Positions 1 to 64,000 of a DNA stretch of 64,000 nt are shown here, piece by piece (position 1 is the stretch's first letter; the number at the start of each line of letters is the position of its first letter). The notes beneath the pieces were generated by a model. That model was not told the origin of the DNA and ran no database searches. It worked only from the letters and a program-made list of their open reading frames with translations. Position numbers and translations under genes: made by a program. The DNA comes from Sphingobacteriaceae bacterium. Lineage in GTDB: Bacteria; Bacteroidota; Bacteroidia; B-17B0; Aurantibacillaceae. The stretch is taken from assembly GCA_002319075.1 (NCBI GenBank), contig NVQB01000001.1, positions 5,580,001-5,644,000 on the forward strand, given 5' to 3'.

Positions 1-519
1 GGTGCCTACGTGGGTCCCAGCGGCAAAGGATCTGAATTTCCCCTGCTAACTTTACAGGAACAAAAACATCTGAGACTTGCTGTTTCTATTCCCGAAGCTT
101 ACACCGGACTACTAAATCAAAACGATGCGGTGACCTTTAAAGTTAAATCAATGCCTTCTGAAACTTTTACAGCGACCATAAAACGGATGGCCGGGGCATT
201 AGATCTGCGATTAAGATCAGAACGTATAGAAATGGATATAGAAAATGAAGCAAAAAAATTATTACCCGGAACAGTGGCGGAAGTTTTTATACCCTTGGCT
301 TCCAAAGACAGCAGCTTTGTGGTTCCAAAAACGGCGCTGGTAAACTCAAACGAAGGAACTTATGTAATTGCTGTAGTAGACAACAAAGCAAAACAAATTC
401 CTGTAAAAAAAGGACGTGACGTAGAAGACAAAACAGAAGTTTTCGGGGATCTAAAAATAAATGAGGAGCTACTAAACAAAGCCAACGAAGAAATTAAGGA
501 CGGGACACCGATCAGGTAA
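1..519 (+). CDS. RND efflux periplasmic adaptor subunit (membrane fusion protein), C-terminal part
   Basis: This is the 3' end of a HlyD/AcrA-type adaptor that links an inner-membrane RND pump to an outer-membrane channel. The frame is open from base 1 (Gly-Ala-Tyr-Val-Gly-Pro), so the GTG at 10 is an internal Val codon and the true start lies before the window. The segment AVSIPEAYTGLL resembles the beta-barrel domain and FVVPKTALV the membrane-proximal domain of the family. The gene is followed by a terminator and by no pump gene, so the transporter and outer-membrane factor must lie elsewhere, probably upstream. The family assignment comes from these motifs; the substrate cannot be told. 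Confidence 0.8.
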   Translation, partial: GAYVGPSGKGSEFPLLTLQEQKHLRLAVSIPEAYTGLLNQNDAVTFKVKSMPSETFTATIKRMAGALDLRLRSERIEMDIENEAKKLLPGTVAEVFIPLASKDSSFVVPKTALVNSNEGTYVIAVVDNKAKQIPVKKGRDVEDKTEVFGDLKINEELLNKANEEIKDGTPIR

Positions 520-948
520 AAGCATCTATCTAAGAAATAAAACCGATTATTTACATTTGTAAGATTTTCGCAGAACTTGTAACCTATAGCGTTTATGCTA
601 TATGTAATTTTATACCAGAGTTTTTCTTTTGTTGGGTAAGGAAAAACAGCCCCGCCAGATGTAATAGCATCTGACGGGGTTTTTCTTTTTACTATTGGCT
701 TGGACCAGGAATAAAAGTTTTTACATAAGTGATCGCCGGGCGCAAAAATCATTTCAACTGCGAACTTACAACAAGGCTGGGACGAGGCTTTTAAAGAGGC
801 GGGCTTGTAAAATGGACGTATACGTTTGGAAGATTATTTTATCTTCTGTGAACGGAAAAATGAAAACGCTTAGTAAACATGTGACGCTAAGCCGGCAAGT
901 TCTTCGTTTGCGGGTGCGGGTCTTGTGCCTGGCGAATGCAGATTGCAG
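520..948. other. Intergenic region with terminator, possible small transcript and a possible antitoxin scrap
   Basis: No intact gene is seen here. TACATTTG at 552-559 fits the Bacteroidota -7 box TAnnTTTG, and a strong terminator lies at 643-690, so a small transcript of about 120 nt is possible. Bases 754-873 in one + frame read QQGWDEAFKEAGL, stop, NGRIRLEDYF, which resembles the C-terminal tail of MazE/AbrB-type antitoxins with a nonsense codon at 808-810. Both readings are inference. Confidence 0.35.
643..690 (+). terminator. Rho-independent terminator
   Basis: A 12-bp stem (650-661 with 668-679, one mismatch) encloses a 6-nt loop and is followed by a T-rich run at 680-690. An A-run at 642-646 on the other side means it may also work from the minus strand. 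It ends the adaptor transcript or a small RNA started near 560. Confidence 0.75.
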
Positions 949-1986
949 CTACTTGTTTTGGCTAAAACTGGCTTTTATAAAATCCGTCATCAAATAAGCA
1001 ATGAGTTTACCAGTTTTGTTATCTGCTTTAATGTGAGAAAGAACAGGCGCTCCTTCAGCAATGTGAAAATAAAGACATTTTAAATTCCTTGCGCAATGGT
1101 CAACATACTGCCTGGCCTGCGTTGGCGAAATTCCACTGCTGGTTTTGGCACTTGACGGCACATTGGTAATAGCGTCCAAATCTATTTCCAAACCACATAG
1201 TTCTTCTTTCACAAAACCAATACATTGATTCAAAGCGGTTTTGAAATTTAGTTCTTCTCTTACGAAAACGGATTCGTAAGTTGTATAAAATAAATGAACA
1301 GGGTGTTCTTTAAATTTTTGAATGGACCCCTGGTTGTTATATTGTTCATGCATGGCAAGCACTGCGTACCTGTTCAAAAAATTATTTTCATACGCATAAG
1401 AAAAACCATTTCCACTGTGTCGGCCTTCGAGTGGACGAAAATCTAAGTGCGGATCGCAATTGATAACGTTTATTTTCCTGCCCAGCGCCTGCGAAGCACC
1501 TTTAATATTTCCGTAAGAATTATTATGCCCTCCGCCAATAACCACCGGAACTTTATTTAACGTCACGACTAGTTTTATTACTTCCGATACGCGTTCATCT
1601 AATAATGAAACAAGCTCTCTCAACTTTACAAGCTCATTTTTATTTTTCATATCCAGATTTTCAGCCTCATGCATCAGGTCGTCCACTAAAATCTCTCCAA
1701 GTATAAAAACACTTTCGGCTTTTAAGAAATCATTATTTTGCTGATTTAAAAAACTATCAAGGGCTGGTCTGAAAGCAGTGGCCGCTCCTGCCCTTCCATA
1801 ATTTGCGCGAACACCTATATCTTCAGCGATTCCAATAACTACAAATTTGGCGTCCGTGTTTTCAAGATCTTTTTTCCAATCCGAAGAAACGTATTGCACG
1901 GCTTCTCCTATCTTATCTTCTCCGCTGCGTTTACGGGTTAATTTTTCTATGTCTCCCTTTGTGTAAGGCTTTAGTATGTTTGTCAT
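949..1986 (-). CDS. Formimidoylglutamase / arginase-family ureohydrolase
   Basis: A 345-residue ureohydrolase-fold enzyme. The binuclear manganese site is visible: GGGHNNSYG (H154), NCDPHLDFR (D178, H180, D182) and EIDLDAI (D269, D271). Bacteroidota proteins of this type are usually annotated as formimidoylglutamase (HutG), which hydrolyses N-formimidoyl-glutamate to glutamate and formamide in histidine breakdown. No hut neighbour is present, so arginase or agmatinase activity cannot be excluded. The start has ATG 138 bp from the end of gldM, with which it may be co-transcribed. Confidence 0.8.
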   Translation of the reverse strand: MTNILKPYTKGDIEKLTRKRSGEDKIGEAVQYVSSDWKKDLENTDAKFVVIGIAEDIGVRANYGRAGAATAFRPALDSFLNQQNNDFLKAESVFILGEILVDDLMHEAENLDMKNKNELVKLRELVSLLDERVSEVIKLVVTLNKVPVVIGGGHNNSYGNIKGASQALGRKINVINCDPHLDFRPLEGRHSGNGFSYAYENNFLNRYAVLAMHEQYNNQGSIQKFKEHPVHLFYTTYESVFVREELNFKTALNQCIGFVKEELCGLEIDLDAITNVPSSAKTSSGISPTQARQYVDHCARNLKCLYFHIAEGAPVLSHIKADNKTGKLIAYLMTDFIKASFSQNK

Positions 1987-2124
1987 GCAGCCGCGAAATT
2001 AAGAAATTAATTTCAGGATGAGCTAAACAGGGCAACAGATCCGATAGCTTTTGTATGATCTAATTTCACGGAGTAAATTAAACCAATAGTGCTGCAACAA
2101 CACGTAAAGAACTATCACAGATAT

Positions 2125-3792
2125 TTACCTCACCGTTATTTTCACATTGGGAAGATCTCTTATGTCTTCGGGTGATTGCACTTTAATATCGTCGATGTAA
2201 ATTTTAGATCCTATTTTAACCTTTGACATAGCTTGTCGGGCCGGCTCTGATAACTGATTGCCCTGGCATTTGAAAAACTGAACTCCTACACCCTGAGTAA
2301 AGATTGTCATGGAAAATTCAGTTACCCTGAAAGGCGCTTCAAAATCTACACTCGCTACATCCAAACCTATGGATCCGACATTTTTTGCGTCTGCAGGTTT
2401 CATATCCATGTTTCCAATTACTGTTCTTCCATTTATTCTTAAAGGAGGATTCGGAAAACGTTTTACCCGAAAGATTTGCGGCGGACCTTGTTGAACCAAT
2501 TTCCCTTCCAACTTCTGAAACACCGAAAGCGTGCATGTACCTGTTCCCTTGACCTTTACCATGTACTTTCCATTATTTTGCCCCTGAAGGGTACCATTGC
2601 AGCCTTTAATATCCACAACAAGATCAACCGGTGCGACACCTGCCGCAGAAACAGTTAAAGGATTGTCAACGCCTGCATAAAACACATTCATTTTATCAGG
2701 ACTAATAGCCACCGCCGCGTTAGCCACAACGTATTCTTTCGCGTAAGGAAAATATTTGTATTCACCATTGTTATTCCTGAATTTGATCCAGCCTTTTACC
2801 TCTTTGTGACCTGCTCCAGCAGTGCCGAATTTAATTTTACCCGTACCGTTGTCAATGGGAAGAATTTGTGCGTCTTTAGAAATAACTCCAGTGGCTGTAT
2901 CCATGTCACCCATAATAAACTGCAAATTATCTTCTTTAAAATCAGTTGAAGAAGCGCTTAAAAAAACATCAGCGGTGAATGGCGAACCAGCTTGTACATA
3001 ATTACTTATGGGAACGATGCGGGCTTCGAGCTGATTAAATTTCACCGATAATTTTCCGGAAGCTGAAGCAAAAGTATTTACTGTGTAGCCCTGAATGTTA
3101 AGAATATCACTTTGTATCTTAGAAAGGTTTGTAATGACTGCTGCCAAAGGCTGGTTGTAAAAATTCTTGTATTCCCATTTTACAGGCTTACCCTCTTCGT
3201 CCGTAGAGTTATCAAGCGGACGCAAGGCTTTTATTTTGCTCTTTAGCGCCAAATAATCTTCAGGAGGTAATTTTGATCCTTTCTTGTCTTTCATAAGATC
3301 TATCATTCTTTCTAAAGAGTCTGCCAGCATAGTAATTTTTTGCCTTAATTCGTCTGCCGAATATTTTCCTTTTTTAGGATTTAACTCATCCGATCCCATC
3401 AGGAAAAAAGTCGGCTTATCATAATTATCCAGGCTTTCTACTTCGGCCAAAGTCAAAGTATCTGCGCCTTTTGTATCCTCAGTATACTTTATGACTTCTC
3501 TTTTTAAACTATCCACATAAGTATAAGCTTTATCACTTAAACGATTTGCTTCTTTAGCTTTTGCGTAATAAGGTTCGAATTCATGTCGCCCCTGCTTAAT
3601 TGCCTCTTCGAAGGCTTCCATAATTTTACCTGTGTTGTTTGTAAAATTCGAATTTGTTGTTTCTATACTTTCGTTAATGTGTACAAAACCTTGTAGTACT
3701 TCTTTGCTGACATTAAGTGCCAGTAAGCAGGTAAGAACAAGGTACATTAAGCTGATCATTTTTTGCCTGGGGGTTTCTTTTGTTCCTGCCAT
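2125..3792 (-). CDS. gldM: Gliding motility / T9SS protein GldM (PorM)
   Basis: GldM (PorM) crosses the inner membrane once and spans the periplasm. With GldL it forms the proton-driven motor of the type IX secretion system and gliding machinery. I chose the ATG at 3792 (555 residues) because MAGTKETPRQKM followed by the hydrophobic segment MISLMYLVLTCLLAL is the canonical N-terminus; the frame runs a further 37 codons upstream without family similarity. A long periplasmic region of beta-rich domains follows, as expected. The usual partners gldK, gldL and gldN are not adjacent: the neighbours are a ureohydrolase and a divergent ChaN/EreA-like gene. It may be a second paralogue or a dispersed single copy. 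Confidence 0.92.
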   Translation of the reverse strand: MAGTKETPRQKMISLMYLVLTCLLALNVSKEVLQGFVHINESIETTNSNFTNNTGKIMEAFEEAIKQGRHEFEPYYAKAKEANRLSDKAYTYVDSLKREVIKYTEDTKGADTLTLAEVESLDNYDKPTFFLMGSDELNPKKGKYSADELRQKITMLADSLERMIDLMKDKKGSKLPPEDYLALKSKIKALRPLDNSTDEEGKPVKWEYKNFYNQPLAAVITNLSKIQSDILNIQGYTVNTFASASGKLSVKFNQLEARIVPISNYVQAGSPFTADVFLSASSTDFKEDNLQFIMGDMDTATGVISKDAQILPIDNGTGKIKFGTAGAGHKEVKGWIKFRNNNGEYKYFPYAKEYVVANAAVAISPDKMNVFYAGVDNPLTVSAAGVAPVDLVVDIKGCNGTLQGQNNGKYMVKVKGTGTCTLSVFQKLEGKLVQQGPPQIFRVKRFPNPPLRINGRTVIGNMDMKPADAKNVGSIGLDVASVDFEAPFRVTEFSMTIFTQGVGVQFFKCQGNQLSEPARQAMSKVKIGSKIYIDDIKVQSPEDIRDLPNVKITVR

Positions 3793-3982
3793 GTTTTTAG
3801 TATTTAGTAGTGAGTAGTAAGAATCAGTAGTTAGTTGCCGGTGTTTAAAAGATGATAAACCTTGTTTCATGTGTATAAATTCTGAATTTAAAAAATGGTA
3901 CAAACTTTATTTTTTTGAACAGCGCGTAACCTTTTAGAGACTATGCATTCAGGAGCGCGAAAAAATTACAGTATCTTTAAGT

Positions 3983-4792
3983 ATGAGATTTCTTTTTTTT
4001 GTACTTGTTTGGATAGAATGCCATGCTCAGCAAACTTTTATTGAGGTGGACAGTCTTTCTCATTTCCCGAACAAAACATACGAAAGTCTTGGCAACTACA
4101 GCTGCTTACTTTTAGGCGAAATGCACGGTACTGCGGAAGCTCCGCTTATCGTAAAATCTCTTGCTGATATTTTCTCAAAACATCAGCAGGTAATAATTGC
4201 CCTTGAAATTCCAGATGAGAACCAGCAAGAAATTAACCGCTATTTAAAAAACGGTGACGAAACTATTTTACAAAAAGTTAAATTCTTTACTGATACCAGA
4301 GACGGCCGTTCCAGCGAAGCCATGGCCAGGCTGATAAAAAGTGTTTATAAAAAAGAAAACATCCAGCTTGTTTGTTTTGACGTTTCAGATTATTACAGCA
4401 GCAATACTTACAGAGACAGTCTTATGGCTCAAAACATCCTGAGAATAAAAAAACAAAATCCCGAAGCTGTGCTAATTTCATTATCTGGCAACATACATTC
4501 GAATACCAAAAAAGGATTTAGAGAAGGTTACCAAACCATGGGCTATTATTTAAAAAAAGAATTGGGGCTTACCGTGATTTCATTAAACATACTTTACCAG
4601 GAAGGAACCGCGTATAACTGTGTGGAGGGAATTTGCAAAGAAAGAAAAATGGAACCTGACAACTCCCAATTTAAAAACTTCCTCAGAAAAACTGCTTTTA
4701 TTCTGATAGACCCAGCCTTTGAAGCAAGCGGCATTCATGGGATCATCTATTTGAAAGAGGTCACGGCCTCTCTGCCCTACATTCAATTTTAA
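3983..4792 (+). CDS. Secreted ChaN/erythromycin-esterase-like protein
   Basis: A 269-residue protein with a signal peptide (hydrophobic residues 2-14, cleavage likely after the Ala of CHAQ). The motif LLLGEMHGTAEAP near residue 45 is the GExHGxxExP signature shared by the EreA/ChaN-like superfamily, and a second conserved histidine appears in SGNIHS near 168. ChaN members bind heme or iron; EreA members hydrolyse macrolides. Which role applies cannot be decided. It lies divergent to gldM and convergent to a GDPD gene 12 bp away. Confidence 0.6.
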   Translation: MRFLFFVLVWIECHAQQTFIEVDSLSHFPNKTYESLGNYSCLLLGEMHGTAEAPLIVKSLADIFSKHQQVIIALEIPDENQQEINRYLKNGDETILQKVKFFTDTRDGRSSEAMARLIKSVYKKENIQLVCFDVSDYYSSNTYRDSLMAQNILRIKKQNPEAVLISLSGNIHSNTKKGFREGYQTMGYYLKKELGLTVISLNILYQEGTAYNCVEGICKERKMEPDNSQFKNFLRKTAFILIDPAFEASGIHGIIYLKEVTASLPYIQF

Positions 4793-4804
4793 TTACCGGG
4801 CAAA

Positions 4805-5701
4805 CTACTTAACAAGTGGAACTCTAAGCTTATCTTCTCCACTTATATTCCCCAGCATGGTGGAGTCAAAATCAACAATCATATTTGAAATACCAAAATC
4901 CATCATTGGTTTTATGTCCGGAGGAACCATGCCGTAAGCAATCTTTTGATCCATCAATTCATTTTTTTTCAACCATGCTATATGATCTGTATCTATATTC
5001 CAGTAAAAACTTGCATAGAAATCGGGCTTAAGCATTTTTGGCATGAGGTAATAGGTCCATTCCTTGCCCGAATCAAAACCTTCAAGTGCAGTTGCAATTC
5101 CGCGGTGTTTGTTTTCGAGGTAAAAAACAAATAAGATATCCGAATTAGCAATAATGGCGTGTTTTTCTATGTGAAATTCCTTAATAATGGCCACCATGTC
5201 TTCAGCTGTTTTAAAATCGGTGAGTTTCATGTCAAAATAAAACAAAAAGTCTTCACTGTATTTATCAAGTAATTCGCGCAAAGTGATCATGTATACATTC
5301 GTATCAAACTTTTCCTCCCTGTACAATAGCGGATACTTCTTTAGATCTTTGTAAGTCATGGTATCTACTTCACCCTTAATGCCCAGCAACCGATCGCAAA
5401 AATCATCATGAAAAACAATAAGCTCTCCATTTTTATCACGACGAATATCAATTTCGAGTGCCGCAAACCCAGCGTCTTTCGCCTTGTCTATAGAAAGTTC
5501 ACAGCTCTCAGGATAATAAAGATCGATTCCACGGTGCGCAAATAATAATTTATCATCAGGTACAGCATTATTTGGATCAAGGGCAGCTTCCTTTCGTCCA
5601 AAGCCTCCGTATGAAAACATAAAAATAAAATACAGACTTGTAAAGCACAGCAAAATGTAAGCGGTGATTTTTACAGGTTTTTTAGCAAAGATATGAGACA
5701 T
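4805..5701 (-). CDS. Membrane-anchored glycerophosphodiester phosphodiesterase family protein
   Basis: A 298-residue GDPD-family protein. An N-terminal membrane anchor spans about residues 12-30, and the catalytic TIM-barrel signatures follow: HRG (H56, R57), EIDIR (E83, D85) and FHDD (H98). Family members hydrolyse glycerophosphodiesters to glycerol-3-phosphate and an alcohol; some attack lysophospholipids or teichoic acids. The anchor places the catalytic domain in the periplasm. It is the last gene of a minus-strand run that begins at a Nudix gene (9435), but a 117-bp gap to the preceding rluA-like gene may hold its own promoter. Confidence 0.82.
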   Translation of the reverse strand: MSHIFAKKPVKITAYILLCFTSLYFIFMFSYGGFGRKEAALDPNNAVPDDKLLFAHRGIDLYYPESCELSIDKAKDAGFAALEIDIRRDKNGELIVFHDDFCDRLLGIKGEVDTMTYKDLKKYPLLYREEKFDTNVYMITLRELLDKYSEDFLFYFDMKLTDFKTAEDMVAIIKEFHIEKHAIIANSDILFVFYLENKHRGIATALEGFDSGKEWTYYLMPKMLKPDFYASFYWNIDTDHIAWLKKNELMDQKIAYGMVPPDIKPMMDFGISNMIVDFDSTMLGNISGEDKLRVPLVK

Positions 5702-5818
5702 GGTTTAGTGCGGAATAAAGATATTGCATCTCAGCTTCAGAACCAAGCGAAACTTGACATTCTACCAAATCACATCTACCCATTGAAAGATTTTAATGCT
5801 TGCATAGGTAGATAATAA

Positions 5819-6535
5819 TCACAGAATGCTTTTTCTAAAATAAGCCCAGACAGCGTCATCACTTATAGGAAAGGTTTCAAGACTGATTTCTTCCTGTTTT
5901 ACCGGATGTACAAAGTTTAACTGGTAACTATGCAAATGAATAAATCCACCTTCATTTGTGCGGTTAAAACCATACTTGAGATCCCCTTTAATCGGGCAAC
6001 CTATGGCAGATAACTGACAACGGATCTGGTGATGTCTTCCTGTAAATAATTTGATTTTTAAAAGGTGGTAATTGTCTGAAGAAGCTAAAAGTTCGTATTC
6101 CAATTCTGCTTTTAAAGCCTCTCCCGTTGGTTTACTGAAGGCTTTAGACATATTGGTTTTTTCATTTTTTGTAAGGTAGTGGATAAGCCTGTCTGATTGT
6201 TTTGGCGGTTTATTTTTTACAACAGCTAAATAAGTTTTGTGAATCGTTTTCTCGCGAAAGAGTTCGTTAAAGCGGGAAAGAGCTTTACTTGTTTTTGCAA
6301 AAATCACGAGTCCACTCACCGGACGATCCAGGCGGTGAATAACTCCGCAAAACACATTGCCTGGTTTATTATCTCTGAGTTTGATAAAATTTTTTATCTT
6401 CTCGCTCAGCGGCATATCGCCGGTTTTATCCCCCTGAACAATCTCTGAAGGAAGTTTATTCACCACTATAATATGATTGTCTTCGTAAACGATCTGCTCC
6501 TTCCAAATAGACTCTTTATTGATCTTAGCGTTCAT
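5819..6535 (-). CDS. RluA-family RNA pseudouridine synthase
   Basis: A 238-residue pseudouridine synthase that isomerises uridine in rRNA or tRNA. The catalytic motif HRLDRPVSG (D70) and the downstream conserved segment LFTGRHHQIRCQ identify the RluA/RsuA-type fold. There is no N-terminal S4 domain, as in the short RluA/TruC-like subgroup. The target uridine cannot be told from sequence. Its start is only 3 bp from the stop of the upstream thioredoxin-fold gene, so the two are probably translated from one transcript. Confidence 0.88.
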   Translation of the reverse strand: MNAKINKESIWKEQIVYEDNHIIVVNKLPSEIVQGDKTGDMPLSEKIKNFIKLRDNKPGNVFCGVIHRLDRPVSGLVIFAKTSKALSRFNELFREKTIHKTYLAVVKNKPPKQSDRLIHYLTKNEKTNMSKAFSKPTGEALKAELEYELLASSDNYHLLKIKLFTGRHHQIRCQLSAIGCPIKGDLKYGFNRTNEGGFIHLHSYQLNFVHPVKQEEISLETFPISDDAVWAYFRKSIL

Positions 6536-6538
6536 GAT

Positions 6539-7957
6539 TTATCGAATCCCGGTTTTTGTTGTTTTTTGTTTGATCTTAAATATCACATTCAATTTATATT
6601 CAATACCTCCTGAAGGAGAACTGGCAGGCGATTGAGCGAGATAACCAAAATTATTAATTAAAAAATAATCTTCTGTGCCGGTTACAAAATAATTTTCTTT
6701 AGCTGTTTTAGTTAATGACTTTTCACTATTGAACCAAATGGGCCAGTCAAATTTTGGGTTTGCGCGCAAATAATTGGTATAGCTGCTCAAGCTGTCATCA
6801 AGGCAAATACTCAGAAAAACCACCTTGCCTTCAAATTTCTTTTTTAAAGCTGCAATCTTTGGCATCTCTTTTAATGTCTCAATATTTTTTGTGGAGAAAA
6901 AATTTAAATATATCCAGCGGCCTTTGTAGGCACTCAAACTAGAGATAGTGCCCTGTTTGTTGCGTGCTGAAAAACCGGGGGCGGCCGACCCAACCTGCAT
7001 CTTATTAAAATAAGCAAGCATGGTTGAAGCGATTTTTTTATGTTCTTTATTCCTGGTTTGAAGATTTATCTGCGAAACAATACTTTCAACAGCATCCGGA
7101 ACAAAATCTACGCTGAAATAAAAATCCCACATGTTTTTAAGTATTACCAATTCACGCAGACTATCTGTTTTTAGAAGTTTATCCTGCCTTACAAAGTTCA
7201 GGAGACCAGCATAATCTGCCTTTACATTAATGAGGTTATAAAGTGACTGCCCCTTATGTTGCGATGCAATGGTATTGAGGTAACCTTTAAAACAGGCATT
7301 AAAAAACTGCATATATTCATAGTGATTGTATTGTATCTCCTTATTGTTGATATAAGAGTCAATCAGAAAATTCTCCCCGCGCGATACGCTGGCATTTATT
7401 GAGGCAATGGAGTAAACAACATAGCTTCTGAAATAAGCATTATCGATTTTGGCGTATCTCTCATAGCAGAGTTTCTGCAAAGAGTCTGCCCGTTTAAACA
7501 TTGAGGGACGAAAATGAGAATCCTGCATCAGGAAAAAATTATTGTATTGTTCCTGGTAATCAAAAACCAGGGCATTAAGTTCTGTGCTGTCGTGCCCTAC
7601 AATTCCAATGTTTATAAAAAGATCAGCATCATTCCTGTAATCAAAATCCTTTTCTAATTCGGGAATGGTGATGCCATACACGAAATCAGGTTGTACATAC
7701 ATCTGCGATACTACATTTCCAATTCTAAAAAAAACAGCCTGGGTGTAGAGCGACTGGTAGTTCAATTCAAAGTAACCATCTGCTGCTATGGTATCCTGAC
7801 TTTCCTTTTGTTGAAGATTAGTAATGCCGTCGGTAGATGAAAACAGTTGTATGACTTTACCAGCGTACGACGGATGTGCTTTTCCCCTGATAAGAATGTT
7901 TTGTGAGAAAGCCGAGAAGCTTATGAGTAGTAAAAAATATGTGAGCCTGATACCTAT
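6539..7957 (-). CDS. Secreted thioredoxin-fold (TlpA-like) protein lacking the CXXC motif; start codon unclear
   Basis: The C-terminal ~140 residues form a TlpA/AhpC-like thioredoxin fold (VGSAAPGFSARNKQG, then GRWIYLNFFSTKN). The redox motif is gone: where WCPPC is expected the protein reads KNIET, so it is unlikely to be an oxidoreductase. The N-terminal half is all-helical and unknown, after a short DUF4369-like strand region. The only standard upstream start in frame is TTG at 7765, but coding continues upstream to a clear signal peptide (RLTYFLLLISFSAFSQ, 7899-7946) with no ATG, GTG or TTG before it. I extend to the ATA at 7957; the start may be mutated or misread. It sits between an MbnP-like lipoprotein and an rluA-like gene. 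Confidence 0.7.
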   Translation of the reverse strand: MGIRLTYFLLLISFSAFSQNILIRGKAHPSYAGKVIQLFSSTDGITNLQQKESQDTIAADGYFELNYQSLYTQAVFFRIGNVVSQMYVQPDFVYGITIPELEKDFDYRNDADLFINIGIVGHDSTELNALVFDYQEQYNNFFLMQDSHFRPSMFKRADSLQKLCYERYAKIDNAYFRSYVVYSIASINASVSRGENFLIDSYINNKEIQYNHYEYMQFFNACFKGYLNTIASQHKGQSLYNLINVKADYAGLLNFVRQDKLLKTDSLRELVILKNMWDFYFSVDFVPDAVESIVSQINLQTRNKEHKKIASTMLAYFNKMQVGSAAPGFSARNKQGTISSLSAYKGRWIYLNFFSTKNIETLKEMPKIAALKKKFEGKVVFLSICLDDSLSSYTNYLRANPKFDWPIWFNSEKSLTKTAKENYFVTGTEDYFLINNFGYLAQSPASSPSGGIEYKLNVIFKIKQKTTKTGIR

Positions 7958-7990
7958 GGTTTTATAATTAAAAAGATGACGAAAGATACA

Positions 7991-8755
7991 CTAATTCTGA
8001 ATTCCGGAAACCACAAACATGTCTTTATAATTCTCGGAAATTTTCTGAAAAATTTTAGGATCGCTGGCAATGCGGTCATAATAATAATCAAAACCAATGG
8101 GAAGAGGTTTTGTAAACATTTCATCCACCTGAACGGTGTACAAAACACTTGAGTTGGAACCCTGTTTTATTACTATTGGTGTGGTTAAAGAAAAAGAACA
8201 AGTCTGCAAACAGGCATTCGGACCTTTGTATCCACCTACATGAATAGCGTAATCTCCCGTTTCAGGCCGCTCGCCGGAATTAAAAACCCCTTCCATTTTT
8301 AAAAAGAGGTAACCTTCCCAGGCCCAGTACATATCATTTGCAGGATCAAGAGCTCCGGTTCTAATAGTGCCCACATTTGTAAGACTATCCACACCAATGA
8401 GGAATTCTATTTTTGTATAGGTTCCCTCCGGTATGTCGGTCAAAACAAAAGACGTTTTATTTTCGAGGTGTTGAATCAGGTGATAACTATTTTGCTCGTT
8501 AACTACCGAGCCATCTGCACGGGTCAGTTTTACATTGGTAATGTAGTAAGTGAGTTTCGAAACAGTAAAAGTATCGTGAGAAGCGTTTGTGTATTTAGTA
8601 TCCGGAAGCAGATTTTTACCATTTACCTTTGCCTGGAAGTTAAATGAAACTGTTCCCGGAACAGCAGGCTCTTCTTTGATTTCGGGATCTTTTTTGGTGC
8701 ACGAATTCAGAAAAAAAGTAAGAATTAGGACTGAAAAGAATCTGAAAATAACCAT
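7991..8755 (-). CDS. MbnP-like lipoprotein
   Basis: A 254-residue lipoprotein: hydrophobic leader, then LNSC as a lipobox. The body matches the MbnP pattern (KLTYYITNVKLTRADG, FLIGVDSLTN, MYWAWEGYLFLKMEG). In methanotrophs MbnP accompanies MbnH and is linked to copper and methanobactin; in Bacteroidota such lipoproteins are common and of uncertain role, often near cytochrome-c-peroxidase-like genes. None is visible here. The neighbours are yidD upstream and the CXXC-less thioredoxin-fold gene downstream, so a function in metal handling is only an inference. Confidence 0.72.
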   Translation of the reverse strand: MVIFRFFSVLILTFFLNSCTKKDPEIKEEPAVPGTVSFNFQAKVNGKNLLPDTKYTNASHDTFTVSKLTYYITNVKLTRADGSVVNEQNSYHLIQHLENKTSFVLTDIPEGTYTKIEFLIGVDSLTNVGTIRTGALDPANDMYWAWEGYLFLKMEGVFNSGERPETGDYAIHVGGYKGPNACLQTCSFSLTTPIVIKQGSNSSVLYTVQVDEMFTKPLPIGFDYYYDRIASDPKIFQKISENYKDMFVVSGIQN

Positions 8756-8778
8756 ATGCGAATTTACAAAAATAATAG

Positions 8779-8988
8779 TTAAGGAACAGGATCATAACCG
8801 TGCCCACCCCAGGGATGACAACGCAAAATACGTTTGAAGCCTAACCAGCCTCCCTTAAATGCACCGTACTTATTTATTGCCTGAACAGCGTACTCACTGC
8901 AGGAAGGAGTGTAACGACAGGCATTTGGCAACAATGGGCGAATGGCCACCTGGTAAAATTTCACAAATGCTAAGGCAATAAATTTCAT
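8779..8988 (-). CDS. yidD: Membrane protein insertion efficiency factor YidD
   Basis: A complete 69-residue YidD. The diagnostic features are the amphipathic N-terminus ([19 protein letters not shown]), the cysteine pattern [12 protein letters not shown], the [16 protein letters not shown] segment and the final GGHGYDPVP. YidD is a small membrane-bound helper of the YidC insertase. In many bacteria it lies between rnpA and yidC; here it follows a Nudix gene with no gap, since the Nudix stop ends at the base before its ATG. Confidence 0.93.
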
Positions 8989-9435
8989 TTAAGAAGTATA
9001 AGATTTAATAAGCATCTCCCCTACTTTTCTATCAATAATAAGCGTGAAATCGGAATCTTTTAAATCTTTGAGTTTTATCCAGCGTAAAGACTGTGCACCG
9101 TTTGTGAGTTCGTAATCATGCAAAATTTCGCTGACTTTAAAATCCAGATTTCCCAAAGCTTTTACAAGATAATAAATACTTATAACCTGGCTATTTGTGT
9201 CGAAGGAAGAGGTTACAAAAAAATCAGTCGTGTAAAAATGCTCTGCAACTTCGATATCCAAATTTAATTCTTCTTTGAATTCACGGATCAGACCGTCTTT
9301 TAATCCCTCTCCAAATTCCAATCCTCCCCCGGGTAATTTGGTGATCTTATTTTTTTTGATATACTCATCCGACACCAAAACTGCGCCATCCTTAATAAGC
9401 ACACCATATACTCTTACATTGAATTTATTTGGCAC
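8989..9435 (-). CDS. Nudix hydrolase
   Basis: A 148-residue Nudix-fold enzyme that cleaves nucleoside diphosphates linked to another moiety. The Nudix box is complete: G37, E43, R51, E52, E55 and E56 (GX5EX7REUXEEXGU, with Asn in place of the late Gly). The substrate cannot be told. It is the first gene of the minus-strand group that continues into yidD. Confidence 0.85.
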   Translation of the reverse strand: MPNKFNVRVYGVLIKDGAVLVSDEYIKKNKITKLPGGGLEFGEGLKDGLIREFKEELNLDIEVAEHFYTTDFFVTSSFDTNSQVISIYYLVKALGNLDFKVSEILHDYELTNGAQSLRWIKLKDLKDSDFTLIIDRKVGEMLIKSYTS

Positions 9436-9527
9436 AGAGTAAATTTAAAGTTTAAAGTCTGATAATGAAAAGAATAAATCCTAAAATACCTTAAGCCGTA
9501 AAAGAGAAGCCTTAAATTGGATAATTC

Positions 9528-9557
9528 TTGGTAGTGTGAGGAAAGATCTTACTTTTG
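9528..9557 (+). promoter_or_regulatory. Bacteroidota-type sigma promoter
   Basis: TTG at 9528-9530 and TACTTTTG at 9550-9557 are separated by 19 bp. This matches the Bacteroidota primary-sigma consensus (-33 TTTG-like, -7 TAnnTTTG). The ATG of the next gene is only 11 bp downstream, so the leader would be very short. Confidence 0.55.
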
Positions 9558-9567
9558 TTATTCTAAC

Positions 9568-10101
9568 ATGGAAATTAAAAAAACAGTCATCTCGTTTTTC
9601 CTTATCATGGTATTTTTCCTCATCACAGGACGATTTCTTGTATTTATGGGTTTTTTAGAATCTCAAAAACCTGCTTTTAGAAACTATATTATCCTTAATC
9701 AACTGTCAAAAACGGTAAGCATTAAACTTGCGTCTGAAGATCTTTTTAAAGATAAGAACGGACTTTACTGGCAAGATGATAACAAAGAACTGGTAAAAAG
9801 CGGCAGCTATTTTGAAATTGTGTGTATTAAACTGATTAAAGATTCTGCGGTGGTTTTTATTCTTGAAGACGCAAATGAAACGCGTCTGTTTCAGAAGTTT
9901 TTTTGTCTGACTACTACAAATACTTCCTTACTTGTAGAATTTATTAAACTGCTTTCCAATCTCAGTTTTCTTAGTTTTGAAGACATTTCTCTCAAACATT
10001 TCTTTTCACTTATAAAAAAACAAAACACGCATATTTTCTTCAAACCTCAGCAATTTCATGCTGAATTAATAAAGCCTCCAAAATTCCAGCAGATCATTTA
10101 A
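9568..10101 (+). CDS. Membrane-anchored protein of unknown function
   Basis: A 177-residue protein that I do not recognise. One strong transmembrane segment lies at about residues 9-31 (VISFFLIMVFFLITGRFLVF). The rest is a soluble domain, probably periplasmic, rich in Phe, Leu and Lys. It lies 101 bp upstream of a TonB-dependent receptor on the same strand and has a good promoter directly in front, so it may be co-expressed with that receptor, but nothing in it shows a role in uptake. Confidence 0.6.
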   Translation: MEIKKTVISFFLIMVFFLITGRFLVFMGFLESQKPAFRNYIILNQLSKTVSIKLASEDLFKDKNGLYWQDDNKELVKSGSYFEIVCIKLIKDSAVVFILEDANETRLFQKFFCLTTTNTSLLVEFIKLLSNLSFLSFEDISLKHFFSLIKKQNTHIFFKPQQFHAELIKPPKFQQII

Positions 10102-10202
10102 CATTCTGCAACATTCGGATATAGCGCAGCACAAACCTTTTCAGCCAAAATTTTAAACAGGATTATTCATCTTGTTTCTATTAGTCATTAAAAAAACTCA
10201 AC

Positions 10203-12620
10203 ATGAAAAAAATATTACTTTTTTTATTTACCCTGTCATGCTTTTTTTCAAAAGCGCAGGTTTTGATCATTACCGACAACTCGAGTCGCGAAAAAATAAG
10301 CAACGTTATCATACAAGATAAAAACAATAAATCAGCAAGCTCTGATGCTGAAGGAAAAGTCGACATCACCGGCCTTGATAAAGATGGCCCGCTTTTGGTT
10401 TACCACTCGTCCTTTTCTGCCTACGCTTTAACGGAAGAGCAAAAGTCTGGAAGCATAACAGAAGTACGATTAACGTCGAAAGCTGTTAACCTCGATGAGA
10501 TCGTGCTTTCAGCCAACCGTACCAGGGAACATAAAATAGATGTTCCTTATTCTATTAATGTTATACATCAAAAAGAAATAGAGTTTGGTAATCAGCCCAC
10601 CAGCGCTGACGTACTGCAAAATACAGGCGCGGTGTTTGTTCAAAAAAGTCAAATGGGCGGTGGAAGCCCTATATTAAGGGGCTTCGAAGCTAATAAAGTG
10701 CTTATTGTTGTAGATGGTGTACGCATGAATAATGCGATTTACCGTGGCGGGCATTTACAGGATGTGATAACTCTGGATGCAAATATGCTGGAGAGAACGG
10801 AAGTTGTTTTTGGCCCGGCCTCCACCATATATGGTAGTGATGCGTTGGGAGGAGTAATGCATTTTTATACGAAGAATGCTGAATTCAGCACTTCTGAAAA
10901 ACCACTCGTAAAGACAAACGCCTTCATTCGTCATGCCACCGTTAACAATGAGCAAACAGGGCACCTGGATCTTAACCTGGGATGGAAAAAATTTGCCTCT
11001 ATGACCAATGTCACTTATTCTGATTTTGGCGACCTTAGAAGCGGCAGAACTAAACTGACCGGCTCTCCGAATACCTGGGACCGCAACTACTCGGTGCAAC
11101 GTTTTGGCAACCGCGACAGCATGGTTAAGAATCCGGATAATAATGTTCAGTTAGGAACAGCCTATTCTCAGCTAGACCTGATGCAACGTTTCTCACTTAA
11201 AACAGGAAACTTTGTTACCCATAATTTAAATCTCCAGTACAGTAAATCTTCTGACATTCCGCGTTACGATCGTCTTACAGAAATGGCCGGAACAAATTTG
11301 CGTTTTGCAGAGTGGAACTATGGGCCACAACAACGATTCATGGCGGCTTACACCTTAAGCTTTGAAAAAGCAACTTTCTTAACAGATAATGTAAAAGTAA
11401 TTGCAGCTTACCAAAAAATAGATCAGGACAGAATTTCACGACGTTTCCAGAATAACAACCGCGTTACCCAAATGGAAGATGTCACCGTGCTCTCTTTAAA
11501 CACCGACGCCTATAAGCGTGTGCAAGAAAAACATGAATTACGCTATGGTTTTGAAATTCAGTCGAACGATGTACAGTCAACAGCCAATAACCTGCAAATC
11601 GTAACCAATGTGGAGTCGCCTGCTGCAACACGTTACGGAGACGGAGGAAACAAAATGACTACAGCAGGCATCTATCTCTCACATGCGTGGGAAGTAACAA
11701 GAAATTTTGTTATATCCGATGGAATAAGATTTACTGCTAACTCTTTGGAATCAAAATTCAACGACACAACTTTTTTTAAATTCCCTTACAGCTCAGGAAA
11801 ACAAACCAACCAGGCAGCAACCGGAAGTTTAGGTTTTACCTGGAAGGAAGAAAATGATTACAAAGTGAGTTTGCTTGCCAATACAGGATTTAGAACGCCA
11901 AATATTGATGATATGAGCAAAGTGTTTGAAAGCAGTGGAACTATTATTGTTGTGCCTAACATCAATTTAAAACCCGAATACGCTTATAATTTTGAAATGA
12001 GCATCAGTAAAATTTTCGATCAAAAATATAAGTTTGACGTGACAGGTTTTTATACTGTTCTTGAAAATGCCTTGGTAATGGCAGACTATAATTTTAAGGG
12101 GCAAGACACGCTTAATATAAACGGCTCAAAAAGAAAAGTGCAGGCAGTTCAGAATAAAAACAGAGCTTACATCTACGGGCTCACCGCTGGCGTTCAGTTT
12201 GACTTTAATAAAAATATCTCCTTTAAAAGTATTATAAATTATACTTACGGAAGATATGCGGATGTAAAACGCGATACAGTGCTGCCTTTAGACCATATTC
12301 CACCCGTATTCGGACAAACAAGTTTACTCTTTAAAGAAAAAAATGCCGACGCTGAATTTTTCGTTCGCTACAACGGAAAAAAATCAGGATCCGATTACAG
12401 TAGTTCTGGCGAAGACAATGCTCTTTACAGCGCCAACGCCATTACCGGGTATATGCCCGCCTGGTTCACCCTTAATCTAAGGATAGGATATAATTTTACA
12501 AGAAATTTACGTGTAAATGCGTCCTGCGAGAATATAACAGACAATCGTTACAGAGTTTTTGCCAGTGGAGTAAGTGCTCCTGGAAGAAACTTTATTATTA
12601 GTTTACGGTACAAAATGTAA
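10203..12620 (+). CDS. TonB-dependent outer membrane receptor, heme/hemoglobin type
   Basis: An 805-residue outer-membrane receptor with signal peptide (1-18), a carboxypeptidase-regulatory-like N-terminal beta domain (about 19-95), a plug domain, and a barrel ending in a C-terminal aromatic strand. The plug carries SPILRGFEANKVLIVVDGVR and the GPASTIYGSDALGG segment, which are typical of the hemoglobin/transferrin/lactoferrin receptor group. It would import heme or another iron compound with TonB-ExbBD energy. The match is to the group; the ligand is inferred. No HmuY or FusA-like partner is visible. Confidence 0.85.
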   Translation: MKKILLFLFTLSCFFSKAQVLIITDNSSREKISNVIIQDKNNKSASSDAEGKVDITGLDKDGPLLVYHSSFSAYALTEEQKSGSITEVRLTSKAVNLDEIVLSANRTREHKIDVPYSINVIHQKEIEFGNQPTSADVLQNTGAVFVQKSQMGGGSPILRGFEANKVLIVVDGVRMNNAIYRGGHLQDVITLDANMLERTEVVFGPASTIYGSDALGGVMHFYTKNAEFSTSEKPLVKTNAFIRHATVNNEQTGHLDLNLGWKKFASMTNVTYSDFGDLRSGRTKLTGSPNTWDRNYSVQRFGNRDSMVKNPDNNVQLGTAYSQLDLMQRFSLKTGNFVTHNLNLQYSKSSDIPRYDRLTEMAGTNLRFAEWNYGPQQRFMAAYTLSFEKATFLTDNVKVIAAYQKIDQDRISRRFQNNNRVTQMEDVTVLSLNTDAYKRVQEKHELRYGFEIQSNDVQSTANNLQIVTNVESPAATRYGDGGNKMTTAGIYLSHAWEVTRNFVISDGIRFTANSLESKFNDTTFFKFPYSSGKQTNQAATGSLGFTWKEENDYKVSLLANTGFRTPNIDDMSKVFESSGTIIVVPNINLKPEYAYNFEMSISKIFDQKYKFDVTGFYTVLENALVMADYNFKGQDTLNINGSKRKVQAVQNKNRAYIYGLTAGVQFDFNKNISFKSIINYTYGRYADVKRDTVLPLDHIPPVFGQTSLLFKEKNADAEFFVRYNGKKSGSDYSSSGEDNALYSANAITGYMPAWFTLNLRIGYNFTRNLRVNASCENITDNRYRVFASGVSAPGRNFIISLRYKM

Positions 12621-12640
12621 AACATCCACGCTAAATTTAA

Positions 12641-12760
12641 AGAGGTTGTCTCAAAAGTAAAATGAAGTCACTGAGAATCTCTTAAACTAAATTTGAATCG
12701 GATAGGTACCCGAATAGAAAGAGGCTGATCTCGACTTTTGAGACAGCCTCTTTTTATTTT
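12641..12760. terminator. Bidirectional terminator with competing 18-bp inverted repeat
   Basis: A compact hairpin with arms GAGGCTG (12721-12727) and CAGCCTC (12744-12750) precedes TTTTTATTTT, ending the TonB-receptor transcript. The same 3' arm can instead pair with 12641-12658 (AGAGGTTGTCTCAAAAGT against 12734-12751, one mismatch). From the other strand it would end the giant cargo gene that stops at 12788. The outer repeat could also be the ends of a small decayed element. Confidence 0.65.
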
Positions 12761-12787
12761 GCAAGTTATAATGGACTTTGTGCTAAG

Positions 12788-15700
12788 CTATCGCACTAAT
12801 GTAATGGTTCCGCTGGTATTAAAATCTTTACCATCAGAGCCTTTCGCGGTTATGATATAAGTAAACACCCCCTCTGCAGCATCTTTACCTGCTGGATTCT
12901 TTCCATCCCATTCAATGTTACCGGTGCTGCTGTCAAGCGTATACACCTTATGTCCCCAGCGGTCAAAAATCGTAATGGAGATTTTTGTAAGATTTGTTGC
13001 TTTTACGAAGAAGATGTCATTCACCCCATCATTGTTTGGTGAAAAGATATTTGGTATTTTGAGTTCCGAAGGAATTTCAACATTTACCACTTTGCGCACC
13101 GTATCAAGGCAGGTACCTTTTGTCACAAACATAGTTACTGTATAAGTGCCCGGCGCATTAAAAACAGTTTCGGGAGAAATGCTAACGGAATTTGTACTTT
13201 GTGTAGTACCGTTTCCAAAATTCCAGTAAGAACTGATACCCGTATTGTTAGTGGTTGACGAAGAGTTATTATAAAACAAAACCTTTAGCGGAGCAGTGCC
13301 ACTATTTGGTTCTGCAACAAAGTCTCCCGTGAGATCACCATCCACAACGTCTACAAATGCCCCACTGGCACAATCATTAAGACTGTTTACAACATTTACC
13401 TGGTACCTTCCCGGACCACTCACAACAAGACTGGAATTTGTATTTGTTCCGATAGCGGGACCCGGAGAAGTCCATGAATAAGTATACGACGTTTGGGTAT
13501 CTCCATAAATTGGTTTAATGGAAAGAGATTTTGCGCCACAATCTAAAACAAAAGGTTCCGGAGCCTTGGGCCTGTTTAAACTAGGATACTGGCGGAAATC
13601 GGCTACCGTTTTAGTTCCGGTTGAAAGACATCCATTATTCAGATCTTTAATAGTTACCGTATAAACACCTGGCAGACCTGCTACATAGGTCGTACTGAGT
13701 TGTAGCGGTGTTTGAGGCGTTGGTCCTTGCCATAAAAGAGCGACCGCTGCCTGAGGATGCGGGTAAACCGGTGGAATTGTGGAGTTGCTTCCATTGGTCA
13801 GAATCAAGGTAGCAGTGCTGCAGGTGATCTGGTTTCCCCCGTTGATAACTGCATTTGGTTTAAACAGGTTCTGCAACATAGGGATTACAGTTGTTGTTTT
13901 ACAGGTATTATTCTCGTCTGTTACGGTAAGCGTATAGTTGGCAAGTACAGTACTGGTGGTTGCTAAAGAGTTGGATAAAACTGTAATGGTATTACTTGCT
14001 ACGTTGCCAGGATTGCCTGGAAAAGACCACACATAACTCACATTTGTATTTAAACTTTGTCCTTCAAGCACCACACTCGGGGTGTTGCAATCGAGAATAA
14101 GTTGTGGCACCACGGCGTTAGCCTGTGGCCCAAGGGTATTTTGAAGGACAGATACCTGAACACGTGTCTCGCAGAAATTGGTATTGTCTTTTGTGATCAC
14201 CGTCCATGTACCCGGAACCACGACACTGTAGGTAGCATTGGTACTTAAAGATCCTGAAGGTACAGTTGTGGATGTTGGTGGACCTAATAAGGTGTAGGAA
14301 ACAGGTCCGCCAGGCGTAGGCGTTGTGCTGGCATTGAGGATATTAATTGTAGCAACGCTTTTTGAACCACAACCCAGTGTAAAGTTTTGCGGACTGCTTA
14401 AAGTGTATGTTGGGAATCCTGATGAGGAAGCAACAGTAAATTCTTTGCAACTACGGCAACCGTTAGCATCGTTAATCGCGCAATGCGTATAGATTCCGGG
14501 AGAGCCCGGAACAAAAGTTGTGGAATAACCCCCTGCGGTTAAAGTTCCGCCCTGCGGTGCTATCCAGGCGTGCGAAATATTTACAGACGGGCTACCATAA
14601 GCCGTAACCGTTATAACCGAAGTAACAGAACAGGTAATGTTCTGAAACAAAGGAGTAACCGTTGATGAGGGTGCAAAAGTATTTGTATTGATCACAAAAG
14701 TTTTGGTGCTGATGCATCCTGAAAGAGGGTTCAGTGCAATCACTGTCCAGGTTCCAAAAGAGTTTGTAGCGCTAAATACTGCGCTGGGACCATAGATGGG
14801 TGCGGATGATCCGTTTGAACTTGTATAAGTAACCGTTGTGGAAGGTGTGTAGACAAGCTCTAATGTGGGATTAAGACAAGTGATCAGGTAATTGCCTCCC
14901 GGAGGGTTTATATTAAAAACTGGCGGCAAGGGAATCGGGTTCATGGTGAAATTGGCAACAGCTGTGCATCCCCAGTCGGTGGCGACGGTAGCGCTGTAAG
15001 CCCCTGGAGTTAAATTGCTGCCAGAAGTTTGTGTGTTGCTGGTAAAAGTGGTTGGTAAAGGTGCCCAGGTTATGGTATGGCTGGGCACAGGAGAAGCTGG
15101 ATTAAAAGTAAGATGAAGATCGATGGCGTTAAAAGTACTCGTACAACTACTTTGCGTAAAGGTTGGTGCGAATGAAGGTTGCGGGAAAACAGACACTGTA
15201 GAAATGGCACTGTTGGTTACCACTACATTTGCCTGGTTAGTTCCTGTAACATATAGAGAATATACCGTGGTTGAAGAGGGTGTAACTGTAAAATTACCGG
15301 TTGTATTTGTAAAACTTCCGGGCTGCATGGAAAAACTTGCGCCCGTTAAACTGATGGAATTCACTACACTTAAGGATACACTTTGTCCCGCGCAGATATT
15401 GTAATCCTGGGCTACACTAAAGAAACAGGGACTTGTTGCGGTAGGACAAGCAAAGGATTGCATTGCCGGGTAAGTTCCAACAAAACCACTTCCTGAAACG
15501 TAAAGGCGTTTGTTTGGTTTGTCGAGCTTAATATCATACACATATTGGTTGGTAGTTGTAGGGGCAACACTTAGCGAAACAGGAGTTAAAGTGCTAAAAG
15601 CAGTTCCATTGTATGCATAACACAAAATGTTTGTGTTTCCTCCCAGGTAAAGATTGTTACAGTCGTCAACGGCTATTCCGCCCTGCTCTAATAAATTTAA

Positions 15701-17269
15701 ACCGGAAACAGTTACAGACGTTACTAATGCTCCGGTTGCTTTGTTATAAGAAGCCAGATGAATACCGTCATAATAAAATAAATAATTATTATTCACCGCC
15801 AAACAGTTAAAACCATTTGAGTTTACACCAGTCCCGCCCACATACTGCGATTTATTTCCCGCCTCATTTAAAACCGTAAAAGTGCTGGGCGCCGTCCACA
15901 CATTTCCATTAAAGGTTGTGTTAACCAAACATATATTGTCGTTTAAACCACCGCCAGCATAGACAATAAAAATTTTACCGCTATTGTCGATAGCGTGAGA
16001 TACGATATCCTGCCCGGCATTTGGATTAGATGGCTGAAAGGTTGTAAGATTAATAACGGCAGTTGTGGGATTGATAGTTACAGCCGAAATGTTTGAAGTA
16101 GTACCTCCTCCTAATACGAATACTTCGCCCGTAACACAGTGAAACCCCATATCCCATACTTCTTCAAACTGGTTATTGGCAGTGTTTACAAAGTTATCAT
16201 AGTTACCGGCTGCATCAATGCGTATAACCTCGTTTCCTGAGCTGGAATAAGCCTGACCTATATATGTTTTACCACTGTATTTATCCACACCAAAATTACT
16301 GGCATAAGAACTGAGTGGTGTACTGTTCCATGCAGGTGTGGTTACAGTGCCAGAGAAGGTCCATACCAATGCTCCTGTTGAACTGTAGCGCGCCACTTTA
16401 AAAAGATTATATCCTCCATAGATGTAAGTGTTTCCTCCAAAATCGTAATCTACGTCATAGGCGTAGTTGTTGCTTGATAAGCTCGTGACAGAAGTTACCC
16501 AGGGATCAATAATTAAAGTCTTATCGTGTGAAAAGTTATTGGGAAAACTAAATCCAATTGTCTTATCGCTTAAATTAAATCCTGATACAACCGGTGTTTT
16601 ATCTTCATAAAAACTTTTAGGCAGGTATTCTTTAATATCCCATAAAGAGGTTTTGATCACAATATTGCCTTCGCCATCTTTCTTAATTTTAGTCACGTCG
16701 CCGGTGTATGCTAGTTTAATTTGCGCGGGATCTGCGCCAGGATGGATAATGACATTGTATTTTATCCCACACTCTTTATCAGCGGGTATGGTGTATTCAA
16801 TATCAATATTTTTGTAAACATTTTTGTATGTAATTTTTTTAAAGGTAGAGGAGTTGTAGTGAGATGGTCCGTAAGTGATATAATGCATCTGCTTTTCGCT
16901 TCTTTCCACTACAATATCTTTATTAGCATTCAGCCAATTCATAGTAACATAGTGAAGCTCCGGCTTTTTATATACACTGAGATTTCCCCTTTCAACTTCT
17001 TCACGCTGGCGCTCCGTTAAAGGAAAAAATTTACTCATCTCATACACTAAACCTTTGTCGGTAAAATAGATTTTCTCTAAACCGTTGTCTAAAACAAAAT
17101 GAACCTTGTCTTTAGAAGGCAAACTATTGTCGTATTGTCCGCGGTTCTCGACAAATACGCGTGTTCCAAATGGGTCTTTAGAACTAATAAAATCAGGAGC
17201 CGGCCCTCCAAATAAAGTTTTTGAGATGCAAATTCCAAAAACTATTAAATAAAATAAGTGTGTTTTCAT
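12788..17269 (-). CDS. Giant T9SS type B sorting-domain cargo protein (copy 1)
   Basis: A 1493-residue secreted protein. It has a signal peptide (1-21), an N-terminal domain at about 30-260 of the DUF7948 kind (RVFVENRGQYD, then PADPAQIKLAY-like segments), a beta-propeller-like stretch, and many Ig-like modules rich in Thr, Ser, Asn and Pro. A PKD domain lies near 1310-1395 (SYWNFGNGTT) and the gliding-motility-associated C-terminal domain starts near 1400 (IPNIFSPNNDGVNDIFF). That last domain is the type B signal for T9SS export and cell-surface attachment. It is likely an adhesin-like surface protein. The next gene upstream is a paralogue of exactly the same length, in tandem. Confidence 0.88.
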   Translation of the reverse strand: MKTHLFYLIVFGICISKTLFGGPAPDFISSKDPFGTRVFVENRGQYDNSLPSKDKVHFVLDNGLEKIYFTDKGLVYEMSKFFPLTERQREEVERGNLSVYKKPELHYVTMNWLNANKDIVVERSEKQMHYITYGPSHYNSSTFKKITYKNVYKNIDIEYTIPADKECGIKYNVIIHPGADPAQIKLAYTGDVTKIKKDGEGNIVIKTSLWDIKEYLPKSFYEDKTPVVSGFNLSDKTIGFSFPNNFSHDKTLIIDPWVTSVTSLSSNNYAYDVDYDFGGNTYIYGGYNLFKVARYSSTGALVWTFSGTVTTPAWNSTPLSSYASNFGVDKYSGKTYIGQAYSSSGNEVIRIDAAGNYDNFVNTANNQFEEVWDMGFHCVTGEVFVLGGGTTSNISAVTINPTTAVINLTTFQPSNPNAGQDIVSHAIDNSGKIFIVYAGGGLNDNICLVNTTFNGNVWTAPSTFTVLNEAGNKSQYVGGTGVNSNGFNCLAVNNNYLFYYDGIHLASYNKATGALVTSVTVSGLNLLEQGGIAVDDCNNLYLGGNTNILCYAYNGTAFSTLTPVSLSVAPTTTNQYVYDIKLDKPNKRLYVSGSGFVGTYPAMQSFACPTATSPCFFSVAQDYNICAGQSVSLSVVNSISLTGASFSMQPGSFTNTTGNFTVTPSSTTVYSLYVTGTNQANVVVTNSAISTVSVFPQPSFAPTFTQSSCTSTFNAIDLHLTFNPASPVPSHTITWAPLPTTFTSNTQTSGSNLTPGAYSATVATDWGCTAVANFTMNPIPLPPVFNINPPGGNYLITCLNPTLELVYTPSTTVTYTSSNGSSAPIYGPSAVFSATNSFGTWTVIALNPLSGCISTKTFVINTNTFAPSSTVTPLFQNITCSVTSVITVTAYGSPSVNISHAWIAPQGGTLTAGGYSTTFVPGSPGIYTHCAINDANGCRSCKEFTVASSSGFPTYTLSSPQNFTLGCGSKSVATINILNASTTPTPGGPVSYTLLGPPTSTTVPSGSLSTNATYSVVVPGTWTVITKDNTNFCETRVQVSVLQNTLGPQANAVVPQLILDCNTPSVVLEGQSLNTNVSYVWSFPGNPGNVASNTITVLSNSLATTSTVLANYTLTVTDENNTCKTTTVIPMLQNLFKPNAVINGGNQITCSTATLILTNGSNSTIPPVYPHPQAAVALLWQGPTPQTPLQLSTTYVAGLPGVYTVTIKDLNNGCLSTGTKTVADFRQYPSLNRPKAPEPFVLDCGAKSLSIKPIYGDTQTSYTYSWTSPGPAIGTNTNSSLVVSGPGRYQVNVVNSLNDCASGAFVDVVDGDLTGDFVAEPNSGTAPLKVLFYNNSSSTTNNTGISSYWNFGNGTTQSTNSVSISPETVFNAPGTYTVTMFVTKGTCLDTVRKVVNVEIPSELKIPNIFSPNNDGVNDIFFVKATNLTKISITIFDRWGHKVYTLDSSTGNIEWDGKNPAGKDAAEGVFTYIITAKGSDGKDFNTSGTITLVR

Positions 17270-17626
17270 GTGTTTAGAATGTTGGGTTTCGAATTGTAAT
17301 TCTAAATATACGAATCGAAAACAAAAAACCGTTTAATTTTAGCAATTACCTGCGAAAAGAAAAAAGCCGATCCCCAAAATCGTCATACAACGATCTCAAA
17401 AAGCTAAAAAGCCACAGGCACGCATGATATACAGATTCTTGCGCGCCTCCAGGTATAGAGAAAGGGCGAAGGGTGTTTTGCTTCGTTGAGAGGGATGGTA
17501 ACATAGCTCAAAACACATGTATTAACAGTTTAGTAAGCTTCTAATCCATTTCACTCCAATAAAAAGAGCTTATTCCTTATGGAATAAGCTCTTTATTTGC
17601 CAGTTATAGTTGGACTTTGTGCTAAA
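17270..17626. other. Intergenic region between the two giant paralogues
   Basis: This 357-bp gap carries the promoter side of copy 1 (near 17280-17340, AT-rich) and the terminator of copy 2. The middle (about 17340-17530) shows no gene, no tRNA and no repeat of other parts of the window. Confidence 0.6.
17558..17598 (-). terminator. Rho-independent terminator
   Basis: A perfect 14-bp inverted repeat, AAAGAGCTTATTCC (17563-17576) and its complement (17581-17594), encloses a 4-nt loop. On the minus strand it is followed by a T-run, placing it 30 bp after the stop of copy 2. Confidence 0.85.
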
Positions 17627-20600
17627 CTATCGCACTAATGTAATGGTTCCGCTGGTATTAAAATCCTTACCATCAGAGCCTTTCGCGGTTATAATATAAG
17701 TAAATACCCCCTCTGAAGCATCTTTACCTGATGGATTCTTTCCATCCCATTCAATGTTGCCGGTGCTGCTATCAAGCGTATACACCTTATGTCCCCAACG
17801 GTCAAAAATCGTAATGGAGATTTTTGTAAGATTTGTTGCTTTTACGAAGAAGATGTCATTTACTCCATCATTGTTTGGCGAAAAGATATTTGGTATTTTG
17901 AGTTCGGAAGGAATTTCAACATTTACCACTTTGCGTACCGTATCAAGACAAGCTCCTTTTGTAACAAACATGGTTATAGTGTAAGTACCAGGCGCGTTAA
18001 AAACAGTTTCTGGTGAAACTCCAACAGAGCTGGTAGTCTGAGTGGTTCCGTTACCAAAATTCCAGTAAGAACTAATGTTGGCGTTACCTGTTGTGGATGA
18101 GGAATTGTTGTTAAAAACCACGCTTAAAGGAGCGGTACCACTAGTTGGTTGTGGCATAAAATCGGCGGTTAACTCGCCATCTACTACATCCACAAAGGCC
18201 ACACTGGCGCAACCATTCAGTTTATTTACTACATCCACCTGGTATCTTCCGGGAATAACTGCATTAAAAGTGGAACTGTTAGTAGGTCCATTAAAAGGTC
18301 CTGGAGGGGTCCACAAATAATCATATTGCGTAGTGTTTGCATCGCCGTAAATCGGTTTAATTACCAGCGATTTAGAACCGCAGTCTAAAACATAAGGATC
18401 TGGAGCCTTAGGCTTATTTAATTCCGGATATACGCGAAAGTCAACAACTGTTTTTGTACCTGTTGCTAAACAACCATTATTTAAGTCTTTTACCGTCACT
18501 GTATAAACGCCCGGAACTCCTGCCACATAAGTGGTACTAACCTGTAGAGGCTTTTGAGGCGTTGGTCCCTCCCATAAAAGGGCTATTGCTGGCAGAGGAT
18601 GCGGATAAACCGGCGGTATGGTGGAATTGCTACCATTGGTTAGTATAAGCGTTGGGGTAACACAAGTTACCTGGTTACCGCCATTAATCACAGCATTTGG
18701 TTTAAATAAGTTCTGTAACATAGGAACTACCGTTGTTGTTTTACAGGTATTATTCTCATCTGTTACTGTAAGCGTATAGTTGGCAATTACCGTACTGGTG
18801 GTTGCTAAAGAGTTGGATAAAACGGTGATTGTGTTGCTAGCCAGGTTGCCGGGATTGCCCGGAAAAGACCAAAGATAACTCACATTTGTATTTAAACTTT
18901 GTCCTTCAAGCACTACACTTGGTGTGTTGCAATCGAGAATAAGTTGTGGTACCACTGCTGTAGCCTGTGGCCCCAGGGTATTTTGAAGGACAGATATCTG
19001 AACACGTGTCTCGCAGAAATTGGTATTGTCTTTTGTGATCACCGTCCATGTACCCGGAACCGCGACACTGTAGGTAGCATTGGTACTTAAAGAACCTGAA
19101 GGTACAGTTGTGGATGTTGGTGGACCTAATAAGGTGTAGGAAACAGGGCCGCCAGGTGTAGGCGTTGTGCTTGCATTTAGGATATTAATAGTAGCCACAC
19201 TTTTTGAACCGCAACCCAGTGTAAAGTTTTGTGGACTACTTAAAGTATAGGTTGGAAAACCAGAAGAAGATGCCACTGTAAATGTTTTACAACTGCTACA
19301 TCCATTTGCATCATTAATTAAACAATGCGTATAGATTCCCGGGCCTCCTGGAAAAAAAGTTGTGGAATATCCGCTTGCAGATAGTGTTGCACCCTGCGGT
19401 GCAATCCAGGCATGCGAAATATTTACAGAAGGATTACCATAAGCCGTAACCGTTATAACCGAAGTAACAGAACAGGTGATGTTTTGAAACAAAGGAGTAA
19501 CCGTTGATGAGGGTGCAAAAGTATTTGTATTGATCACAAAGGTTTTTGTACTCACGCAACCAGACGCAGGATTTAACGCAATAACCGTCCAAGTACCAAA
19601 AGAGTTGGTGGGACTAAACACAGCACCCGGCCCATAGAATGGCGCAGACGAGCCATTTGAACTTGTATAGCTGATAGCAGTTGATGGCGTATAGATAACT
19701 TCTAAAGTAGGATTAAGACAAGTGATCAGGTAATTGCCTCCCGGAGGGCTAATATTGAACACCGGAGGTACCGGAATTGTATTAATAGTAAACACCGTTG
19801 CTGCTGAACATCCCCAGTCGGTTGTAACATTGGCGCTATAAACACCAGGAGCAATGCCCCCTGTGGCTGAAGTTTGTGTATTGCTGTTAATCCCATTTGG
19901 TAAGGGAGTCCAACTAACTGTATAACTCGGTACAGGTGAAGCGGGACTCCAGGTAAGATGTAGGTCAAATGCGTTGACTGTACTTGTACACCCACTTTGA
20001 GTAAGGGTTGGAGCTACAAATGGTTGCGGAAAAACCGAAACGGTGGCTACAACGCTGTTTGTTACACTAACATTTCCCTGGTTAGTGCCTGTAATAAATA
20101 ACGTGTATATCGAAGTAGAAGTGGGTGATACCGTATAAATTCCAGTGCTACTGGTATTATTTCCCGGTTGCATCGAATAACTCACCCCTGTTAAACTTGT
20201 TGAATTGGGTATACTTAAAGTAACACTTTGACCTGAGCAAATAATAAAATCCTGAGGCATGCTAAAAAAACAAGGACTCGTGGCGGTAGCACAAGCTGAA
20301 GTATTGCTTGCCGCATATGTCCCCACAAAACCACTTCCCGAAACATACAGGAGCTTATTTGGTTTATCAAGCTTGATATCAAACACATATTTATTGGTGC
20401 TTGTAACCCCTAAAGAAATGGGAGTAAGCGTACTAAATGTGGTGCCGTTAAAATTATAACATACAATAGAACCATTGCCTCCAAGGTATAAATTGTTGCA
20501 ATCATCTACTGCAATACCGCCCTGCTCCAACAAAGTCTGAGTAGGAACAGTAGTGTTGGCCACCTGTGCACCGGTAGTTTTATTATAAGAAGCCAGGTGA

Positions 20601-22108
20601 ATTCCATCATAATAAAATAAATAGTTTCCATTCACTGCAAGCGAGTTATACCCATTCGAGCTAAGTCCGGGTCCGCCTACATATTGGGTTTTATTTTGTT
20701 GTTCCCCCAGTACAGTAAAACCGCTGGGCTGTGTCCATAAATTTCCGTTGAAGGTTGTATTTACAGCGCAGATCTTGTCAGTTAAAGTACTACCGGCATA
20801 ATTCACAAATATATTTCCATTATTATCAATGGCATGAGAAACTACATCCTGAGCGATAGTTGTATTGGTTGGCTGAAAAGTAGTAAGGGCAATCACAGCG
20901 GTAGTTGGATTAATAGTTACAGCCGAAATATTCGAAGAGGTTCCTCCGCCTAATACGAAAACTTCCCCGGTAGTGCAATGGAAGCCCATATCCCACACTT
21001 CCTCAAACTGATTATTAGCGGTGTTCATAAAGTTATCGTAGTTACCTGAGGCATCAAGACGAATTACTTCATTTCCGGTGCCCACATATCCCTGACCGAT
21101 GTAAGTTTTAGCGTTAAATTTATTCACAGCAAAATTACTCGCTTGTGAAATAATAGGTGCGCTGCTCCAGGCCGGTGTTGTTACCGTTCCTGCAAAAGTC
21201 CACACGAGTACACCTGTTGTACTGTAGCGAGCCACTTTAAAGGGATTGTATCCTCCGTATATATAGGTATTTCCATTAAAATCATAATCCACATCATAGG
21301 CATAATTATTACTGGTAAGAGTTGTTGCCGACCCTACCCATGGATCAATAATTAATAGTTTATCATGCGAAAAATTATCCGGAAAGCTAAAGCCCACTAT
21401 ATCATTGCGTAAAGTAAAAGCAGAGGCTACCGGCGTTTTATCTTCGTAAAAACTTTTTGGAGCATATTCTTTTATATCCCATAATGAAGTCTGGATAACA
21501 ATATTTCCTTCGGCGTCTTTTTTAATTCTGGAAACATCGCCTGTATAGGCGAGTTTAATTTGAGCAGGATCTGCACCAGGACGAACAATCACGTTATATT
21601 TTATACCATGATCTTTATCTTCTGGGATAGTATATTCAATATCAATGTTATTGTAAACATTTTTATAAGTGATTTTTTTATAGGTGGAAGAGTTGTATTG
21701 CGCCTGGCCGTAAGTGAAATAATGCATTTGCTTTTCGCTTCTTTCCACTACAAGATCCTTATTGGCATTCAACCAGTTCATATTTATATAATGGAGCTCA
21801 GGCTGTTTATGAGTGCTGTGTTTGCCTTTTTCAATTTCTTCCCGCTGACGTTCAGTTAACGGAAAAATTTTGCTCATCACGTACACAAGTCCCTTTTCTG
21901 TAAAATAGATCTTTTCCAGGCCATTCTCTAAAACGAAATGCACCTTTTCTTTTGAAGGCAAAAGATTATCATACTGACCGCGGTTTTCTACGAAGACCCG
22001 GGTTCCAAAAGGATCCGCAGAACTTATAAATTTCGGTGCAGGACCTCCGAATAAAGCTGTTGGGATCGCAATTGCAGCAATCAGTAGATAAAATAGATTT
22101 TTTTTCAT
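17627..22108 (-). CDS. Giant T9SS type B sorting-domain cargo protein (copy 2)
   Basis: A second 1493-residue protein with the same domain order as copy 1: signal peptide, DUF7948-like N-terminal domain, propeller-like part, Ig-like modules, PKD domain and type B C-terminal sorting domain. Identity with copy 1 is uneven. The last ~100 residues and a block around residues 850-1150 are nearly identical even at third codon positions, whereas the propeller part and residues 1190-1390 differ much more. This pattern suggests tandem duplication with later gene conversion. The two have their own terminators, so they are probably separate transcripts. Confidence 0.88.
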   Translation of the reverse strand: MKKNLFYLLIAAIAIPTALFGGPAPKFISSADPFGTRVFVENRGQYDNLLPSKEKVHFVLENGLEKIYFTEKGLVYVMSKIFPLTERQREEIEKGKHSTHKQPELHYINMNWLNANKDLVVERSEKQMHYFTYGQAQYNSSTYKKITYKNVYNNIDIEYTIPEDKDHGIKYNVIVRPGADPAQIKLAYTGDVSRIKKDAEGNIVIQTSLWDIKEYAPKSFYEDKTPVASAFTLRNDIVGFSFPDNFSHDKLLIIDPWVGSATTLTSNNYAYDVDYDFNGNTYIYGGYNPFKVARYSTTGVLVWTFAGTVTTPAWSSAPIISQASNFAVNKFNAKTYIGQGYVGTGNEVIRLDASGNYDNFMNTANNQFEEVWDMGFHCTTGEVFVLGGGTSSNISAVTINPTTAVIALTTFQPTNTTIAQDVVSHAIDNNGNIFVNYAGSTLTDKICAVNTTFNGNLWTQPSGFTVLGEQQNKTQYVGGPGLSSNGYNSLAVNGNYLFYYDGIHLASYNKTTGAQVANTTVPTQTLLEQGGIAVDDCNNLYLGGNGSIVCYNFNGTTFSTLTPISLGVTSTNKYVFDIKLDKPNKLLYVSGSGFVGTYAASNTSACATATSPCFFSMPQDFIICSGQSVTLSIPNSTSLTGVSYSMQPGNNTSSTGIYTVSPTSTSIYTLFITGTNQGNVSVTNSVVATVSVFPQPFVAPTLTQSGCTSTVNAFDLHLTWSPASPVPSYTVSWTPLPNGINSNTQTSATGGIAPGVYSANVTTDWGCSAATVFTINTIPVPPVFNISPPGGNYLITCLNPTLEVIYTPSTAISYTSSNGSSAPFYGPGAVFSPTNSFGTWTVIALNPASGCVSTKTFVINTNTFAPSSTVTPLFQNITCSVTSVITVTAYGNPSVNISHAWIAPQGATLSASGYSTTFFPGGPGIYTHCLINDANGCSSCKTFTVASSSGFPTYTLSSPQNFTLGCGSKSVATINILNASTTPTPGGPVSYTLLGPPTSTTVPSGSLSTNATYSVAVPGTWTVITKDNTNFCETRVQISVLQNTLGPQATAVVPQLILDCNTPSVVLEGQSLNTNVSYLWSFPGNPGNLASNTITVLSNSLATTSTVIANYTLTVTDENNTCKTTTVVPMLQNLFKPNAVINGGNQVTCVTPTLILTNGSNSTIPPVYPHPLPAIALLWEGPTPQKPLQVSTTYVAGVPGVYTVTVKDLNNGCLATGTKTVVDFRVYPELNKPKAPDPYVLDCGSKSLVIKPIYGDANTTQYDYLWTPPGPFNGPTNSSTFNAVIPGRYQVDVVNKLNGCASVAFVDVVDGELTADFMPQPTSGTAPLSVVFNNNSSSTTGNANISSYWNFGNGTTQTTSSVGVSPETVFNAPGTYTITMFVTKGACLDTVRKVVNVEIPSELKIPNIFSPNNDGVNDIFFVKATNLTKISITIFDRWGHKVYTLDSSTGNIEWDGKNPSGKDASEGVFTYIITAKGSDGKDFNTSGTITLVR

Positions 22109-22271
22109 AGCTTAGGGTTAAAGGATTATTTAATTACAGCAATTAAATATACAAATCCTCTTCGTATAAAAAAACAGTGTTTGTCTTTTTAACGCTTATG
22201 GAAACCAGTGGCTTGCCTCAAAATTTACTTCTTGTTAATTCAATCATTATGTTATTTTTACAGGGCAAATC

Positions 22272-23045
22272 ATGACGGAGTATATCATAATTGGATTGGT
22301 TGCCTTGCTGGGATCCTGCCTCACTTTCTTTTCAGGATTTGGCCTGGGAACTATTCTCGTACCTGTATTCGCCCTCTTTTTTCCAATCGATATTGCTATA
22401 GCTCTTACGGCCATTGTTCATTTTTTAAATAACCTGTTTAAACTTTTTCTTGTTGGAAACCGCTTCGACAAAGAAACTGTTCTGCGCTTTGGAATCCCTT
22501 CTTTATTAGCTTCTTTCGCTGGGGCTTTTCTCCTGTCTTTTATCAGCAGAGTTAATCCTTTGTTTACCTATACTTTCAATGAACATATTTTTCTGATTAC
22601 GCCCGTAAAATTAATCATAGGCTGTATTCTTATATTTTTTGCCTTGTTCGATCTCGTTCCCCGCTTAACTTCTCTGGAGTTTGATAAAAAATATTTGATT
22701 GCGGGCGGACTGTTAAGTGGTTTTTTTGGAGGGCTATCTGGTAACCAGGGCGCTCTTAGAAGTGCATTCCTGGTAAAGGCCGGTCTTTCAAAAGAAACCT
22801 TTATTGCTACAGGAGTTGTAATTGCAGTAATGGTGGATGTATCGCGACTGGTTATTTATTCAGAAAAAGTGATAGGTAATTCAGAACTTAATTACAGCTT
22901 GATTGTCTGCGCGACGATTTGTGCTTTTACCGGTGCTTATTTTGGAAACAAACTCATCAAAAAAATTACAGTTAAAAGTCTTCAATACATTGTTGGGCTT
23001 GCACTGATTGTTTTTGGAATTTTTCTTTGTTTAGGATGGCTGTAA
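22272..23045 (+). CDS. TauE/SafE-family membrane permease
   Basis: A 257-residue integral membrane protein with about eight hydrophobic segments in the two-repeat arrangement of the TauE/SafE family (GSCLTFFSGFGLGTILVPVF near the start, GLLSGFFGGLSGNQGALRSA in the second half). Family members export sulfite, sulfoacetate or other organosulfur anions, or act with sulfur metabolism; the substrate here is unknown. It stands alone, convergent with the Omp85-type gene. Confidence 0.82.
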   Translation: MTEYIIIGLVALLGSCLTFFSGFGLGTILVPVFALFFPIDIAIALTAIVHFLNNLFKLFLVGNRFDKETVLRFGIPSLLASFAGAFLLSFISRVNPLFTYTFNEHIFLITPVKLIIGCILIFFALFDLVPRLTSLEFDKKYLIAGGLLSGFFGGLSGNQGALRSAFLVKAGLSKETFIATGVVIAVMVDVSRLVIYSEKVIGNSELNYSLIVCATICAFTGAYFGNKLIKKITVKSLQYIVGLALIVFGIFLCLGWL

Positions 23046-23094
23046 TCGATGCAGATCTGCCGGTACTAAACATTAAATTACTTTAAATTCTTAT

Positions 23095-24195
23095 TTAAAA
23101 AGCTTCACCCACCGTAAAATAAGGAAGCAGTTTATTGTTTCCAACAGCAAAATCGATGCGGAGGTTTAGTTTTTGTTTTTTGTCGGTCATCAATCTAAGA
23201 CCTAATCCATAAGTGTATTTCCAGTCGGTAGAATTAAATTGTGAATACCTGTGAGCTACCTGGCCTACGTCGCCAAACACCGTAAATCCCAATAACCAGA
23301 ACAAATGCCGTCTGAACTCTGCCTGGAAAACCAAAGCATTGTTATCGCGGTAACGTCCTTCATAAAAGCCCCGCATTTTTTTCTGTCCACCCAAAACACC
23401 CATCTGAAAAAAAGGAACATCACTATCTGAATAGAGACTATAGGCGTTCAGAGCAAGAATGTTTTCTTTATAACTGAAATATTTTGAGAAGTCGAAAGCT
23501 ATTCTTGTGTAGTTGAATGAACTTCCAGTAGCGGGATCATCGTGGTAGACGACGAATTCGGTCCATAGTCCTTTCGAAGGATAAAAAACAAGATCTCTGC
23601 TATCGTAAACAAACACAATACCCACGCCGGAAACCACGCCCCCTTTAGATCCTGGAATGGTACCTTTTGCAAGTTGTGCTGCTGTGTCAAGTTTAAACAA
23701 ACTGAATTTATCGTAAGCATAACGAAGTCCCGCATAAAAATGAGGCACAATTTTTTTTAGAGCGGTGATCCTCAGTCGCGGAAATTCAACGCCATAGCGC
23801 TCTACATAATTTTTAGCTTGTCGGTTTCCCACACCATAAAAATTGTAGAAGTATTTATTATAACCGATCTCACCATACAGCTGGTAGGATCTGTTCTTGA
23901 TAAATAAATTATAAGGTACAGCAAAAAGCGTTTGTTTGTTTTGTGTAAAGGCCACTCCTAAACTCACATTCGATTTGGCTGCGTTAAGACTGTCTTTTTT
24001 AAAATTAAAATAGGAAAAGCCGCTGGCACCAAAGCCGAAGCGTGTTTCGGGTGTATAAAAAACAAGTGGCAAAGCAAAGAAGGAACGTCTTTTTTTGGGA
24101 GTAGTTTCTTCAACAGCAATAGTCTGAGCACTAAACTCGGTGCATAGCAGACTTACAAGCAACAAAAACCTTATGGAAAAAGAAAAGAAATTCAA
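23095..24195 (-). CDS. BamA/TamA (Omp85) superfamily outer membrane barrel protein
   Basis: A 366-residue outer-membrane barrel protein with signal peptide (1-23) and no POTRA domains. The bacterial surface-antigen (D15) signature is present: MRGFYEGRYRDNN (the RGF motif of the lid loop), then QAEFRRHLFW and FGDVGQV. The final residue is Phe, as usual for barrels. POTRA-less Omp85 proteins of Bacteroidota are common and of unknown role; proposed roles include lipid or protein transfer. It is divergent from the glycosyltransferase gene. Confidence 0.78.
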   Translation of the reverse strand: MNFFSFSIRFLLLVSLLCTEFSAQTIAVEETTPKKRRSFFALPLVFYTPETRFGFGASGFSYFNFKKDSLNAAKSNVSLGVAFTQNKQTLFAVPYNLFIKNRSYQLYGEIGYNKYFYNFYGVGNRQAKNYVERYGVEFPRLRITALKKIVPHFYAGLRYAYDKFSLFKLDTAAQLAKGTIPGSKGGVVSGVGIVFVYDSRDLVFYPSKGLWTEFVVYHDDPATGSSFNYTRIAFDFSKYFSYKENILALNAYSLYSDSDVPFFQMGVLGGQKKMRGFYEGRYRDNNALVFQAEFRRHLFWLLGFTVFGDVGQVAHRYSQFNSTDWKYTYGLGLRLMTDKKQKLNLRIDFAVGNNKLLPYFTVGEAF

Positions 24196-24300
24196 GCAAA
24201 AATGAAAAGTTTAAATTACGCTTTTTGGCAATTATTAAGAAAAGCATTTGGTATCTTTTATTTTTACTTATTAGCAAAACCGTTATATTCGTTGGCTCTA

Positions 24301-25011
24301 ATGGGCAAAAACTTAGTCATAATTCCAACTTACAACGAGATTGAAAACATCGATAAAATGGTACGCACCGTTTTTTCTTTGACCCGTGAGTTTGAATTAC
24401 TGATTGTGGATGATGGCTCACCAGATGGTACGGCCAATCATGTAAAATCTCTTCAGAATGAGTTTGCCGGAAAACTGCACATAGAAGAACGTAAAGGAAA
24501 GTTAGGCCTGGGAACAGCCTATATTCATGGCTTTAAATGGGCCCTTGCAAGAGATTACGCTTTTATTTTTGAAATGGATTGTGACTTTAGCCACGACCCG
24601 AAAGATCTTGTCAGACTTTTGGAAGCCTGCGAAAAAGACGCGGATGTTGCTGTAGGCTCGCGTTATACAAAAGGCGGAAAAGTAAGTAACTGGCCTATTG
24701 GACGGATTTTGATGAGTTATTTCGCTTCTGTTTATGTGAGGATGGTTTTGTGGATTCCTGTGAAGGACACTACAGCGGGGTTTAAATGTTACCGTAGAAA
24801 AGTCCTTGAAACCATAGCTTTAGACGAAATAAAATTTATGGGCTACGCCTTCCAGATCGAAATGAAATACAGGGCTTACCGTAAAGGTTTTAAAATTGTA
24901 GAAGTGCCGATCCTATTTACAGACCGCGTTCTTGGTGTGAGTAAAATGAGCACTAAAATTTTTAAAGAGGCTTTTCTTGGTGTTTTGCAAATGCGCTTTG
25001 CTAAGTATTAG
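24301..25011 (+). CDS. Polyprenol monophosphomannose synthase (DPM1-like GT2 glycosyltransferase)
   Basis: A 236-residue family-2 glycosyltransferase resembling dolichol-phosphate mannose synthase: it would move mannose from GDP-mannose to a polyprenyl phosphate. Signatures are VIIPTYNEIENI, LIVDDGSPDGT, EMDCDFSHDP (metal-binding DxD-like) and VGSRY. I chose the ATG at 24301, since family proteins begin just before the VIIPTYNE strand; the frame is open for 33 codons more, up to 24202, but these are hydrophobic and not conserved in the family. There is no C-terminal membrane domain, as in the soluble DPM1 form. Confidence 0.85.
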   Translation: MGKNLVIIPTYNEIENIDKMVRTVFSLTREFELLIVDDGSPDGTANHVKSLQNEFAGKLHIEERKGKLGLGTAYIHGFKWALARDYAFIFEMDCDFSHDPKDLVRLLEACEKDADVAVGSRYTKGGKVSNWPIGRILMSYFASVYVRMVLWIPVKDTTAGFKCYRRKVLETIALDEIKFMGYAFQIEMKYRAYRKGFKIVEVPILFTDRVLGVSKMSTKIFKEAFLGVLQMRFAKY

Positions 25012-25022
25012 TTTAGGGTTTT

Positions 25023-25594
25023 TCTCGACTACGCTCGAAATGACAGTCAATGATCTCGACTACGCTCGATCTGACATTCGACTACGCACAAGCTGGCCTT
25101 AACATCCACTGGATGTTAATCCTGCTCGATCTGACAGTCTGCTATGCACAAGCTGGCCTTAACATCCACTGGATGTTAATCCTGCTCGATCTGACAGTCA
25201 ATGATCTCGACTACGCTCGATCTGACATTCGGGTATGCTCGATGTGACAGTCGGGTATGCTCGATGTGACAGTCAATGATCTCGACTGCGCTCGATCTGA
25301 CATGCTGCTATGCACAAGCTGGCCTTAACATCCACTGGATGTTAATCCTGCTCGATGTGACAGTCAATGATCTCGACTACGCTCGATCTGACAGTCGGGT
25401 ACGCTCGATCTGACAGTCGGGTATGCTCGATCTGACATTCGACTAGGCTCGATCTGACATGCTGCTATGCACAAGCTGGCCTTAACATCCACTGGATGTT
25501 AATCCTGCTCGATCTGACAGTCAATGATCTCGACTACGCTCGATCTGACAGTCGGGTATGCTCGATGTGACATTCAACCACGCTCGAAATGACT
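25023..25594. repeat. Palindromic minisatellite array
   Basis: A 570-bp block made almost wholly of short variants of TCGACTACGCTCGATCTGACAG (about 22 bp) interleaved with four perfect 45-bp copies at 25086-25130, 25146-25190, 25312-25356 and 25469-25513. Each 45-bp copy contains the palindrome TAACATCCACTGGATGTTA. The outermost units read CGCTCGAAATGAC, which resembles a dispersed intergenic repeat frequent in Bacteroidota, while the inner units have changed to GATCTGAC or GATGTGAC. It lies between convergent genes and has no spacer structure, so it is not a CRISPR array. Confidence 0.9.
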
Positions 25595-25601
25595 TGACAT
25601 T

Positions 25602-25874
25602 TTATCGCTTGATTTCAAAAGTCTGATAGCCTTTCAACTCCTGCTCTTCCGAATCCACTTCCGTTACATCGGCCAGACGCGGCCCCACATTACACCACTC
25701 TATAAATTTGTGAATGCCTTCCTCCTCGCCTTCCACATGAATTAAAACACTTTCGTCAAATTGATTTCTTACAAAGCCTGTGAGATCAAACTTATGTGCT
25801 GCTGCCTGTGCATTGTAGCGATAACCAACGCCCTGCACTTTGCCTTTTACAACGATTTTATAACTGCGGATCAT
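25602..25874 (-). CDS. Acylphosphatase
   Basis: A complete 90-residue acylphosphatase, which hydrolyses the carboxyl-phosphate bond of acylphosphates. Signatures: GKVQGVGYR with the catalytic arginine R19, and GFVRN with the catalytic asparagine N37. Its ATG is 8 bp from the stop of the PorE-like gene, so it is the last gene of the T9SS cargo operon, although a functional link is not evident. Confidence 0.92.
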   Translation of the reverse strand: MIRSYKIVVKGKVQGVGYRYNAQAAAHKFDLTGFVRNQFDESVLIHVEGEEEGIHKFIEWCNVGPRLADVTEVDSEEQELKGYQTFEIKR

Positions 25875-25882
25875 TCAAGAAA

Positions 25883-27988
25883 TTATTTAGTAGCGTTGAT
25901 CAGATTAAGATTCGTTTCACCAATGATACGGAAAGCTGTACGTCTGTTTTTTTGATGCGCTGCTTCAAATTCAGGACTCTTATCTACCATCAGATCAATA
26001 TCTGCCTGTGGAATAATAGGTTTGCTTTCTCCATAGCCACGGGCAACCAAACGGTCTTTCGCAATGCCGTGTGCTATAAGGTAATCAACACAGCTCTGGG
26101 CACGCGCCTGAGATAACTTCATATTGTATGCGTCATTACCGCGAGAGTCGGTGTGTGAACTTAACTCTACTGACAAATTATCGTTTAACTTAAGAAGATC
26201 TACGAGCTTATCCAAAACTTCCATAGACTTAGGACGAAGTGTTGCTTTGTTAAAGTCGTACTCTACTCCTTCAATTTCTATGTCTCCTTCAGGAATTGGC
26301 GTCAACTCAAAATTTTGCTCGAAATGTTTACTATCTGTTAAGCCTTTTGTAATAACACTTGCCGACTTACCGAAATACTTACTCTTCTGAGCTTTTAAGA
26401 AATATTCAAAATTAGGTTTCAGGTCTGTTTTATAATAGCCTTGCTCATCGGTCACCACATAAAAAGGTTCATCGTTATCGTGCACGTCTTTAATAGTTAC
26501 AAGAGCCGAAGGGATAGGGAGCCCGGTTACCTCATCGGTTACTATCCCTTCTAAATCAAACTTAATAGGATCATTTGTGTAAGCATAAATATTATAACAA
26601 TGTCCATCAGGACAATCGAGGCGGTCGCTGGAAATAAATCCTTTGGTGCCCATACGGTCTGTTACATAATACGCATCATCTTTAGAAGAATTAATAGGTT
26701 GGTTTAAATTCGTTGGAGCCATGTATGTAGAATCGTCTACGTTGAGACTCGCTTTAAAAATATCTAAGCCACCCAATCCCGGTAAGCCGTTGGAGCTAAA
26801 ATAAAGTGTGTTACTTAACTCATGATAAAACGGTGTAACCTCATCTGCTTCTGAATTAATTTGATCTCCCAGGTTCTTTGCGTCCCCTACAAAACCATTC
26901 TCATCAATATTTGCCATCCATAAATCGAAGCCACCTTTACCACCGGGTCTGTTAGAAGAAAAGAATAATCGGTGACCATCTGCTGTAACGTAAGGATGGT
27001 GGGACTTATAACCAGGCATATTAATATTTGTACCGAGCTTCATCGCTTCATAAAATTTACCGCCGGTAGTTCTGGCCATATAGATAAAAGCTTCGTAACG
27101 GTTATTGTCGCTCCAGCGGGTAAACAGCATGACCTCTTCAGGAGTAAAAACACCGGCGCCCTCATGCAAAGAAGTATTCACCGGGCGACCGAAATTGATG
27201 GGACGTTGCCAGATAGTATCTTCGATCGTAGAAAAATAAAGATCGCAAAAATAACGCGAGTCTTGTTTCAAAGGATCGGTTACCACGCCTCCCCTTCTTG
27301 CGCTGGTAAAAATTACTTTTTCATCTGTAAGATAGTACATGGCAGCAAAATTACTCGTACCACGGTTAAACACCATAGTGTCCATCATACGAATGGAGGC
27401 CTTTTTAGGCACAAGAGTATCTAATGCAAAATAACACCAGGTTTCTCTTTTGGCTGCTAATAAAATTAAAGAGTCAGACCCTTCTTTCTCCTGCACATAA
27501 GTATCAAACGCTTTTAATGCCATTTGATATTCCTTCTGGTTCATCAAACTGATTCCATAATAGTAGCCGGCATCTTTATACACCTTTCTATCCACGCACT
27601 TTTTGTAAGCATCAGCCGCATGCGAATAATCGAAATTCAAACGGTAGCTTTGCGCGAGGCGGTATAATATAAAATCGTATTTACTCGATTGTACCAGGTC
27701 CTCTTTTACAATATTAATACTGTCTTTAATTTTAGTGATAGAAAGTTCAGGCACTTTAAACAGTGAGGGCATCTTTAGATTCACCAACTGCGGCTCGTAA
27801 GGAAGCACGTAATTCCTAAGCACAGTGGTATCATCCAAAACCTTTGCATAATAAATCGCGGCATTGGCATAATCCCGTTTGGCATAGGCATCATCTGCAA
27901 GGTCGATCCATACCTTTTTCGATTGCGAGAATGCAAAGGAAACAAGGAACAAACAACAAAGGATTAAGAGTGATTTTTTATGCAACAT
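25883..27988 (-). CDS. PorE-like OmpA-family protein with TPR, WD40-like propeller and peptidoglycan-binding domain
   Basis: A 701-residue periplasmic or outer-membrane-associated protein. Order: signal peptide (1-21), TPR-like helices (about 25-190), PD40/WD40-like propeller (about 200-470, e.g. GHRLFFSSNRPGGKGGFDLW), a carboxypeptidase-regulatory-like beta domain (about 475-560, FDLEGIVTDEVTGLPIPSA), and an OmpA-C peptidoglycan-binding domain (about 570-690, SSHTDSRGNDAYNMKLSQAR). This is the architecture of PorE of the type IX system, which anchors outer-membrane T9SS parts to the cell wall. It lies 12 bp after a PorP/SprF gene. Confidence 0.85.
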   Translation of the reverse strand: MLHKKSLLILCCLFLVSFAFSQSKKVWIDLADDAYAKRDYANAAIYYAKVLDDTTVLRNYVLPYEPQLVNLKMPSLFKVPELSITKIKDSINIVKEDLVQSSKYDFILYRLAQSYRLNFDYSHAADAYKKCVDRKVYKDAGYYYGISLMNQKEYQMALKAFDTYVQEKEGSDSLILLAAKRETWCYFALDTLVPKKASIRMMDTMVFNRGTSNFAAMYYLTDEKVIFTSARRGGVVTDPLKQDSRYFCDLYFSTIEDTIWQRPINFGRPVNTSLHEGAGVFTPEEVMLFTRWSDNNRYEAFIYMARTTGGKFYEAMKLGTNINMPGYKSHHPYVTADGHRLFFSSNRPGGKGGFDLWMANIDENGFVGDAKNLGDQINSEADEVTPFYHELSNTLYFSSNGLPGLGGLDIFKASLNVDDSTYMAPTNLNQPINSSKDDAYYVTDRMGTKGFISSDRLDCPDGHCYNIYAYTNDPIKFDLEGIVTDEVTGLPIPSALVTIKDVHDNDEPFYVVTDEQGYYKTDLKPNFEYFLKAQKSKYFGKSASVITKGLTDSKHFEQNFELTPIPEGDIEIEGVEYDFNKATLRPKSMEVLDKLVDLLKLNDNLSVELSSHTDSRGNDAYNMKLSQARAQSCVDYLIAHGIAKDRLVARGYGESKPIIPQADIDLMVDKSPEFEAAHQKNRRTAFRIIGETNLNLINATK

Positions 27989-28000
27989 ACTTTTAAATGC

Positions 28001-28996
28001 CTAGAGGCGTGGACAGTTTTTAATTTCAGTACTTTTTGTTTTCTTTCCTAACCAGGTAAGCGATAACTCGTAAGCACCGCGTGTTTTAGAAACTCCTCTT
28101 AAAGTGGAAACATTAAAGTCGTAAGACATTTTAAAAATATAATTGTCTTTCTTTAAACCCACATAAAAAATACTCGCGTCTTTTACACGCATGGTGTATC
28201 CCGCCAGTGCATAAAATTTTTCTCCTTTAAAATAATAACCGGCATCCAAAGCATAAGTCTGTTGAATAATGCTCGCCTGGCCATAAATTAATACTTTAGG
28301 AATCACATAAAGGATTTCACTCACATTTACCCGCACCCCGGCATGAAGGTATTGACGGATAGGCAAGCGGTTGTTGGAGCCCACAAATGACTCTTTGGGA
28401 CGTGTTAAATTAAAGGCACTGTAACCTATGAAAGGATTGAGACGCGACTGTTGTTTTCCATAAAAATAAAGTGCGCCAAAATTCACAGCCTCCTGGAATT
28501 GATTATTACCCGTAAAGTTTTCACCGCTGGAAACCGATTTATCAAAAGAACCGCCGTTGGCCGTAGACCATTGAGAATCGAAAGAAAGTACCTGGTACTC
28601 GATACGTTTTTGTGTGAAGCCAGCCTGCAATCCAAAAGATAAGTTGTGGTATTTATTTTTATCTATAGGTACCGCGTAAGAAGCAGAACCTAAAAGTTGA
28701 AGTACATTATAATTTCCGGCACCTGCGCGCATGTTCGAAATCTGTCCGCCAAAACCCCACTTCCCTTTCGGTACATCAAAGCTTGCAAGGGCAGTTGTGT
28801 ATGGTTTATAGGCTAATGCATTCCACTGATTACGGAAATGAATATGCGCACGCATTTTTGTTTCTATCAATCCCGTCATAGCCGGATTTAAAAAGATAGG
28901 CGCTGCGTCATACATGCTCAGGTGAAAATCCTGCGCTTTGTTGGACAGTATAGACCCTGTACACAAAATGATTAAATATAATTTTATTCTTTTCAT
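28001..28996 (-). CDS. PorP/SprF-family T9SS outer membrane protein (second of operon)
   Basis: A 331-residue outer-membrane barrel protein of the PorP/SprF family. The N-terminal HLSMYDAAPIFLNPAMTG after the signal peptide is the family hallmark (the NPA-G motif), followed by HIHFRNQWNAL. In Flavobacterium SprF-like proteins are needed for secretion or surface attachment of the type B cargo encoded next to them. Its ATG overlaps the stop of the 1321-residue cargo gene by one base, so the pair is very likely cognate. Confidence 0.9.
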   Translation of the reverse strand: MKRIKLYLIILCTGSILSNKAQDFHLSMYDAAPIFLNPAMTGLIETKMRAHIHFRNQWNALAYKPYTTALASFDVPKGKWGFGGQISNMRAGAGNYNVLQLLGSASYAVPIDKNKYHNLSFGLQAGFTQKRIEYQVLSFDSQWSTANGGSFDKSVSSGENFTGNNQFQEAVNFGALYFYGKQQSRLNPFIGYSAFNLTRPKESFVGSNNRLPIRQYLHAGVRVNVSEILYVIPKVLIYGQASIIQQTYALDAGYYFKGEKFYALAGYTMRVKDASIFYVGLKKDNYIFKMSYDFNVSTLRGVSKTRGAYELSLTWLGKKTKSTEIKNCPRL

Positions 28997-31900
28997 TATC
29001 TGATCAGGGTTACATCACCGTTCTTTTTTACCTGCCGGTTATTGTACATGTCTACCACCATTGTCCATACATAAACACCAACAGGTTGTTCTACCCCATT
29101 TTTTCTACCATCCCAGCCAAGAGTTTGATCACTTGTTTCGAAAACCAATTCACCCCAACTGTTGTAAACTCTAAATAACATGGAAGCAAAAGGTCCACCT
29201 TTTATATACAAAAGATCATTTACGCCATCACCGTTCGGCGTGAAGCCTCCTGGTAATTGTGGTAAGAGGGTCACATCAATGTCTTTACGCAAAGTATCCT
29301 GGCAGCCCGCGAAGTCGGTAACCGTTAGTTTAATACTGAAAATACCCGCTTGTTGATAGGTATGCACTGGCGCTTGTTCGGTAGAAGCACCTTCGTCTCC
29401 AAACTCCCAGTACCATTGAGCTATGTTACCAGCAGGGGTTGTAAAGTCTGAGAAATAAACTGGCTCCTGAACAACAGATGGATTATTTGTTAAACCGAAT
29501 TCTGCTTTTGGTTTCGAAAACACATCCACATATTCACGGTGAGGTTCCGAAACACATCCGATACTGCGCGAGGCGCCCACCGGTGTGGCAGTAACCGTTA
29601 GAAAGGCAGAGAACCGTTCAGGCGAAGTGTAGACGTGACCTACTGTAGTAGTTGGAAAGCTGGTGTATAAAGGAGGGGCATTGAATTGAATACTGTCTCC
29701 AAACTCCCATTTCCAGGCAATGATTGGATCTGAACCTGGAGGTGCAAGCGACTGATTTGTAAACACTACCTGGAAATCCTGGCAAGCCGGAGCCACGCGG
29801 AAATCAGCTATGGGTAGTGTTTTAATACGGATCAATGTATCAAATACATCACTGCACTCAATGTTCAAAAGACTTTGTCCTGTTACCGTGAGTGTAACCA
29901 AATACTGTTGGGCTATGCTGTAAGTCTTAACGGGATTCGGTGTGGAAGAACCTCCTAAAGAATTGTTATCTCCAAAATCCCAATTGTATTTTAAGAAAGC
30001 TGTACCGTTAGCTAAAGAAGCGTCGGTAAAAATTAAAGGTGCATTCAAACAACGTTTTGGTGAAAAGGTAAACCTGGCCGTAGGTGAGGGTACAAATGTG
30101 GCCGTGAAAGCTGCAGAAGAACCCGGACATTGGCCATTGTTTGTAGATTTTAAAGTAAGTGTTACAAATCCATTTTGAATATCTGTTTCACTTGGCTGAT
30201 AAAAGGAATTAACGAAATTGGCACCGGGTGTAAAAGTTCCCGGACTGGATGTGGCGCTGCTCGTGCTCCACTCCCCTGAATTGGTGTAACCAGAAACAGT
30301 TCCTGTTAAAGCTATTTGTGCATTTTTACAAGAAGGAGAAATTAAATCGTTTACCCTCACTATCGGAGCAGCCAATATCGAAGCTTTCACAGAATCTTTC
30401 GCCACAGGACAAATTCCTCCTGAGCTTTCTAAAATAAAATAAACAAAATTTGTATCAAGCGGACTTAAGCTGTAGGTGGTGTTAATTGGAGAAACCTGCG
30501 GTTGCAGATCAGAAAACGCACCGTTGGTCATATTGGAGGTCCAGAGACCTTGCGTTGCCGTACCCGAAACAGTTCCGCTTAAAGAGGTCGTTAAAGATTC
30601 GGCACAGACCGTAAAGTCTGAAGGCACACTTAAGGTTGGCTTAGGCAGCACATTTATAAGCATGGTTGCCGTTTCAGCAGCACAGATGCCATTAATAGTG
30701 GAACTTAAAGTAAGTGTTATGGTATTTTGAGAAAGATCAGCCGGACTCAAAATGTAAGTCGCAGTAGGAGAAGCATTGGTAAGCGTGTAGGCTCCTGTAC
30801 CACCCTGCCATATCCCTGAAGTGGTTACACCGCTGATATTACCATTAAGGGCTATGGTGCTGGAATTTGTACAAACATTTGCTATGCTGGGCGTAATAAT
30901 AACAAGCGGTGGATTTATAAAACCAACAGTTAGACTTTGCACTGTATTCGGACAACCCTGCAACGGCGCCTGACTCGTAAGATTTAACGTGATAGAATTT
31001 GCTGCAAGGTCTTGTTGAGAAGGCGTGTAAGATGTTACTACTCCCGTTCCAAAAGTACCACCGTTTCCTCCACTCCACTGGCCGCTTACCGCATTGGTTA
31101 CGGTACCAGACAGAGCTACAGGTACAACATTGTTTTTACACATGATGGTACTTCCTGTAACTAAAACTTTGGGACGTTGGTTGATGACTAGCTTAACGGA
31201 GTCTGTAACAGACTTGCAACTTCCGAGTGAATTAAGATATAAGGTTATAGTTCTCGTAGGAACAGAGAACGTTGTATCGTTTACTGATACAGTGTAAATA
31301 GCGGAAACGGTATTAAGTGAAGAGCTATAAGATGAAAGGGGGGGAAATGTGCCACTACCTCCGCCGTTAATTGTAACACTACCACTAGTATAACTTGTAC
31401 TCCAGTAACCAGCAATATCCGCTCCACTAACGGTTCCCGTTAAGGCGACTGTACCAGCTTGCCCGGCACAAATGGGAGTTGTGGTCTGAGTTTTAACCTG
31501 GGTTCTTCGGAGAAATGATGACATGTAGTGAAAGAGCGTTCCTCCATTCGTTGTGCCATTAAAGACGCCCATAGCAAAAAATCCATTTGAACCGGTAGAA
31601 TTATATAGCAGATTGGAAGAATTTACCGGAATTTGCGATGTACTGAATGGCCCTAACTGAGCACCATAATATGGTCCTCCCTGGAGAGTTGATGTTACCG
31701 GAATTACTGTAAATAAACTGGCGGAAATCGCAATAGTATTAGAACTGTTTACAAGAGTAAAATTAGAAATAGCTGCTGCTTTGCACAACACATTTAGAAA
31801 AAAGGTGTTCCCATTATTCCTTGTAAATGTAACACTGTCAGACCCAGCACAGTTCAATGGAGGTAAAATTGCTTCTCCTAATTCACAACCATATCCGGAA

Positions 31901-32961
31901 GCACTTAACAAATAAACATTTTTATCTGACCTGGCATAGGTAAGGTTGTTATCCATATTATGCGTGTAGGTATCGCCTTTATTAAGAAGAACAGTAGTAG
32001 TTACTGCCCCGACAATTTCAACCTTCGTAAAATTCTGAGTAGCTACTACAAAAAACGCTTCCCCCGACCCTGCATTTAATTGTCCCCGGTTAATGATATA
32101 ATCTGTGCCAACCAGATCAACGGGTACGATCTGATCTCCCATTAAGTCATAACAGCCTTGTCCCGTAGGATTAACAGAGTCGTCTGAAACAGTAACAGCA
32201 ATGGGTTTATCTGATACCACGATACTTCCACTAAGATTCTGCCCCGATACATTTGTTATCTGGGTAACATTTTCGGCTGTGTAACATGCACCTTCACGGG
32301 GGAGAAAAACACTAAAACTGACATTTGCCAGGTGGCCAACGATATCGCACTTTGGGGTAATCCAAACGATGGTGTTAGGCTTGGTAGCAATAATACTAAT
32401 CATCGATTTAGGTTGTGTGAAAATCCCATCTCCGTTTTGATCCTGGTTACCGCCGGCGGGAGATAAAAATCGATTATTCCATTTTGTTTGGAATGGACAT
32501 AAAAATTCAGTTCCTAAAGCGTTTTGCCCCTTAAGTGAATAGGTTTCAGGATTATTGGGTGTGATAGTTATTTCATCATATACTACCGTGATTTTTGAAC
32601 TGGAGGTTATCTTTACTCCGTTTGTTCTTACCACATTTGCAGGACGCGTCTCTAGAGAATCATATCCTAAACTTGTAGGACTTGCCAATGCTCCCCTCCA
32701 ATAAGTAATGTCAACGAGTTGTGCTGGGGTCATGTAAATTATAGTATCCATCGATAATGGAGAGGCCGGCTGAAAAATATGTACTGTGGTTACAGGTGCG
32801 GAAAAACTTGAAATATGGAACTTGATCGGTTGCTTTGGATTATGATCTGGAGTTACCCATGGCGGAGCAAAATAAAAGAGCGTATCAATCTGCGCAACCG
32901 AAATACCAGTTTTGAACACAAAAAATAAAAAGAGTACTATGATCTTATTTTTATTATTCAT
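28996..32961 (-). CDS. Giant T9SS type B cargo protein with IgGFc-binding-like N-terminal domain and PKD repeats
   Basis: A 1321-residue surface protein. I chose ATG 32961, which gives a normal signal peptide (MNNKNKIIVLFLFFVFKTG) and begins one base after the upstream stop. Residues about 30-420 resemble the IgGFc-binding-protein N-terminal domain (conserved YSLKGQNALGTEF, VSDKPIAVTV, YLLSASGYGCELG). Serial Ig-like modules follow, then three PKD domains (YNWDFGDN, WKWEFGDS, WYWEFGDE), then the type B sorting domain (PGGFTPNGDGVNDLLY). A putative adhesin, exported by T9SS and attached with its adjacent SprF-like partners. Confidence 0.88.
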   Translation of the reverse strand: MNNKNKIIVLFLFFVFKTGISVAQIDTLFYFAPPWVTPDHNPKQPIKFHISSFSAPVTTVHIFQPASPLSMDTIIYMTPAQLVDITYWRGALASPTSLGYDSLETRPANVVRTNGVKITSSSKITVVYDEITITPNNPETYSLKGQNALGTEFLCPFQTKWNNRFLSPAGGNQDQNGDGIFTQPKSMISIIATKPNTIVWITPKCDIVGHLANVSFSVFLPREGACYTAENVTQITNVSGQNLSGSIVVSDKPIAVTVSDDSVNPTGQGCYDLMGDQIVPVDLVGTDYIINRGQLNAGSGEAFFVVATQNFTKVEIVGAVTTTVLLNKGDTYTHNMDNNLTYARSDKNVYLLSASGYGCELGEAILPPLNCAGSDSVTFTRNNGNTFFLNVLCKAAAISNFTLVNSSNTIAISASLFTVIPVTSTLQGGPYYGAQLGPFSTSQIPVNSSNLLYNSTGSNGFFAMGVFNGTTNGGTLFHYMSSFLRRTQVKTQTTTPICAGQAGTVALTGTVSGADIAGYWSTSYTSGSVTINGGGSGTFPPLSSYSSSLNTVSAIYTVSVNDTTFSVPTRTITLYLNSLGSCKSVTDSVKLVINQRPKVLVTGSTIMCKNNVVPVALSGTVTNAVSGQWSGGNGGTFGTGVVTSYTPSQQDLAANSITLNLTSQAPLQGCPNTVQSLTVGFINPPLVIITPSIANVCTNSSTIALNGNISGVTTSGIWQGGTGAYTLTNASPTATYILSPADLSQNTITLTLSSTINGICAAETATMLINVLPKPTLSVPSDFTVCAESLTTSLSGTVSGTATQGLWTSNMTNGAFSDLQPQVSPINTTYSLSPLDTNFVYFILESSGGICPVAKDSVKASILAAPIVRVNDLISPSCKNAQIALTGTVSGYTNSGEWSTSSATSSPGTFTPGANFVNSFYQPSETDIQNGFVTLTLKSTNNGQCPGSSAAFTATFVPSPTARFTFSPKRCLNAPLIFTDASLANGTAFLKYNWDFGDNNSLGGSSTPNPVKTYSIAQQYLVTLTVTGQSLLNIECSDVFDTLIRIKTLPIADFRVAPACQDFQVVFTNQSLAPPGSDPIIAWKWEFGDSIQFNAPPLYTSFPTTTVGHVYTSPERFSAFLTVTATPVGASRSIGCVSEPHREYVDVFSKPKAEFGLTNNPSVVQEPVYFSDFTTPAGNIAQWYWEFGDEGASTEQAPVHTYQQAGIFSIKLTVTDFAGCQDTLRKDIDVTLLPQLPGGFTPNGDGVNDLLYIKGGPFASMLFRVYNSWGELVFETSDQTLGWDGRKNGVEQPVGVYVWTMVVDMYNNRQVKKNGDVTLIR

Positions 32962-32962
32962 A

Positions 32963-34231
32963 CTAGTTTTTAGGTTCTTCTTTTTTAGGTTCAACTTCTG
33001 GTGTAATTACTGGCTGTGCTGTTTCCACTGCAGGACTAACCGTTTCGACAGGCTTTTGGGGTTCAGTTCCCGAGTTTGTTTCCGGCTGACTGATAGTATT
33101 CGGCGTTTCCAAGTTTGGCGTTTCCGTTTTATTCTCTGAGCCTGGTTGCGTTTCGCCTGGTGGTGTGGAAGGTGTATCAGAAGGCGTAACACCTGGTGTT
33201 TCAACCGGTGTTTCTTTTTTCTCTTCTTCTTGTTTCTTCTCTTCTTCTTTCTTCTTTTTGTTCTTTAAATTTGTTTTTAAAGAGTTATCGATTTTGTTCA
33301 ATTCTTCTTCATCGGCATCTTTCACCAATTCACTCTTCGATTTTTTACGTTTGAAAGGAATCAAATAAGACAAAACAATTTCATGACTTCCACTTGAGTA
33401 TTTGTTTAAAGCAGTTATAGTCATATCATAACTGTATCCAAAACTATACCGCTTATCTATCTTACAACCAAAGAGAAAGCAAGCAGACGAGTTTTGACGG
33501 TAACTAAATCCGCCCCAGAACATCTCATCATAGATAACTTTTGCGTTGTACTCAATCTGGTAGGGTGCCGGACTGGCAGAACGCACTAATACCGATGGCT
33601 GTAAAACCCACTCTTTATTGAAGTGAATACTGTAGCCGGTGTAAGCATAAAAGTGCGTCGTGTTTTTCCCATTGGTATTGTCCCAACGGATTTTAGTTGC
33701 TGGCATTTGCTGATCGCTGAACCCTAAGAAAAAGTTTTTGGTATAAAAATAAAAGCCCGCGTTGGCATCAAAAGACCAGGCTCTTAACACATCATTCGAT
33801 AAAAAATTATCGTCTTTATCGTATGGTCTTGCATCGTAAACACGCACTTTGTATTGAATACCACCGGCACCGAGTCCAAAATTAATAGCTGCTTTTTTAT
33901 TTATTTTTAAATGGTAACTGTAAGTTGCATAAAAAGATGTGCGTTGAAGAAGACCTATTTTCTCCGTCATAATTAAGCCACCGGCCGCCATGTTCGGTTT
34001 CTTTTTAAACTTACCATACCCACTAAACATGTAGCTTTTCGGCGCACCATCAAAGCCTACGTACTGATTTCTGTAACCCAGGTTAAATTGCGTGCCATCT
34101 TCAACACCGGCATACGCAGGATTGTAGATGTACTGGTTCATGAGGTAACTTGTATATAAAGTCTGCTGCTGGGCAAAGGATGCTCCCATGCTCAAAAACA
34201 CTACAAGGCATATATATACTTTAATTTTCAT
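32963..34231 (-). CDS. PorP/SprF-family T9SS outer membrane protein with long charged Pro/Glu/Thr tail
   Basis: A 422-residue protein. Residues 1-290 form a normal PorP/SprF barrel (signal peptide, YLMNQYIYNPAYAG motif, LGYRNQYVGFDGAP). The remaining ~130 residues are an extension not usual in the family: a Lys/Glu-rich stretch (KNKKKKEEEKKQEEEKK) and then Pro/Thr/Glu repeats. The tail may be an unfolded linker on the periplasmic side, but this is inference. It lies 51 bp after the 1166-residue cargo gene and one base before the next cargo gene. Confidence 0.9.
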   Translation of the reverse strand: MKIKVYICLVVFLSMGASFAQQQTLYTSYLMNQYIYNPAYAGVEDGTQFNLGYRNQYVGFDGAPKSYMFSGYGKFKKKPNMAAGGLIMTEKIGLLQRTSFYATYSYHLKINKKAAINFGLGAGGIQYKVRVYDARPYDKDDNFLSNDVLRAWSFDANAGFYFYTKNFFLGFSDQQMPATKIRWDNTNGKNTTHFYAYTGYSIHFNKEWVLQPSVLVRSASPAPYQIEYNAKVIYDEMFWGGFSYRQNSSACFLFGCKIDKRYSFGYSYDMTITALNKYSSGSHEIVLSYLIPFKRKKSKSELVKDADEEELNKIDNSLKTNLKNKKKKEEEKKQEEEKKETPVETPGVTPSDTPSTPPGETQPGSENKTETPNLETPNTISQPETNSGTEPQKPVETVSPAVETAQPVITPEVEPKKEEPKN

Positions 34232-34282
34232 TTATTTGGGTTACTATAGAATTCTATATACGTAAATTTTTGTGTAAAGGTT

Positions 34283-37200
34283 TTATTTTATGAGCGTCAA
34301 TGTGCCTTTAATTACCGGGGTTGCGTCTTTGTCATGTAAATTAATGGTAAAGAAATAGCCGCCTACAGGCAAAGCATCTCCCTTGTAGCTGCCATCCCAG
34401 GCATTTGAGTAGCCTATACTTCTGAAAATGCGCACACCCCAACGGTTGTAGATCTCAATCTCTGCTTCCGGAAAGTACACGTCAATAAAATCGAGACGCC
34501 AATAATCGTTTTTTCCGTCATCGTTAGGTGTTACCACATTGGGAATGAGCTTCAAAATGTCAGCCACAATGGTAGAAACCCGCACTTCAGTAGTATACGA
34601 ACTCGGACAACCAAACTGGTCGGTAATAGTTAAGGAGACAACATACAAGCCATTCTCTTTATAAAAGGTGGATGGATATTTTAAGGAGCTTGTTTCGCCA
34701 TTTCCAAAATCCCAATTCCAGCTTTGTGCATAAGACGAGGTATCGCGGAATGACACGTTGGCTCCTAAACCCGGAATAGAATTATTGATGTGAACAAACC
34801 TGGCAACGGGACGCGGTGTAATGTTTACCGTTTTAGAAATCGCAGACTGGCAACCTTTATTAGAGGTGATGATTTTTGTGATGCTATATAGGCCTTCACT
34901 TGGAAAAACAATAGAAGTATCTTTTGCGTTAGAAAAACCAAAGCCTCCAAAATCCCAATAATGACCGCTGCTTGAAATGGCAGAAGGGGCCGCGATAGTA
35001 GACTGATCTTTAAAACCAATAAGCTGTGCAGACCCACTACAAGCGCGGGTAACAGCAAAATCTACATCCGGTAATTCATAAATAACAACAGGTTTTACAA
35101 TCGTATCAGCACAATTAAAGGTATTCCTTACCACGAGTTGCGCTGTAAAAATGCCTACACTGGAGTATGTGTGCGAAGGATTTAGTTTTGTAGAGCCGAT
35201 GGAGTTATCACCGAAATTCCAGGACCAGGATTTTAAAGCGCCGATTCCTGAAAGATTAAGTGATTGATCTCTGAAATCCGTTAATTGATTCAAACACACA
35301 GAGGTCACCGAAAAATTAGCATAAGGTTTTGTTTGAAAATTAACTTTAACAATATCCGTTGTACCTAAACAGAGGCCATTATTACTGGTAGTAAGCGTAA
35401 GAGTTACAAAACCCGTTAATACTTCAGAAGCCGTACCCGTATAAGTTGCGGTTAAAGCGCTGTTAGACGGCGAATACGTTCCACCTCCACCCGACCAAAC
35501 TCCGGTGGAAGTCACTGTGCCCGTAATTAAGCCGGAGATAACACCCCGCGGATCATTCTCGCAGGCATTGGCATCAGCTCCTGCATTGGCATAAGAAGGT
35601 TCTGTAAAAATAACATTCACACTATCACGGGTAGGAAAACATAAGCCATTGTTGGTGCTTTCCAGTGTCAGCCAAACATTCCCCTGGGTGACATCATTTA
35701 AGCTCGGGATATAATTTGTACTTAAAGCTACGTTGTTCGGTAGAAACACGCCCGTACCTTGTGTTTGCCAGATTCCTGTGGAAGTAGTTGTTCCCGAAAC
35801 CGTTCCATTTAAATTTACAGTTGCATTGTTTGAGCACTTCACGATGTTAGGAAGTGTACTTGCATTTACAATAGGCGGTTTATTAATAGTGACATTAACA
35901 GTACTGGTAACAGGATTACATCCAGCATTATTTGTACTCGTCAAAATAAAGGAGAGTTGACTCAAAGCGGTATCTGCCAAAGAAAGCTGATACTTTGGTG
36001 TAAATGTATTTATACCTGAAAGGAATGTTCCACTGCCAGGAGCCATAACACTCCAGAAACCCTGGTTGGTAGCGCCATACACATTGCCGTTAAATTGCAC
36101 TGTTGGATTATTCGCACAAACAATAGAACTCGATCCTGCAGACACAATGGGCGGCTGTTTCACGTGCAATTTGAATGTATCGCTGGCCATAGGACAAATA
36201 CCCGTGGTATTCAAAATAAGTTTTACATACCGTTGCGAAGCGGGAATGGTCGGAGCATTATTGGTAGTATCTAATAAGCTAGGCGTGTAAATATTATTAG
36301 TAAGCTGTGTATTTGAGCCCGAAAGACTGCCATACCCTTGTAAAATGCTCCAGATACCCGTATTTGGTCCACCCCCCACTACCCCGTTCAAAGTAAACTG
36401 CGTGTTTCCGCAGATTGTAGCTGTGGGTGCAGCGTTGGCAAAAGCAAACGAAGTAATTTCAAAATCTGAGGAATTTGCATAGGTACTTCCTGTAGAATAG
36501 CCTCCGTTAACGGCGCTGAGGCCGAAGATATCCGTACTGTTAACTAGCTGGTTGTAGGAACCTACAGGGATGTCGGTCGTAGAGAAGTAAAACCTCCCGG
36601 CAACAAGATCACTATTACTTCCCGGCACGGTTGTAAATCCTGAAGAAGCCAAAGGAAGGGAAACACCGTTACTTAACAGTGTAAAGTTTGACTGATTGCC
36701 TGAGCGGGTACAAATGTTCAGATTGAGCGAATCGGGACTTAAACGGGTAAAGGCAGCATCGTAAGAACCAGCGCAATAAACCGGAGCCAATTGGGCGCCA
36801 CTCGTTTTACAGCCGTAACCACTTACATGCAACAAGTAAACAGGTTTATCTGACTTAATATAAGTAACTGCATTAGTGATGTTTACGGAATAGGTCTCTG
36901 TAGCATTGATCAACCATTGAGAACTTCCCGAAGAAGTACTTACCGTGAATCCTGTAGCGTTTAAGGGGGCTAAAATATATGCAACATCTTGAGTGCCATT
37001 ACCTTTCAAAATAACATGGTCTTTGCCAATGTGATTACTTGCCGTTAACTGATCTGTAAAATACGAGGCACAAGCGTTCGGTCCGGTTATAGACCCTTTT
37101 ACGGTTACAGCTACATCCTTGTCAGCAGAGATGATTGAACCGGCTAGTTGACTTGGATTAGCAGTATTATTGTCCCTTACAGAGAAGGTCTCTCCCCTGT

Positions 37201-37783
37201 TGAGCGTTTTTACGAAGGTTGAGTTCTTTGCATGTCCTACAGCAGCTGCTTTTGGCGTGATTAGGATAGTGGTGACCCCTGTTTGTGTTGCTACCACATC
37301 AAATCCAACACCACCATCAGATACCGTGTAGGTTAATACGTTAGATGAAGAAGGTATGGCCGCGTAAAAGTCCCGTCCAAGCGCCCTGCGACCCTTAAGA
37401 CTTATCATTTCCTTGTTACTGGCGGAGCCTATAGTATAGTATACTGAAATATTTTCCTTAGAACTAATATATACACCATAAGGCGTGACACTGTTAACCG
37501 GCGCAGATTCGAGCACGGCGATGTACGAAGTAACGTCAAGCGTATAAATACTGTTAGCCGGCACGGTAAGCGTTGCGCTTAGTGCACTGCTATTAGGAAA
37601 TGCAGGTTGTGAGATGTTTATGATACTGGGTTGCGAATAGGTTTGAAAATGGAAGACAATAGGGAAATCGCCCATTGTACTGGAGATGTCGGGGGCGACA
37701 AACCAAAAACTTGTATCAACCTGGGCTTTAGATTTAACAGAAATACAAAATGCACATACTAAAATCAATAAATGTTTCGTCAT
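34283..37783 (-). CDS. Giant T9SS type B cargo protein with IgGFc-binding-like N-terminal domain and PKD repeats (first of operon)
   Basis: A 1166-residue surface protein that opens the operon. After a signal peptide (1-20), residues about 25-350 share the IgGFc-binding-like domain with the 1321-residue protein downstream (MISLKGRRALGRDFY, YLLHVSGYGCKTSG). Ig-like modules follow, then PKD domains (WSWNFGDNS, WNWDFGNGE), then the type B sorting domain (IPNVVTPNDDGKNDYW). The two cargos are diverged paralogues. The 109-bp gap to the divergent DUF58 gene must hold the operon promoter. Confidence 0.88.
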   Translation of the reverse strand: MTKHLLILVCAFCISVKSKAQVDTSFWFVAPDISSTMGDFPIVFHFQTYSQPSIINISQPAFPNSSALSATLTVPANSIYTLDVTSYIAVLESAPVNSVTPYGVYISSKENISVYYTIGSASNKEMISLKGRRALGRDFYAAIPSSSNVLTYTVSDGGVGFDVVATQTGVTTILITPKAAAVGHAKNSTFVKTLNRGETFSVRDNNTANPSQLAGSIISADKDVAVTVKGSITGPNACASYFTDQLTASNHIGKDHVILKGNGTQDVAYILAPLNATGFTVSTSSGSSQWLINATETYSVNITNAVTYIKSDKPVYLLHVSGYGCKTSGAQLAPVYCAGSYDAAFTRLSPDSLNLNICTRSGNQSNFTLLSNGVSLPLASSGFTTVPGSNSDLVAGRFYFSTTDIPVGSYNQLVNSTDIFGLSAVNGGYSTGSTYANSSDFEITSFAFANAAPTATICGNTQFTLNGVVGGGPNTGIWSILQGYGSLSGSNTQLTNNIYTPSLLDTTNNAPTIPASQRYVKLILNTTGICPMASDTFKLHVKQPPIVSAGSSSIVCANNPTVQFNGNVYGATNQGFWSVMAPGSGTFLSGINTFTPKYQLSLADTALSQLSFILTSTNNAGCNPVTSTVNVTINKPPIVNASTLPNIVKCSNNATVNLNGTVSGTTTSTGIWQTQGTGVFLPNNVALSTNYIPSLNDVTQGNVWLTLESTNNGLCFPTRDSVNVIFTEPSYANAGADANACENDPRGVISGLITGTVTSTGVWSGGGGTYSPSNSALTATYTGTASEVLTGFVTLTLTTSNNGLCLGTTDIVKVNFQTKPYANFSVTSVCLNQLTDFRDQSLNLSGIGALKSWSWNFGDNSIGSTKLNPSHTYSSVGIFTAQLVVRNTFNCADTIVKPVVIYELPDVDFAVTRACSGSAQLIGFKDQSTIAAPSAISSSGHYWDFGGFGFSNAKDTSIVFPSEGLYSITKIITSNKGCQSAISKTVNITPRPVARFVHINNSIPGLGANVSFRDTSSYAQSWNWDFGNGETSSLKYPSTFYKENGLYVVSLTITDQFGCPSSYTTEVRVSTIVADILKLIPNVVTPNDDGKNDYWRLDFIDVYFPEAEIEIYNRWGVRIFRSIGYSNAWDGSYKGDALPVGGYFFTINLHDKDATPVIKGTLTLIK

Positions 37784-37892
37784 GCAAAAACGGTATGTTT
37801 GTCGATGGTTTTCAAATCTTAAGCAAAAATATACAAAAAATGTTGTAATATCCTTGTTTTTGCTGAAAAAGAAAGATATTTACAACATCACA

Positions 37893-38804
37893 ATGTTAAT
37901 TAATCACACTAAAATAGACCCTTTCAAGAATTTAGAGCTTCTGGCCAAGAAGGTTGTGGAGGGTTTTATAACGGGATTGCACAAAAGTCCCTTTCACGGT
38001 TTCTCGGTTGAATTCGCTGAACACAGGCTCTACAACACTGGTGAGAGTACGAGGCACATCGATTGGAAACTCTTTGCCCGCTCTGAAAAACTCTTCGTAA
38101 AGCGCTACGAAGAAGAAACAAACCTCAGATGCCAGATAGTGATAGATACTTCTGCAAGTATGCAATTTCCTAAGGATGCTGAGACTACCAAATTAAAGTT
38201 CAGTGTTTATTCAGCTGCTGCTTTGTGCGAATTGCTAAAACAACAACGCGATGCCTTCGGTCTGACGCTGTTTAACAACACTATCACCAAACACTTACCC
38301 GCAAAAGCAAGTCCGCTGCACAAAAAACTCATTTTAAATACCCTTGAGGAACTTTTAGACGACAAAACAGAGCAAACCACCACCTCCGCAGCCTCCGCGC
38401 TGAACCAAATAGCAGAGATCATCCATCAACGCTCACTTGTAGTTATTTTTAGTGATATGTTTGAAGATAATTCTGAGAACGAAGAACTCTTTTCTGCCCT
38501 GCAACACTTGAAGTACCGGAAACATGAAGTTGTATTATTTCACGTAGTCGACAAAAGCAAGGAACTAGATTTTGAATTCGAGAACAAACCTTATCACTTT
38601 ATAGATCTTGAAAGTGGCGAAGAAATAAAATTAAATCCAACGCAGATAAAAGAGCAATACCAAAAATCGGTAAGTGATTTTAAAGAACAGCTTGTTTTAA
38701 AATGTGGTCATTATAAAATTGATTATGTGGAAGCGGATATTAATAAGGGATTTGATAACATTCTCTATACTTATTTGATCAAGCGGCAGATGATGGCGAA
38801 GTGA
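37893..38804 (+). CDS. DUF58 domain-containing protein
   Basis: A 303-residue cytosolic protein of the DUF58 family (von Willebrand A-like). ATG 37893 is chosen because MLINHTKIDPFKNLELLAKKVVEGF is the family N-terminus; the frame is open to 37686 but that part overlaps the divergent cargo gene. Signatures are TRHIDWKLFARSEKLFVKRYEEE and the metal-site-like DTSASM near residue 85. DUF58 genes usually follow a MoxR ATPase and precede VWA/BatA-D genes; no such partner is present here, and degenerate repeats follow instead. Confidence 0.85.
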   Translation: MLINHTKIDPFKNLELLAKKVVEGFITGLHKSPFHGFSVEFAEHRLYNTGESTRHIDWKLFARSEKLFVKRYEEETNLRCQIVIDTSASMQFPKDAETTKLKFSVYSAAALCELLKQQRDAFGLTLFNNTITKHLPAKASPLHKKLILNTLEELLDDKTEQTTTSAASALNQIAEIIHQRSLVVIFSDMFEDNSENEELFSALQHLKYRKHEVVLFHVVDKSKELDFEFENKPYHFIDLESGEEIKLNPTQIKEQYQKSVSDFKEQLVLKCGHYKIDYVEADINKGFDNILYTYLIKRQMMAK

Positions 38805-38828
38805 TGGGGCTGATTGCGTGGATGTTTT

Positions 38829-39110
38829 TGACGCAGATTTCGCTGATAACACAGATTTTTGTGTGAAAAACTTATTGATTAGCTAAGATCTGGATGCCTA
38901 AAGGTTTGACGCAGATTACGCAGATGGTACAGATTTAGTGTTTAAAAAGTTACAATAGATTTAATTCACCTCCGGCGAATTTTTGATGGGCGCTGATCTG
39001 GATGCCTGAAGGTTTGACGCAGATTTCGCGGACGACGCTGAACTGGGTGTTTCCTGAAAATCAAATGGATTTAATTCGCCTTTGGTGAATTTTTGATGGG
39101 CGCAACAATC
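38829..39110. repeat. Tandem ~108-bp intergenic repeat with palindromic core
   Basis: Two tandem diverged copies, 38887-38994 and 38995-39102, each run from GATCTGGATGCCT through TTTGACGCAGATT to a palindromic end (AATTCACCTCCGGCGAATT at 38963-38981, AATTCGCCTTTGGTGAATT at 39073-39091, then TTTGATGGGCG). A third partial copy of the GACGCAGATTTCGC part is at 38829-38860. The rest of the 361-bp gap between 38804 and 39166 shows nothing coding. Confidence 0.75.
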
Positions 39111-39165
39111 AGAGCTAACTGCGAAGTATGCGTCACTCCAACAACCGTTAGTAATTATTTGAAAA

Positions 39166-39654
39166 TTACTTCACAAACAATCCCCAATCGTTATCCTCAA
39201 AATCAGGAATCATTTTATGAATTTCAGCAGCCCATAATTTAAACAACTCCCTGAATTTTTCCATTTCTTCGCGAAAGAGTTTTACGTAATTGGGATCAAA
39301 AGCATCTGAATAATCTAAGGTGTGATTGGAGAGCCGTAAAAATTCTGCATGATCTCGAATGACGGATGCTTTTTGCATGCAAATCACATAAGAATCAGAT
39401 GTTAGTCCGGAAGATAATTTTGCGCAAATGATCATGGCGGACTCCCGTAACAGAGGCGCATGCATTTCTCGTGCTTCTTCATCTGCTGTATCCATCAAAG
39501 CATCTACGATATTCATAATCTCGTTCGCCTGGATGTAGAGCGGATGTTCGTTTAGCCGGCGCTCGTCTTCTTTTCGTTGCCTTTCGAATTCGGCATTATC
39601 TTCTTCAGAAAACTCTGCATTAAAATCGAAGTCACCGTCGTCGTCATCTATCAT
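39166..39654 (-). CDS. Acidic conserved-looking protein of unknown function
   Basis: A 162-residue protein that I do not assign to a family. The N-terminal 35 residues are extremely acidic (MIDDDDGDFDFNAEFSEEDN), and the rest is predicted mostly helical with no signal peptide or membrane segment, so it is cytosolic. It stands alone between intergenic repeats and a barrel gene. Codon use looks normal for the window and the reading frame is intact, so it is probably a real gene. Confidence 0.65.
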   Translation of the reverse strand: MIDDDDGDFDFNAEFSEEDNAEFERQRKEDERRLNEHPLYIQANEIMNIVDALMDTADEEAREMHAPLLRESAMIICAKLSSGLTSDSYVICMQKASVIRDHAEFLRLSNHTLDYSDAFDPNYVKLFREEMEKFRELFKLWAAEIHKMIPDFEDNDWGLFVK

Positions 39655-39822
39655 AAAAAATTATTTATGACGAATATAAAACTATTCCACTAAAGAGAAA
39701 ACGTCCTCACTATTTTCTTACAGCTTCTAAACCAGAAAAGCAGGATAGCCTGGCGTTTTTGTCTATTCAGAATGTTTGCCAGGCAAGGCGCTCGCCAATC
39801 AACTACATCGCGCTTCTATTAC

Positions 39823-40887
39823 CTAATTAAATCTTAGTGGAACGGCCGCCTGAAGTACAACACTAAAATACTTATCAAAATAATCGCTTTGTTCAATTCT
39901 ATTAAACTGATTAAATTGAGCAATTAACGAAAAGCTAAAAACATCGTTACCGCCCTTCTCTTTCAGGTTCACATAAAAACCAGAATTTCCATTCGCAATA
40001 TTTTTTTTAGTATTAACGGCATAAAAGGTAACACGATTACCAAAATAAAAACCACCGCGAGCTCTTCGTACGAGCGGGATAAAGTATTCACCAAAAACTG
40101 TTATGCCTTCAAAGGTTTCCAGTTTTCCTATCACGCCGCTTTTAGATTCAACAACCGTTTGATAGGCAGTAGTGTCAGCATTGTAAATAAGAGCTCCATC
40201 TTGAAGGGTTCGCTCGTTTAATGTGTTGTAATTATTTGTTTTTGCGTACCCCAATCCAGCCGACCATATGCCACGCCCCAGCCTGTTCAGGAAATTGAGA
40301 TCCGAATGATAGTATCTGTTAAAACTTATAAAAACATTTCCCAGCAGATCATTTCTTTGACTGTTCATATTCCCATAGCCAGCTGTTGGTGTAATTAAAT
40401 TATATTTCGCCTGGTCAAGTCCTCCTTTAATGCTTATCCAATTCACTGCCTGGGAGGAAGTATCATTTGTAACATTGCCAGCGGCATCCACAAGTAAATA
40501 ATGGTAGCGGCTGATGATGCGGGAGTATCCACCTGAAACTCCGTATTCAAGAGGCGGGTTATCTGTTTTGTAAAGCGTAGAAACCCCGTTATTGGCTTTA
40601 AAATTGCCCTGAATAAATCCCGTATTCCAAAAATTATCGTTGTCGGCGGCTGATCGGAATAAAGCTGGAACGCCCAATTTTAATGAGACTTTATTTTCAG
40701 CGAAATTCGCTGACGCGTTGCTTATTGGTGAAGGATCTAAGTTTGATCCGTTTATTATAGAAGGAATTTCAAACCTAAGAAATTCTGGTGTGAAACGGAA
40801 GTCCTTCTGAACCGGCGACTCGCTAGTCTGCGCGCTAGCGGAAATTAAAGACCCAAATAAATAATAGCATAAATAGATTTTTTTCAT
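39823..40887 (-). CDS. Probable outer membrane beta-barrel protein of unknown function
   Basis: A 354-residue protein with signal peptide (1-19, ending SASA-Q). The mature part has alternating hydrophobic strands with aromatic girdles (FNRYYHSDLNFLNRLGRGIW, GGFYFGNRVTFYAV) and ends in a strand VVLQAAVPLRFN, all typical of an outer-membrane barrel. I do not recognise the family. It follows the secretin operon on the same strand after a 184-bp gap, so co-function with that system is possible but not shown. Confidence 0.65.
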   Translation of the reverse strand: MKKIYLCYYLFGSLISASAQTSESPVQKDFRFTPEFLRFEIPSIINGSNLDPSPISNASANFAENKVSLKLGVPALFRSAADNDNFWNTGFIQGNFKANNGVSTLYKTDNPPLEYGVSGGYSRIISRYHYLLVDAAGNVTNDTSSQAVNWISIKGGLDQAKYNLITPTAGYGNMNSQRNDLLGNVFISFNRYYHSDLNFLNRLGRGIWSAGLGYAKTNNYNTLNERTLQDGALIYNADTTAYQTVVESKSGVIGKLETFEGITVFGEYFIPLVRRARGGFYFGNRVTFYAVNTKKNIANGNSGFYVNLKEKGGNDVFSFSLIAQFNQFNRIEQSDYFDKYFSVVLQAAVPLRFN

Positions 40888-41071
40888 GATTTTTTTTCTG
40901 TAAAAATATCTGATCCAGTAGACATCAAAGCAGGGGAAATCACCCTTTTTTAAAGTGAAAAATAATTTTCAAATGGCACAAACACCCCTTGTTATTAGTT
41001 CAAATAACTAAAAACAAATAGTTGTATGCCTGTAATTTAAGACTAACTGCTACTAGTGCGAGGGAAATTTT

Positions 41072-41578
41072 TTACTTACGTGCCACAATCCGCTCTTTAC
41101 CCCATTTAGCAACAAGGCTGTCTTTATTAAAACTTTTGAAAACGATTCCATCCATCGCCTCATTTTGTTTTATGAGTTTGGACTGACCGTTCACGGAAAC
41201 TAAAGCTGTGCTTTGTCCACTGGTAGTATTTTTAATCAGGCCCAGGTATTTAATATCCGGCAATTGTTTTGGAACAACTATCGGCGCTGGTTTTGGTGCA
41301 GGCGCTTTCTGTTGCCTGGGTTCTGAGCTAACGTAAGAACCTTGAATGGTTAGTTGAGCTTCTTTTTTTACGTCTTTTAAAAATGGGTCCTGGTAATCCA
41401 TTTTTAACTTATATGTCACGCTATCTCTTGTTGTGATACTTTTTACAGAAGGCAATGTGCTATCAGAAACTGCCAGGTCGGTTTCTGAGAACGCAGAATA
41501 GATCCTGTATCCGAAAAAGCCCCAGACAAGAATGTTTATCGGAATTAAAATATATACTGCTTTTTTATTTTTTAGCAT
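41072..41578 (-). CDS. GspC/PilP-like protein of a type II secretion/type IV pilus-like system
   Basis: A 168-residue bitopic protein. ATG 41578 (one base after the upstream stop) gives a clean signal anchor at residues 7-26 (AVYILIPINILVWGFFGYRI); the frame is open for 18 codons more. A Pro/Ala/Lys-rich linker (APAPKPAPIVVP) is followed by a C-terminal domain IKYLGLIKNTTSGQSTALVSVNG with a bound-loop pattern like the homology region of GspC and PilP, which contact the secretin. It is the last gene of the operon; position and fold support the call more than sequence similarity. Confidence 0.62.
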   Translation of the reverse strand: MLKNKKAVYILIPINILVWGFFGYRIYSAFSETDLAVSDSTLPSVKSITTRDSVTYKLKMDYQDPFLKDVKKEAQLTIQGSYVSSEPRQQKAPAPKPAPIVVPKQLPDIKYLGLIKNTTSGQSTALVSVNGQSKLIKQNEAMDGIVFKSFNKDSLVAKWGKERIVARK

Positions 41579-41579
41579 A

Positions 41580-42530
41580 TCATTGAGTGAGGCTAAATTT
41601 TCTTTTTGAAGTGTAACCTGAAGGATTTCCAAACTTGTCGAAAGCTCTTACTTTCCACCAATAAAAGGTGCCCAAGGCATTTGGACTAAGACTTAAATCC
41701 GACACGGGAATGTAATTTATATCCGTTCTAACCTGGAAGACATTCGAAAAAAGCGAATCATCGGCAACATACACACTATCGTATAGGATATCTACATTGG
41801 CATTCCATTTAAGAGAGTCGCTTGTTTTCATTGTGCCATTGATAGCCGGAAACTGCAGTACAGGAGTTGTTGGTCCTTTTAAATCGACAGTAACTGTAAA
41901 CGACACAGGATTAAACTGTGATTCACTGAAATCATTGATTGCTTTCACATTCCAGGTATAAGCCGTCGTGTTACTTTTTGCTGCCGGCAAATTATAGCTT
42001 AGCGATGTTTTTGAAACCAATGTTGTGTCTAAGATGAGGCCTTCATTTATTTGTAGCCTGTATTTTTTTGCCACAGAGATAGAGCTCCAGTTAAAAGTCA
42101 CTGCAGTATTACCCACAATAGCACCCTTGGCAGGACTCACAAGATTTATGACCTGCTCACTAAGATCAGAGGTTGTATCGATCTTTAAATTAAATGTTTG
42201 ATAAGGCGTGGAATATCCTGCGTTCGTTGCCTTCACTCTCCATTGGTAGGTCCCTGGTTTTAAGGCAAAATTAAATTTATTCGTAATCACGTTTGTGTCT
42301 ACAAGCAACTGAACCGTATTGGTGAAATCGGGTTTTACAATTTGTAGATTGTATTGTTCGGCTCCGTCTAAAACATCCCACCAAAAAGTTACCAGGTTTA
42401 TAGTTGTGGAGGCATTGTCGGAAGGAGCATTTATTTTGAGGGACTTTTTACTAATATTGGAAACCACAAAATCTTTTTGGCAAGCCCAGACGCAACTAAT
42501 AGCGATTATGAATGGTAAAATCTTTTTCAT
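41580..42530 (-). CDS. Lipoprotein with fibronectin-type-III-like repeats, in secretion operon
   Basis: A 316-residue lipoprotein: leader MKKILPFIIAISCVWAC with a Cys at residue 17. Three fibronectin-like beta domains follow, each with a W-x-V/W-x-W core (TYQWRVKATNAG, AYTWNVKAINDF, TFYWWKVRAFDKFG). ATG 42530 is preferred over 42548 because it begins directly after the upstream stop and gives a normal leader. It sits inside the GspE-GspD-GspL-GspM-GspC-like operon with one-base gaps on both sides. I infer a role as an accessory outer-membrane or pilotin-like factor; such an insert is not part of the standard system. Confidence 0.7.
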   Translation of the reverse strand: MKKILPFIIAISCVWACQKDFVVSNISKKSLKINAPSDNASTTINLVTFWWDVLDGAEQYNLQIVKPDFTNTVQLLVDTNVITNKFNFALKPGTYQWRVKATNAGYSTPYQTFNLKIDTTSDLSEQVINLVSPAKGAIVGNTAVTFNWSSISVAKKYRLQINEGLILDTTLVSKTSLSYNLPAAKSNTTAYTWNVKAINDFSESQFNPVSFTVTVDLKGPTTPVLQFPAINGTMKTSDSLKWNANVDILYDSVYVADDSLFSNVFQVRTDINYIPVSDLSLSPNALGTFYWWKVRAFDKFGNPSGYTSKRKFSLTQ

Positions 42531-42531
42531 A

Positions 42532-43062
42532 TTATTTTTTTTGTTCAAAAGATTGGGTTATCAATGTGAGGTATAAATTTTTTCTTTTCGTTTGCAAATC
42601 TTTTACTGAAAAGAATCGTGCGGACATAATTTTTGAAACATATTTATAATCGTTTTCCATTTTATGAAGCAGAGATAAAAGACTATAAAAATTCCCTTTA
42701 ATCGTAAAAGTGTTGGTCTGAACATTCAAATTATCGTTCTTAAAAGAAGAATTAAGCGGGATCTCTGTCACGAGGCAGGAATTTTTTTCTGCAAAGTCAG
42801 AAATATAAGCCGTTAATTTATCCCTTACTGCGGTGGAATCCCCTTTGGCATAAGCTCTTTCAAACTCTTCCATTTTTGACTTTAAGGCCGGTAATTCCCT
42901 TTCTTTGTCTTTAAGCCAGGAAAGTTTTTTTTCTTTTGCAGCAATTTCATCCACTAAACTAAATGTATCTGAAAAACTCATCCTGTAGCCTAATACAAAA
43001 AACAAGAAGAGTCCGCCGAAAAGCAAATAACATTTTTTTGTATAAGTTGAGTTCTCAAACAT
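42532..43062 (-). CDS. GspM/PilO-like protein
   Basis: A 176-residue protein with a short cytosolic N-terminus, one membrane segment (about 11-27, CYLLFGGLFLFFVLGY), a coiled coil (about 35-70) and a small periplasmic domain ending in strand-rich FTIKGNFYSLLSLLHKMEND. That layout is that of PilO/GspM, which pairs with PilN/GspL as an inner-membrane platform. It overlaps the upstream gene by one base. The call rests on layout and gene order. Confidence 0.68.
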   Translation of the reverse strand: MFENSTYTKKCYLLFGGLFLFFVLGYRMSFSDTFSLVDEIAAKEKKLSWLKDKERELPALKSKMEEFERAYAKGDSTAVRDKLTAYISDFAEKNSCLVTEIPLNSSFKNDNLNVQTNTFTIKGNFYSLLSLLHKMENDYKYVSKIMSARFFSVKDLQTKRKNLYLTLITQSFEQKK

Positions 43063-44288
43063 TATTCTGTAATGAGTTTAATTTCAAAATTTGGCAAGAG
43101 GCCCTGGTTGTTGTAAACAAATTTTTCGAGGCTAACATCTTTAATAAACTTTTGCATTTTTAAAACATTGATCCATTCGTTCACAATAAAACTCTTAGAA
43201 CAATTTCCCTTTAGCAAGAGGCTTTTTGTTTTAAAGGAGACAAGGCTATCTTCACTCTCAATATCTTCTCGTTTAGGATTAAAATACAAGTCAGTAAGCA
43301 CCACCTCATCAGGCAGCGTCTTCCCTATTCTATCGGCATATTCACTTAATTTATTTCCATTTAATACACCAGCGTTTTCAATAAGACTTTTGTTTTTCTG
43401 ATAGTCGTCCAACAACTTATTGATCTGTTCGTATTTTCCCTGGTAAACAGAGAGCTCGGTTTCAAGTTTATTATTCTTATCAAAATAGGAAGTATAAAAA
43501 ACAAGATTTACAATAGCTGCAAAAAAAGCGAGCCCTACAGCCACTATAAGTAAAAAGCGAAATTTATTTTTCTCGGCATGGGTATCTTCTATTTTTTTTA
43601 ATTGCAGCGCATTTGTCTCTTTAAGCTTGCGTCTCATGAGGTAAGTGAGCCCGCCGGCAAAACCCAGTGTATAGTCCGGATGAAACACCAGATCCTCAAT
43701 TTTTATTTTTTCCTGCTGACCCGAACTTTCAGAAGAAATGGTGTCCAGCAAATTGTTACTTAATTCTACTTTATGCAGACTTGTTGCGAGGCTATTAAAA
43801 TTTCCCCATAAAGGCTGTAAACCCATGATCACAGGTACACCAATAAATATTGCAGCAAGCTCTTGTTTTTTAGTTTTGAATTCTAAAATAAGGTGTTCTA
43901 CCTGCTCTTTTCTGCAGAGCGCAATGAAACCCGAATGATCTTCCTGTTTGTAGAGATCCGCATAAAAATCTGTAAGATGTATCGCCGGTAAATTCTGGCG
44001 AATAATTTCTTCCATTCCTGTTTGCTCACCTTCCAAAAAATTAATTTTCTTAAGTATCACTCCCTTACCGTTTACAATAAGCACCAAGGGAATTTTATTT
44101 TTCCGAATAACTTCTGGCAGAGCGTTTAAATCCTGTAAGGTGCCATTACTTATAAGTTCGAGCTTATTGTTTTTATTCCGGAGCTGCGAATAATAATAAA
44201 CCTTTCCCTCTTCTCTAAAACAAATCTCTACTGCGCAAACCTCTGATTTGACATAATACTTTTGCGGTATCCATTTATCCCAAAACAT
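43062..44288 (-). CDS. GspL/PilM-PilN-like inner membrane platform protein
   Basis: A 408-residue protein. The N-terminal ~230 residues are a degenerate actin-like PilM/GspL cytosolic domain, one membrane segment follows at about 247-268 (FLLIVAVGLAFFAAIVNLVF), then a coiled coil and a PilN-like periplasmic domain (ADRIGKTLPDEVVLTDLYF). The two functions PilM and PilN are therefore fused, as in GspL. It would link the ATPase to the periplasmic parts. It starts one base after the secretin stop. Confidence 0.72.
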   Translation of the reverse strand: MFWDKWIPQKYYVKSEVCAVEICFREEGKVYYYSQLRNKNNKLELISNGTLQDLNALPEVIRKNKIPLVLIVNGKGVILKKINFLEGEQTGMEEIIRQNLPAIHLTDFYADLYKQEDHSGFIALCRKEQVEHLILEFKTKKQELAAIFIGVPVIMGLQPLWGNFNSLATSLHKVELSNNLLDTISSESSGQQEKIKIEDLVFHPDYTLGFAGGLTYLMRRKLKETNALQLKKIEDTHAEKNKFRFLLIVAVGLAFFAAIVNLVFYTSYFDKNNKLETELSVYQGKYEQINKLLDDYQKNKSLIENAGVLNGNKLSEYADRIGKTLPDEVVLTDLYFNPKREDIESEDSLVSFKTKSLLLKGNCSKSFIVNEWINVLKMQKFIKDVSLEKFVYNNQGLLPNFEIKLITE

Positions 44289-44289
44289 C

Positions 44290-46209
44290 TTAGTTATAAA
44301 TTACAGTAGGTTTGATAAATATCGTGAGCTTGTTTTCAGATTTAGATTTTGTATGTGTACCGAAAATAGATCTTAAAACAGGGATACGCGCAAGGAACGG
44401 AATGCCGTTACCCGACCTGTTTGTTTGCGTTTCTTCAAGGCCTCCTAGCATAATCATTTCACCATTTCTAACTCGTACAAGCGATTGAAAGTCGCGGTTA
44501 ATGGTGCCCGGCGGCGCGCTGGGATTAATTCGCTCTGTAAAGGTTGATTGTTTTACATTGATAACCATTGTAATTTGTTCGTCACCCGAAATTTGAGGAT
44601 CTATAGCTACAGTAAGATCTGCGTTTACCTGTTTGTAATTTTGCGTAATTTGATTCTGAGGATTTTGGGTACCAATAACATTGTTAGTTACTTCCAGATA
44701 ATAAGCAGTTTGTCCGATACTTAATTTAGCTTCATGTCCATTGAGCGTGGCAATCTGAGGCGTAGACCGGATCTTTAAAATACCATTGGATTCCATAGCC
44801 TTTAGATTCAGATAAAAATTTGGAGTGACCGCTCCGAGATTTATGATGCCCAAACCATTTATTCCGCTCAACAAATTATTGATCGAAGAAGAATTCAGCG
44901 ACACATTGTAATCCGGGATTAGCGAGCCTGTAGTCCGGGCTGAGTTAGTTCCAATGCCAGCCGAAATACCCGCTGACAAAATATTACTTCTTCTCACATC
45001 TGCAATAATGATCTCGATATGCACCATGGGTACAACAAGGTCTACCTGCCTTAGAAAAGTTTCCAATTCCGCAATCCTTGGCTGGGATCCACTAACAATA
45101 ATTCCATTCAGATCTTCAAACATTTTTAACTCTATGCCCTTTTTTAATTCTGCCGGAATGAAATCTACGATCTTATCAATGGTTCTATTTTTTAGCGTGA
45201 TGAGTTTACTTTGACGCAACCCTTCTAAATTACGATCACCAAACAAATAAGTAGAGCCATCCTTTTTAAAAGTAAGATCCGTTCCGTTAAACAGCAATTT
45301 CAAAAACTCTTCATAGGGTGCCTCTTCTACTTTTAAGGTTGCGTTCCCCTTAAGGTCGCTAAACAAGAAAAAACTTTTTCCAAGCTGTTGAGAAACCGAA
45401 TTGACGATTTCGTTAATGGGCATGGACTGAACATCCATAGTAATTAAACCGTCCACAATTTTTATTTTAGAGTTTTTAGCTGCATTTGAGGGATTCGGAT
45501 TTTGTGTTAAACTTCCGAAAGGCCCGGCATTGGGATCAGGCTGATTTTGCGGCACTATCGTTACAAGCCTTTTTTCAAATACATAAAAATCGTCAGGAGT
45601 TTTACTCACTTTCATATCGTTGGCAAAGGCCAGTTTTTCAAGTGCTGAATTGAAGGGCGCAGCTTGCATATAACCGCTTAGTGTTTTGTTTGCAAGCTCA
45701 GGGGAAAAAATAATATTCTTTCCGCTTTGCTTAGTAATTTCACGCGCTACAGTTCCCAGCGTATCATTTGTTAAATCATAGCTTAGGAGATTGGCTGTTT
45801 TTTCGTAGCTAATGTTAAGTTTCCTGCTTACTATTTTCTTTTCTGGTAGGGGCTCTGGTGGAGGATTATATTTTACAAAGGTTATAATAGGACCGACAAA
45901 TAAAACATCCAGATCATAGCGTTTACATAAAAAGATAAAAACTTCTTTGGCTGTGACTTTACTAAAACTGTTGGAAAGTTTTATATCCAAACCCGGATCA
46001 ACATTGACATTAATATTGTTTGTGACACCAATGGTTTTGATGTATTCCTGGATAGTCGCTCCATTCATAGAAAGATCTACCTGCTCATTTACACCAGGAT
46101 AATTTTTAGCCAGTTGATACAGCTTCTCATCAAGGATATCAAAACGGTCCTGTGCTCTGACAAAGGAACAAACAAGTAAAAAAATTCCAACTATATATCT
46201 AACCCGCAT
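44290..46209 (-). CDS. Type II secretion / type IV pilus-like secretin
   Basis: A 639-residue outer-membrane secretin (GspD/PilQ superfamily). After a signal peptide (1-19) come N-domains (about 25-330, with SANLS-like and LSGYMQAAPFNSALEKLA repeats), then the secretin core: VPMVHIEIIIADVRRSNI, TPQIATLNGHEAKLSIGQ and the closing MIMLGGLEETQ / KLTIFIKPTVIYN. It would form the gated outer-membrane pore of this system. It follows the GspE-like gene after 18 bp. Confidence 0.87.
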   Translation of the reverse strand: MRVRYIVGIFLLVCSFVRAQDRFDILDEKLYQLAKNYPGVNEQVDLSMNGATIQEYIKTIGVTNNINVNVDPGLDIKLSNSFSKVTAKEVFIFLCKRYDLDVLFVGPIITFVKYNPPPEPLPEKKIVSRKLNISYEKTANLLSYDLTNDTLGTVAREITKQSGKNIIFSPELANKTLSGYMQAAPFNSALEKLAFANDMKVSKTPDDFYVFEKRLVTIVPQNQPDPNAGPFGSLTQNPNPSNAAKNSKIKIVDGLITMDVQSMPINEIVNSVSQQLGKSFFLFSDLKGNATLKVEEAPYEEFLKLLFNGTDLTFKKDGSTYLFGDRNLEGLRQSKLITLKNRTIDKIVDFIPAELKKGIELKMFEDLNGIIVSGSQPRIAELETFLRQVDLVVPMVHIEIIIADVRRSNILSAGISAGIGTNSARTTGSLIPDYNVSLNSSSINNLLSGINGLGIINLGAVTPNFYLNLKAMESNGILKIRSTPQIATLNGHEAKLSIGQTAYYLEVTNNVIGTQNPQNQITQNYKQVNADLTVAIDPQISGDEQITMVINVKQSTFTERINPSAPPGTINRDFQSLVRVRNGEMIMLGGLEETQTNRSGNGIPFLARIPVLRSIFGTHTKSKSENKLTIFIKPTVIYN

Positions 46210-46227
46210 CGTAATTTATTTAATTTT

Positions 46228-47667
46228 TCAGGACTCACTCAGTAAAAAAGGATAAATCTCTTCCAGGCTCGTTTCTCCATCCTTGTAAAGTTTAAAAGCG
46301 TTTTCTGAAAGTTTATCAATCTTATTTATTTTAAGATAACTATCTATCTCAGTTGCACTCTGTTTTATATGTTCACCTAATTCTTTGGTAATATTGATTA
46401 CTTCGTAAATAGCTTTTCTGCCTTTGTAGCCGGTGAAATAACACACCTGGCAACCCTGAGCAATGTGGTGTGTAGCGATTTCAAGATTTTTGTAATTCTC
46501 CGGCAATTCTTTTTTATTGAGAGGAACCGATTTTTTGCAATGCGGACAAAGTGTGCGAATAAGGCGCTGAGCCACAGACAAGTTCATCACACTCGCCAGT
46601 AAGTAGGGAGCAATGCCCATATCAACCAAACGAGAAATAGTTCCCCAGGCAGAATTTGTATGAATTGTTGATAGCACCAAATGCCCTGTGAGAGCTGCCC
46701 GGATAGCCATTTGTGCGGTTTGCGCGTCCCGTATTTCACCCAACATGATTACATCGGGATCTTGCCGCAAAAATGTGCGTAAAGCTTCGGTGTAGGATAA
46801 TCCAATTTCTTCTTTTAGCTGCACCTGGTTAACGCCATCGAGGGTGTATTCAATGGGATCTTCAATAGTCAGGATATTGTTTGTAGGTTTATTGATGACT
46901 TTTAAAGTTGCATAGAGCGTGGTTGTTTTACCCGATCCAGTGGGGCCGCTGATTAAAATAATTCCGTTTGGTTTTTTAACAGCTATCTCATAGCGCTCTA
47001 ATTCTTCTTTAGTGAAACCTAGCTTATCAATATGAATGTGGCTTGCGTCGCTTCCCAACAAACGCAGAACAATTTTTTCGCCATATAAAGTTGGGAGAAT
47101 CGAAACACGAATATCCAAATTTGAATTATTAAATTTGAACCTTATCCTTCCATCCTGAGGCATACGTTTTTCAGCAATATCGCAGGATGCCGCAATTTTA
47201 ATTTTATTAATCAGCGTTGGATATTCTATCTTATTGAGCTTGTGACGATCGATGAGTACACCATCTACACGAAAACGGATCCGGCATTTTTCACTGTAGG
47301 TCTCGATGTGAATATCAGAACTCCGAAGATCTTTTGCTTCTTTAACAAGGGTTTCCAGAAAATTTGAATCGTTGACATTGAGTCTATAAGTTTCTGATTG
47401 AGCAACACCCTGGGTACTGTTAGCCTTTGACCGTGGATAGTTACTCATTAAAACTTTATCCAATTCATCAGGATTTATGGGCTCCAGGACGATTTTCTTA
47501 CCAAAAATAATTTCCAGTTCCGCTTGTAGATCCGATTTTTTTTTGGACTCGCTCACCAGTAAATTCAGAGAATCTTTTTCACTTTTAACAGGCACTATTC
47601 CATAGTACCAGGCCTGGTCAAGCGTGACCTGATTTTTGAGTTCTGCAGTGATTTGGGTGAGCAACAT
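46228..47667 (-). CDS. GspE/PilB-family secretion ATPase
   Basis: A 479-residue assembly ATPase. An N-terminal MshEN-like region (1-90) precedes the N2 domain, Walker A GPTGSGKTTT (241-250), the Asp box and Walker B-like DPDVIMLGEIRD, the His box GHLVLSTIHTN, and a tetracysteine zinc site (LCPHCKK ... CQVCYF) near 390-425. It would power assembly of pseudopilin or pilin. It is the first gene of the operon; the matching GspF and pseudopilin genes are not in the window. Confidence 0.93.
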   Translation of the reverse strand: MLLTQITAELKNQVTLDQAWYYGIVPVKSEKDSLNLLVSESKKKSDLQAELEIIFGKKIVLEPINPDELDKVLMSNYPRSKANSTQGVAQSETYRLNVNDSNFLETLVKEAKDLRSSDIHIETYSEKCRIRFRVDGVLIDRHKLNKIEYPTLINKIKIAASCDIAEKRMPQDGRIRFKFNNSNLDIRVSILPTLYGEKIVLRLLGSDASHIHIDKLGFTKEELERYEIAVKKPNGIILISGPTGSGKTTTLYATLKVINKPTNNILTIEDPIEYTLDGVNQVQLKEEIGLSYTEALRTFLRQDPDVIMLGEIRDAQTAQMAIRAALTGHLVLSTIHTNSAWGTISRLVDMGIAPYLLASVMNLSVAQRLIRTLCPHCKKSVPLNKKELPENYKNLEIATHHIAQGCQVCYFTGYKGRKAIYEVINITKELGEHIKQSATEIDSYLKINKIDKLSENAFKLYKDGETSLEEIYPFLLSES

Positions 47668-48102
47668 GGTTTAAAAATAGGCTAATATTTGCAGAGATGC
47701 AGGCAATCTGAATAGCTGAGAGAAGCCTGAACACGATGAATTGTAAGGGCTTTGTGATAATTCTGTATCGAAAAATCTATAAAATCTTAATAATCAGGCT
47801 GAAGGTAAAATTTAAAAATTTTTCAAGCCTGTAAAGACCCCATAATAACTATGTAAACACCCAGCAAAAATTTAGGTGAATACCTATCTCAGAAAGTTTA
47901 AGGTGTAATATCAAAACATAGGTGACGTTTTTTATTAGTCGTTACTGAACACAGTGTTAATTAACTTCAGCCAGTTACAAATCCAAAGTCTCATTTCAGA
48001 AAGTCGCCATAAATTTTGGCTGGTTAATCGCTACTTTTATTCTCCCCTTAAATGAGATCTATATTTATTTGAATTTTGTAATCCCAAATTAAAATATACA
48101 CT
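47668..48102. promoter_or_regulatory. Divergent regulatory region between secretin operon and response regulator
   Basis: This 435-bp gap has no gene. It holds a perfect short palindrome TAGGTGAATACCTA (47873-47886) and, just before it, ATGTAAACACCCAGC (47851-47865). Related words occur in two other intergenic regions at 51693 and 55969. A LuxR-type regulator site is possible, but this is inference. Confidence 0.4.
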
Positions 48103-48762
48103 ATGACTCCTAAAAAAATAAAAGTCCTTATTGCTGAAAATCAGGAACTGCTGCGAAAAGGTTTAAGTAAGCTTTTAAAATCAGAGCAGGATATCGATGT
48201 TATTTATGAAGTGGGCAACGGAAGAGAATTAATTGAATTTTTAAAACACATTCAACCAAACATTGTTTTACTGGATAAAGATCTTTCTGTAATGAATGGC
48301 AGAGCTGTGCTTTCTGTTATTCAGCAACGTTTTCCCGAGATAAAAGTTATTTTGCTAAGCACCCAATCAAACGCAGAATTACAATCTGAATTTATGGGCT
48401 ATGGCGCCAACAGCTTTATTTCAAAGGATGCGAATGTAGAAACGTTATTGAAGGCTATTCGTAAAGTACATTCTGAGGGATTTTTTTTTAACAGTTCTTT
48501 ATCCAAAGCCCTGCTTTCCACAGTACTAAAAGAAAAACACAGAGCCACCTTATTGCAGGAAATAAGTTTTAACGAAAGAGAAAGAGAGATTATAAAAAAG
48601 ATCTGTGACGGCTTAACCAATAAACAAATAGCTGTAGAACTACATCTTTCTGCAAGCACTATAGATTTTTACCGCACAAAAATTTATGGCAAAACAAATT
48701 GCAATAATGTGGCTACGCTTTTGCGTTACGCTTTAAAGAATGGATTGGTGGAACTGAATTAA
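48103..48762 (+). CDS. NarL/FixJ-family response regulator (REC + LuxR-type HTH)
   Basis: A 219-residue two-component response regulator. The receiver domain (about 5-125) has the phospho-acceptor D58 (IVLLDKDLSVMNG) and the conserved Lys in FISKDAN. The LuxR-type helix-turn-helix (about 150-215) reads FNEREREIIKKICDGLTNKQIA. No sensor kinase lies nearby, so it is an orphan. It is divergent from the secretin operon and may control it or the T9SS genes around it; the shared motifs in nearby promoters are the only hint. Confidence 0.88.
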   Translation: MTPKKIKVLIAENQELLRKGLSKLLKSEQDIDVIYEVGNGRELIEFLKHIQPNIVLLDKDLSVMNGRAVLSVIQQRFPEIKVILLSTQSNAELQSEFMGYGANSFISKDANVETLLKAIRKVHSEGFFFNSSLSKALLSTVLKEKHRATLLQEISFNEREREIIKKICDGLTNKQIAVELHLSASTIDFYRTKIYGKTNCNNVATLLRYALKNGLVELN

Positions 48763-48810
48763 TTTGGCGACATAAACCAGATCAGAGAATCTCAGCCATT
48801 CAACCGTAAA

Positions 48811-50037
48811 TTATTCTCTAACCACCTTCGTTGCTTTAAGGGTTTTGTTTTGCGTTCTCACAATGACAGTATAGATACCGTTTGGCAGATTTTTCAAATC
48901 GATTTTTGTTTCTGCCTCCGATAGCGTTTTACTCATAACTAGTTGTCCTATACTAGTGTAAATTTCTTCGAATTGATTTTCTGAAACCAAATTAACTTCA
49001 ACAATGACGTTGCCATTTGTAGGGTTTGGATAAACAACAATCTCGTGCTGAAATCTTATTATCGAACTTAGACTAGTATACTCCTATACTTCCTGAACAT
49101 AAATAAGAAAAGCTAAGCAGCCTTGCATACTTGTTCAACCAAGCGTGTAAATAGTTGTAACCGGGGGCGTAATGGTTAGGGATGCGGAATTTTCGCCCGT
49201 ATTGCAGGTAAAAGTGAGAGCGCCGTTAGCTGCAAGCGTTGTGCTTTCTGAGGCGCACATAACACTTGAAGAAGAAGTTATTGTTAATGATGGCAGGGAA
49301 TTAACGCTGACAAAAACAATGGCTGTTTTTGCACAGCCACTAGCATCTGTGCCTGTTACACCAAAAGTTGGCGAATTTACAGGAGTCAAAGGTACATTAT
49401 TCAAAACATTTTCGGTCAAGACCAAAGCCTTCGCTCCCGAAGCATTTAAAACAACTTGTTCACCAAAGCACAATACCGTTGCCGAGGCTTTAACAGCAAG
49501 TTACGTCAAATCGTTTACCGTTATTGTTTTACTCATCTCATTTTTACAGCCATTGCTTCCCTTTACAGTTATCGAACATACTGAAGTTACCGTCGAATTA
49601 AATGCGATTGGATTTGCAGTAGACCCAGTATTCCATGTAAACGTTGGTGCAGAAGTACTGACTAATTGTGAAATAGTGCTTCCTGAACACACAGAATTGG
49701 GTCCGCTTAAAGTTAAAGCTGGCAAGCTAAGCACCTGAATATTTGCAACAGGTGAAATTAAAGAAGAGCATACCTGCTGACTAAAGCCTGTGACTGTATA
49801 ATTTGAGTTTGAAGAAGGAGAAACAACTCCAGAACCCTCTGAACTGTAAGTATCAGCTCCCTGATGGCTTAGCGTAAAAGATTGTCCGAAACAGAGATAT
49901 GCGCTATTGGTAACAGTAATCACTGGTCGGGAGTGGACAGTTACACTGCTCACTACAGACGAACTGCAATTACCATTGGCAGCAGAAATAGTGTAATCAG
50001 CCGAAGTTCCCTTACTTAAACTTTTTAACGATTGAAC
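48811..50037 (-). pseudogene. Decayed Ig-repeat protein with T9SS type A sorting domain
   Basis: One minus-strand frame runs through the whole stretch with three premature stops and no frameshift: TAA at 49501-49503, TGA at 49135-49137 and TAG at 49084-49086. Between them lie Ig-like modules (LCFGQSFTLSHQGADTY, CFGEQVVLNASGAKAL, MCASESTTLAANGAL), and at the end a complete T9SS type A sorting domain (VVYPNPTNGNVIVEVN ... NLPNGIYTVIV). The N-terminus is missing; the frame meets a TGA at 50038 next to the terminator of the S74 gene. It resembles the intact 860-residue protein at 51858 and is probably its dead paralogue. Confidence 0.8.
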
Positions 50038-50050
50038 TCATTATGTAAGT

Positions 50051-50090
50051 AAATAAAAAAAGCTGCCTTAAAAGACAGCTTTTAATATAG
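50051..50090 (-). terminator. Rho-independent terminator
   Basis: Arms AAAAGCTG (50058-50065) and CAGCTTTT (50076-50083) enclose a 10-nt loop, with a T-rich run on the minus strand (plus AAATAAAAAA). It ends the S74-domain gene that stops at 50099. Confidence 0.7.
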
Positions 50091-50098
50091 AGGCAAAT

Positions 50099-51487
50099 TT
50101 ATTTTCCTGCAACAATCATTTTTTTAGAATCCATCACTTTGCCATCGGCAATAATGGAGTAGATATAAATTCCCGCTGCGAGTTTTTCAGAAGTTAATAT
50201 AATTGATGCCGATCCTTTTTCAGTTAAAAAGAAACTTGTAACCTGCTTTCCGGTAAGATCATAAACAGCAAGATAGGCTTCCTTATTTTTAACTGGTAAC
50301 ACATAATTTATTTTTGTTTCGCTGTTAAAAGGGTTTGGTTCATTTTGTGACATTGAAAAAACGTTGTCGGCGTTAACTGCAGTTGTGATGCCCGTAGTAG
50401 CATTACCCTTTTTAAGTTCTTCAATTTGTGCCTGCTGCTCCTGGATAGCAGCTATAAGCACCGGGATCAAGCTTACGTATTGAACAGCCTTGTATTCAGG
50501 GATGTTTTTTTGTTCTTCTCCTGCTTTGCCCGGGAGGTTTATCGCAGCAATGTTTTTAACTAACTCCGGAAAAACTTGTTCAAGTTCCTGTGCTATAAGT
50601 CCCATCTGCTTACCTGCTGGTAGGTTCATATCTTTATATTCTGTCGTTTTAAAAGTGTAGCTACTTGGTTTTAATTGCAAAATTTTGTCAAGAGCATTTT
50701 CCAAAGGACGAATATTTTCTTTTAATTTTCTGTCGCTTGTAAAGTTATCTGTTCCCGTTCTTGAAACATCTCCAATGAAATATCCCGCCAAAGCAAATGC
50801 CCCTCCACTCACAGAAGCAATCACTCCATAGTTGTTGCTTAAGCTAGTGCCACTAGCTTGAAAGTAACCACCATGATTGTATTGTCCTCCAGAAGCAGAT
50901 CCAAAAGCACCCATAGAAAAGCCCAGGCTACCTGAGCCTACTGCGTTACCATAAGTTCCATAAATAGTATTTGTTGTAGCTGCCGTAACCCCGCCATAGC
51001 ATCCAATTTTAGCCGCACCAAAGGCGGAGGAAACATTGAGCTGAAAATTACCTGCCCTGTTTCCGTTATTATCTTCAACATCCAAGCGGGCAATTGTAGG
51101 AGTGGTTTTTCCTATGCCAACATTACGGGTAAGAGGATCGATAACAAAATCTGTGGTTCCGTTGGTAGTGTTTTTGATTGCAAACCCACCGGAAGGAGAC
51201 ATTGAATTGTCGTGTGAATTAATGCTCCAATTATATCCTCCAGTTGCGCTATTGTTTAAATGGATTAGGCTAGCGCCCGAAGCAGTTTGTGTAATCCTCA
51301 AACCATCATTTGCAAGATTGGTTTGAAGTTCGACAAGATTAGATAAAGGGGGCGAAGTCATGCCAAAACCAGTTCTTCCAGTTCTGAAAACATTGGTTGC
51401 TGGCACTGAACCCGGAGGATTGAAGGTTTGAGCATTAGCCAGAGTCGCAACGCATAGCATTGCCATAAGTGTTTTTGTTTTTTTCAT
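50099..51487 (-). CDS. Peptidase S74 (endosialidase chaperone) domain protein with T9SS type A sorting domain
   Basis: A 462-residue secreted protein. Signal peptide (1-19), a repetitive Gly/Asn/Thr-rich stalk like phage tail fibres (about 20-255), an S74 intramolecular-chaperone domain (about 258-365) with the signature SDRKLKENI, a coiled coil (IAAIQEQQAQIEELKKG), and a type A sorting domain (QNEPNPFNSETKINYVLP ... LAAGIYIYSII). S74 domains trimerise fibres and often cut themselves off at the Ser of this signature; here the sorting domain lies on the part that would be released. It may form a trimeric surface fibre. Confidence 0.85.
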   Translation of the reverse strand: MKKTKTLMAMLCVATLANAQTFNPPGSVPATNVFRTGRTGFGMTSPPLSNLVELQTNLANDGLRITQTASGASLIHLNNSATGGYNWSINSHDNSMSPSGGFAIKNTTNGTTDFVIDPLTRNVGIGKTTPTIARLDVEDNNGNRAGNFQLNVSSAFGAAKIGCYGGVTAATTNTIYGTYGNAVGSGSLGFSMGAFGSASGGQYNHGGYFQASGTSLSNNYGVIASVSGGAFALAGYFIGDVSRTGTDNFTSDRKLKENIRPLENALDKILQLKPSSYTFKTTEYKDMNLPAGKQMGLIAQELEQVFPELVKNIAAINLPGKAGEEQKNIPEYKAVQYVSLIPVLIAAIQEQQAQIEELKKGNATTGITTAVNADNVFSMSQNEPNPFNSETKINYVLPVKNKEAYLAVYDLTGKQVTSFFLTEKGSASIILTSEKLAAGIYIYSIIADGKVMDSKKMIVAGK

Positions 51488-51857
51488 AAATAAATAATAT
51501 TAATGGGTTTCAGATTAAGAATTCTGCAATAGAACTCTTCATTGACAATTTTAAGGAATTAAAACGTTTTTTTTGCAGCTACCGGTAACCCTAAAGTACT
51601 GCACGAAATTTAAAAATTATTCAAAAAATTTAAAATCAATCCGTTAAGTGAAAGTCGTTTTGCAATTACTATGTTCTGACATAATAGACTCTATGTAAAC
51701 TACTAGGTGTATATTAGGCTATTACGCCAATCCTATACCTTCACCTGCCAGCGCAATAAAATAATGTTTATACTAGCATTAAAAAAAATCGTTAGTGTGA
51801 CTATAATTTTTACTTTTATAATTTCATATAAACCTTCTTTACCCATAACTCAATCTC
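51488..51857. promoter_or_regulatory. Divergent intergenic region between two T9SS type A cargo genes
   Basis: This 370-bp region is AT-rich and has no gene. It contains ATGTAAAC (51693-51700) followed by CTAGGTGTATATTAGG, similar to words in the gaps at 47851 and 55969. Promoters for both flanking genes must lie here, but no exact TAnnTTTG box stands out. Confidence 0.35.
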
Positions 51858-54440
51858 ATGAAAAAAAATTCACAAGCTTTGCTTATTTTAATTACGACAT
51901 TTTTAGTAACGTTTACAGGTAACGCACAAATCAGTACCCTATTCAGCGATGATTTTTCATCAACTTCTTTTTCAAGTAACGGGTGGACATTTCCCAATGG
52001 GCAGGGAAATTGGACTATAGGTAACACTGATACACCCTCCGGAGGCAGCGCTCCCAATGCCTATTTTAACTGGGCGTCCGTTGCGCTGAATTATACATAT
52101 GCACTACAAAGCGGGACGATATATGCTACGAGCATTAATGGACCAGTTACCCTTGATTATTTGCTTCTAGTAAATCCGAATAATGTTACATCAACAGAAT
52201 ATGTGGATGTAGAATATAAGGATGTGTCTTCCAGCACGTGGACATTACTTGCAACCTATACCAATTCAGCAAACAGCGCTGTGACTTACACAAGTACCAA
52301 TATGATTTTGCCGGGGATGTCAGGACAAGCCTTCCAGATTCAGTTTAAAGTTTATGGGGCAAATTCTATAAATGTATTTAGATGGAGTTTAGATAATGTA
52401 ATTGTTAAAGGTACGACCTGCCCCACGGCTATACCCACAGTAAGTATATCTGGCAGTCCTACTGTCTGCGCGAATTCCTCTACAACCTTAACAGCGATTG
52501 GTGGTGGCGCTACTTATTCATGGTTTCCCCCGGCAGGCAACGGTTCTATTGCTATAGTATCACCAACAAGCAATGTCACCTACTCTCTGGTTAGTTCTTA
52601 CAATGGCTGTTTAAGTACGCCGGCCACGAGCACACACAGTCTAACTGTATTTACTAACACCACAGCTATCACAGCTACTACCAGTCAATCGGTAATTTGC
52701 GCCGGCGCAAGCGTATCTCTCAGTGCTTCCAGTTCAGCAACACTTGCGTGGAGCAACAGTGTAACGACCAATTCGCAAGTTGTAAGTCCTACAGTCACGA
52801 CAAATTATTCCGTTAGCACTTCTAATACTTTAGGTTGTCTTGCTATTAAGGTTTTAACCATTCACGTAAATCCTCTCCCACCCGTTACGGCATTAGCCAC
52901 TAACACACTTATATGTAGCGGAAACACTAATACTCTTACTGCGAGCGGCGCGCTATCTTACACATGGAGCACAGGCGCCACAACTTCCCTCACGAGTCTT
53001 GCCATTACTACCAGCACAACCTATACTGTAAGCGGCTCTGATCTTCAGAACTGCATTGCCTCTGCAGTGGTATCAGTGGGTGTTTTACCGCCAATAGTTA
53101 TCGTCAGTTCAGGATCACTTATATGTCCAGGTACAACAGCTAATCTCATTTCTTCAGGTGCAAGTTCATATACATGGAGTACCGGATCTAACAGTCCATT
53201 TATTTCCGTTAGCCCTTCCGTCACCAATACTTATACAGTAGTGGGAACCCAAAGCATCGGTTGTACTACATCTGCCACTTATACCATTATCGTTAATCCT
53301 AATCCTACCGTAACCGCTATGGGATCTCAAACTGCGGTTTGTGCAGGTAAAACCGCGACATTAATAGCAGCAGGAGCATCCACTTATACGTGGAGTACAC
53401 AACAAAGTGGACCAACAATAACTGTATCTCCCCTAAGTATGACTATATATTCGGTGGCAGGAACAAGCTCGGCAGCGTGCACTGGATCTAACAATACTGC
53501 GTCAGTAACTTTAATAGTAAACTCAAATCCAACTCTAGTAAGCAGCAGTTCCAGCAGCTCGATTTGTTTAGGACATACGCTATCACTGAATGCCAGCGGT
53601 GCTAACAGTTACACCTGGGAACCTGGAAATATTCTACAGCAGAGCGTCGTTGTGCAACCATCTGCAAACACGGTATTCACTGTAACGGGAACAAACTCCC
53701 TGCTTTGTGCCTCAAGCCAAACCATCGGTGTTATTGTTCATCCACTACCTGTACTGACCATCTCCAGCAATACAACTGATCTCTGTATCGGATCAAGCGC
53801 AACTATGATAGCCACGGGAGCAGCATCTTATAGTTGGAATACCGGCAGTTTAGTCAACATTATTTATGAGAGTCCTCAAACCACAACTACCTATTCCGTT
53901 AATGGTATGAGTGCGCAGGGTTGCGTTAATTCAAAAACAATAGAAATCACGGTTCACAATTATCCCCTAGTGGTTGTAAGTTCTGCGGATTCGATTATTT
54001 GTAGTGGTGAAAGTGTTTTGATTGAAGCTTCCGGTGCAGCAAACTATACCTGGAGTAATGGTGAAACTGGCACAGCAATAACCGTTAGTCCTTCAGCGAC
54101 CAGTATTTATACGGTGACCGGAATAAGCAACGGCTGCGCTACTTCCGCCCAGGTTACACAACATATAGAAGAATGTACTTCTCTGGACAAACTGCAAGCA
54201 GCAAATTTTCTACCAACTATTTTCCCCAATCCAGGTACTGGAAAATTTATACTCTCTTTACCATACAATAACACTACTTGTGAAGTGGAAATTTTTGATC
54301 TTGGCGGACAATTGATTGTAAAAGGAAAGTTAACCAGAGATGAGGCTTCATTTGATATCAGCGGATATCCAGACGGGTTTTATTTGGTAAGGATCACTGC
54401 CGCGGAAAAAAAAGTACTCCTTAAAATAATCAAGATTTAG
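51858..54440 (+). CDS. Ig-repeat surface protein with T9SS type A sorting domain
   Basis: An 860-residue secreted protein. Signal peptide (1-23), an N-terminal jelly-roll-like domain at about 25-190 (DDFSSTSFSSNGWTFPNGQG ... FRWSLDNVIVKG) resembling MAM or lectin-like folds, about eight Ig-like modules of ~75 residues each with C...SVSLSASG...YTWSTG...YTV pattern, then a type A sorting domain from about 790 (FPNPGTGKFILSLPY ... GYPDGFYLVRI). It is likely released or attached at the surface by T9SS. It converges with the next gene and overlaps it by 4 bp. Confidence 0.82.
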   Translation: MKKNSQALLILITTFLVTFTGNAQISTLFSDDFSSTSFSSNGWTFPNGQGNWTIGNTDTPSGGSAPNAYFNWASVALNYTYALQSGTIYATSINGPVTLDYLLLVNPNNVTSTEYVDVEYKDVSSSTWTLLATYTNSANSAVTYTSTNMILPGMSGQAFQIQFKVYGANSINVFRWSLDNVIVKGTTCPTAIPTVSISGSPTVCANSSTTLTAIGGGATYSWFPPAGNGSIAIVSPTSNVTYSLVSSYNGCLSTPATSTHSLTVFTNTTAITATTSQSVICAGASVSLSASSSATLAWSNSVTTNSQVVSPTVTTNYSVSTSNTLGCLAIKVLTIHVNPLPPVTALATNTLICSGNTNTLTASGALSYTWSTGATTSLTSLAITTSTTYTVSGSDLQNCIASAVVSVGVLPPIVIVSSGSLICPGTTANLISSGASSYTWSTGSNSPFISVSPSVTNTYTVVGTQSIGCTTSATYTIIVNPNPTVTAMGSQTAVCAGKTATLIAAGASTYTWSTQQSGPTITVSPLSMTIYSVAGTSSAACTGSNNTASVTLIVNSNPTLVSSSSSSSICLGHTLSLNASGANSYTWEPGNILQQSVVVQPSANTVFTVTGTNSLLCASSQTIGVIVHPLPVLTISSNTTDLCIGSSATMIATGAASYSWNTGSLVNIIYESPQTTTTYSVNGMSAQGCVNSKTIEITVHNYPLVVVSSADSIICSGESVLIEASGAANYTWSNGETGTAITVSPSATSIYTVTGISNGCATSAQVTQHIEECTSLDKLQAANFLPTIFPNPGTGKFILSLPYNNTTCEVEIFDLGGQLIVKGKLTRDEASFDISGYPDGFYLVRITAAEKKVLLKIIKI

Positions 54441-55885
54441 TTAATCAGTCTAACTTTACCAAACCTAAAAGTGTCTGGCTTATGTTGTGAATAAAAGATG
54501 ACTTCGTTGTCACTCATCTGAACCCGCAGTTTGGGAATTACATATTGCTCCGAATTTTGAAACACAGGATTGTCGGTGATCCCACCTTTTGCAGAAACCA
54601 CTTTTAACAGTGAATGCTTAGTATCATTATATAAAATATTAAGTTCATCCTTGTTTGATAAAACGAAATAAGAAGAATAATCAATTCCCGGTCCCACTAT
54701 ACGTGCCTGATGTTTTGGGATGAACTTTGACCAGGAGCTGGCGGAATTCTGAGCGATATTAATTATCATAATCTCTTCATTCATTTGAATGGCCGGCGCT
54801 CCCTTCGTCTGAGCCTGATCGACAAATCTACGCTCACTTAAAAAGATAACTCGTCCCTCGTCCATCAAATACATGTGGTCGAGGTAGTAAGCTGGATACT
54901 CCCCTCTCAAAAAAGGGCTTTCGGGCAGCGCATATTTATTATGCTCTATAACTTCCTTTTTTTTGGGGTCGACCTTGATATAAAACGCACCTTTCACCCA
55001 GTGCTCCATTCTTTTAGTACCCGTTTTGATCTTCTGTTTTTTTTCGCAGAATAATCCACCGCAAACTATATTACTATCCTGATCCGTTTCATATCTTAGA
55101 TCGAATAGGTAGTTATCCTCTGAATTTATAGATACTTCACTTAGAACTTTTTCCTTCCATTTATAAAAAAAGAGTTTGTACACAGGCTTTTTTAATTTTT
55201 TGCCTTCTTCGATAAACTTCAATTCCACCATGAAATAAAAATCACCAGTGTTTATAATTTGCATTTCGGATACTTTGCATTGCCTGCCGATATAGGGTAA
55301 TTCGAGCAGTTCGCTCCAAACCACGTTAATATTTTTATCAATGACGTGGCATTTAACCCGTATTTTCTGATCTTTTTTCCGTTTTTCAAAATAAGCCGTC
55401 ATGAATTTTCGTGTATCAGGAGAACTCAGATGTATAAAATCATCCGTGTGCCTAAAATCTCTTATTTCACCAAGGATACGGTAGTTTTCGTCGACAGTAG
55501 AATCGTTTTTAAGCACATGCAAATAAGACCTGAGCAAATGAAATTTTCTGTCGTTACGATAACTAAGAAGAACAGGCCTGTTATCGATAGCTTTAATGTA
55601 ATAAAGGTCTGTGCCCTGCCCTTTTACTTCAGGCATTTTAATTACCCTTCCATTATTTGAACCCAACCCGCCAAATGTTTTTTTGGTCATGTAAAAAGCA
55701 GAGGGAGCATAAATAGTCTTAAGCTGAGTAAAAAAACAGATGCTATCCGTTGCACAGGGAAGTCGAAGCATTGAGTATCCCCTAATAGTAACACCTTCAA
55801 AACTTTCACCCCATTCAAACTGGAGTTTTTGCGCCTTGATATGAGAAAGTACAGCTATGAATAATAGAACAAAATTTCTTCGCAT
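54437..55885 (-). CDS. Secreted protein of unknown function, propeller-like
   Basis: A 482-residue protein with signal peptide (MRRNFVLLFIAVLSHIKAQ, start 55885 preferred because the ATG at 55915 adds ten polar residues before the leader). The body consists of repeated beta segments with FYFMVELKF, FFYKWKEK and VIFLSERRF, which suggests a beta-propeller. No sorting domain is present at its C-terminus, so it may be periplasmic or an outer-membrane lipid-free protein. I do not recognise a family. Confidence 0.6.
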   Translation of the reverse strand: MRRNFVLLFIAVLSHIKAQKLQFEWGESFEGVTIRGYSMLRLPCATDSICFFTQLKTIYAPSAFYMTKKTFGGLGSNNGRVIKMPEVKGQGTDLYYIKAIDNRPVLLSYRNDRKFHLLRSYLHVLKNDSTVDENYRILGEIRDFRHTDDFIHLSSPDTRKFMTAYFEKRKKDQKIRVKCHVIDKNINVVWSELLELPYIGRQCKVSEMQIINTGDFYFMVELKFIEEGKKLKKPVYKLFFYKWKEKVLSEVSINSEDNYLFDLRYETDQDSNIVCGGLFCEKKQKIKTGTKRMEHWVKGAFYIKVDPKKKEVIEHNKYALPESPFLRGEYPAYYLDHMYLMDEGRVIFLSERRFVDQAQTKGAPAIQMNEEIMIINIAQNSASSWSKFIPKHQARIVGPGIDYSSYFVLSNKDELNILYNDTKHSLLKVVSAKGGITDNPVFQNSEQYVIPKLRVQMSDNEVIFYSQHKPDTFRFGKVRLIN

Positions 55886-56063
55886 TTTATTTTGGGTTTT
55901 ATATATGATTTGCATAGGCAGACTCTAAATACAAATATATTACAAGAGTTCCTATTATCTCGATTTCTATGTGAATACCCAGCGAATTTTGTGCTGCCCA
56001 TAAAGTAATTTGCATGGAGCAAAATTTCATAACAAAAACTGAAAGTTATTTAAATCCTACCCT

Positions 56064-57140
56064 ATGCCAAAGAAAATTGAAACCTATGAACTATTACCGC
56101 TCTTCAGAAAATTTATAAACGAGCTAAAAAAAGGAAAACATCTCCAGAAAAACGGAAAAAGAATAAAGACAGGGAGTATCGACAATTATGTTTACCTGGA
56201 AAATCTTTTAAGAGAATTCAGTATCCAGAAAGGTTTTGCCATTCGTATGAAAAATGTAACGGGACTTACAAAAAAACAATTTGACGATGAAAAAAAATAC
56301 TGGCAAAGCTTTTACCTTGCTTTTACAAACTACTTATACGACGAGCTGAAACATTATGACAATTATGTTGGCAGGATGATCAAACTTCTGAGAAGTTTTT
56401 TTAACTACCTGGTTAATGAAAAAGGCCTGTCGGTTGGATTTTTTCACCGCCGTTTTTATGCACCGGCTGAGGACGTAGATATAATCGTTTTGTCTGCGGA
56501 ACGTTTGAACTACCTCATTTATTCAGAACCATTTGAATCGAGCTTAAGTCCTGATTTGAAAATAGTCAGAGATGTTTTCGTATTCGGATGTTCTGTGGCA
56601 CTGCGTTTTTCAGATTTGATGGCTTTAAACAAAGCAAACCTTGAAATCATAAATGACAGAATGTACATTAAAATGCAATCTAAAAAGACACAAACCTACA
56701 CGCGTGTGAAACTTCCGGACTTTTCAGTCAAAATAATAAATAACTATTCAACCTGCTGTAAAAACAAACTCCTGCCGGGCTTTACAAAAGCTTACTTAAA
56801 TAAAAAAGTTAAGCTCCTGTCAGAACTGGCTGGATTTACGGAACCCATTATTCGCACAAGACAGCGGCGAGGAGTTCCACACATAATTTATAAGGATCCT
56901 GTTAAAAAAGTTTCGTTACGGTTTTGTGATGCAGTGACTACACACACCATGCGCCGAACTGCCATTACTACCATGATAAGCCTTGGGATGAATGAGCAGA
57001 TGGTACGTCAAATAAGTGGTCATACTTCTAACAGCAAAGAGTTTTATCGGTACGTTGCTTTTGCACAAAATTACATGGATAGCGAGATAGACACGGTACA
57101 TAAAAAACTGAATGAAAAAAAACTGGCTCCGGCGCAATAA
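56064..57140 (+). CDS. Tyrosine recombinase / phage-type integrase
   Basis: A 358-residue site-specific recombinase. A core-binding SAM-like domain (about 5-125) precedes the catalytic domain, with R181 (ALRFSDL), the HxxR box H294/R297 (THTMRRTA), H320 (SGHTSNS) and the tyrosine nucleophile at 328 or 330 (EFYRYV). All catalytic positions are intact. It is directly upstream of an orphan RHS tip (about 90 bp) and not next to other phage or conjugation genes, which suggests it could act on the RHS locus; it may equally be a remnant of a mobile element. Confidence 0.88.
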   Translation: MPKKIETYELLPLFRKFINELKKGKHLQKNGKRIKTGSIDNYVYLENLLREFSIQKGFAIRMKNVTGLTKKQFDDEKKYWQSFYLAFTNYLYDELKHYDNYVGRMIKLLRSFFNYLVNEKGLSVGFFHRRFYAPAEDVDIIVLSAERLNYLIYSEPFESSLSPDLKIVRDVFVFGCSVALRFSDLMALNKANLEIINDRMYIKMQSKKTQTYTRVKLPDFSVKIINNYSTCCKNKLLPGFTKAYLNKKVKLLSELAGFTEPIIRTRQRRGVPHIIYKDPVKKVSLRFCDAVTTHTMRRTAITTMISLGMNEQMVRQISGHTSNSKEFYRYVAFAQNYMDSEIDTVHKKLNEKKLAPAQ

Positions 57141-57165
57141 AAATTGCTAAAAACACAATTTTTAT
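57137..57165. repeat. Perfect 10-bp inverted repeat overlapping the recombinase stop codon
   Basis: ATAAAAATTG (57137-57146) and its complement (57156-57165) flank a 9-nt spacer. It may be a weak terminator or a binding site for the recombinase; no second copy was found by eye in the window. Confidence 0.5.
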
Positions 57166-57215
57166 GCAGAATTACGATTGGATCCTATCAGAGCTAAGCC
57201 ACTACCAACAAGTCC

Positions 57216-58348
57216 GTGCAGTCATCAGGATACTATGCCTTCGGCATGGAAATGCCAGGCCGCAGATACCAGGCTGCTGGCAGCTACAGGTATGGATTTA
57301 ATGGCAAAGAGAATGATAATGAAGTAAAGGGAAGTGGGAACCAACAAGATTATGGGATGAGGATCTACGATGCAAGGATAGGGAAGTTTTTGAGTGTTGA
57401 CCCTCTTTGTACCTCCTATCCTGAATTAAGTTCATATCAATTTGCTAGTAATAGGCCTATCGATGGAATAGATGTGGATGGTTTAGAATGGGGTATGTAC
57501 CCCTCCATGTGTAATATTGATTATAAAAGCGCCTTATATATAAGTCAGTTAACGGCTAAGGGAAAAAATAAGATGTCACAGGCCAAAATAGAAATGTTGG
57601 GAAATGCCATGAATAAAGGCCAATCTGCAGGAGTATTAGCAGGAGCCTGTTTATCAGGTGTAGCTGCATCAGCCATATGGGGATGGTCAACAGTTAGTGC
57701 AGAAGTTATGTTTGTTAGAAACATTTACGCGGCAGGAGGGATAAGTGGAGTTGTTGAAAGAATTTCCTATTTAACAATTAACTATGGAGACGAAGCTGTC
57801 GAAATCTTAGAAGGCATTTACTCAGATGTTCCAACAATGTTTCCGAAATTAAAAGGAGTACAAGGGGTGAATAAGGCAATTAAAGAAGCGGCTGAAGAAT
57901 ATCTTCGTTATGAGCAAAAGTTAGCTAAAGACGGAATAAAATATGCGGATGGAGTGCTGGCAAATTACGAGGCAAAACTCGCCGAAATACAAATTGCCAG
58001 TGCTGTCGATGATTTAGTAGAGGTAAATAGAAAATTCAAGTCTGTTACCTTTGTCAATTCAAAAGGAATGTCTGCGACAACCAAAGCCGAAATTGATCTA
58101 GTTGGCGAGACATTTTTCGGAGAAGTTAAAAACAAAAACTTAGCTGATAAAACATATCAAACATTTATCGGCGAAAAGGAATACAAAACCAAATGTTACG
58201 AATTAAACAGCTGGCTAAAAATGAAGGTAAAAGTGAAGTGCGATATTATTTCGCAAATGGAGTTAGTCAAGACATAGTGAATGGTCTAAACAAGGAGGGG
58301 ATTAAATCTTATGATGCTAAGGGACTTCTTATCAAAGCTACAAATTAG
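57216..58348 (+). pseudogene. Orphan RHS toxin tip with PD-(D/E)XK-like nuclease domain, frameshifted
   Basis: An RHS C-terminal cassette without its own N-terminal repeats. It begins inside the RHS core (YYAFGMEMPGRRY, YGFNGKENDNE, DPIxG-like region) from a GTG with no clear leader; a TAA is 21 bp upstream. The variable tip ends in AEIDLVGETFFGEVKNK, which fits the D...ExK signature of PD-(D/E)XK nucleases. The frame called in the sequence stops at 58277, but after an A-run at 58174-58177 the -1 frame continues with VRYYFANGVSQDIVNGL to 58348 and looks like the true C-terminus, so one base is probably missing or a frameshift occurs. It is silent unless joined to an RHS N-terminus. Confidence 0.78.
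57231..57331 (+). repeat. RHS-core repeat, arm 1 (inverted partner at 62333-62433)
   Basis: A 101-bp stretch starting TACTATGCCTTCGGCATGG that matches the minus strand of 62333-62433 with four mismatches, the first 47 bp being identical. It is in frame in both genes, so a crossover would give an intact hybrid RHS protein. Confidence 0.9.
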
Positions 58349-58494
58349 GATTTTGATATTTTTTGAATATTAAATTATTTCACTATATTGGCATTGCGAC
58401 TTTCTGATGTACATTTGTATGAAATTATCTGCATGAAAATAAAATATGTTAATTCAAATAAACCTTTCTTAAAATTGTAAATTGGTAGACAATA

Positions 58495-58989
58495 ATGATG
58501 ATTTCAGCATTAATAGTCGTGTTTAAAAACGAAATTAGTAGCTTAGAAAATTCAATTTCTTTGTTAAGTTCCTTGACGGAGTCATCTTTTGAAGGTTTGT
58601 TTTACCCAAAATTTCAATTCGACTTTTTTAATTATGCCAACGAAAATTATGCGGATAATATTTTAGAGATAAAGGAATTGGATGGCGAAGATTATTATTT
58701 GCCTATTAGTATTGAAAAATTTGATAAAATAATTTGCGTGGTATTAACCATTGATGATAAGGATTTTCAGACGAAACTTTTTAGTGAAGATTGGATACAA
58801 TACATTATAAAATTCTTCTCGGAAAAATTTCCTGAAATTGAGATCTATTACTCTATAGATGGTGATTTTGATTTTAAAACCCGTGAAGAGAATGTGAGTC
58901 AACGAAAAATAACAACTCACTATCTCACAAATGGTCCTTTTTCCGTTTCCGAATATCCAGCTTTGTTGAAATTATATCCGTCAGATTAA
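58495..58989 (+). CDS. Probable immunity protein for the orphan RHS nuclease tip
   Basis: A 164-residue cytosolic protein, acidic and without signal peptide. It follows the toxin cassette by 146 bp on the same strand, as immunity genes do. No family is recognised; features include an acidic stretch EIKELDGEDYYLPI and C-terminal EYPALLKLYP. It is called immunity only by position and composition. Its frame is intact, unlike its neighbours. Confidence 0.5.
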   Translation: MMISALIVVFKNEISSLENSISLLSSLTESSFEGLFYPKFQFDFFNYANENYADNILEIKELDGEDYYLPISIEKFDKIICVVLTIDDKDFQTKLFSEDWIQYIIKFFSEKFPEIEIYYSIDGDFDFKTREENVSQRKITTHYLTNGPFSVSEYPALLKLYPSD

Positions 58990-59081
58990 TAAATAATCTT
59001 TTGTGAATCGTAAATATAAATTATGTCCTTGTGGGGAATCTCTTAGCAGAACGGCAAGTCCTTATTTTTTTATAAATCTAG

Positions 59082-59219
59082 CTACTGAAAACCACAACCT
59101 CAGCTAATAAGCTAAAAGAAACTCTGAATGAGTTTAAAAAATTTGCAAAAGATAAGGGTGCTAAAACTTTTGAATTTAAAGGTACAAGAGGGGAAGGAAA
59201 CTTAAGGGAAAAAAAATAG
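59082..59219 (+). pseudogene. Fragment of another RHS-type toxin tip
   Basis: A short open stretch of about 45 codons between stops (TAG 59079 and TAG 59217) reads LKETLNEFKKFAKDKGAKTF and ends RGEGNLREKK. It has the basic, helical character of toxin C-termini and lies just before a small gene, as toxins precede immunity genes. It has no start codon and no RHS core, so it is read as a scrap of an older displaced tip. Confidence 0.45.
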
Positions 59220-59256
59220 GAAGTCTAAAATTTATGACGTTGACGAAAATTAAAGT

Positions 59257-59523
59257 ATGGTAGAAAAAATTAAAGGCTATTTACAGGAAGCTATCGCAAA
59301 ATATAAAGATGGTATTTCAATAGACCTCATTATACGAGACCTCAGATCTAAAAAAGTACCACCAAATTACTGTGGAATAATCGTAGCAGGGGTTCTCGAA
59401 ATAGATCGTAACGAAGCGCAGAAACTCGTTTACTGCTCTGAATCTTATAGAGAATATAAACATGCCTCAAAGAAACACTTAGGTAATTTTTTCGATGCCT
59501 TAGATACACTTGAAAATACATAA
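59257..59523 (+). CDS. Small protein, possible immunity protein
   Basis: An 88-residue cytosolic helical protein (IKGYLQEAIAKYKDGISIDL, DRNEAQKLVYCSESY) with no known family. It follows the toxin scrap by 37 bp and is probably its immunity gene, kept after the toxin decayed. This rests on position only. Confidence 0.45.
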   Translation: MVEKIKGYLQEAIAKYKDGISIDLIIRDLRSKKVPPNYCGIIVAGVLEIDRNEAQKLVYCSESYREYKHASKKHLGNFFDALDTLENT

Positions 59524-59625
59524 TCATATCTTTTTGAATGCGAAATTGAAGTATTCTTTCTAAAATGAAACGATTGGGTAATAATCGACAATCTATGCAA
59601 GTCATTTTTCATTCAAAAGACGTCA

Positions 59626-60047
59626 ATGAGTAACAGAATAGGTTATTTTTCGGCGTATAAAGATATGATTTCATTTTTAGATAAATACTATGAAAAAACC
59701 AAATTAGATGATCTTGGCGGAGTGTTAGGAAGTATGGACTATGAAATTTTTTCTGGTGGAGAACCGATAGACACCGCTTTGAAACCTCTTTGGATTGATA
59801 TAATAAAGAAGAAGATATACTTAGGGAAGATGTAGATATAGAAGAAGGATTGACGCATGTATATAATTTTATATTTGAGATCCAAAAAAAGTTTAATATC
59901 AACATACAAAAATTACTATTTGACATTGACAAGGCTATTAAAGACGACGATGAAAGTAAAAATTTAAAATCAGCGTGGATCGATAGTTTTCTTGAATTTT
60001 CCCAGCATGTCAATGTTTCGATAAAGTTCAATGATAGTACCCGGTAG
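59626..60047 (+). pseudogene. Immunity-like gene broken by a frameshift
   Basis: The first frame from ATG 59626 encodes RIGYFSAYKDMISFLDKYYE, KLDDLGGVLGSMDYEIF, then stops at 59835. In the -1 frame from the A-run at 59805-59807 the protein continues as KEEDILREDVDIEEGLTHVY to 60047. Joined, this is one ~140-residue acidic helical protein typical of small immunity proteins. The two open stretches are therefore one gene with a lost A. Confidence 0.65.
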
Positions 60048-60489
60048 CCAATTAGGAGATATTAGAATCGGTAATCATTTAAGTGATTATCCGAACGCTG
60101 TATTTATTAAGGATCTTTCACTTAATCAGAAACAATATAAATTAAATGAACTATTTTTCAGGATTGATGGGGACAGTGTTGTAGTCCTTATAAGTTTAGA
60201 TGTAGCTAGCGATGAAAGTTACTCGGAGATAATTAAGATAGGATCTACCTTTGAAGAAGTTATTCGTCAATTTACTTTGTATTACGACGACGTAGATTTA
60301 ATCTTTCACGTTGAAAATATTAAAGGATTATATTTTACTTTTAACCACCTTCCAATATCAGAACTTTCAATGAAAAATGTAATAACTATGATATGCGTAT
60401 ACAATGAAGAGATGGATAAAAACAATGATCAACTTGGATTAGAAAGGATATCGTTACAAAACTTTACTAAATTTTTTGTTCACAATTGA
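60031..60489 (+). CDS. Small protein of unknown function in toxin/immunity island
   Basis: A 152-residue protein with no signal peptide or membrane segment (PGSQLGDIRIGNHLSDYPN near the N-terminus). Its ATG overlaps the end of the broken immunity gene by 17 bp, so they were probably co-translated. Likely another immunity or accessory protein of a displaced RHS cassette; the function is unknown. Confidence 0.5.
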   Translation: MIVPGSQLGDIRIGNHLSDYPNAVFIKDLSLNQKQYKLNELFFRIDGDSVVVLISLDVASDESYSEIIKIGSTFEEVIRQFTLYYDDVDLIFHVENIKGLYFTFNHLPISELSMKNVITMICVYNEEMDKNNDQLGLERISLQNFTKFFVHN

Positions 60490-60514
60490 CAACTCTTCAC
60501 TACTATCAGAAATA

Positions 60515-60828
60515 ATGCGAGAGGTAATTAATCTTTTCGATTATTTTCGAATACTCTATTCAAGATATATGAAGTAATACGATCAAAATTAAAAGCGTAT
60601 TTAATAAAACCGTAAGCTCATGTACTTTTTTATTTATTCGACGAAAAAGATTTAGTTAAATATGGTGAAGATCTCTTAAGTTGAAGTGGAAATAATATTG
60701 AAGAGTTCAAAGATACAAGTGGATTTATACACAGAATAGATTATAAGATACAAGAATTTGGTGTAGTAAATCCAGATGGGGTAATTCAAGACGTTTTTAA
60801 AGATACGCCTTTTGTGAATTCCCAATAA
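60515..60828 (+). pseudogene. Degraded small gene with frameshift and two nonsense codons
   Basis: ATG 60515 begins MREVINLFDYFRILYSRYMK and stops at 60577. A second frame then reads EVIRSKLKAYLIKP, TAA at 60613, AHVLFYLFDEKDLVKYGEDL, TGA at 60682, and DTSGFIHRIDYKIQEFGVVN up to the stop at 60826. Together they look like one ~100-residue protein that has decayed. Nothing else is coding in 60490-60889. Confidence 0.5.
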
Positions 60829-60830
60829 AC

Positions 60831-60865
60831 AAAAAAAAGAGCCGTAAAGTATCGGCTCTTTGAGA
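60831..60865. terminator. Bidirectional terminator between convergent cassettes
   Basis: Arms AAAGAGCCG (60836-60844) and CGGCTCTTT (60853-60861) enclose an 8-nt loop, with an A-run on the left that gives a U-tract on the minus strand. It ends the minus-strand RHS/immunity transcript and marks the border with the orphan cassettes on the plus strand. Confidence 0.75.
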
Positions 60866-60889
60866 AACTTATTTCTATAACAATTCAAA

Positions 60890-61338
60890 TTAATTGATAT
60901 TACTTTTTCGAAGTGCGGAAAATTTAGCAAAGCTCCGTGTTAAGTCCTCAATTTCTATGCTGGCCCAATTTTCATTTTTACATTTTGCGAGTATATTTTC
61001 TGCCAACGTACCTATCTCATAAACCAAACTTTCCTTATCGAGCTTAAAAGAATATATCTCCTCTTTATGGCGTTTTATCAATGTAATTTCCACCTCCTTT
61101 TGACTATTTACTAAGTACAATCTAAATGAATATGGACCATCCATAAAACTAAAATCAAATTCTGAATGTTGAGATTCAAGAATACCAACAACATTATCCA
61201 GCCACCATTTTGTAATAGTAACAATGAAATCATTCCAATTTTCTTCCGGAAAGCAGATATCACCTTTTTAATGTAAATTATGCCAGTAACCTTGTCATTT
61301 TTTTTGTTTAGAGAGTCAATTTCAGTAATTATATTCAT
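60890..61338 (-). pseudogene. Immunity gene of the EndoU-like RHS toxin, frameshifted
   Basis: ATG 61338 opens with IITEIDSLNKKNDKVTGIIY and soon goes off frame. In the -1 frame after an A-run (plus-strand T-run 61266-61270) the protein continues as GDICFPEENWNDFIVTITKW, then YSFRLYLVNSQKEVEITLIK to 60890, giving about 148 residues. It follows the RHS toxin by 9 bp, as an immunity gene should. The run ATT AAA AAG GTG resembles a slippery site, so programmed -1 shifting is possible, but loss of one A or a sequencing error is simpler. Confidence 0.65.
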
Positions 61339-61347
61339 ACTCGTTTT

Positions 61348-64000
61348 TTAGTATTGTGGATAGGCTGTTTCAATTTCTTTGGTAGTTTTGTTGAACCACA
61401 TTTCTATCTCCATCCCTGTTTTAGTAGTTCCTTGAATTAAATATTTTTCACCTTGCTTTTTAACTATAGTGTGTATATTGTTGTATGCTTGAAAGATAGC
61501 GGTTTTAACTTGGTTTTCATTCATCATCGTAGGAAAAATATCTTTTTTTGAATTCTCGGCAATTCTCGACCCACCTGTCATATGCCCCGATGATACCTCT
61601 TTCATATCAATTTTTACTTTCTTCCATGACGGAAAAATAAATTTTTGCGATTTAGCCAAGCCTTTTGCGGCTGCACCCAGAGAGCCAATTACTGGTTTGG
61701 TTAAAATTTTCGCTCCAATAAAAAATATTCTTTCAACTGGGATAAAAAAGGTCTCAGGATACCAGTCTTCTAATCGTCCAGTTGCCTTAAAAACTGTTTT
61801 TGGCATTGCGAGGCTTGCGATTTCGGCTCCACTTGCACCGCTGTAGTCTCCACTCATGCTACTAATATCACATGAAGGACAACCTGCGGGACCCCAAACT
61901 GCGTTGTCACTAGAAAAAACTATATGTTGATTGATATTTGTGGATACGAGGAAATTATTATCCACATTACCAAAGATAAAATTTGTGTATTCGGTTTTAC
62001 CTTCTATATACACGTGGCCCATTTGTTTTTCAGCATTGCTTGCAAATCTTAATGTAAGATCATCTTTTTTTAGGGTAGCGTTAGCAACTGTTCCCTCGCG
62101 TGCTTTCCCATTCTCGTCATATCCATCCCATGTATAATCCTGTATATTTCCACCCTCATCTTTAACAGGTTTCCATTCCCCACCATCTAAATCAATTCCG
62201 TCAATGGGTCTGTTCATAGCAAAAGGAAATGGTGACCAAGAAGGATACCCGGCAGTGAGAGGATCGACACTCAAAAACCTTGCAATTCTTGTGTCATAAA
62301 TTCTCAATCCATAATCCTGCTGAATGCCCGAACCCTTCACTTCATTATCATTCTCTTTGCCATTAAATCCGTACCTATAGCTGCCTGCAGCCTGGTATCT
62401 GCGGCCTGGCATTTCCATGCCGAAGGCATAGTAATCGGTATAATTTAATACTTCAGGTAAAACCTCATCGCGGTTATCTACATTTACAGCATCAGTCCCA
62501 ACATTTGATAATAGTTTAGCATCTGAAATTACCACACGAACATTTCCAAGATGATCTTTAAGCTCATAATCCTTCGCACCCACCGTCCGTTTAAATTCTT
62601 TAAGTTCCTGGGCAGGATCATCAAAAATCTTGTAGACCTGGGTAGGGAGAGAAGAATTAAGCCTGTAGGAGGTGTCGAGAGCAGCGACAGTGGCATTCCA
62701 TGCGCTTCCCGTGTAGGCATGCACTTGGTCGAGGTGTTCACCCATTTGTGGGATATAAAAATTACCGTCGATGCCGCGTTTGATCTCGCCAAATAAATAA
62801 CTTACCAGTGGCGAGCCTACATTTAAATTGATGGAGGCAAGGTCTGGTGTACTCAGAGGCGTATATTTCCATACATTACGATCATATTTAGTGAGTCCGT
62901 TGCCTTCTTTGTAAACACCTCTTTGAGCATATAGTATGTCCGTACTATTTTTCATGAAGTCGTACATGCCGTTGCCGTTGTTTCCTGCCTCACTTATTGG
63001 TTTTACGCCTATAGTGCCCGTTATTCCGGTGCGGAGATTATCAAAAGTCATTGTATAAAGTGAGGCTTTTCGGTAATCAAAGCCTGAGACGTATTCGTCG
63101 TACTGCCACCAGCCGATTTTAGCACCATCTGGAGAAATCTGAAGCTGGCCCTTGTCTGTATTTCCACAGCCATTAATAGTTTTCATGACGTAAGGAGCAG
63201 GCGTTACTGTAGAGGAACCGAAGTCGTAAGCCATAATATCTGTAGCTCCTTTATTAGCATCGAGCGGGTCGATAGAATAACGGCTGTTGTAAACGATGCT
63301 ATGACCGGTTATGTGATCCTCTACCGCCGTGAAATGATAACCATGCTGCACACCAGTTGTTGCCGTCGTGAGCGCATTGTTTGCGGATTGCACTTCGCCC
63401 ATATTGCCGATTGGCCCGTAGCCAATACTATTCATTTCCACCACATGATAAACAGGAAGTTTAGCAGCATTTAAAGTAACAACCGCGTATTTAGTAGATC
63501 CTGGAATTCTTACAATTACCGGCTTGCTATTTGGGTCTACAGAACCTATAAGGTCTGTATTTTTCATAAGCTTACCGGCGTTGTCAAATACCAGACAGAC
63601 ATCGTTAGCCCCCAGGTATTTCTTAGCCACTACCACAAAAAACTGCAGATTACGATTAAGATCCTCTGCTACTGCTACTCCGTTGTTAGCTATGCCCAGT
63701 AGTTCTACAGCATTTTGAACATTCTGATAATTTTGAGAATTGCCACTGTTGGACATTGAAATTACCTTGCACTGGCACAAATTGTCGGTTGTGGCACCAT
63801 TAGGTAACAAGCTCGTTTTACTGGTGGTAGTGATCCAGTTTTGGTATTCTGAAATAGCCATGGCACCGTTAGAGGCGATAGCAAGCGCCGACAGCGTGGT
63901 GGCTGAAGCCAGTGTAACAGGCTTGTCGTTCTGCCCTAACCTGTCGCTACCGTAGATCGGTTGCTCTGTGAGGTCTATTTTATACAGCGGTGTAGGCGTT
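61348..64000 (-). CDS. RHS-repeat polymorphic toxin with EndoU-like RNase tip, 5' end outside window
   Basis: The frame is open to base 64000 (the ATG at 63861 is internal), so only the C-terminal ~880 residues are seen. A beta-rich YD/RHS-related shell is followed by the RHS core at 62260-62560 (LKDHLGNVRVVISDAK, YYAFGMEMPGRRY, YGFNGKENDNE, RIYDTRIARFLSVDPL), which ends the encapsulating cage. The variable tip ends with SSGHMTGGSRIAENSKKDIF and GMEIEMWFNKTTKEIETAYP, matching bacterial EndoU-type RNases that cut tRNA in contact-dependent inhibition. It would be delivered to neighbouring cells; the secretion route is not visible. Confidence 0.82.
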   Translation of the reverse strand, partial: TPTPLYKIDLTEQPIYGSDRLGQNDKPVTLASATTLSALAIASNGAMAISEYQNWITTTSKTSLLPNGATTDNLCQCKVISMSNSGNSQNYQNVQNAVELLGIANNGVAVAEDLNRNLQFFVVVAKKYLGANDVCLVFDNAGKLMKNTDLIGSVDPNSKPVIVRIPGSTKYAVVTLNAAKLPVYHVVEMNSIGYGPIGNMGEVQSANNALTTATTGVQHGYHFTAVEDHITGHSIVYNSRYSIDPLDANKGATDIMAYDFGSSTVTPAPYVMKTINGCGNTDKGQLQISPDGAKIGWWQYDEYVSGFDYRKASLYTMTFDNLRTGITGTIGVKPISEAGNNGNGMYDFMKNSTDILYAQRGVYKEGNGLTKYDRNVWKYTPLSTPDLASINLNVGSPLVSYLFGEIKRGIDGNFYIPQMGEHLDQVHAYTGSAWNATVAALDTSYRLNSSLPTQVYKIFDDPAQELKEFKRTVGAKDYELKDHLGNVRVVISDAKLLSNVGTDAVNVDNRDEVLPEVLNYTDYYAFGMEMPGRRYQAAGSYRYGFNGKENDNEVKGSGIQQDYGLRIYDTRIARFLSVDPLTAGYPSWSPFPFAMNRPIDGIDLDGGEWKPVKDEGGNIQDYTWDGYDENGKAREGTVANATLKKDDLTLRFASNAEKQMGHVYIEGKTEYTNFIFGNVDNNFLVSTNINQHIVFSSDNAVWGPAGCPSCDISSMSGDYSGASGAEIASLAMPKTVFKATGRLEDWYPETFFIPVERIFFIGAKILTKPVIGSLGAAAKGLAKSQKFIFPSWKKVKIDMKEVSSGHMTGGSRIAENSKKDIFPTMMNENQVKTAIFQAYNNIHTIVKKQGEKYLIQGTTKTGMEIEMWFNKTTKEIETAYPQY
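62333..62433 (-). repeat. RHS-core repeat, arm 2 (inverted partner at 57231-57331)
   Basis: The minus-strand copy of the 101-bp core segment described at 57231. It lies inside the full RHS gene, at the border between conserved core and the variable EndoU-like tip. Confidence 0.9.

Follow-up and report, generated by a model that had tools for sequence, protein, structure and literature searches.

A tandem array of TGTC-tagged, REP-like hairpins with a covarying foot between two convergent genes of a Bacteroidota genome

What is the repetitive DNA that separates two convergent genes in a Bacteroidota genome, and how may it have come to lie there? The question was addressed in a window of 64,000 nucleotides (bases 5,580,001–5,644,000 of a 5.65-Mb genome in two contigs). 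The gap of 590 bases at 25012–25601 lies between a plus-strand and a minus-strand gene, which makes the flanking genes convergent as originally predicted, and it consists almost entirely of repeats. Both genes are putative, with names taken from reading of the sequence; the nearest named relatives of the glycosyltransferase-like gene come from metagenome-assembled Bacteroidota. The array comprises 17 units (one of 34 bp, which includes flank, five of 31, four of 60 and seven of 22 bp; Table 1), which end in TGAC, the internal ones being devoid of the last four bases of the complete element. Tandem Repeats Finder reported periods of 22, 44, 60 and 91 bp and a higher-order period of 166 bp. The form CGCTCGAAATGAC, predicted for the outer units, is indeed kept by the first and last unit only, and the predicted perfect 45-bp sequence is present in exactly four copies in the window (at 25086, 25146, 25312 and 25469), each containing the palindrome TAACATCCACTGGATGTTA with 9-bp arms and one central base. 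No Rfam match was obtained for window positions 24800–25800 up to an E value of 5. Elsewhere in the window, two very long minus-strand ORFs (17627–22108, 1493 aa; 28996–32994, 1332 aa) resemble repeat-rich surface proteins. In the complete genome of the congener G001, the two genes that flank the array have orthologues about 443 kb apart, and therefore the array may sit at a rearrangement junction.

Table 1. Features of the array and its surroundings (window positions unless marked as own genome).
Feature	Position	Strand	Remarks
Whole array, 17 REP-like units	25012–25594	-	TGTC tag reads on minus strand
Higher-order repeat, 166 bp	25124–25572	n/a	2.8 copies, 93% matches
Complete short hairpin, XY=TT, Y'X'=AA	25022–25046	-	tail end of array; 9 bp past the glycosyltransferase-like stop codon
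First of five complete short hairpins, XY=GA, Y'X'=TC	25053–25077	-	each in a 31-bp unit
Other four XY=GA short hairpins	ends at 25228, 25303, 25394, 25551	-	
Long-loop unit 1, 60 bp	25077–25136	-	palindrome 25100–25118
Long-loop unit 2, 60 bp	25137–25196	-	palindrome 25160–25178
Long-loop unit 3, 60 bp	25303–25362	-	palindrome 25326–25344
Long-loop unit 4, 60 bp	25460–25519	-	palindrome 25483–25501
Glycosyltransferase-like gene	24202–25011	+	putative, 269 aa
Acylphosphatase-like gene	25602–25874	-	putative, 90 aa
Stem CAAAAGAGT, examples	own genome 1395154–1395522, 1453052–1453313, 1985254–1985439		

Read with the tag first (on the minus strand here), the complete element is TGTCA-XY-TCGA-GCGNAG-TCGA-GA-Y'X', with a GCGTAG core in the array of the window. 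Its stem has six pairs, two variable ones at the foot and four constant ones, with a two-nucleotide GA bulge and a loop of six nucleotides, GCGNAG. Over 62 distinct elements, tag and core were nearly invariant. The TGTC tag was present in 59 of these 62, which had been collected with GTC as filter, and nearly all of the 147 rows of a listing made without the tag filter carry TGTCA. The four inner pairs never varied in the 62 distinct elements, partly since TCGA was the search pattern. At the foot, pairs of all kinds were found, and 15 of the 16 possible values of XY occurred.

The two sides of the foot vary together. Taking one element per cluster (from 134 elements), XY was Watson-Crick matched to Y'X' in 48 of 51 clusters of the own genome; with Y'X' permuted among clusters, the number matched averaged 8.9 and never exceeded 19 in 10,000 trials. 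Counted as distinct cluster-foot combinations, 61 of 70 were matched. Fourteen other genomes contributed 73 elements, of which 67 had a matched foot. These were read in 40 stretches that were picked among the matches listed by the presence of an element (three by other matches); varied XY and close pairs were somewhat favoured in this choice, made before Y'X' could be seen. For the 62 distinct sequences the covariation score was 0.347, compared to 0.077 for shuffled and at most 0.057 for slid partners; 94.9% of the foot cells were paired, 66 were changed on both sides versus 26 after shuffling, and 6 of 124 were G-T. The base after X' was A in 20, T in 18, C in 7 and G in 6 of 51 clusters, and the positions next to the foot paired no more than expected by chance. 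The short hairpin has little stability (−2.6 kcal/mol for single-stranded DNA) and folds no better than its shuffles (z −0.26), so the pairing may become important when the single strand is stalled or bound by a protein; the long-loop hairpin stands out against its shuffles (z −4.1).

The array was originally assigned to a dispersed Bacteroidota repeat family, and the genome searches agree with this. Of 87 genomes belonging to the GTDB family, 49 contained the exact complete element, as did 35 of the 247 that were sampled from the class. The own genome yielded 84 BLAST matches to the array, 166 matches to the complete 23-mer with at most one mismatch and 70 to the palindrome with at most three mismatches, the backward-read control giving 0 for both of the latter; across the genome searches, 132 exact complete elements were counted. 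At least 64 repeat clusters were found in the 52 own-genome stretches read (about 60 clusters in the 5.65-Mb genome); these stretches were picked among the matches listed (100 of 113 and 100 of 166 in two listings), and at least one further element, at 2386654, lies outside them. Eight random 20-kb stretches of the own genome held a single element between them, which shows that the arrays are islands.

Within an array the foot is homogenised. Unit pairs from the same array shared XY with a probability of 0.868, compared to 0.216 for the pool (250 units from 34 arrays, each having four or more units and a complete element). Such uniformity is what local duplication and exchange would give. Together with the 166-bp period, it bears out one half of the proposal that the array had grown from within, namely local duplication. 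This is only half the story, because a complete founder hairpin with the TT/AA foot adjoins the glycosyltransferase gene, which places the founder at one end. The repetitive nature of the sequence might raise the suspicion of an assembly artefact; given that the main contig measures 5.65 Mb, that the units differ in register and that many arrays have an XY of their own with the complement on the other side, we regard this as scarcely credible.

The 60-bp units are short hairpins with 38 bp, GCAGGATTAACATCCAGTGGATGTTAAGGCCAGCTTGT, inserted in the loop (the 38-bp palindrome). Isolated complete long elements with matching feet exist as well, for example at positions 1947487 and 2009274 of the own genome. 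The perfect identity of the 45-bp copies had been taken as a sign of recent local expansion, a conclusion that was not supported: a 28-mer of the palindrome recurs unchanged at 34 sites, which are spread over 11 loci of the own genome, ten of them other than the one studied here, and palindrome identity is not a local property of the array in the window. The exact 25-mer of the palindrome was found neither in genomes of other GTDB species, by a search that may leave out the own and very near genomes, nor among IMG/VR contigs. Its 21-mer core, with up to three mismatches, matched the own genome 143 times; among the 86 other genomes of the GTDB family, 5 gave one or two matches, which is about the level of the backward control. 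A strictly species-specific palindrome was considered and holds for the exact letters, not for the frame, which is carried by two congeners. In these (G007, contig C23, near 354899; G021, contig C150, near 40633) the ACACAAGCTGGCC-stem-ATCCTGC frame and the TGACA end are present, and three stem positions are changed on both sides in a compensatory manner. A third congener, G017, has a looser relative. In the own genome itself, the loop frame that holds TTAACATCCA can instead hold a second stem, CAAAAGAGT, and some arrays contain both (Table 1). Because the congener stems and the second own stem differ within the same frame, it is the pairing that is kept and not the stem sequence. At the G021 locus, a second, inverted palindrome was seen beside the first, and the acylphosphatase orthologue of G017 has a palindrome in the long-loop frame on its downstream side.

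These data bear on the possibility that the array is a binding site at which the palindrome is recognised by a protein, such as gyrase, a nucleoid protein or a factor in replication or segregation. The near-invariant core over 62 distinct elements and the identical palindrome at 34 sites would suit such a reader, but the unit number and kind differ freely between arrays, the palindrome stem of congeners differs with pairing kept and the own genome has a second stem; we hold protein binding of this kind to be very unlikely. That the number and kind of units turn over freely points to tolerance more than to a fixed task. Protein binding, a transcription barrier and a recombination site had all been proposed as functions, and no evidence for any of them emerged.

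The position of the clusters relative to genes was determined with a home-made gene caller. Of the 64 clusters, 27 lie between convergent and 29 between co-directional genes, 2 between divergent genes and 6 apparently inside a called gene; the background (gaps of at least 100 bp in 224 kb) contained 13 convergent, 40 co-directional and 24 divergent gaps, so defining a deficit of divergent positions (Fisher p 4e-5). Among 63 tail-most elements, 45 have their tail (Y'X') turned towards the 3' end of a gene; head-side distances, being counted from the tail-most element, include the array. In 18 of the 63, a stop codon ends at foot position −1 to +2, against a uniform expectation of 2.0% per element (1, 7, 5 and 5 stops at −1, 0, +1 and +2, respectively, and none from +3 to +22). 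Four further tail-most elements have a stop at +23, where reading frames run into the element and end at the TGA of its TGACA. Among 73 elements of relatives, read in short stretches with frames of at least 70 codons, abutment to a stop codon was not observed.

Could the array be under selection as a two-way barrier at 3' ends, which stops or protects the convergent transcripts or slows terminating ribosomes? It fills the entire convergent gap, element tails cluster at stop codons, and an earlier study cited in PMC12306157 attributes ribosome stalling to E. coli REPs that lie no more than 15 nt from a stop codon. The terminator scan of the array region found no terminator-like site. However, the hairpins are not followed by a U-run, and the scan gave 0 terminators compared to 0.9 for shuffled sequences. 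By eye, several elements come just after an intrinsic-terminator-like stretch or, as at the transaldolase-CBS gene, before one, and because such stretches stand beside them the elements do not replace terminators. Relatives, moreover, have no array at these genes. A selected barrier is in our judgement unlikely.

The stop codons that abut the foot are unusual in kind: TAG 12, TGA 3 and TAA 3 of 18, compared to TAG 18, TGA 8 and TAA 78 in 104 long open frames (p 4.5e-5 for TAG). Three of the five stops at position +2 are TGA, and where the stop lies wholly outside the foot TAG is still over-used (5 of 7). The abutting genes are not truncated, because their family models (TIGR03915 243/243, rSAM_PA0069 348/348, DapB 269/270 and an SDR 253/253) and orthologues end at the same place. 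Every one of the 23 DapB orthologues of the genus that could be read terminates at the same residue (stops TAA 13, TGA 7, TAG 3). For transaldolase-CBS, 24 of 27 orthologues share the final residues, and 24 of the 27 read TAA where the own genome reads TAG; 6 of 29 DapB and 2 of 29 transaldolase-CBS loci were unmatched and dropped, and for a third gene one of five relatives was read.

The coincidence of Y'X' with stop-codon bases at ancestral gene ends invites another explanation, in which XY is a two-base guide or a target copy: a candidate single-strand nuclease would place the hairpin where XY pairs, and Y'X' would be host sequence. This would account for the finding that exactly two pairs vary and that neighbouring positions pair no more than by chance, and pairing of a guide to the cleavage site is known for IS200/IS605 and proposed for TnpA-REP (PMC8266576). 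On the other hand, the share of TGA, 3 of 5 stops at +2 against 8 of 104 background frames, is closer to what the XY types would supply than to what the targets would, and the transaldolase-CBS gene of the own genome has TAG where most orthologues have TAA. XY is also very uneven (GT in 16 of 51 own clusters), and several loci of one relative have tail-to-tail dimers with the same feet, so that XY looks inherited. Owing to the shift in stop codons, a target-copied foot was ranked below a foot carried by the element, and a guide or target copy appears distinctly improbable. The same low standing applies to its wider form, according to which the TGTC-tagged hairpins of Bacteroidia would be inserted by a non-Y1 enzyme where XY pairs with the target, often in or next to a stop codon; if true, they would represent a programmable insertion element of minimal size for which no enzyme is known. 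The TAG excess outside the foot, for its part, is unexplained by a carried foot unless a third base is carried too.

The closest known relatives appear to be the CGTC-tagged REP super-family (Di Nocera et al. 2013, PMC3733652). These have, as here, a short palindrome with an unpaired TGTC tag at one of its ends, an intergenic location between convergent or co-directional genes, Bacteroidetes among the named phyla, and no dedicated transposase; the conv-REPs among them lie mostly beside the 3' ends of flanking ORFs in two charted genomes. CGTC-type REPs have also been described as perhaps extinct. The same paper describes stems of 8–9 bp with complementary A-T at positions 1 and 2, loops of 4–5 nt and a 3-nt CCA-like tail, whereas the elements studied here have free foot pairs and a GA bulge, a loop of 6 nt or the 38-bp palindrome, and no tail consensus. 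CGTC REPs are mostly HH dimers and rarely form clusters (PMC3733652), in contrast to the head-to-tail arrays of the own genome; inverted element pairs are common in relatives, among the matches listed. In one relative, G049, tail-to-tail pairs with similar feet (CG or CA / TT) and diverged spacers occur at three places and resemble REPIN-type mobile pairs. CGTC-tagged clusters interleaved with other repeats, as in neisserial dRS3 and clustered CGTC-1, are similar to the present arrays by description only (PMC3733652).

The GTAG REPs with RAYT (TnpA-REP) share a short, tagged, imperfect hairpin with a bulge (PMC8266576, PMC6006769), and their termini often provide TAG stops to flanking ORFs according to PMC3733652. 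They differ in the tag, which is TGTC here, and in the enzyme: a REP-type transposase was sought as originally suggested, and the PF01797 (Y1/RAYT) profile gave 0 matches in the own genome, on which ground a RAYT was rejected as mobiliser there, and which leaves no element-flanked RAYT (Y1) gene of the kind that makes up a REPtron (REP-RAYT system). PF01797 is present in 57 of 87 family genomes, and 5 of the 87 contain at least 10 elements and no Y1 gene. Y1 and element counts over the 87 genomes correlate weakly (Spearman 0.25, p 0.018), so a Y1 enzyme elsewhere in the family may be the original mobiliser. BrickBuilt of Porphyromonas gingivalis, another repeat of Bacteroidota, is a MITE that encloses a 23-nt minisatellite and occurs 19 times in one genome; its intergenic tandem units of about 23 nt are imperfect and vary between elements (PMC4596501). 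Compared by description, with the unit given as a logo, it differs by leader and tail segments with terminal inverted repeats, and no tagged covarying hairpin is described in the available text (PMC4596501). Neither the variable foot nor these core letters were found described in the literature searched, which mostly lay outside subscription journals.

Overall, we consider it fairly probable that the array belongs to a non-autonomous, CGTC-like REP at gene ends that has expanded tandemly to minisatellites, and that its units are tolerated passengers adding hairpins to 3' ends. A single complete element would settle beside a gene 3' end with its tail toward the gene, where insertion is tolerated. 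It would bring both arms of the foot (XY and Y'X'); on landing in a stop codon, it would complete that stop with its own outer bases (TA^G, T^GA), and the survivors would be the insertions that keep a stop. Tandem duplication, by slippage or unequal exchange, could then multiply the head part on the far side, exchange within the array could keep XY uniform, and the long-loop version with the 38-bp palindrome in its loop may have spread among the arrays of the species. The elements would be passengers without a gene of their own, and, if the 3' flanks of both convergent genes are transcribed, would form hairpins at the mRNA ends.

The genome would then be one with many, locally expanding elements of the CGTC type. 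Two base pairs that alone are free to vary, and that vary together across many genomes of the class, constitute a sharp signature, which tells what an acting factor must require: pairing at the foot, and sequence in the tag and the core. The bias of tails to stop codons and the preference for TAG and TGA would link REP insertion to stop codon choice. Among sequences in IMG/VR, thirteen stretches of putative viral contigs carry one exact complete short element each.
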